From Vicinamibacteria bacterium (GTDB lineage Bacteria; Acidobacteriota; Vicinamibacteria; Marinacidobacterales; SMYC01), in the NCBI GenBank assembly GCA_035620555.1, contig DASPGQ010000046.1:1-34670 (forward strand): DNA of 34,670 nucleotides, written 5' to 3'. A model generated the notes under the pieces. The model worked only from the letters and a program-made list of their open reading frames with translations. It was not told the origin of the DNA and did no database searches. This document shows, in pieces, positions 1-34,670 of this stretch; position 1 is the stretch's first letter; the number at the start of each line of letters is the position of its first letter. Both the position numbers and the translations under genes were made by a program.

Positions 1-2007
<2,007 letters not shown>

Positions 2008-2054
2008 CGCCCGAGTCTCGTAACCCGACGTCGGGAATACAGGAGTAGATCACG

Positions 2055-4508
<2,454 letters not shown>

Positions 4509-4668
4509 TTGGCCGGGTTGGCCTACTAGCCCCGCAGCGTATTAGACTGCACCTCACCAGTGCCGTTTGCTACTTTGGTCCGGAGTGTTGGCTTCGGCAC
4601 GAGTCGAGGTCGATGCGATCCGTCAATGGCTTCAGCCGAACCCCCCCTGTCTCCGAGGCCATGAAAGC

Positions 4669-5349
4669 GTGAAGCGGGCACGGAATCGCTCGAGCTGGTC
4701 CGCAATCCTTCCCGCCGTGCTGATCGTGAGCTGTCGAAGCACCGAGCAGGAGTTGATCGACCGGTTCTTCGCCGCTTCCCAAAGAGGAGACAACGAGACC
4801 GTGGCGGCATTATCCATGGTGGCGTTTCCCGAAGAGCTGACCGAGTGGCGGGTACTCGGAATCGGCCAGGCGCAGACGAGCCCCTACGAGATTCCCGAGC
4901 TGCGCCGGGCCGTGGAGGAGGCGGAAGACGCTCGCGACGCCCAATTCAAGGAGTTCGGTGCGTTCCGGCAGGAGAACTACGACGATCTCGCGCGTATCCA
5001 GCGGCTGCTGCGTCAGAACCCCGAGCACGCGTTTTCCGGCCGGCTCGGTGAGCTCCAAATCGCGTGGGACAACTACCGCGAGGAGCGGAAGGAGATCGTT
5101 GCCGGGCTGCATCGGGCGGAGCAGGAGCTCGAAGGAGCATTCCGGCGGGTGACCAAGTCGCTGCAGCGGGAATCTTCCCCGGAGTATCTGGTCGGCGAGA
5201 CGGTGCAGAAGCGGGCGCGGGTGCGCGTCTCGACGGGCGATCGAGACCGATTCTACTGGGTAACCCTCACTCGATATGAGCTGCGAAACCAGTTCGACGC
5301 CGTCGTCCCCGCTCGCTGGATCATCACCGAGATCGCTCCCGAGTCATAG
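4669..5349 (+). CDS. predicted lipoprotein of unknown function with coiled-coil segment
   Basis: I do not recognise this 226-residue protein. I chose GTG 4669 because it places a signal sequence at the very N-terminus: a KRARNR basic start, a hydrophobic stretch SAILPAVLIV, and then IVSC with C22 as candidate lipidated cysteine. An upstream in-frame TTG at 4567 would bury this signal under 34 residues. After the Cys comes an ELIDRFFAASQRGDNETVAAL segment, which looks like a helical periplasmic module. Next is a charged, heptad-like helical stretch (about residues 66-150, rich in E, R and Q), then a short beta-rich tail. It ends 12 bp before the convergent helicase gene. The 160 bp separating it from gyrA hold no clear promoter or terminator. 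Lipoprotein assignment moderate, function unknown. Confidence 0.7.
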   Translation: MKRARNRSSWSAILPAVLIVSCRSTEQELIDRFFAASQRGDNETVAALSMVAFPEELTEWRVLGIGQAQTSPYEIPELRRAVEEAEDARDAQFKEFGAFRQENYDDLARIQRLLRQNPEHAFSGRLGELQIAWDNYREERKEIVAGLHRAEQELEGAFRRVTKSLQRESSPEYLVGETVQKRARVRVSTGDRDRFYWVTLTRYELRNQFDAVVPARWIITEIAPES

Positions 5350-5361
5350 AAGCCGGGGGCC

Positions 5362-7488
5362 CTAGCCGACGACATCCAGCTTGGCGTATTCGGCAACGAG
5401 CCGCTTTCTTCCCGCCTTGTGGAAGACGACGGTCACGCGGCAATCCCGGCCGGATCCGGAGGAATCCACGACACGCCCGTCACCGAACACCGCATGTCGG
5501 ACGAGAGCTCCCGCTCTCAGCCTGGCCTTGTGAGGGGAAGCTTTCGTTCTCGGGGGTCGCGCCTCGCTCGAAGTGGGGCTCAGCAACGCTGCGTCGATCT
5601 CGGTGACGAAACGACTCGGCACGCGGTCGGTCTCGGCATGCGAAAAGCGCCGCCGGCGCGCATAGGACAGAACGAGCCTTCTCTTGGCCCGGGTCATACC
5701 CACGTAAAAGAGCCGGCGCTCCTCCTCGATCTTTCTCCCATCGCTCATCGCGTGAACGTGAGGAAAGAGCCCTTCTTCGAGGCCCACGAGAAAGACGGTG
5801 TCGAACTCCAGGCCTTTCGCGGCGTGCAGCGTCATCACGAGACAGCGCGCCGGCGCCGATTCCGTATCGGCGTCAGTGAGGAGGCTCACGCGGTCGAGAA
5901 ACCCTTCGAGGGACGGCACGGTCTCCGAGGCCTCGTACTCCGCGGCAGCCGCGACGAGCTGCTCCAGGTTGTCTTTCCGCTCGACAGCCGACTTTTGTCC
6001 TTCTCCCTCGACCAAGGCCAAGAGACCCGATTCGGTCACGATCCTGCGCAGCGTGCGGCTCGGCCGGTTGGACTCGAGCCCCTGTTTCAGGCGCGTCACG
6101 AGCTCCAGAAACGTTCGCAGTCCCGAGCGTGCTCGCCCGGAAAGGATGCCATCGTCGATCAGCGCCGAGGCGGACTCGAACAACGACGAACGCGTCGTTT
6201 CCGCGCGCGCCCTGAGCAGAGAGATCGTTTGGGTGCCGATACCGCGGGGAGGGACGTTGACGACGCGGGAGAAGCTTGCGTCGTCGTCGAGATTCGACAA
6301 GAGTCTTGCGTAGGCGATGGCGTCTTTGATCTCGCGGCGCTCGTAGAAGCGGAGCCCGCCTAGGATTTGATGGGGAATGCCTCGTGCCACGAGCTCTTCC
6401 TCGAACGGACGGGACTGAGCGTGCGTACGGAGTAGGATTGCCGAGCGCGCCGCGGGATTCTCCAAACGAGTGCCCTCGAGCATCTGAGCGACGAAATGGG
6501 CTTCGTCCCGCTCCTCTTCGGCGGCGTGGAGAACGGGTTTCTGGCCCTCGTCGAGCCAGGCGATCAGGCGCTTCCCCTTCCGCTCGCGATTGTGGCGGAT
6601 GACTGCGTCGGCTGCCCTCAGGATGGCTCCCGCGGATCGGTAGTTCGTCTCGAGCGATACGACCCGTGCCTCGGGGAAGTCCCTCTCGAAATCCAGGATG
6701 TTACGCAGATCGGCGCCGCGAAACTTGTAGATGGACTGGTCCTCGTCTCCGACTACGAAAACGTTCTGGTGGGGAGCGAGCAGGCGCAGCAGCCGGTACT
6801 GGGTCCGATTGGTGTCCTGATACTCATCGACGAGGACGTGGCGGAAGTGATTCGAGCAGAATGCTTGTGCACGGGTGGAGCACTCTAGAAGCTCCACTCC
6901 TTGCAAGAGAAGGTCGTCGAAATCCACACTGCCTTGCTCTTCCATCCGTTTCTGATAGCGACCCGCGACCCTCGCGATGACCGGATCGACGCCGTCGTCT
7001 CGCTGCGAGCCCCCGAGCCCGCGATGCTTGAAGGCAGAGACGGCCGCCGCGACCCGTCCGATCGGGTATTCCCGGTCGGATACGTTCGACTCCCGCAGAA
7101 TGCCCCGCAACAAGGCCCGCCGGTCGTCCTCTCCACAAACGGTGAAGCCGGGGGCAAGACCGACGTCTTCGCCAAATCGGCGCAAGAGCCTCAAACAAAG
7201 CGCATGGAACGTGTGCAGCCAGACCGGCTCCGCGGCCTCGCCCAGCATCTCCTGCACCCGTCGCCTCATCTCGCCCGCGGCCTTGTTGGTGAAAGTCACG
7301 GCGAGGACGGCGTCGGACATCACGCCTCGGTCGCGAATCAGGTGCGCGATCCGGTGGACGATGACGCGGGTTTTCCCCGATCCGGCGCCGGCCAGCACCA
7401 GAGTCGGACCCTCCGGGGCGGTGACGGCGGCCCGTTGCTGGTCGTTCAATCCTTCGAGCACGCTGGGCAGCACGGCCCAGAATATCAC
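5362..7488 (-). CDS. pcrA: UvrD/PcrA-family superfamily 1A DNA helicase
   Basis: 3'-5' ATP-dependent DNA translocase/helicase, 708 aa, of the type used in nucleotide excision repair and in removing RecA or stalled replication proteins. All SF1A motifs are visible: Q-motif region LNDQQRAAV; Walker A AGAGSGKT (33-40); Walker B VDEYQDTN; motif III GDEDQSIYKFRGA; motif IV LETNYRS; motif V MTLHAAKGLEF; and motif VI FYVGMTRAKRRL. The C-terminal 50 residues (GALVRHAVFGDGRVV...) resemble the Tudor-like tail of PcrA. The first start is GTG 7488, which overlaps the glmS stop as GTGA and implies translational coupling; GTG 7461 is an alternative. PcrA versus UvrD cannot be settled from motifs alone. Last gene of the minus-strand yvcK-glmS operon. 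Confidence 0.93.
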   Translation of the reverse strand: MIFWAVLPSVLEGLNDQQRAAVTAPEGPTLVLAGAGSGKTRVIVHRIAHLIRDRGVMSDAVLAVTFTNKAAGEMRRRVQEMLGEAAEPVWLHTFHALCLRLLRRFGEDVGLAPGFTVCGEDDRRALLRGILRESNVSDREYPIGRVAAAVSAFKHRGLGGSQRDDGVDPVIARVAGRYQKRMEEQGSVDFDDLLLQGVELLECSTRAQAFCSNHFRHVLVDEYQDTNRTQYRLLRLLAPHQNVFVVGDEDQSIYKFRGADLRNILDFERDFPEARVVSLETNYRSAGAILRAADAVIRHNRERKGKRLIAWLDEGQKPVLHAAEEERDEAHFVAQMLEGTRLENPAARSAILLRTHAQSRPFEEELVARGIPHQILGGLRFYERREIKDAIAYARLLSNLDDDASFSRVVNVPPRGIGTQTISLLRARAETTRSSLFESASALIDDGILSGRARSGLRTFLELVTRLKQGLESNRPSRTLRRIVTESGLLALVEGEGQKSAVERKDNLEQLVAAAAEYEASETVPSLEGFLDRVSLLTDADTESAPARCLVMTLHAAKGLEFDTVFLVGLEEGLFPHVHAMSDGRKIEEERRLFYVGMTRAKRRLVLSYARRRRFSHAETDRVPSRFVTEIDAALLSPTSSEARPPRTKASPHKARLRAGALVRHAVFGDGRVVDSSGSGRDCRVTVVFHKAGRKRLVAEYAKLDVVG

Positions 7489-9326
7489 TCGACGGTGACC
7501 GATTTCGCCAGATTCCTCGGCTGATCCACGTCGCAGCCCCGGATGAGCGCGATGTAGTATGCCAGCAGCTGGAGAGGGATGACGCAGATGAGCGGCGATA
7601 CGGCTTCGGAGTGTCGCGGCAGTTTCACCACCCGGTCACGATCGTCGTCCAATATCTGGCCGAGCCGGTCCTCACCCTCGGTCGTGACCGCGAGGATGCG
7701 AGCTCCACGGGCCTTGGCCTCCTGGATGTTGTTGACGATCTTCTCGAAGAGCGAGTTCGCGGGCGCGAGCACGACGACGGGCATGCGTTCGTCGATGAGC
7801 GCGATGGGCCCGTGCTTCATCTCACCCGCGGGGTACCCCTCGGCGTGAATGTAAGAGAGCTCCTTCAGTTTCAACGCTCCCTCGAGGGCGATGGGAAACA
7901 GGAGTCCCCGTCCCAGAAAGAGGAAGTTCTCCGCAAGGTAGAAATCGCGGGCCAGGGCCTCGATCTCGGGGGCGAGCTCGAGCGCCAGCTCCATCAGGTG
8001 CGGTGCCCGAGCCAAATCGTCGAGCCGTCCCCGGGCGGCCTCGGGCGATAGGCGGGAGAGTTTCTGAGCGAGCTCGAGTGCCAGCAGATACAGGACGAGG
8101 ACCTGCGACGTGAACGTCTTCGTGGCCGCAACCCCGATCTCGGGGCCGGCGTGGGTATACAGCGTCTCGTGACACAGTCGGGAGACCATGGACCCCACCA
8201 CGTTGGAGATGGCGAGTGTGTGGGCACCGGACTCCTTGGCGCGCTTGAGGGCCGCCAGAGTGTCAGCCGTTTCGCCCGATTGGGTGACCCCCACGACGAG
8301 GTCCCGGCTTCCAAGCAGTGGAGGCCGATAACGGAACTCGGACGCCACGTCGATGTCCACGGGAATGCCGGTGAGCTCCTCGAGGTAGAACTTTCCGACC
8401 TGCGCCGCGAGCCAGCTCGTCCCGCAGGCGACGACCACGATCCGCCTAGCCTCGCGAAGGAAGTCAGCGTCGAGCCCATTCGTGCTCAAGTGCAAGCGCC
8501 CGGAATCGAGTGAATAGCGGCCGAGAAGCGTGTCGCGAACGGCTCGAGGCTGCTCGAATATCTCTTTCAGCATGAAGTGCTTGAATCCGCGCTTCTCCAC
8601 CTGCACCGGGTCCCAATCGATCCGCTGCGCCGGCCGCTCGAGCGCCTGGCCGTCGCGGTCGACGACGCTCACTCCGTCGCGTCGGATTGTGGCCACGTCT
8701 CCGTCATCGAGAAAGATCACCGAACGCGTGTAGCTCAGAAACGCGGGAACGTCGGATGCGAGAAACGACTCGCCTTCTCCCAAGCCAACGACGAGCGGGG
8801 GGCCGTTGCGCGCGCCCACGAGAAGGCCCGGGACCGCGGTCGAGAGAGCCACGAAAGTGAACGCACCCTCCAGCTCCTGGAGCGACTGCCTGACGGCGAG
8901 CAAGAGATCGCCCTGAAAATGTTTCTCGATCGTGTGGGCAATGACCTCGGTGTCGGTTTCCGTGACGAAGCGATGGCCTTCCCCGGCGAGCCGCGGCTTG
9001 AGGTCGAGATAGTTCTCGACGATTCCGTTGTGGACGACGACGATCGTGCCGGTACAGTCACGATGCGGGTGGGCGTTCTCCTCGTTCGGTCGCCCGTGGG
9101 TGGCCCAGCGCGTATGGCCGATCCCGTACGAGCCGTTCATGGTTCCCGGTCTGACCTGGCTCGTCAGATTGTGGAGTTTCCCTTCGGAGCGAAGCACCTT
9201 GAGCTCGGTTCCATTCGCGACAGCGATCCCCGCGGAGTCGTAACCGCGGTATTCGAGTGACCGAAGACCAGCGAGAAGTGTCTCGGTGGTCGAGCGTTCG
9301 CCCACGTATCCAATGATGCCGCACAT
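7485..9326 (-). CDS. glmS: glutamine--fructose-6-phosphate aminotransferase (isomerizing)
   Basis: Makes glucosamine-6-phosphate from fructose-6-phosphate and glutamine, the committed step to UDP-GlcNAc. ATG 9326 gives MCGIIGYVGE, so Cys2 becomes the N-terminal glutaminase nucleophile after Met removal; the 613-aa length is normal. Motifs seen are LEYRGYDSAG, HTRWATHG and NGIVENY in the glutaminase domain. Two SIS domains follow: VACGTSW and VTQSGETADT in the first, HAEGYPAGEMKHGPIALI in the second, with the usual LAKSVTVE end. The gene starts 5 bp after the GlmU-like stop, so there is no room for a glmS ribozyme leader. Control most likely acts on the shared promoter at 12149-12178 or on the enzyme itself. 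A longer in-frame reading upstream would overlap glmU and lose the N-terminal Cys, so it is rejected. Confidence 0.97.
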   Translation of the reverse strand: MCGIIGYVGERSTTETLLAGLRSLEYRGYDSAGIAVANGTELKVLRSEGKLHNLTSQVRPGTMNGSYGIGHTRWATHGRPNEENAHPHRDCTGTIVVVHNGIVENYLDLKPRLAGEGHRFVTETDTEVIAHTIEKHFQGDLLLAVRQSLQELEGAFTFVALSTAVPGLLVGARNGPPLVVGLGEGESFLASDVPAFLSYTRSVIFLDDGDVATIRRDGVSVVDRDGQALERPAQRIDWDPVQVEKRGFKHFMLKEIFEQPRAVRDTLLGRYSLDSGRLHLSTNGLDADFLREARRIVVVACGTSWLAAQVGKFYLEELTGIPVDIDVASEFRYRPPLLGSRDLVVGVTQSGETADTLAALKRAKESGAHTLAISNVVGSMVSRLCHETLYTHAGPEIGVAATKTFTSQVLVLYLLALELAQKLSRLSPEAARGRLDDLARAPHLMELALELAPEIEALARDFYLAENFLFLGRGLLFPIALEGALKLKELSYIHAEGYPAGEMKHGPIALIDERMPVVVLAPANSLFEKIVNNIQEAKARGARILAVTTEGEDRLGQILDDDRDRVVKLPRHSEAVSPLICVIPLQLLAYYIALIRGCDVDQPRNLAKSVTVE

Positions 9327-9331
9327 GATGT

Positions 9332-10462
9332 TTAGCCTTTCGTTTTCTTGAGACCGCTCTTTTTCCTCTTCCTTGCCCAGCCGCGCTTCACGAGCTGACG
9401 AGTCCTGGCGAGAGCAAGTGCGTAGGCGGGAACGTCCTCGACGATGCACGAGCCCGCCGCTACATACGCGCCTTTTCCGACGCGCACCGGCGCCACGAGC
9501 TGAACGTCGCTGCCGATAAAGGCGCCGTCCCCCACGACGGTTCGATGTTTCTGCACCCCGTCATAGTTGCAAGTAATCGTCCCGGCGCCGATGTTCGATC
9601 CCCGGCCGACGGTGGCGTCGCCGAGGTAGCTGAGATGGGGCGCCTTGGCGCCTTCTCCCAGCCGGGTGTTCTTGAGCTCCACGAAGTTTCCGACTCGCGC
9701 GTGGTCCGAAACGTGGGAGTCCGGCCTCAAATGCGCGAAGGGGCCAATCGAGACGCCTCGTCCAATGCGGCTCGATCGGATGAAGCTATGATCGAGCACA
9801 ACCGTACCCGCGCCGATGGACGAATCCACGATGTGGGAGAAGCTCGAAACCACGCACTTGGGACCGATTCGGGTGTTGCCTTCCAGAACGACGAAGGGGT
9901 GGAGCACCGCGCCTCGGCTCACGACGACTTCGGGATCGACGAGAACGCCGGTCGGATCTCCGATCACGACGCCCTTGTCCATCAGGGCGGTCACCTTCCG
10001 CCGTCGGAGGATGGAAACGGCCTTCGCGAAGGTGCCGGCGTCGGAAACCCGCAGAATCTCTTCGTCATGATCGGGGAAAACCGGGGTCGCGTCGAGACGG
10101 TGCGACAACCCGTTCAGGCTCGGGCCCAAGGCCCCAAGAGCTTCCGCGGAGGGCGCGTAAACGACCCCGCTACCCGCTAGAGTTCTGGCCCCCCCGTTGC
10201 GGCGGCGTTTCGCGAGGCGTCGCAGCGAGGCGCCGGTCAAGAGCGGAAGCTCTGCCGGCATCAAGAGAACGGGACCCCGCAGCCGACCGAGACCGCCGGG
10301 GTGGCAGAACTGGATTCCCGGTGGAGCCTGCGGCGATATCCAGACGACGCGCCCTACCCCGAGGCTGCTGGCGGCTTGAAGGGTTCTCCTCCAGACCGGC
10401 ACACCGAGCAGGTCAGCCGAGGCGTACGTGCTCGTTTTCGTCCACAACGCCAGCGTCGTCAT
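9332..10462 (-). CDS. GlmU-like protein: intact acetyltransferase domain, degenerate uridylyltransferase domain
   Basis: 376 aa against about 456 in normal bifunctional GlmU. The start ATG 10462 overlaps the yvcK stop as ATGA. The C-terminal left-handed beta-helix (about 165-360) is complete and keeps the acetyl-transfer residues. By eye-alignment to E. coli these are R246 (R333), K264 (K351), catalytic H276 (H363), Y279 (Y366), N290 (N377), N299 (N386) and R353 (R440). The N-terminal domain is only about 160 residues and lacks the nucleotidyltransferase signature LAAGxGTRMxSxxPK; the region reads [17 protein letters not shown] instead. Flanking homology survives ([30 protein letters not shown]), so this is an eroded GlmU and not an unrelated fusion. 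Probably a glucosamine-1-phosphate acetyltransferase only, with uridylyl transfer done elsewhere. A C-terminal Lys/Arg-rich tail follows. Confidence 0.85.
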
Positions 10463-11478
10463 CCTAGAACCCGCTGTCCGCCAAGAGATACCCGTGCGCG
10501 ATGGAACAGCTCGAGAAGTGCTTTGGCTGTCCGAACACCGTCGTGGCGGACAAAGGGGCCCGGCAGAAGCAAGTCCTCCACGGCGACGGGGCAGTACGGG
10601 TCGTCGCCGGGGTCGAGCCTCACCGGCAACGATCCCTCGTCTCGGTATCGCGCAAGCGTTTCCGTCGGAACCGGTCTGCCGTTGGCGAGAATGTGCGACA
10701 GACGAAGCCCGGGGCAATGATCGGTGAGCGCGCGGACGTGGTCGGTCAGCGAGTAGCCCGTCGTCTCACCCGGCTGCGTCATCACGTTCGAGACGAGCAC
10801 CACCATCGAATTGGTCGAGGCGAGCACGTCGCAGACCCCGGGAACGAGGAGGTTGGGCAGAAGGCTGGTGTAAAGCGAGCCGGGTCCAAGAAGGACCAGG
10901 TCTGCTTGCCGCAGGGCCACGAGAGCGTCCTCGGGCGGAGCGCAATCCGGAGGATCGAGATAGACGCGACGAACCCGGGCGTCGGCCTGAACGATGCTCG
11001 TCTCCCCGCGAAGTCGGCGACCGTCCTCGAGCTCCGCGACGAGCGACACGCACGCCGTGGTGGAGGGAAAGATGCGTCCGCGAACCGCAAGGACGTGGCC
11101 CGCCGCGCGCAGAGCTTCGGAGAAATCACCGGTGACGGCCGTCAGCGCCGTCAGAAAGAGGTTGCCAAAGTTGTGGCCGCCCAGGTCACCGTTTCCCGCG
11201 AATCGATACTGAAAGAGCGAGGAGAGGAGCGACTCGTCTTCCGACAGCGCGACGAGGCAGTTTCGAATGTCCCCGGGCGGCACCATTTGAAATTCGTCTC
11301 GCAACCGTCCCGAGCTGCCGCCGTCGTCGGTGACCGTCACCATGGCGGCGATGTCGGCGATGTAAACGGACTCGTTCGCGGAAGGTTGCGGTGGCTCGAC
11401 GTACCGTCGCAAGCCGGCGAGGAGCGTGGAGAGTCCCGTCCCCCCGCCGATGGCGAAAACTCTCAGCCCGTAGATCAT
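10459..11478 (-). CDS. yvcK: YvcK/CofD-like family protein, predicted UDP-GlcNAc-binding regulator
   Basis: 339 aa. The start ATG 11478 yields [20 protein letters not shown], with the glycine-rich nucleotide-sugar binding loop GGGTGLS at 11-17; a long upstream in-frame extension is rejected. Further family motifs are [36 protein letters not shown] and [17 protein letters not shown]. In Firmicutes and mycobacteria, YvcK/CuvA binds UDP-GlcNAc and affects cell shape, carbon-source adaptation and GlmS control. Here it sits between a TPR protein (28 bp upstream) and the GlmU-like gene (4-bp ATGA overlap), directly joined to the pathway that makes its ligand. CofD, the phospho-lactate transferase of F420 synthesis, is the related alternative; no F420 genes are nearby. 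Confidence 0.9.
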
Positions 11479-11506
11479 CCGAACCCCAGACGTGTTGTAG
11501 GGGGAT

Positions 11507-12052
11507 TTAGGTGGACAGCGCCGCGGCGATCTCTTCCGACCCGAGAACGCTCGCGAAATCACGGTCGCTCTTGGCGTGTATCCGGGATGTCGGATCACGC
11601 TGAATCGCGAGCCGCAGATGCTTCGCCGCTTCCGTGGCATCCCCGGCGCGAGCGTAGGCCGCACCGAGGCAGTAGCGGATATGCGGGTCGTCGGGGAGCT
11701 GTTCGAGCCCCTTGGTGAAGCATTTGATGGCTTCCTGAGTATTGCCTCCGTTGAGCTCGAACACGCCCTGGGTAACGAGCTCTTCACCACTCTTGGGACG
11801 AGCCGGAGGCGCCATCTTCCGCTCGCAAACGACTAGGTAGGATTGCACCCGGTCCATCAGCTCCTGCTCGGAACCGAAGCTATCGCGCAGGCGCTCGAGC
11901 TGCTCTTTGGCCTTCTCGACCTCGTCCTTGTAGAGAGACTTCAATGCGCGCTCCAGGCCGTCGAGAGCCTTCTGGTAGTTTTCGAGCTCGGCGGACCCAC
12001 GCCCGGCCCGCTTGCTCCGGACACTCGCTTTTGAGCGCTTCTTCTGTGGCAT
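11507..12052 (-). CDS. small TPR-repeat protein of unknown function
   Basis: 181 aa, cytoplasmic (no signal peptide or membrane segment). The N-terminus is strongly basic (PQKKRSKASVRSKRAGRGS). It is followed by a helical, coiled-coil-like stretch (about 22-75, ENYQKALDGLERALKSLYKD and onward) and two tetratricopeptide repeats (about 90-123 and 124-157; signature residues in NTQEAIKCFTKGLEQLPDDP and GDATEAAKHLRLAIQRDP). The start is ATG 12052 with a strong AGGAGG at 12058-12063. First gene of the operon reading into yvcK, served by the promoter at 12149-12178. TPRs usually bind partner proteins. The location suggests a partner in the YvcK/GlmS pathway, but that is inference from position only. 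Confidence 0.8.
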   Translation of the reverse strand: MPQKKRSKASVRSKRAGRGSAELENYQKALDGLERALKSLYKDEVEKAKEQLERLRDSFGSEQELMDRVQSYLVVCERKMAPPARPKSGEELVTQGVFELNGGNTQEAIKCFTKGLEQLPDDPHIRYCLGAAYARAGDATEAAKHLRLAIQRDPTSRIHAKSDRDFASVLGSEEIAAALST

Positions 12053-12148
12053 GAGACCTCCTACTTTCCGGCAGGGAGCCCGATTCGGAGTCTGCGATCC
12101 GAAGCGGATTGAATTGCCAACGAATCAACAAAGAGGTTGGGAGCATTG

Positions 12149-12178
12149 ATTATAAGTCGTTGCGAGACGAGCGGTCAA
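12149..12178 (-). promoter_or_regulatory. sigma-70-type promoter of the TPR-yvcK-glmU-glmS-pcrA operon
   Basis: Reading the minus strand, TTGACC (12178-12173) is followed after 18 bp by a perfect TATAAT (12154-12149). Transcription should begin near 12142 and leave a leader of about 90 nt before ATG 12052. The site lies in the only sizeable gap (12053-12208) upstream of this gene series, and the spacing between the genes downstream is minimal. It is therefore the best candidate to drive all five genes. Confidence 0.75.
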
Positions 12179-12208
12179 CCACGACGGCCCAAGTCGGAGG
12201 GAAGATTG

Positions 12209-13054
12209 TCAGCGAGGATCGGATTGTCCGGATCCGGACACCGCGAAAGCCTGGTAGATGGCCCGGGCGGACAGGCCGTGCTCACGAGCAAGTGCCCGGG
12301 CCGCATCCCGCGCCGCGAGCCCGGAGCGCCGGAGCTCCGCGAAGCGCGAGGCGAGGGTTTCCAGAGGGATGGGTCGTTCGGGCGATCTACCAGCGACCAC
12401 CAGCGTCAACTCTCCCTTGAGGCTCTGGCATTTGGCTCTGACGGAGAGCTCGCCGAGGCTTCCCCACCAGTGCTCTTCGTGGAGCTTCGTCAGCTCTCGC
12501 AAGAGCACCGCCTGACGATCGCCGAGGACCGTAGCGAGCTCGCTGAGCAGCCGAGCGATGCGGCCAGGAGCCTCGAATAGCACGACGGTATGCGTGACAT
12601 TTCGCAGCGAGTCGATCGCACGATGTCTCGCCTGCCCTCGGGGGGGAAGAAAACCCACGAAAGTGAACGGGGTCGTCGGGAGTCCTGAGATTGCCAACGC
12701 CGCGATTGCCGCGCTCGGCCCGGGGACTGCTCGAATGGGAACCCCGGTCTCTCGTGCCGCTCGTACCAGACGGTAGCCCGGATCGGACACGAGAGGGGTT
12801 CCCGCGTCCGAGACCAGAGCGACGTCGTCGCCCGATCGAAGCCGCTCCAGCAGTTGTGGTGCGCGTCGCGCCTCATTGTGCTCGTGATAGCTCGTTACCC
12901 GGGTGGCGACCCCGAACCGCCTCAAGAGCTTGCCGGTTACCCGGGTATCCTCGCAGGCAACGATGGCCACGGAGCGTAGAACATCGAGCGCCCGTTCGCT
13001 CACGTCTCCGAGATTTCCAATCGGGGTGGAGACGACGAACAACGTCCCGGACAT
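12209..13054 (-). CDS. rsmI: 16S rRNA (cytidine-1402-2'-O)-methyltransferase
   Basis: 281 aa (E. coli RsmI is 286). SAM-dependent tetrapyrrole-methylase-fold enzyme that 2'-O-methylates C1402 in the decoding centre of 16S rRNA. Family motifs are all visible: STPIGNLGDVSERAL (9-23), ACEDTRVTGKLL (33-44), YHEHNE (56-61), VSDAGTPLVSDPGYRLV (81-97), PGPSAAIAALAISGLPT (111-127) and FVGFLPPRG. The C-terminal helical tail (LAREHGLSARAIYQAF) is typical. The start ATG 13054 gives MSGTLFVV; the longer frame upstream crosses the divergent intergenic region and is rejected. Divergent from the glycosyltransferase at 13147. The window shows no rsmH/mraZ neighbours. Confidence 0.96.
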   Translation of the reverse strand: MSGTLFVVSTPIGNLGDVSERALDVLRSVAIVACEDTRVTGKLLRRFGVATRVTSYHEHNEARRAPQLLERLRSGDDVALVSDAGTPLVSDPGYRLVRAARETGVPIRAVPGPSAAIAALAISGLPTTPFTFVGFLPPRGQARHRAIDSLRNVTHTVVLFEAPGRIARLLSELATVLGDRQAVLLRELTKLHEEHWWGSLGELSVRAKCQSLKGELTLVVAGRSPERPIPLETLASRFAELRRSGLAARDAARALAREHGLSARAIYQAFAVSGSGQSDPR

Positions 13055-13075
13055 CCGCCCGTCATGGTAGCAGGA

Positions 13076-13104
13076 TTGCCCGCGCGCGTGGGCTGTGCTA
13101 GCTT
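13076..13104 (+). promoter_or_regulatory. possible extended -10 promoter for the GT2-epimerase-aminotransferase series
   Basis: TTGCCC (13076-13081), 17 bp, then TAGCTT (13099-13104) preceded by TG at 13096-13097. The -10 match is poor and only the extended TGn and spacing make it plausible. It lies in the 92-bp divergent gap between rsmI and the glycosyltransferase. Confidence 0.3.
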
Positions 13105-13146
13105 TGTCGGCTGTCTGGAATCGAATCGAAGTCGAGCAGGAGTGGA

Positions 13147-13941
13147 TTGATTCACGCAAGCAAAGCCGACCGAGCGTCCGACGGGTTGAGCATCGTCTTT
13201 CCCGCCTACAACGACGCGGGCACCATCCCCAGCATGGTGATCGGAGCGAGGCTCGCGGCACGAAGCCTGACGAACGACTACGAAATCGTGGTCGTCAACG
13301 ACGGCAGCCGGGACCACACCGCCGAGGTTCTCGCCGAGCTCGAGCTCGTCTTTCCCGAGCTCCGGGTGATCCACCACTCCAGGAATCGCGGATATGGCGG
13401 GGCGCTCCGGACGGGATTCGAGGCGGCGTCCAAGGGGCTCATCTTCTACACCGACGGCGATGCCCAGTACGATCCCCGCGAGATGGGCCGCCTGTTCGAG
13501 GTCTGGGAGGAATCGAGCGACTTCGTAAATGGGTACAAGATCGGCCGCTCCGACCCGTTCCATCGCATCGTCATCGGGAGGCTCTACCACTGGGCGGTGC
13601 GCATCGCATTCGGTCTGGAGCTCCGGGACGTCGATTGCGATTTTCGATTGTTTCGACGAAGTATCCTCGACGAGGTCGAGCTCACCAAGAACAGCGGTGT
13701 CATCTGCGTCGAGCTCATGAAGAAGGTGCAGGATGGGGGATTCCGGATCCAGGAGGTCCCGGTCCACCACTTTCACCGGGCCTACGGAAAGAGCCAGTTC
13801 TTCAACTTCAGGCGGGTCGCGCGAACCCTCGCTGACCTCGCCAAGATGTGGTTCGACCTCGTCGTACGCAAGACTCACATGAGACGGCCCGCCGCGCAGC
13901 CGTCGCAGTCGAGCCGGGGAACCGAGACGGCCGTGCGCTGA
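13147..13941 (+). CDS. family 2 glycosyltransferase (DPM1/polyprenol-phosphate sugar transferase-like)
   Basis: 264 aa, GT-A fold. Motifs: LSIVFPAYNDAGTIP (14-28), the nucleotide site VVVNDGSRDHT (48-58), RNRGYGGALRTGFEAA, and the metal-binding DxD in YTDGDAQYDP (D103, D105). A later VDCDFRLFRRSIL stretch is typical of dolichol-/undecaprenyl-phosphate glycosyltransferases. No C-terminal membrane helices are present, so it is a soluble DPM1-like form. The likely start is TTG 13147; TTG 13186, just before the first motif, is an alternative, and neither has a well-spaced Shine-Dalgarno. First of four plus-strand genes ending at 17185. A 7-bp hairpin follows the stop. It may load a sugar onto a polyprenyl carrier; the sugar is unknown. 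Confidence 0.88.
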   Translation: MIHASKADRASDGLSIVFPAYNDAGTIPSMVIGARLAARSLTNDYEIVVVNDGSRDHTAEVLAELELVFPELRVIHHSRNRGYGGALRTGFEAASKGLIFYTDGDAQYDPREMGRLFEVWEESSDFVNGYKIGRSDPFHRIVIGRLYHWAVRIAFGLELRDVDCDFRLFRRSILDEVELTKNSGVICVELMKKVQDGGFRIQEVPVHHFHRAYGKSQFFNFRRVARTLADLAKMWFDLVVRKTHMRRPAAQPSQSSRGTETAVR

Positions 13942-13942
13942 C

Positions 13943-13962
13943 CGAGGGCCCTAACGCCCTCG
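13943..13962 (+). terminator. weak stem-loop directly after the GT2 stop codon
   Basis: CGAGGGC pairs with GCCCTCG around a 6-nt loop, beginning one base after the TGA at 13939-13941. No U-run follows, so it is not a canonical intrinsic terminator. It may attenuate or stabilise the transcript between the glycosyltransferase and the epimerase, which starts 140 bp after that stop. Confidence 0.3.
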
Positions 13963-14081
13963 TTCTGGCGGGGTGCGGAGCGTTCGACTTCGCCAAGGCT
14001 TCGTCGAAACCGCGCCGGAGCCCGAAGGGCGCGGGCGGGAGCTCGGCACCGGCTCTCGCCACGGCATTGAGCACGAGAGAG

Positions 14082-15098
14082 ATGAACGAAGAACGATATG
14101 AGACGTATCGGGAGTCGTTCGAGAACCGGAAAGTGCTCATCACCGGAGGGCTCGGATTCATCGGGAGCAACCTCGCCCGTACCCTGGTGCACCTCGGCGG
14201 CCGCGTGCTGCTGGTGGATTCCCTCATCCCGGAATACGGCGGGAACATCTTCAACCTCCACGGCATCGAGGACGTCGTCCGGGTCAACATCGCGGACGTT
14301 CGCGACAGCAACGGAATGCGATACCTGGTGGGAGGGCAGGACGTCCTTTTCAACCTCGCCGGCCAGGTCAGTCATATCGACAGCATGGAGGACCCGAGGA
14401 CGGATCTCGAGATCAACTGCACCAGTCAGCTCTCGATCCTCGAGGCCTGTCGACGGGTGAACCCCGAGATTCGGATCGTCTATGCCAGCACGAGACAGAT
14501 CTATGGAAAGGCGGCCAAGCTTCCAGCCGACGAGTCCCACCCCATCCGCCCCACGGACGTGAACGGCATCAACAAGGCGGCGGGTGAGATGTATCATCAG
14601 ATCTACGGTCGAGTGCACGGCCTGAAGACCACATCCCTCCGACTGACCAACACCTACGGACCGCGCCAGCTCGTAAAGCACAATCGCCAGGGCTTCATTG
14701 GCTGGTTCATACGACGCGTCGTTTTGGGGGAAGAGATCCTGATCTTCGGAGACGGCGAGCAGAAACGGGACTTCAACTACGTGGACGACGTCGTCGAAGC
14801 TCTGCTGCTCGCCGCCTCGCACCGGAGTGCGCTGGGCGAGGTCTTCAACCTCGGGGCGCAGCCCCCCATGTCGATTCGCCAGTACGTCGAGACGCTCTAC
14901 CAGGTTGCCGGAGTCGCGCCCAACTATCGCCTCGTCCCTTTCCCCGATGAGCGGCGCCGAATCGATATTGGCGATTTCTACACCGACTACGGCAAGATCG
15001 AGAGAATGTTGGGTTGGTGCCCGAAGGTGACTCTCGAGCAGGGCCTTGCCAGCACACTGGCCTATTATCGCGCTCACATCGAGCGCTACCTTTCTTGA
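14082..15098 (+). CDS. NAD-dependent epimerase/dehydratase (extended SDR) with Asn at the catalytic Tyr position
   Basis: 338 aa from ATG 14082. The Rossmann NAD(P) motif is TGGLGFIGSN (21-30, GxxGxxG). The body reads like a nucleotide-sugar epimerase/dehydratase: FNLAGQVSHIDS, VYASTRQIYGKAA, LRLTNTYGPRQ, FGDGEQKRDFNYVDDVVEALL and EVFNLGAQPPMSIRQ. The standard catalytic YxxxK is replaced: the aligned segment is DVNGINKAAGE, giving N161-G-I-N-K165, so the general-base tyrosine is an asparagine while the lysine stays. It may act on a nucleotide sugar for the glycosyltransferases around it. With the Tyr missing, the reaction cannot be named. The downstream aminotransferase begins at most two bases after the stop, so the two are co-translated. 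Frame upstream of 14082 back to 13848 overlaps GT2 and looks non-coding. Confidence 0.85.
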   Translation: MNEERYETYRESFENRKVLITGGLGFIGSNLARTLVHLGGRVLLVDSLIPEYGGNIFNLHGIEDVVRVNIADVRDSNGMRYLVGGQDVLFNLAGQVSHIDSMEDPRTDLEINCTSQLSILEACRRVNPEIRIVYASTRQIYGKAAKLPADESHPIRPTDVNGINKAAGEMYHQIYGRVHGLKTTSLRLTNTYGPRQLVKHNRQGFIGWFIRRVVLGEEILIFGDGEQKRDFNYVDDVVEALLLAASHRSALGEVFNLGAQPPMSIRQYVETLYQVAGVAPNYRLVPFPDERRRIDIGDFYTDYGKIERMLGWCPKVTLEQGLASTLAYYRAHIERYLS

Positions 15099-15099
15099 G

Positions 15100-16194
15100 T
15101 TGGACGAGCTCCTTGTTCCCTTCAACGATCTAAGGCTCGCCGAGCCCGCCCTCGGCCGCGACGTTGCTCGCGCCATCGACCGAGTGGTGGCCTCGTCCTG
15201 GTTCATCCTCGGACCGGAGGTCGAGGCATTCGAGCGCGAGTATGCCGAGGCTTTCGGGTTTCCCCACGCCGTGGGCGTGGCCTCGGGCACGGACGCGATC
15301 TCCTTGGCGCTCGCGGCGCTCGGAGTGGGGCGCGGCGACGAGGTCGTGACGAGCCCGCTCACCGCGGCCTTCACCGCTCTCGCGATCAGCAGGCTGGGAG
15401 CCTTTCCCGTACTCGCCGACGTGGAGGACGACACCCTGACCCTTTCGCCTGGGAGCGTCGAGGCGGTGATCACGAGACGAACGAAAGCCTTGGTCCCGGT
15501 GCACCTGTATGGGAACGCCTGCGACATGGATGGCCTGATGGCCGTGGCGGAGAGAAACGGACTCGCCGTCGTTGAGGACGCTTGCCAGGCGCACGGCGCA
15601 CGGTACCGTGGTAAGCCGCTCGGTGGCATCGGACACGCGGGAGCGTTCAGCTTCTACCCGACGAAGAACCTCGGCGGATTCGGGGACGGAGGTCTCGTGG
15701 TCTCGTCCGACCCCGCGGTGGCCGAAAAGGTCCGACGTTTGCGGAACGGAGGGCAGTCGAGCCGCTATGTCCACGAGGAGGTAGGGCTCAACAGCCGCCT
15801 CGACGAGCTGCAGGCGGCGGTTCTGAGGGCGAAGCTCCCCCACCTGGAGGCCTGGAACGAGAAGCGCCGAGCGCTCGCCGCCCGATACGACGACGAGCTC
15901 TCCCGAATCGCGGTGCCCGCCCGACCCGAGTGTCTGCCGGCACGCCATCTCTACGTCGTACGGGTCCAAGGGCGGGAACAGCTGATCGACCGCTTGAGAG
16001 CCGAACGCATCCAAGCCCTGGTGCACTACCCGGTGCCCGTTCACCTTCAGCCGGCCTACCGACATCTCGGCCAGGGTCCGGGAGCTTGCCCCATCGCTGA
16101 ATCCGCCTCGGTGGCGGTCCTCTCGCTCCCGCTCTATCCCAACCTCGAGAAGCGCCAAATCGATCATGTCATCGCGTCGGTATCGGGTTTTTGA
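15100..16194 (+). CDS. DegT/DnrJ/EryC1-family PLP-dependent aminotransferase
   Basis: 364 aa. These enzymes place an amino group on a keto-sugar nucleotide for surface glycans or antibiotics. Motifs: VPFNDLRL at the start, WFILGPEVEAFEREYA, GVASGTDAISLALAALGVGRGDEV, PVHLYGNACDM, VVEDACQAHGA (the Asp pairs with the PLP pyridine nitrogen), and the PLP lysine K189 in FSFYPTKNLGGFGDGG; then LNSRLDELQAAVLRAKL. I chose TTG 15100, one base after the epimerase stop, because the family begins close to VPF and no ATG or GTG is available; an upstream TTG (15046) lies inside the epimerase. The neighbouring SDR enzyme is the natural source of its substrate. Sugar identity is unknown. Confidence 0.9.
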   Translation: MDELLVPFNDLRLAEPALGRDVARAIDRVVASSWFILGPEVEAFEREYAEAFGFPHAVGVASGTDAISLALAALGVGRGDEVVTSPLTAAFTALAISRLGAFPVLADVEDDTLTLSPGSVEAVITRRTKALVPVHLYGNACDMDGLMAVAERNGLAVVEDACQAHGARYRGKPLGGIGHAGAFSFYPTKNLGGFGDGGLVVSSDPAVAEKVRRLRNGGQSSRYVHEEVGLNSRLDELQAAVLRAKLPHLEAWNEKRRALAARYDDELSRIAVPARPECLPARHLYVVRVQGREQLIDRLRAERIQALVHYPVPVHLQPAYRHLGQGPGACPIAESASVAVLSLPLYPNLEKRQIDHVIASVSGF

Positions 16195-16234
16195 TCGCGA
16201 GAAGGGCAGGGGATTCGGGCGAAAGGTACAGAAA

Positions 16235-17185
16235 ATGAACGAAGACAGAAAAGCGGCGTCCGGTGTTCTCGGTGCAATTGGCAAAACACCGCTCGTCCGG
16301 CTCGATCGGGTGCTGAAGGCCGACTCGGCGGAGATCTGGGTCAAGTTGGAAGGGGCCAATCCAACAGGGAGCATGAAGGATCGGATGGCACTTTCGATGG
16401 TGGAAGGCGCCGAGCGCCGCGGCGAGATTCAGCCCGGGGGGACCGTCGTCGATTACACCGGCGGAAGCACGGGGAGCTCACTCGCACTGGTCTGCGCGGC
16501 CAAGGGCCTTCGTGCACATTTCGTATCCTCGGATGCTTTTGCCGAGGAGAAGCTTCAAACGATGCGCGCGCTCGGCGCTACCGTCGAGATCATACCGAGC
16601 GAGGCGAGGAAGGTGACGCCCGCTCTGATTCAGAAATGTCTCGCCCGGGTGCGCGAGTTGGCGAACGAGCCACACACGTTCTGTACGGATCAGTTCAATA
16701 ACCCGGACAACCGGGCGGGCTATCACGCCATGGCCAGTGAGATCCTCGAAGCCCTTCAGGGGCAGCTCGATGCTTTCGTGATGGCAGTCGGTACCGGAGG
16801 CTGTTTTTCCGGGAATGCGGAGGTGCTCAAGGGGCAAGTGAAAGGTGTCCGTTGCGTCGCGCTGGAGCCCGCAACCTCGAAGGCTCTCTCGAGAAGTGGG
16901 TCTTTGGGTGGACACCGGCTCGAAGGAATGGGAGCGGGGTTCATACCGTCGATCATGAGGATGGATCTGGTCGATCAGGTCGTGTCGGTCTCGGATGCCG
17001 ATGCCTACGAAACGGCGCGCAACGCGGCCAAGAGCGAAGGGCTCTTCTGCGGGATCACCTCGGGGGCGAACATCTGGGCGGCCTCGCGCCTGGCCAGGGA
17101 GCTTGGGCCCGGCCGCCGCGTCGTAACCGTGGCCGTCGACTCGGGCTTGAAGTACCTGCAGGGCGACCTCTTCATCAGAAGGTAG
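16235..17185 (+). CDS. cysteine synthase / cystathionine beta-synthase-fold PLP enzyme
   Basis: 316 aa, fold type II PLP enzyme. The start is ATG 16235 with AAAGG about nine bases upstream; an earlier in-frame ATG at 16166 would overlap the aminotransferase and add 23 basic residues. The Schiff-base lysine is K48 in NPTGSMKDRMA. The substrate/phosphate loop reads TGGSTGSSLA (75-84) where CysK usually has TSGNTGI. GTGGCFSG (186-193) binds the PLP phosphate, and GITSGANIWAA is the late motif. The family makes cysteine, cystathionine or related beta-substituted amino acids. Its place at the end of a sugar-modification series is unusual for a housekeeping CysK. Its stop overlaps the convergent STT3 gene by 11 bp. 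Confidence 0.85.
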   Translation: MNEDRKAASGVLGAIGKTPLVRLDRVLKADSAEIWVKLEGANPTGSMKDRMALSMVEGAERRGEIQPGGTVVDYTGGSTGSSLALVCAAKGLRAHFVSSDAFAEEKLQTMRALGATVEIIPSEARKVTPALIQKCLARVRELANEPHTFCTDQFNNPDNRAGYHAMASEILEALQGQLDAFVMAVGTGGCFSGNAEVLKGQVKGVRCVALEPATSKALSRSGSLGGHRLEGMGAGFIPSIMRMDLVDQVVSVSDADAYETARNAAKSEGLFCGITSGANIWAASRLARELGPGRRVVTVAVDSGLKYLQGDLFIRR

Positions 17186-18998
17186 CGCGAGTCTTTGCGT
17201 CTTCGCGCCGGGGGTGGCGCGCGCTCGACTGCGAGGCCGGGGCTTTCAAGATCAGCACCGAGCCGTCCGGCGACTCGTACATCCGCTCTAGGTCGAGGGG
17301 ACCCCGTCCCAGCGCGTCTCGAGAAACGGAGTACCCCGCCGGCCGCCGCGCGTAGGCGAGAAACATGTCGCGAAGATAAGGGTGTCCGAGGTTCATTGGT
17401 ATCACATAGGCGACGCGTTTTTCTTCCAAGAGCGCCCGCGCCTCGTCGGGATCGACCGACGTGAAGTACCGGGCCATGGGCTCGAAACCGTGGTTGAATG
17501 GATCGGCGACCACGGGCCGTTCCGCGAGGTAGACGATCGCGTGCCCCAGATCCCAGGAGGCCAGCACCGAGGTGTCGGTTCCAGGGGGCGTCGTCTCGCG
17601 CAACCAGAGCAAGGCGTCGTACATGGCCGGTGTGATCGTGCGGTAGTGTTTTCGATGTGCGAGGGCGTCCATCCAGTTGATGCAAGGGAAGAGGCTTGCC
17701 GCCACCGCGACGGCCCCGAGCCAACGGTGGCGCGGTAACACTGTTGGCAGGCGCGCGAGAAGAAGGACCATGAAAACCGAGAACGTGTAGATGAAACGAA
17801 CCTGGACCAGCGCGAGGCCGAAGCCAACCAGCGTCGCCGCCCAGATGCCTCGGTGCAGGGGCTCTCGCCACAGGCGGTAGGCAGCGATGAGGCCGACAAG
17901 GGGGAAAAAGAGCCCGAACAGGTCGATCCCCGGCCAGACGCTGACCCCCGCTTGTCCGGGAACGTGAAGAATCGACTGCATTTCCGAGGTAAAGGCGACG
18001 TCGGGGCTTTGCCTCAGGAGGACGCCGAGGCCCGCCAGAAGAGGCCAGAGCAGTATCGCCACGAGAACTGTGCCGGCCGAAGCGAGCCGAACCGACATTC
18101 GTTCGGCGATCGAGGTCGCCACCGCAGCCAGCAGGAGCACCAAGGGTTGGAGGAGTGAAAGACGCTCGAAGAGAAGCCAACGGGGCAGGCCTCCCCAGGT
18201 GCGCAGGCCACCAGTTGGCGTCGCGATCCAATAGAGGCAGACGGGAAGGAGGAGAATGGCCGCGAAAACGAGCGAGACCGAGAGATACCGCGCGGAAGCG
18301 CCCCGCGAGCGAACCTCCACGATGGCATAGGCGGTCAAGACCATCACGTGGACGATGGACGTGATGGGCGTGGTCAAGAAAAGACCGAGCGTCAGCGCGG
18401 AGCTTGCGACCACGAGGGTCCGGCTGGGCGCGCGAAGCAGACCCACGAACGCTGCGAGGAGAAGGACGAACAGAAGAGACTCTAGGACGTGGTGGTCGAG
18501 GTGCCCGAGCTGAGAGTAGGTGATGTGCCCTGGCAAAATAGCGAGAAGGACGGCGGCGGCGAGGCCGGTACCCCAGCCGAAGGCGGACCACCCGGCCAGG
18601 AACACCCCGACCGAGCAAAGGGCGCCCAGATAGGCGGGGATGACGGCGGCGATGGACTCCTGCTCGGTTCGCTCCGCGACGCCGAAAACGCGCAGACCCG
18701 CCGCGATCGAGAGATCGAACAGGGGACCCCAGTAACCCTCGCCGCCGTCGGGGTAATTCAAGTAGGGATCCGGCTTGGGGAAGTCGGTGAGGCGGAGATC
18801 GTTCTCGACGGCGTGAACGATGCGCCTCATATGATACCAGCCGTCGGTTCCGTGGAAGTAGACGCGGTCGCCGCGGATGGCGTCGTCCCATGTCAGCGAG
18901 CGCACCCAAAAGCCGACTGCCGCCGTCAGAAGAACGCACGTGATGACGAACAGAGCGCGCAGGCCTACGTCGGGTCGTCGGCGATCAGCGTTTAGCAG
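17175..18998 (-). CDS. STT3/PglB-like oligosaccharyltransferase
   Basis: Polytopic membrane protein related to the catalytic subunit that transfers a lipid-linked glycan to protein. STT3 hallmarks with CTG-start numbering: a first-loop acidic motif HGTDGWYHMRR with D52, just after TM1; GHLDHHVLE (about 166-174) in the second acidic motif; an external-loop Glu in FTSEMQ (about 340); RFIYTFSVF; and a WWDYG-equivalent that reads SWDLG (482-486), followed by RPVVADPFNHG. About 12-13 hydrophobic helices are seen. The first standard start, GTG 18905, would remove TM1. In-frame codons upstream to 18998 encode a basic start plus a helix (LRALFVITCVLLTAAVGFW) without ATG, GTG or TTG. CTG 18998 has GGAGG (19012-19008) nine bases before it, so I place the start there. 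It overlaps the sulfatase-like gene by 14 bp. Confidence 0.82.
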   Translation of the reverse strand: MLNADRRRPDVGLRALFVITCVLLTAAVGFWVRSLTWDDAIRGDRVYFHGTDGWYHMRRIVHAVENDLRLTDFPKPDPYLNYPDGGEGYWGPLFDLSIAAGLRVFGVAERTEQESIAAVIPAYLGALCSVGVFLAGWSAFGWGTGLAAAVLLAILPGHITYSQLGHLDHHVLESLLFVLLLAAFVGLLRAPSRTLVVASSALTLGLFLTTPITSIVHVMVLTAYAIVEVRSRGASARYLSVSLVFAAILLLPVCLYWIATPTGGLRTWGGLPRWLLFERLSLLQPLVLLLAAVATSIAERMSVRLASAGTVLVAILLWPLLAGLGVLLRQSPDVAFTSEMQSILHVPGQAGVSVWPGIDLFGLFFPLVGLIAAYRLWREPLHRGIWAATLVGFGLALVQVRFIYTFSVFMVLLLARLPTVLPRHRWLGAVAVAASLFPCINWMDALAHRKHYRTITPAMYDALLWLRETTPPGTDTSVLASWDLGHAIVYLAERPVVADPFNHGFEPMARYFTSVDPDEARALLEEKRVAYVIPMNLGHPYLRDMFLAYARRPAGYSVSRDALGRGPLDLERMYESPDGSVLILKAPASQSSARHPRREDAKTRATF

Positions 18999-20562
18999 GG
19001 CGTTCCGCCTCCAGGTACCCGAGGGCCCGCAGCTGGTCCAGCGAGGCCGGGTCGAGCTCTTCTACTTTTTCCCCGTGCGCTTCCGAGTTCCTCAGGGCGT
19101 CGACTGCCATCCAGGCATCCAGGGAAGGTGCGAGGCGGCCAGCCTCTCCGGGAAGGTCCTGGAAAAGGTTGTTCGTCTCCGAGGGGTCGCGCTCCAGATC
19201 GTAGAACTCGTACCGGTCGCCCTCGGGGTGCGGAATGCGGATGAGTTTCCAGCGCTCGGTGCGGACCATGCGCCACTTGCCGCGGTTACCAGGAAAGTAC
19301 ACCCGGTCCTGCTCGGGGAATTGCGGACGTAGGGGCGCACTCTCGGCGAAGGCCTCGAGGAACGGAAGGCTGCCGCCCGAGAGCAGCGGGACGAGGCTCT
19401 TTGCCTCGATCGCCTCCAAGGGTGCGACTCCCGCGAGCTCGAGCAGCGTGGGAGCGACATCCATCAGGCGCACTTGCTGCGGGACCAGCAAATCGGCGGG
19501 AACGATACCCGGATATCGGATGACGAGCGGGACGCGGAGAACTTCGTCGTACAGGGTGAAATCATGGGTGAAATACACACCGTGCTCCCCGAAGGCCTCG
19601 CCGTGATCGGACGTTACCGCGACGAGGGTCGTCTTCTCGAGGCCGAGCTCCGAGAGAGCCTCGAGGATTCGTCCGAGGTTGTCGTCGGTGTATAGGATGG
19701 CCCCGTCGTACAGGTTCATGATCTCCTGGACCGTCTCCCGGGAATATCTCTTTTTGCCAAAGAAAATGCTGCCGCGCGAACGCCTCCAGAACGCAAGGTC
19801 GAGCAAGACCTCGTTGTCGGGGTACGCCGGGAGGACCAGGTCGTAGTACGGCCCGCCGGCGAGATCCGCGTAGGGCGTCGGCCGAAAGTCCTCCCGGTCG
19901 ACTCCGACCAGGGAGCGAAGATGCTTCACTTGGGGCTCGTGATCTCGGGAGCCTCCAAAGATCACCGAATACGGGTAGCTCGGCGTATAGGGCAGATGAG
20001 GGTCGAGGAAGTGCAGCCAGAGGAAAAACGGCTTATGGGGGTTGCGTCTCGTCAGCCAGTCCACGGCGGCGAGCGAGAGGCTTCGGGCATCGAGACCGGC
20101 CTGAAACTTGTTGTTGAAGTAGTGCTCGAAGCCCTGGTCGAGGCCCGAGCGATTCCGGAGCCAGGTATGCCGCGTCATGGCGGCTGTTTCGTATCCGGCA
20201 TGCCGAAACCGCTCGGCGACCGTCTCGATATCTGGCGAAAGTGTGGCGGGGTGATTGCGCACGCCATGAGTCGGCGGAGTACGGCCCGTCAGGAGCGACG
20301 CGATGGAAGGAAGCGTAAACGGCGCTTGGGCGATGACGGTCATGAACCGAGCACCTTCGGATGCGAGTCGGTCCAAGTTGGGAGTGGTGAGCCGCGAGTA
20401 ACCGTAGGAGCTGACGTGATCCGCGCGGAGCGTCTCGATGGTAACGAGGAGAACGTTGGGAGGGGCGGCGGTCTCCTCTGGCCTGGTGCAAGACGCTCCC
20501 CCGATGAGGGATGCAATGAGACCGGCGGTGCTCAGGACTCTGGCCAGCCGCCGCGGTGACAT
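18985..20562 (-). CDS. sulfatase/alkaline-phosphatase-superfamily lipoprotein with Thr at the nucleophile position
   Basis: 525 aa from ATG 20562. The N-terminus is a lipoprotein signal (MSPRRLARVLSTAGLIASLI then GGASC, C25). The fold is clear: PNVLLVTIETLRADHVSSYGY, TPNLDRLASEG, LLTGRTPPTHGVR, WLHFLDPHLPYTP, YDGAILYTDDNLGRIL, VTSDHGEAFGEHG and the tail YEFYDLERDPSETNNL. True sulfatases need C/S-x-P-x-R to form formylglycine; here the site is T83-L-P-S-I87. Cys and Arg are both absent. A Thr nucleophile is used by phosphotransferases of this superfamily such as LtaS and EptA, so phospho-group hydrolysis or transfer at the cell surface is possible. The first metal Asp region reads IETLRAD. It lies between a hydrolase (35 bp) and STT3 (14-bp overlap). 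Confidence 0.87.
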   Translation of the reverse strand: MSPRRLARVLSTAGLIASLIGGASCTRPEETAAPPNVLLVTIETLRADHVSSYGYSRLTTPNLDRLASEGARFMTVIAQAPFTLPSIASLLTGRTPPTHGVRNHPATLSPDIETVAERFRHAGYETAAMTRHTWLRNRSGLDQGFEHYFNNKFQAGLDARSLSLAAVDWLTRRNPHKPFFLWLHFLDPHLPYTPSYPYSVIFGGSRDHEPQVKHLRSLVGVDREDFRPTPYADLAGGPYYDLVLPAYPDNEVLLDLAFWRRSRGSIFFGKKRYSRETVQEIMNLYDGAILYTDDNLGRILEALSELGLEKTTLVAVTSDHGEAFGEHGVYFTHDFTLYDEVLRVPLVIRYPGIVPADLLVPQQVRLMDVAPTLLELAGVAPLEAIEAKSLVPLLSGGSLPFLEAFAESAPLRPQFPEQDRVYFPGNRGKWRMVRTERWKLIRIPHPEGDRYEFYDLERDPSETNNLFQDLPGEAGRLAPSLDAWMAVDALRNSEAHGEKVEELDPASLDQLRALGYLEAERPAKR

Positions 20563-20597
20563 CGGGAACGGATCATAGCGACTCCCCGGCGACAGGG

Positions 20598-21449
20598 CTA
20601 TCTCGGAGATTCGTCGACGTCCAGGAGGCGACCTAGCTCGGAGGCGATGGTCTCGAGGTCGTCCCCACGGCACGCGGCGCGCACGAGCTCCCCCACGGTG
20701 TTCCAGACGCGAGGGTCGCGGTCCATCTTCGCGTGGGCGACGCGAAACAGGCGTTTCCAGAAGGATACACCCGACAAGGCGACGTCCGATCCCGGTGGTT
20801 CGTCGTAACGAAACCGCCAATTTCCCAGGATGAGCGTTCGGCTGGAATTGGCGGCGCGAATTCTCTTCTCCCCCTCGACGAAGAGGCCGTCGGTTTGATG
20901 AAGATTGAGCGCGTGCGCCACGTTCGCGGGAATCGTCCCATCGTTTCGACCCACGCTGTCCACCTGGACGGTAAGCAGGATGGGTATCTCCAGCTCCTCG
21001 AGGCGATGAGCGAGCTTGACGACGGCCGCGCCTCCAAAGCTCTGGCCATAGACGACGACGCGCCGGTCTCGAGCCTCTTCGACCCCCACGTTATCGTCCC
21101 CGTCGGCATCGAGGGCGCCGACCAAGAAGGACTCGGCCACGTCGCGTCTTCGGTTCTCGAAGGTTTCCGTGTAGATGCCTCGCTCGTACCGAAGATCGAG
21201 CGCGAGCCGGCGCACTCCTTTTTCGGCGTCGTCCCATCGGTCCCGCCCGCCGAGAAAGCCGATGACGACACAAGAATCTCGGGGAACGGGCCGGGGCGTT
21301 TCGATCTCGGCGAGGGTGATCCCACCCGCGCACGCCGAGAGGCAGCATGCCGCCAAAGCCGCCCCTCCGGTACCGACAGCTAGCGAGCGGGGTATCGAGC
21401 CCCAACTCCAGCTCGCCCCGAAGCGGCTGCACGAAGTGAACGGGATCAT
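20598..21449 (-). CDS. predicted alpha/beta-hydrolase-like lipoprotein with an EF-hand-like loop
   Basis: 283 aa from ATG 21449. A hydrophobic segment ends in the lipobox LSAC (C40), although the N-region before it is rather long. The nucleophile elbow is GQSFGG (135-140, S137) after the strand RRVVVYG, as in alpha/beta hydrolases. Between strands lies DADGDDNVGVEE (114-125), matching the EF-hand spacing D-x-D-x-D-x-N...E. I cannot assign a substrate; lipase/esterase or thioesterase activity is only a fold-level guess. First gene of the minus-strand trio reading into the sulfatase-like protein and STT3, so a role in the same envelope process is likely but unproven. Divergent from padR across an 80-bp gap. 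Confidence 0.75.
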   Translation of the reverse strand: MIPFTSCSRFGASWSWGSIPRSLAVGTGGAALAACCLSACAGGITLAEIETPRPVPRDSCVVIGFLGGRDRWDDAEKGVRRLALDLRYERGIYTETFENRRRDVAESFLVGALDADGDDNVGVEEARDRRVVVYGQSFGGAAVVKLAHRLEELEIPILLTVQVDSVGRNDGTIPANVAHALNLHQTDGLFVEGEKRIRAANSSRTLILGNWRFRYDEPPGSDVALSGVSFWKRLFRVAHAKMDRDPRVWNTVGELVRAACRGDDLETIASELGRLLDVDESPR

Positions 21450-21484
21450 GGACTCAACGGCCTCCGTCCGCCCGGCACGAAACT

Positions 21485-21527
21485 CTTGACAAGAGGTAGC
21501 TTGACCGCCAATATAGTGTCCGTCAAG
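21485..21527 (+). promoter_or_regulatory. CTTGAC/GTCAAG repeat set, possible PadR operator
   Basis: CTTGAC occurs at 21485-21490 and again at 21500-21505, and its reverse complement GTCAAG at 21522-21527. The second and third copies form a 6-bp inverted repeat with a 16-bp spacer that spans the -10 element. PadR dimers bind inverted repeats and commonly repress themselves, so an autorepression site is reasonable. Part of the match is simply the -35 hexamer. Confidence 0.4.
21486..21517 (+). promoter_or_regulatory. candidate promoter of padR-ADOP
   Basis: TTGACA (21486-21491) and TATAGT (21512-21517) with a long 20-bp spacer; AATATA at 21510-21515 would give 18 bp. Either way transcription would begin about five to seven bases before ATG 21530, and no Shine-Dalgarno is visible, so the padR mRNA looks nearly leaderless. 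Confidence 0.5.
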
Positions 21528-21529
21528 TT

Positions 21530-21889
21530 ATGACCCACGAGCTGAAGCTCCCTCTCACACCGCTTTCCTATCAGATCCTCGTCGCACTCGCCGATGGTCC
21601 CCGGCACGGCTACGGGATCATCAAGGAGATCGAGAACACGACGGGAGAGCCTCTGAAGTCGAGCACCGGGACCCTATACCTCGCTATCGAGCGGCTCCAG
21701 CAGGAAGGGTTGATCGAGGAGGCGCCGACGGAGCACTCCCGCCGCCGGTACTACCGCCTGACCACTGTCGGGCGCGAGGTCGCGGTCGCCGAGACGAGGC
21801 GGCTCGCGACTCTCGTTGGTGTGGCCTGTGGAAAGAAGCTCGTAGGATCGCGCCAGCTCGAAGGTCTCTTCAGGCGGGAAAAAGGGTGA
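21530..21889 (+). CDS. PadR-family transcriptional regulator (ADOP-associated)
   Basis: 119 aa, winged-helix DNA-binding protein. Signature: ILVALADGPRHGYGIIKEIE (recognition helix region), STGTLYLAIERLQQEGLIEE (wing helix) and RRRYYRLTTVGREV. It has the short C-terminal dimer helix of the small PadR class. Its TGA overlaps the permease start as GTGA, so the two are co-translated, which is the standard arrangement of acidobacterial PadR with ADOP. It starts at ATG 21530 with no recognisable ribosome site. It probably represses its own operon and the inducer is unknown. Confidence 0.93.
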   Translation: MTHELKLPLTPLSYQILVALADGPRHGYGIIKEIENTTGEPLKSSTGTLYLAIERLQQEGLIEEAPTEHSRRRYYRLTTVGREVAVAETRRLATLVGVACGKKLVGSRQLEGLFRREKG

Positions 21890-24543
21890 TCTCATTGAGA
21901 CGATTCCTGCGGCTACTTCTCCTCGCTCATCCTCCATGGGCACGACGCCGCTACGGGAACGAGATCGTCGAGACCGCGGTGGAGCGCCTGGCCCAGGATC
22001 ATCGCTCCGCGCCCGTGCTGGCGGCCCGAGAGTGTATCGGGGTTGTTGCCGCCGGCCTGAAGATGCGGCTTGAGGAGGTGCGAGCTCGCCGAAGTCCCAA
22101 AAGACGACGCGGAGGAACCACGATGAGAGAGCTCGCTCACCACTTTCGCCTCTCGGCACGGAGTTTCTTGCGGCAACCCGTGTTCACCGTTGTCGCCGTT
22201 CTCGCGCTCGCTCTCGGGATCGGCGCGAGCGTGGCGATATTCACGGTGTTCCACGCGGTCCTGCTGCGCCCGCTTCCGTTTCGCGAGCCCGACCGACTCG
22301 TATCCGTCTGGGAGAAGAATCCCGAACGGGGCTGGCACCAGGCGCAGGTTGCAGCGGCGAACTATCTCGACTGGCGCTCTTCGGCACGAAGCTTCTCCGA
22401 CATGGCCGGCTACAACGACTGGCTGGACGAGAAGGTCCTCCTGATCGAGGGCAAGCCATCCGTCGTGAACGCAAGCGAGGTCACGGGGAACTTCTTCGAC
22501 GTGCTCGGGATCTCTCCCGCCATCGGGCGAGGTTTCGACGATTCGCACACCTGGGCGACCGAAGAAGCGGCGGTCGTCCTCACACACCGTTTCTGGCAGC
22601 GCGAGCTCGGAGGCGCCGAGACGGCAATCGGTCGCACCATTCGGCTCGATGACACGGACCACCGCATCCTGGGGGTCATGCCCCGAGGATTCGCCTACCC
22701 CTTCGCCGACGCTGACGTCTGGGTACCGGTGGCGTGGGATCCCGAGAATCGTGACCAAGTCTGGTTTCGGCGCGCGCACGGCATGAGGGTCTTGGGCCGT
22801 CTCCAGGAGGGCGTCTCTCCCGAGGCGGCCGAGTCGGAGCTCGCCGCGATTGCGTCTCGCCTCGATGCCGAGTATCCGGAGACGAATCGGTTGATGGGAA
22901 ACGGCATCACTCCACTTCAGGAGTGGATCGTAGGCGATACGTCTCGGCCCCTTCACATCTTGATAACGGCGGTGGGACTGCTCCTCCTGATCGCCTGCGC
23001 GAATGTCGCGAACATGATGCTGGCCCGGGGCGCCGGTCGCGAGCACGAGATCCGGATCAAGAGCGCCCTCGGGGGTGGGAGAACGCGGCTTCTATTCGAA
23101 GGTCTCGGAGAAAGCCTGGTGCTCGCCGGCTTCTCCGGAACGCTTGGGCTCGCGCTGGGAATTCTGGCGATCCGTCCGCTTCTCGCCCTGAGCCCGGAAG
23201 GTCTTCCGCGCATGGAGGAGATCGGCGTCGACCCGACCGTCGTTTTATTCGCCGTAGGCGTCACTCTCGCGAGCGCACTACTGTGCGGAAGTATCCCTTC
23301 GTGGCGCGGCGCGAGCGCCGCTCTCGTTTCCGGCGCCCGAGGCGCCACTCGGGCGAGAAGAACGAACCGCGCCACGGCGTTTCTCGTCGGAGCGGAGGTG
23401 GCGCTCACCTTGCCCCTCGTCGTCGGCGCGGGTCTGATGGCGCGCACTCTCTGGCATCTCACCGACGTCGATCCGGGATTCGTCGCTGACAACGTGCTCG
23501 TGGCGCGCGTTTCCCTTCCGGGCGATCGATACCGAGACGACGCCCGGGTCGCCGCGTTCTATCGCCAGCTCATGGATGCGGTCGGGGATGCGGCCGGAGT
23601 CGACTCTGCCGCCTTGAGCAGTCGGCTTCCTTTCTGGAACCCCCGCTGGTCGAGTGACTTCACCGCCGAGGGGTGGCCGACGAACCGATACGGTATCGGA
23701 GTGCGGCACGACGAGGTCACGCCCGGGCTCTTTCGCACGATGGGGATTCCGCTCCTCAAGGGCCGGGATTTCGATCTCAGCGACGACCTCGGGGCCCCAC
23801 CCGTCGTCATCATCAATCAAGCGCTGGCCGAGAAGTACTTCGCCGCCGAGGATCCTCTTGGAAAGCGGGTCTGCTTCGACCGTACTCCCGACGAGGATTC
23901 CGTCTGGCGGACCATCGTCGGAGTCGTGGGGAACGTTCGCCGCGAGGCCCTGAGCGTCGAGGAGGAGCCGAGCTTCTACGCTCCGGTGCTCCAGGACACG
24001 ACGCGTGCAATTCACGTTATCGTACGAGCCGACCGGGGGCCGCTCGCCCTGGTCGACTCCGTCCGCGAGACCGTGCATTCAATCGACCCCGTCGTCCCGC
24101 TTTTCGACATCACGACGCTCGAGGCCGTGGTGAGGTCCTCGATGGCCCGGGAGCGGTTCCTGCTCTCGCTCTTGGCGGCAGCGGCGGGACTCGCGCTCGC
24201 GCTTGCGAGCATCGGAATCTTCGGAGTCGTCCTCTATTCGACCACGCGGCGGGTACGGGAGATCGGGATCCGAATGGCGCTCGGAGCCCGAGGGGCTTCC
24301 GTCGTCGGTCTGGTCGTTGGCCGTGGAATGCGGCCGGTTCTCGCGGGGATTGCAGCAGGGATTCTCGCGGCCGTCCTCGGGGTGCGGGCTCTGTCCACCT
24401 TCTTGTTCGAGGTCGAGCCGCTCGACCTTGCTACCTTCGCAGCCGTCGTCACAGTCGTGCTGACTGCGGGGCTCGCAGCCTGCGCGATCCCGGCTCGTTG
24501 GGCTACGCGGGTCGAGGCTTCGTCGGCGCTTCGCGCCGAATGA
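21886..24543 (+). CDS. ADOP-type permease: duplicated MacB/FtsX-like membrane protein without ATPase
   Basis: 885 aa from GTG 21886. Order: a soluble prefix (1-80, HPPWARRRYGNEIVETAVERL...), TM1 (about 100-124), a first MacB-type periplasmic domain (about 128-345, RPLPFREPDRLVSVWE, GNFFDVLGISPAIGRGF), an FtsX block (about 360-490, LLLIACANVANMMLARGAGREHEIRIKSALG), a further helix near 500-520, a second periplasmic domain (about 525-745), and a second FtsX block (about 760-880, VREIGIRMALGARGASVVGLV). No ATP-binding gene is adjacent, hence 'orphan'. A second ribosome site sits ahead of ATG 22123 (Met80). Function of the family is unknown; envelope export or stress sensing by MacB analogy is only a suggestion. 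Confidence 0.93.
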   Translation: MISLRRFLRLLLLAHPPWARRRYGNEIVETAVERLAQDHRSAPVLAARECIGVVAAGLKMRLEEVRARRSPKRRRGGTTMRELAHHFRLSARSFLRQPVFTVVAVLALALGIGASVAIFTVFHAVLLRPLPFREPDRLVSVWEKNPERGWHQAQVAAANYLDWRSSARSFSDMAGYNDWLDEKVLLIEGKPSVVNASEVTGNFFDVLGISPAIGRGFDDSHTWATEEAAVVLTHRFWQRELGGAETAIGRTIRLDDTDHRILGVMPRGFAYPFADADVWVPVAWDPENRDQVWFRRAHGMRVLGRLQEGVSPEAAESELAAIASRLDAEYPETNRLMGNGITPLQEWIVGDTSRPLHILITAVGLLLLIACANVANMMLARGAGREHEIRIKSALGGGRTRLLFEGLGESLVLAGFSGTLGLALGILAIRPLLALSPEGLPRMEEIGVDPTVVLFAVGVTLASALLCGSIPSWRGASAALVSGARGATRARRTNRATAFLVGAEVALTLPLVVGAGLMARTLWHLTDVDPGFVADNVLVARVSLPGDRYRDDARVAAFYRQLMDAVGDAAGVDSAALSSRLPFWNPRWSSDFTAEGWPTNRYGIGVRHDEVTPGLFRTMGIPLLKGRDFDLSDDLGAPPVVIINQALAEKYFAAEDPLGKRVCFDRTPDEDSVWRTIVGVVGNVRREALSVEEEPSFYAPVLQDTTRAIHVIVRADRGPLALVDSVRETVHSIDPVVPLFDITTLEAVVRSSMARERFLLSLLAAAAGLALALASIGIFGVVLYSTTRRVREIGIRMALGARGASVVGLVVGRGMRPVLAGIAAGILAAVLGVRALSTFLFEVEPLDLATFAAVVTVVLTAGLAACAIPARWATRVEASSALRAE
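22111..22125 (+). promoter_or_regulatory. internal ribosome-binding site and ATG within the ADOP gene
   Basis: GGAGG at 22111-22115 lies seven bases before an in-frame ATG at 22123 (codon 80), immediately before the MRELAHHFRLSARSF segment where many ADOP permeases begin. It could produce an 806-residue form without the prefix domain, or be the main start. Confidence 0.45.
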
Positions 24544-24570
24544 GAATTCCGCGCGCCCGTTGCCCGTCGA

Positions 24571-27078
<2,508 letters not shown>

Positions 27079-27163
27079 ACAACTCGCCTTCTCGAATGGC
27101 GCGCAGAGGAAGCCGCCAAGTGGAAGCATAGCATATCGAGACACATACGAGGACGGCAGAAGC

Positions 27164-27169
27164 TATAAT
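27164..27169 (+). promoter_or_regulatory. perfect -10 box upstream of the GT4 gene
   Basis: TATAAT ends 13 bp before the TTG start at 27183. A clear -35 is not visible; GAGACA at 27138-27143 is 20 bp away. If used, transcription would begin near 27176 and leave a leader of only about seven bases. Confidence 0.4.
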
Positions 27170-27182
27170 CGCGGAAACGCCG

Positions 27183-28385
27183 TTGCGAGTTCTCACCATC
27201 ACGTCGTCTTACCCGAAGTTCGAGGGGGACACGACGGCGCCGTTCATCGAGGCGATTACCCGAGAGCTCGCGGCCCGGGGCCACCGGCTCACGGTCGTGC
27301 TCCCCGCTCGGTCCGACCTCGCTCCGGTGAATATCGAAGGGGTGCGGTTCCGGCCGTACCGCTACGTCCCCAACCGCGCGCTCGAGGTCTTCGGATATGC
27401 CCAGGCGCTCGAGAGCGACCGCGCCCTTCGGGGGACGGCCATCATGGTTGCGCCGGGGGCAGTCGCATCCGGCGTGTACGCGCTCCTATCGGAGCTTCGG
27501 AGCGAGCCTTACGACGTGGTGCACGCGCATTGGGTCGTACCCAGCGGCGTCATGGCTTGGCTCGCCCTCTCGATTCAAGGCACCCCGCTGGTGGTGAGCC
27601 TGCACGGATCCGACGTATTCCTTTCGGAGAAGAGCCGGGTGGTACGTCGGTTCGCGGCGCGCGCGTTCGCGCGAGCGGCTGCCGTCACCGCTTGCAGCAA
27701 GGATCTTGCCGGGCGAAGTCTCGCACTGGGAGCCCCGCCGCCCTCGGTGATCCCCTATGGAGTCGATACGGAACTGTTTCGCCCGGGGTGCGGGAGCGGG
27801 AACGGGAACACGGAGAGAGTCGTTCTCGCCGTGGGCCGATTGGTGGCGAAGAAAGGCTTCGAGTATCTCGTTGATGCCACGGCACTTCTTCGAGGTCGGG
27901 GCTTTCCCGTCCGACTGATGCTCGCGGGCCGCGGGGACCTGGAAGGTGAGTTGGCCGGTCGGGCCGCGGAGCGCGGAATCGTCGAACAGGTAGAGTTTCT
28001 CGGCAACGTCCAGCGTGCCGATCTTCCCGCCCTTTTCGACTCGGCCGACGTCGTGGCCGTCCCCTCGGTACGAGACGCCGCGGGCAACGTGGATGGTCTT
28101 CCGAATGTGTTGCTGGAAGCGATGGCTTCGGGAAAGGCCATCGCCGCAACGAAAGTGGCCGGCATACCTCAAGCGGTGCGCGACGAGGAGGAGGCTCTTC
28201 TCGTGCCGGAGAAGGATGTCGAAGCGCTTGCCGGCGCGCTCGCGCGCCTGCTCGCGTCCCGGGAGCTCCGCATGAAGCTCGGTTCCTCGGCGCGTGAACG
28301 CGCGTGCGCGCACTTTTCCTGGAAGTTGGCTGGGGATCGCTACGAAGATGTTCTTCGCTCCGTCACGCAAGCTCGCCGCCCGTAG
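27183..28385 (+). CDS. family 4 glycosyltransferase
   Basis: 400 aa, GT-B fold, retaining transferase. The start is TTG 27183 (MRVLTITSSYPKFEGDTTAPFI). Motifs: VVHAHWVVPSG, LVVSLHGSDVFLS, VTACSKDLAGRSLALGAPPPSVIPYGVDTELF in the linker, VVLAVGRLVAKKGFEYLVDATALL for the donor domain, and the ExxxxxxxE-like element DGLPNVLLEAMASGKAI in which the first Glu is Asp. The GNVDGLPN variant occurs in exopolysaccharide and lipid-glycan transferases. It overlaps the GT9 gene by 38 bp, and GT9 in turn is 4 bp from the Hsp70-like gene. Donor and acceptor are unknown. Confidence 0.92.
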   Translation: MRVLTITSSYPKFEGDTTAPFIEAITRELAARGHRLTVVLPARSDLAPVNIEGVRFRPYRYVPNRALEVFGYAQALESDRALRGTAIMVAPGAVASGVYALLSELRSEPYDVVHAHWVVPSGVMAWLALSIQGTPLVVSLHGSDVFLSEKSRVVRRFAARAFARAAAVTACSKDLAGRSLALGAPPPSVIPYGVDTELFRPGCGSGNGNTERVVLAVGRLVAKKGFEYLVDATALLRGRGFPVRLMLAGRGDLEGELAGRAAERGIVEQVEFLGNVQRADLPALFDSADVVAVPSVRDAAGNVDGLPNVLLEAMASGKAIAATKVAGIPQAVRDEEEALLVPEKDVEALAGALARLLASRELRMKLGSSARERACAHFSWKLAGDRYEDVLRSVTQARRP

Positions 28386-29547
28386 GCGTCGCGACGGCGG
28401 TCATCGTATTTACGACCCGAGAGAGCGCGCCCTGCTCGGGCTGTTCGACGCCTTCTTGCGAGTGGTTTCGCCCATCGCGGGTCTTCGACCCGCCGGGCCG
28501 ATGGGCGAGCCGTCTCGCGCGCGGCGCATACTCGCGCTTCGTCTGGATCGAATTGGGGATTTCGTCACCACGCTGCCCGCACTGGAGTGTCTGCGTGCGG
28601 CGGCGCCGGAGGCCCACATCGAGCTAGGTGTCGGAAGCTGGAACGAGCCCATCGCGCGGAGACTGCCGTTCGTGGACGCCGTCCGCGTGGTGGATGCACC
28701 CTGGGCGTCCTGGGAGAAGCGAACGAGCTTCGCCGATGCGCGGCGCGCCCTGGGAAGCGACTGGGATCTGGCGCTCGACTTCCAAGGCGACGTCCGCGTC
28801 ATCCTCCTCATGGCACTCGCCGGGGCCAAGCTCCGCGCTGGCTACGGCGAGACCGGCGGCGCGCACCTGCTCACCCACCGCGCGCGCTGGGACGAATCCA
28901 GGAGTTGGTACTGGCAGAACCTCGAGTTGCTGCGTACGCTGTTCCCCGAAACCGATTTCGAGCCGCCCGCCCGCCCCTTCTCCTTCCTCTCGGAGGTCGA
29001 TCGTGAGACCGCGAGGGGTGTGCTCGACACCGGGGCCCACTCTCTGATCGGCATCCACCCGAGCGCGGGTCGAAGGCTCAAGCAGTGGGAGGAGTCAAAG
29101 TTCGTCGCCCTCATCGACCGTCTGGCCGAGACGGCAACCATCGTTCTTACCGGTTCGTCCGGAGACGAAGCTCTCGTGCGAGGGATTGCGGCCAAGGCCA
29201 GGAAGCCCCCGCGGGTTCTGCTCGGGATGCCACTCTTGACATTTGCTGCCGTCATCGAACGCTTCGACCTGTTCGTTACCGGGGACACTGGGCCCATGCA
29301 TCTCTCCCACGCGGTCGGGACCCGTAATGTCGCTATCTTCGGGCCCTCGGACCCGGTTCGCTACGGACCGGAAACGGATCTTTCTCTTCGGCGTGTCGTG
29401 CGACAGCCGCTCTACTGCTCGCCCTGCAACATGATCCGTCGACCACCCGGGGAATGTGCCCGGGCTCCCACGCCCGAGTGCATCGCTTCGGTCGGTGTGG
29501 AGCAAGTTCTGCAGGCCGTTCAGCTCTGCCTTAATGTGCGATTATGA
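28348..29547 (+). CDS. family 9 glycosyltransferase (heptosyltransferase-like)
   Basis: 399 aa from ATG 28348, inside the end of the GT4 gene; an in-frame start at 28294 is possible but overlaps more. Family signs: ILALRLDRIGDFVTTLPALE (61-80, the conserved GD), DWDLALDFQGDVRVILLMALAGA, GIHPSAGRRLKQWEESKFVALID, LTGSSGDEALVRGIA, and LFVTGDTGPMHLSHAVGTRNVAIFGPSDPVRYGP, which is the donor-nucleotide site. A Cys-rich C-terminal loop (PLYCSPCNMIRRPPGECARAP) is typical of heptosyltransferases. Related enzymes add heptose to LPS core or act on other surface glycans. No LPS heptose-synthesis genes are in the window, so the donor is left open. Confidence 0.93.
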   Translation: MFFAPSRKLAARRRRDGGHRIYDPRERALLGLFDAFLRVVSPIAGLRPAGPMGEPSRARRILALRLDRIGDFVTTLPALECLRAAAPEAHIELGVGSWNEPIARRLPFVDAVRVVDAPWASWEKRTSFADARRALGSDWDLALDFQGDVRVILLMALAGAKLRAGYGETGGAHLLTHRARWDESRSWYWQNLELLRTLFPETDFEPPARPFSFLSEVDRETARGVLDTGAHSLIGIHPSAGRRLKQWEESKFVALIDRLAETATIVLTGSSGDEALVRGIAAKARKPPRVLLGMPLLTFAAVIERFDLFVTGDTGPMHLSHAVGTRNVAIFGPSDPVRYGPETDLSLRRVVRQPLYCSPCNMIRRPPGECARAPTPECIASVGVEQVLQAVQLCLNVRL

Positions 29548-29551
29548 ACTG

Positions 29552-31114
29552 ATGGTCACCATCGGCTTGGACCTTGGAACGAGCGGTGCCTCGGTGGCCG
29601 TGTTTCGTGATGGCAAGCCGGTCATCGTTCCCAATCGGGAGGGTGCGCGGAGGACGCCCGCAATCGTAGCGCTTTCGAACAGCGGTGAGTGGTGGACGGG
29701 GCAAGCGGCGAAGCGTCAAGCCATCACGAATCCGCGGGGAACCTTCTGGGACTTCTTGCGCTTGCTCGGCGAGAGGTTCGACTCTCCGGCGGTGCGTTCC
29801 ATCTCTACGCTCGCGCCGTTCGAGGTCGTCGAAGGCCGGGACGGCTACGCACGGTTGCAGGCCCAGGGGAAGGATCTTCATCCGGCGACCCTGGTGGCGA
29901 TCCTTCTGGCGGCGCTCAAGCGGGACGCCGAGATGGCACTGAGAGCGCCAGTAGGCGGGGCGGTGATCGCCGTGCCACCGATGTTCCACCTCGGTCAAGA
30001 ACAGCTCGTTCGCGACGCCAGCCGACTCGCCGGGTTCGAGTGGGTCCTGGTGCAGCCGTCGACCACGCTCGCGGCACTCGCGCCTCGAATAACAACGGGC
30101 CCGGCCCGAAGGATCGCCTTGTGCGACCTGGGTGGAGGGAGCTTTTCGGTGAGCCTGGTGGAGGACGACGGGCAGGTGTGCGCCGTCCTCTCCACGGAAT
30201 GGGAACGATTCGTCGGTGGTGAGGATTTCGACCAGCTCCTCGTGCGGTATCTTCTGGAACGGCTCGGAAAAGAAGAGTGGCTGGATGCTTCGCGGGATCC
30301 CCTGGCCCTGGTCCATTTCAAAGAAGCCGCCGAGAGCGCCAAGCGGCGCCTGTCGGTCCTCGCCGAGGTGAGAGTCGAGGTCCCCCTCGGCGGCGATAAG
30401 CTCTGGACCCCGACGCTGCGGCGTACGGAGCTCGAGTCTCAGCTGGCCCCGCAGCTCGAATGGATCGCCTCGCCGTGCAAGAAAGCACTTCAAGGTGCGG
30501 GCCTCACGAAACACAAGACCGACGTCGTTCTGTTGTTCGGAGGCTCCTCCCGAATTCCAAAAGTCAACGAAATCTTGAGCGGGGTCTTCGAGAAGGATCC
30601 CACGCGCGGACTTCACCCCGACGAGGCGCCGGCTCTCGGAGCCGCGGTGCGCGCGGCGATGCTCGAAGGGGCTCTCGCCGACCGTGTCCTGATGGATGTG
30701 AGTCGGCACCATGTTGCGGTGGAGGGGCCGCCGGGACGCGTCACGCCAATACTCTCCCGACATTCCGGAGTGCCCACCAGAGCGACCTGCTCTTTCGAGA
30801 CGACGGACTCACGGCTGGAGCTCAACATCCTTCAAGGAACCAGCGAGCGAGTCGAGGAGAACTTGTTCCTGGGAAGGCTCTTGTGGGAGGTTCCGTTTCG
30901 GCACGGGCCGAGCGCGGTCGTCGTCGCCGTGGAGGTGGACGTCGCGGGGAAGGTCTCGGTCGAGGCGGGGGACGTCGCGAGCGGGCTCACCCGTCAGATT
31001 CCTCTGCGAACCGGAGGCTCGTTGGACGACGCCGACCGCGAGCTCACCCTCGCCGAGGTGCGACGTAGCCGTGAAGACGATGTGGCGGTCGACGAGGGGT
31101 GGAACGCCGGCTAG
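29552..31114 (+). CDS. short Hsp70-family protein with altered ATPase residues
   Basis: 520 aa from ATG 29552, four bases after the GT9 stop (ATG 29534 is an alternative overlapping GT9). The Hsp70 outline is clear: TIGLDLGTSGASVAVF, EGARRTPAIVAL, GQAAKRQAITNPRGTF, CDLGGGSFSVSLV, FVGGEDFDQLL, LLFGGSSRIPKVNEIL and HPDEAPALGAAVRAA. A beta-sandwich follows (LELNILQGTSERVEENLFLG), but no helical lid. Against DnaK, by alignment: catalytic K70 is L69, E171 is Q168, T199 is S197 and D201 is S199. ATP binding may persist but hydrolysis should be weak or different. No DnaJ or GrpE gene is nearby. Coupling to two glycosyltransferases suggests a specialised chaperone or scaffold for surface-glycan enzymes; this is inference. 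Confidence 0.9.
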   Translation: MVTIGLDLGTSGASVAVFRDGKPVIVPNREGARRTPAIVALSNSGEWWTGQAAKRQAITNPRGTFWDFLRLLGERFDSPAVRSISTLAPFEVVEGRDGYARLQAQGKDLHPATLVAILLAALKRDAEMALRAPVGGAVIAVPPMFHLGQEQLVRDASRLAGFEWVLVQPSTTLAALAPRITTGPARRIALCDLGGGSFSVSLVEDDGQVCAVLSTEWERFVGGEDFDQLLVRYLLERLGKEEWLDASRDPLALVHFKEAAESAKRRLSVLAEVRVEVPLGGDKLWTPTLRRTELESQLAPQLEWIASPCKKALQGAGLTKHKTDVVLLFGGSSRIPKVNEILSGVFEKDPTRGLHPDEAPALGAAVRAAMLEGALADRVLMDVSRHHVAVEGPPGRVTPILSRHSGVPTRATCSFETTDSRLELNILQGTSERVEENLFLGRLLWEVPFRHGPSAVVVAVEVDVAGKVSVEAGDVASGLTRQIPLRTGGSLDDADRELTLAEVRRSREDDVAVDEGWNAG

Positions 31115-31124
31115 TCGCGGGAAG

Positions 31125-32597
31125 TCAGTGTCGAGCGCTCAGAAAATATCGCTCGTAGCGTCCGAGCAGCCTGGTCCTGACTAGGGCGAGCTCATCGGGG
31201 CGAAAGAAGCCGACGGCGTAGAGCAGCACAGGGAATGCGAGCACGGCGGCACCCTTGACCAATAGGGCACGGGTCCAATCGGCGGGTGCCGCGAGAGAGA
31301 TCCAGAAAGCCACTCCGGCGGTGGCCGCGACCTTCGCGAGACGGCCGAGCTCGAACGGTATGGGGTAGAAACGATTCCCGAAATAAAACCCGAGCACGGC
31401 CATGAAAAAGTACCCGGCGACGGTTGCCCATGCCGCGCCGAGTATCCCGAGGCGAGGAATCCATAGGATATTGAGGATGACGTTCACCGAGGCGGCACCG
31501 AAAGTGATCGCCGGCAGGACGCGCGTATTCTTGCTGATGCCGATTCCAATCGAGGTCAGGGCAAACACCCCCTGCAGCACGTAGGCAAGAACGACGACGG
31601 GGATGACGGGGTGGGCGTCGTGAAATCGAGGCTCCGCCATGAAGAACAGAAGCTCGCGACCGAATATGGCATTGACGAGCCCAAACCCGATCAGAGCGGC
31701 GAAGGGGTATGTGGCGATCCGACCCAGGATGCGCGGCGCATCCGGCTTCGCGAGCTGCGCGTAGACGAAGGGTCCCCAAGCGAGCTCGAAGGCAGCGAGG
31801 AAAAACTTCACTCCCGTGCCCAGCATGTATCCGACGTGGTACAGGCCGGAGGCCGACAGGCTGGCGAAGACCTCCAGGAGCTTTCGGTCGGACAGGTTCA
31901 ACACCTGATGGGCCAGGCCGTGAGGGACCTTGGGCAGACCGAACGCGGCGGCCTGCTTCAGCAACGGCCAGGACCACCCGGCGGTGAGGTTTCGCGCGAG
32001 CATGGGCGACAAGACGGCCACGAAGGCGGCGGACGACAAGACGTCGGCCCAGAGCACACCGGAAACCCCGAAACCTCCCACGACGAGCGCGAGCTTCAGT
32101 CCAATGCTCAGGGTGCTTCGGACCAGGGTGACCAGCGTGAAAGCCCGCGGCCGTCCCTCGATACGAAACAAGTTCATGGGCACGAAGGCGAACGTGTTCA
32201 ACAGAGTGTCGAGCGCCACGAGAACGATCCAGGCGGATACGGCTGATTCTCCGAGCAGCGCACGCGAGATCGGGCGAGCCGCCGCGCTCGCGGCGATGAA
32301 CAGCACGAGGCTTACGACGAGGGAGAACAGGAACAGCGTGGTCGCGAGGAGCTTGCGATCGCGCTCCGCGGTCTGTTCGTAGTACACGCGAAAGAACCCG
32401 GCATCCAGGCCCAGGCGGAAGAAGATCTTGGTGAGAACCCCGAAGAGAAGAAGGATACCGAGCGCTCCGTATTCGTTCGGCCCGAGATAGGCCGTGAAGA
32501 CGGGCAGCAGCAAGAAGTTGACGAAGTAAGGGATGACGTCGGCCACCCCATAGATCGCACTGTGTGAGGCGAGCTTCTTCAGCTCGTTCCGGATCAC
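31125..32597 (-). CDS. oligosaccharide flippase, Wzx/MATE-like (polysaccharide biosynthesis protein)
   Basis: 490 aa from GTG 32597 (MIRNELKKLASHSAIYGVADVIPYFVNFLLLPVFTAYLGPNEYGALGI and onward). It is hydrophobic throughout, with about 12-14 predicted helices. The N-terminal pattern of a short basic lead, a long first hairpin and YLGPxEYGxL is characteristic of Wzx/RfbX translocases of the MOP superfamily, which flip undecaprenyl-linked oligosaccharides across the inner membrane. It ends 10 bp from the convergent Hsp70-like gene. It could supply the lipid-linked glycan used by the STT3 homologue at 17-19 kb, but its glycan is not identifiable from sequence. No ribosome site is obvious before the GTG. 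Confidence 0.9.
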   Translation of the reverse strand: MIRNELKKLASHSAIYGVADVIPYFVNFLLLPVFTAYLGPNEYGALGILLLFGVLTKIFFRLGLDAGFFRVYYEQTAERDRKLLATTLFLFSLVVSLVLFIAASAAARPISRALLGESAVSAWIVLVALDTLLNTFAFVPMNLFRIEGRPRAFTLVTLVRSTLSIGLKLALVVGGFGVSGVLWADVLSSAAFVAVLSPMLARNLTAGWSWPLLKQAAAFGLPKVPHGLAHQVLNLSDRKLLEVFASLSASGLYHVGYMLGTGVKFFLAAFELAWGPFVYAQLAKPDAPRILGRIATYPFAALIGFGLVNAIFGRELLFFMAEPRFHDAHPVIPVVVLAYVLQGVFALTSIGIGISKNTRVLPAITFGAASVNVILNILWIPRLGILGAAWATVAGYFFMAVLGFYFGNRFYPIPFELGRLAKVAATAGVAFWISLAAPADWTRALLVKGAAVLAFPVLLYAVGFFRPDELALVRTRLLGRYERYFLSARH

Positions 32598-32620
32598 GTC
32601 GCCATCTTACCGAAACCCCT

Positions 32621-32976
32621 TCAGTCCTGTCTCAAGACCGATGTGACTTCGATTCCCGCCAAGCGTTCGGTGCGCTCGACACCGGTACGAGTCAGTATGG
32701 TCGGTGCAAATGCCGCGAGACCTTCGAACACCTGGCTCTCCGACTGCCAGTCGATGAGGTTCGCACCAGAAACGTTGGCTTCAAGATCGTTTGATTCCGT
32801 TTCCCACACGACGACGAGCCGCTCGGGGTCGTCGTGCGGCAGCGGTCGGAGCACGACACTCTCTACGACACTGAAGACCGACGTCACGGCACCGATTCCG
32901 AAGGCGAGAATCATAACCGTCGGCACGACGAAGGTCGTTCCTTGACCCAGAGCCGCAAGCTATTACGAACAATCAT
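32621..32976 (-). pseudogene. decayed N-terminal fragment of a second ADOP permease
   Basis: On the minus strand from ATG 32976, one frame reads MIVRNSLRLWVKERP, typical of an ADOP start. Homology then continues in another frame (FVVPTVMILAFGIGAVTSVF, VVLRPLPHDDPERLVVVWE, ANLIDWQSESQVFEGLAAF, ERTERLAGIEVTSV) to a stop at 32621. Restoring a single missing base near 32933-32937 joins the two parts. The homology stops about 100 residues in, where an intact family member has some 700 more (compare the complete ADOP at 21886). It is therefore frameshifted and truncated. The wzx-like gene starts 23 bp beyond. Confidence 0.8.
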
Positions 32977-33363
32977 CGCTCCCGGTCCCCTTCCTAATGG
33001 CATTTGCCAGACAACCTGATCGCTGCTAGGCTTCCTATGCCACCCTCCTCTTAATACCCCTGAGGAAGTCCTACGGGGCGCCGGGCCCTAATCCCGGCGG
33101 TGGCTTGCCCGGCGGCGCCGTGCCAGTAAGTCATTATAACTCAATTGTTTAAAGCGACCGCCCTCTCGTGTTCCTCTCGGGACCGAGCCCCCAAGAACGT
33201 TCTGCCCCGATTGGCTGCCGAGACGAGTCCCAAGCGGATCCTGCTCGACAAATACGAACGTCATTCGGTGAGGGTGGGTTCCAGCGAAGAGCGGATCCCC
33301 GGATCGCGATTGGGCGCAAGAATGTTCTATGATGCCGTGCTCTCGGTTTCAGGAGGTAGGTCC
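32977..33363. other. 387-bp intergenic region with GC-rich stem-loop and AT-rich tract
   Basis: No intact gene found. It contains a strong imperfect inverted repeat at 33077-33119 listed separately, followed by an AT-rich stretch (33131-33153). A short start-less plus-strand frame (33030-33152) would encode a Gly/Pro-rich end (GAPGPNPGGGLPGGAVP). The last 40 bp carry a possible -10 (TATGAT, 33328-33333) and the ribosome site AGGAGG (33351-33356) of the following gene. The stretch 33154-33300 shows nothing recognisable. Confidence 0.6.
33077..33119. repeat. GC-rich imperfect inverted repeat with internal direct repeat
   Basis: GGCGCC-GGGC (33077-33086) pairs with GCCC-(GGC bulge)-GGCGCC (33107-33119), enclosing a 20-nt loop. 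CCCGGCGG occurs twice, 15 bp apart (33093-33100 and 33108-33115). No U-run follows on the plus strand. It may be a relic repeat, an RNA hairpin or a protein-binding site. Confidence 0.6.
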
Positions 33364-34670
33364 GTGATTCATCGGAAGCGACTTCTCGTGGTCTCTTGTA
33401 TCGTGCTCATGGGGTATGTCCTCGCCTGGGCGGAGACTTCTCCTCCCGCGGCCGACGTCAAGATTCCCCTGCACGAAGGGCTCGGTAACGCGCATCTGCC
33501 CATCACCACGAGCTCCGAGTTGGCGCAGAAATACTTCGATCAGGGCGTGCGGCTTCATTTCGGTTTTTGGATATCGGAGGCCCGTCGCAGCTTCGAGGAA
33601 GCCATTCGTCAGGATCCGGATGCGCCGATGCCGTACTGGGGAAAAGCCTGGGCCTACGGCCGATACCACAACAATGCCGCGCCTTCCGAACCGGATCTCG
33701 AGACCTCCTACGAGGCCATTCAAGAAGCAATGTCCCGCAGATCCTTGGGAACGAAACTCGAACGCGGCCTCATCGAAGCCATGGCCCTGCGGGTCGACAA
33801 AGACCCGAAGGCGCCGCGAGAGCCGCTCGATGCCGCTTACGCCGTGGCGATGAGGGATTTGGCGAAAGAGTATCCCGAAGACGTGAACGTCCTCGTCCTC
33901 GCGGCGGCGGCGCAGATGAATACGTCCCGCTGGAACTATTGGGATCGGAGTGGCAAGCCCAACGACGAGAACACCACGTGGTTCGTCGAGACGCTGGAGA
34001 AGGCCCTCGAGCTGGATCCGTCGCACTCGGGTGCGATCCACTACTACATCCACGGCGTGGAAGCGTCGTACGACGTCTACCGCGCCCGCGAGCCCGCCCG
34101 CAAGCTCGCCTCCACGGCTCCGAACCTCGCCCACCTGGTACATATGGGCTCTCACATCCTCATTCAGACCGGTGATTACGATCACGCCGCCGACACCAAC
34201 ATCGACGCCTCGATGGCCGACGAGCTCTACATCGGGCAGCCGGACCAGGAGGGCATCTACCCACTGGGCTCGTATCAGCACAACGTCCACTTCGTTTGGG
34301 TGGCGGCGTCCATGGAGGGGCGGAGTCTCGTCTCTCTTCAACAAGCCCAGAAGCTCAGAGACAAGGTGTTCGAGACCATTCCGCATCGGGTCATCGCGCA
34401 ATCCGCCCGGTATCAAAACTACATGTCATCGCCCTACTACACCATGGCACGCTTCGGCTACTGGAACGATATTCTCAGCCAGCCGGCGCCGCCCGAGGAG
34501 TTCCGCTTCGTGACTGCGATGTGGCACCACGCACGGGGGATCGCATTCGCGCGACAAGGGCGATTCTCCGAAGCGTGGAACGAGCATCGAGCCGTCGTCG
34601 AGATCGCGGAAGGAGACATTCTCGGTGGGCCGAGTCTTTCGGGGCCGGATATGAAAGAAGGCTCGTATTC
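33364..34670 (+). CDS. exported TPR-like repeat protein, 3' end outside window
   Basis: Open frame from GTG 33364 to the window edge, 435 complete codons. AGGAGG (33351-33356) is seven bases upstream. A signal peptide is evident: MIHRKRLLVVSCIVLMGYVL then AWA, with cleavage likely after A23. Repeats of the TPR kind follow: KYFDQGVRLHFGFWISEARR, then SFEEAIRQDPDAPMPYWGKA. Further on come ETLEKALELDPSHSGAIHYYIHG (H226, H230), HLVHMGSHILIQTGDYDHAA (H260, H264) and AWNEHRAVVEIAEGD. The paired His motifs HYYIH and HMGSH look conserved-site-like rather than TPR consensus, so a metal or cofactor site is possible. The protein probably lies outside the cytoplasm. Exact function is not recognised. Confidence 0.82.
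   Translation, partial: MIHRKRLLVVSCIVLMGYVLAWAETSPPAADVKIPLHEGLGNAHLPITTSSELAQKYFDQGVRLHFGFWISEARRSFEEAIRQDPDAPMPYWGKAWAYGRYHNNAAPSEPDLETSYEAIQEAMSRRSLGTKLERGLIEAMALRVDKDPKAPREPLDAAYAVAMRDLAKEYPEDVNVLVLAAAAQMNTSRWNYWDRSGKPNDENTTWFVETLEKALELDPSHSGAIHYYIHGVEASYDVYRAREPARKLASTAPNLAHLVHMGSHILIQTGDYDHAADTNIDASMADELYIGQPDQEGIYPLGSYQHNVHFVWVAASMEGRSLVSLQQAQKLRDKVFETIPHRVIAQSARYQNYMSSPYYTMARFGYWNDILSQPAPPEEFRFVTAMWHHARGIAFARQGRFSEAWNEHRAVVEIAEGDILGGPSLSGPDMKEGSY

Follow-up and report, generated by a model that had tools for sequence, protein, structure and literature searches.

The glmU gene in the 34,670-nucleotide stretch of DNA analysed here (the window) most probably encodes a monofunctional acetyltransferase whose uridylyltransferase half has become a pseudo-enzyme, with a separate protein doing the last step of UDP-GlcNAc synthesis; we give this reading as a whole a probability of about 0.8. 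The bacterial route to UDP-GlcNAc through GlmU is regarded as universal, and the enzyme counts as an antibacterial target. No description of a monofunctional or truncated GlmU was found in the open-licence papers searched. In the proposed mechanism, the beta-helix half would make GlcNAc-1-P, the N-terminal half would be a folded remnant unable to bind UTP or metal, and the conversion of GlcNAc-1-P and UTP into UDP-GlcNAc would be carried out by another protein. The most likely enzyme for this step would be an order-specific ST0452-like nucleotidyltransferase encoded outside the window (G000:C389:26545-27639, where G000 is the host genome), to which GlmR, the product of the neighbouring gene, may contribute.

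The genes concerned lie on the minus strand in the order yvcK/glmR, glmU* (the eroded gene), glmS:

10459..11478, minus strand: glmR/yvcK, UDP-GlcNAc-binding protein and possible uridyltransferase (TIGR01826)
9332..10462, minus strand: glmU*, 376 aa, predicted to act on GlcN-1-P as a monofunctional acetyltransferase, its N-terminal nucleotidyltransferase domain being degenerate
9968..10462, minus strand: degenerate uridylyltransferase remnant (residues 1 to ~165), UTP- and metal-binding sites all lost, predicted alpha/beta fold superposing on GlmU
9332..9967, minus strand: intact left-handed beta-helix acetyltransferase domain (residues ~166 to 376), pLDDT >90 over most of it
7485..9326, minus strand: glmS, full glutamine-fructose-6-phosphate aminotransferase (TIGR01135, 799.9 bits)

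The glmU* frame starts with ATG and contains no internal stop, and its N-terminal sequence agrees with the one quoted in the original prediction. Since the stop codon of glmR overlaps the start of glmU* in an ATGA, and only 5 nt separate the glmU* stop from the glmS start, the three genes almost certainly form one co-transcribed unit. The NCBIfam profile for GlmU, TIGR01173, matches the protein at profile positions 212-452 only (E 3.2e-86), with a score of 289.9 bits that falls below the cut-off of 366.85 bits, and a Pfam search of the protein at E values up to 1 returned no nucleotidyltransferase-domain family.

A site-by-site census was based on E. coli GlmU, aligned with 12 intact GlmUs of the same class. 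The N-terminal domain had been described as having about 160 residues rather than about 230, and the alignment confirms this: the uridylyltransferase half is some 70 residues shorter than in a bifunctional GlmU, and it lacks both the segment that carries the QLGTGH loop and, from GYGRI to NAQGEYYLTD, the sugar-binding half. In E. coli numbering, deletions remove K25, Q76, G81, T82, G140, E154, and N169, a gap stands at G14, T-S-T replaces G16-T17-R18, and D105 and N227 are changed to E and S, respectively. The claimed replacement of the LAAGxGTRM loop is thus borne out; the first leucine alone survives of the LxxGxGTRM signature, and none of K25, Q76, D105, and N227 is kept. All 12 intact relatives retain G14, G16-R18, K25, Q76, G81, T82, D105, G140, E154, N169, and N227 when aligned in this way, so that the losses in the window protein are no alignment accident. 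The flanking segments, said to be still alignable, are indeed recognisable around the first beta-alpha-beta unit and the strand of the metal site. In the other half, the acetyltransferase sites R333, K351, H363, Y366, N377, N386, Y387, K392, S405, A423, and R440 are identical at 11 of 11 positions, as expected from the earlier claim that the acetyl-transfer residues are kept.

H. influenzae GlmU has been reported to have an absolute requirement for K25, Q76, and D105 (PMC10128056). Judged by its residues, the window protein has nearly certainly lost its uridylyltransferase activity, and the census supports the prediction that it would acetylate GlcN-1-P and form no UDP-GlcNAc. It resembles the bifunctional GlmUs (TIGR01173; E. 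coli; S. pneumoniae, 1HM0/4AAW) in its acetyltransferase half, the glmS gene order, and the predicted fold, but differs from them in this shortened half devoid of catalytic residues.

The same loss, for which a survey of relatives had been proposed, is present in all four genomes of the window's family (f1) and in its sister family (f2). The other members of f1 (G001-G003) share this shortening of the domain, and the order yvcK-glmU*-glmS is found in 4/4 genomes; in f2, which belongs to the same order, GlmU is shortened too, with a remnant that is different yet alignable (eight f2 genomes were aligned). Derived features common to f1 and f2, such as D-A-x-x-W-S-x-A replacing N-S-R-x-E-L-A-E, suggest that the erosion started before the two families split. 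Most other members of the class possess a complete GlmU (39 of 60 relatives above the cut-off).

That the shortened domain is an assembly or sequencing artefact, or belongs to a decaying pseudogene, is hardly credible. The host genome (7.0 Mb, 97.9% complete) is a draft in 835 contigs; however, independent genomes of the family share both the shortening and the gene order, the frame is open, and the acetyltransferase half is strongly constrained. Moreover, the three minus-strand frames of 9301-11000 contain no displaced GxGTRM, QLGTGH, GYGRI, GDxPL, or NAxGEY. The case named as refuting the original prediction, a displaced LxxGxGTRM revealing a sequencing error, is therefore not encountered, and such an error was rejected because both the relatives and the frame scan contradict it. 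The proposed search of the same genome found neither a full nor a second GlmU in G000.

Pairwise Nei-Gojobori dN/dS values, which are rough between distant family members, where dS is saturated, were about 0.2-0.8 for the remnant versus 0.03-0.26 for the acetyltransferase half encoded by these genes; in the main genus of f2, the ranges were about 0.26-0.63 versus 0.03-0.10. From these ratios, the remnant appears relaxed but non-neutral, under weak purifying selection and with a stable length.

Structure prediction of the N-terminal domain, another of the checks proposed, gave a GlmU-like alpha/beta fold. In the AlphaFold2 model of the whole window protein (pLDDT 83.9; 50-85 in the remnant), the remnant is predicted to be a compact domain superposing on GlmU, although the input alignment held full GlmUs and may have biased the model toward this fold; against GlmU structures, the predicted protein gives a Z of ~37 over 360-372 residues. 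This fold, the constant length, and a dN/dS below 1 could be taken to mean that the domain has rebuilt its active site and still works as a uridylyltransferase. Such an activity is very improbable, however, given that the three residues reported as required in GlmU (PMC10128056) are all gone, that the sugar-binding half is deleted, and that the dN/dS is roughly two to ten times that of the acetyltransferase half. Another possibility, which we consider tentative and on the unlikely side, is that the remnant has acquired a new function in binding or regulation, for example, as a docking site for GlmR, for GlmS, or for the separate uridylyltransferase. Consistent with this, it has been retained in f1 and f2 although the phylum also contains GlmUs free of any N-domain (f12, G096, G365, G429), and its constant length and weak purifying selection point the same way; nevertheless, this constraint is weak, and nothing in the analysis points to a conserved surface motif, a binding partner, or a ligand site. 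A new job and a split pathway can be true together. The original prediction had called for a separate uridylyltransferase or else a regulatory or binding N-terminal domain: for the former, two candidates have been found, while the latter is a possible role for a domain of kept length and weak constraint.

The first of these candidates was sought by its range, that is, among proteins whose distribution matches the erosion of GlmU. The 365-aa protein encoded at the C389 locus has an intact nucleotidyltransferase domain with a beta-helix tail and is present in 10 of the 11 genomes tested in the order (G000, G001, G002, and seven from f2), the orthologues being full length with 40-58% identity and E values from 1e-62 to 1e-134. 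It was not found in G003, a genome that is 75% complete. Among 69 other genomes, roughly half of them with no full-length match to GlmU, no orthologue was found; the strongest hit there (~3e-30) is what ordinary RmlA-like paralogues give. The nearest solved structure is that of ST0452 (5Z09, E 4e-32; the next family is at 1e-20), and the structure entry describes this archaeal protein as a dual sugar-1-phosphate nucleotidylyltransferase. The domain order of the candidate is like that of ST0452 (TIGR03992; PDB 5Z09, 2GGO), its closest solved relative. TIGR03992 also gives it the highest family score, across positions 1-365 of 393, but the score of 227.6 bits is below the cut-off of 292.1, and the beta-helix is weakly conserved, which makes an acetyltransferase role for this tail doubtful. 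The PKPL lysine and the RGT, NGDD, EKP, and WDV motifs are present in 10/10 aligned orthologues, and in the window's family, GRSTR stands in place of the usual GxGTR. The candidate has a dN/dS of 0.04-0.06 in the main f2 genus, a strong constraint compared with that on the GlmU remnant there.

AglF-type UDP-glucose enzymes are relatives, a point against the candidate. GalU is present in 4/4 genomes of the window's family, so the supply of UDP-glucose does not explain the ST0452-like enzyme there. On the sequence evidence, we lean slightly towards this enzyme as the main UTP:GlcNAc-1-P uridylyltransferase, bearing in mind that the co-occurrence of remnant and candidate is one event on the tree, whatever the number of genomes.

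The second candidate is GlmR, encoded in the same operon, which might now carry out the uridylyltransferase step in full, leaving the GlmU half redundant. In the species studied, GlmR is an accessory enzyme only, working beside a full GlmU, whereas the GlmU that accompanies it here is predicted to be incapable of the step. The upstream gene of the window is a clear member of the GlmR/YvcK family known from B. subtilis and L. monocytogenes (TIGR01826 at 327.9 bits, above the cut-off of 196): the alignment with 2HZB spans its length, with the consecutive catalytic aspartates aligned and the LPNLLVP motif kept. L. monocytogenes GlmR makes UDP-GlcNAc out of UTP and GlcNAc-1-P, and its D40/D41/N198 triple mutant suffers a ~100-fold loss of activity (PMC10128056), while B. 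subtilis GlmR requires D38 and D39 (PMC13046274). This activity, the presence of the DD and LPN motifs, and the ATGA overlap within a gene order kept throughout the family all speak for a takeover. However, f2 shares the erosion and yet has GlmR in 0/10 genomes, and among the seven families with a dead N-half, an above-cut-off GlmR occurs only in the window's family and in G337. Adjacency itself is weakened as evidence of a takeover: glmR often sits beside a full glmU in the phylum, which makes this arrangement ancestral rather than a gain that came with the loss. For these reasons, GlmR ranks second to the ST0452-like enzyme, and its takeover of the whole step is unlikely; redundancy with a retained GlmR may all the same have eased the loss of the GlmU half. 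The lost step probably falls, as far as genomes can tell, to the separate enzyme of the order or to the neighbouring GlmR. We infer both activities, as well as the identity of the last-step protein, and the likelihood that is left after these two candidates goes to something else.

A third protein was rejected as a replacement for GlmU. A PF01704 protein is present in 10/10 f2 genomes versus 0/4 in the window's family, and in the phylum, 12 of the 13 genomes with a full-length PF01704 copy lack a full GlmU. However, this protein is a relative of the Leishmania-type UDP-glucose pyrophosphorylase, and its carriers are without GalU: GalU was not found in f2 or in the f52 genomes tested (G163, G215, G270, G392). 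Most likely, it stands in for GalU rather than GlmU and would supply UDP-glucose. The f2 protein is thus like the Leishmania-type enzyme, but it occurs where GalU is missing, and it is absent from the window's family. The replacement of bacterial GalU by a eukaryote-type (Leishmania-like) UDP-glucose pyrophosphorylase in f2 (G004-G013) and f52 is an observation in its own right.

Across Acidobacteriota, the phylum to which its nearest named relatives assign the host genome, a survey of 396 genomes with a completeness of at least 90% gave a GlmU over the cut-off in 303. A survey by E value alone is too coarse, since half-length matches mix split, N-only, beta-helix-only, and dead-N forms; a closer look was taken at 68 genomes, mostly from those without an above-cut-off GlmU. 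The GlmU genes are split in f20 and f39, where the N-half and the beta-helix half apparently are separate genes at different places (e.g., G139, G166, G203). Only the N-half is found in f52 and f79, and only the beta-helix in G096, G365, and G429. Near-full-length frames with a dead N-half occur in f50, f61, f72, f82, and G337 of f36; in representatives (eight from f50, two from f72, and one each from f61, f82, and f36), the uridylyltransferase sites have been lost and 11/11 acetyltransferase sites remain. A GlmU with a predicted dead N-half is found, then, in at least five further families, seven with f1 and f2, and its apparent loss of activity is recurrent.

The ST0452-like enzyme is no general solution, as it is missing from the tested genomes of the other dead-N-half families, most of which also lack GlmR. 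In the genomes tested from f50, f61, f72, and f82, neither GlmR, nor the eukaryote-type pyrophosphorylase, nor an ST0452-like enzyme was found. In f50 (17 surveyed genomes, e.g., G158, G278), the dead-N-half GlmU goes with the absence of GlmR and of a full-length PF01704 protein; ST0452-like matches in five genomes tested were no better than 5e-9, and GalU was absent in the one tested. That GlmU repeatedly became an acetyltransferase with a pseudo-uridylyltransferase, in at least seven families, with a different UDP-GlcNAc enzyme each time and the dead domain docking it, is a speculative and rather improbable generalisation.

What these families share is a real, lineage-wide, and recurrent form of GlmU, a pseudo-enzyme by prediction, and the four with no candidate enzyme raise the question of their source of UDP-GlcNAc. 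Annotation pipelines will mislabel such proteins as bifunctional GlmU. A lineage left with one activity also offers a natural experiment on whether the uridylyltransferase step can be left entirely to GlmR or to an enzyme of archaeal type.

Several minor observations were made. In f33 (G121) and in genus g98 of f40 (G131 and others), genomes of high completeness have no GlmU-like match stronger than ~1e-31. At L099 (G033:C62, 1856-3043), the reverse of the window case is found, with LILAAGKGTRM intact and most of the acetyltransferase beta-helix missing, possibly due to an assembly fault. Finally, no full GlmS was found in the f2 genomes (G004-G013); the protein encoded next to glmU* there, on its downstream side (L086-L094), matches the isomerase half of GlmS only (TIGR01135 254-604) and lacks a glutaminase domain, and, from this domain content, its nitrogen donor may be ammonia rather than glutamine.
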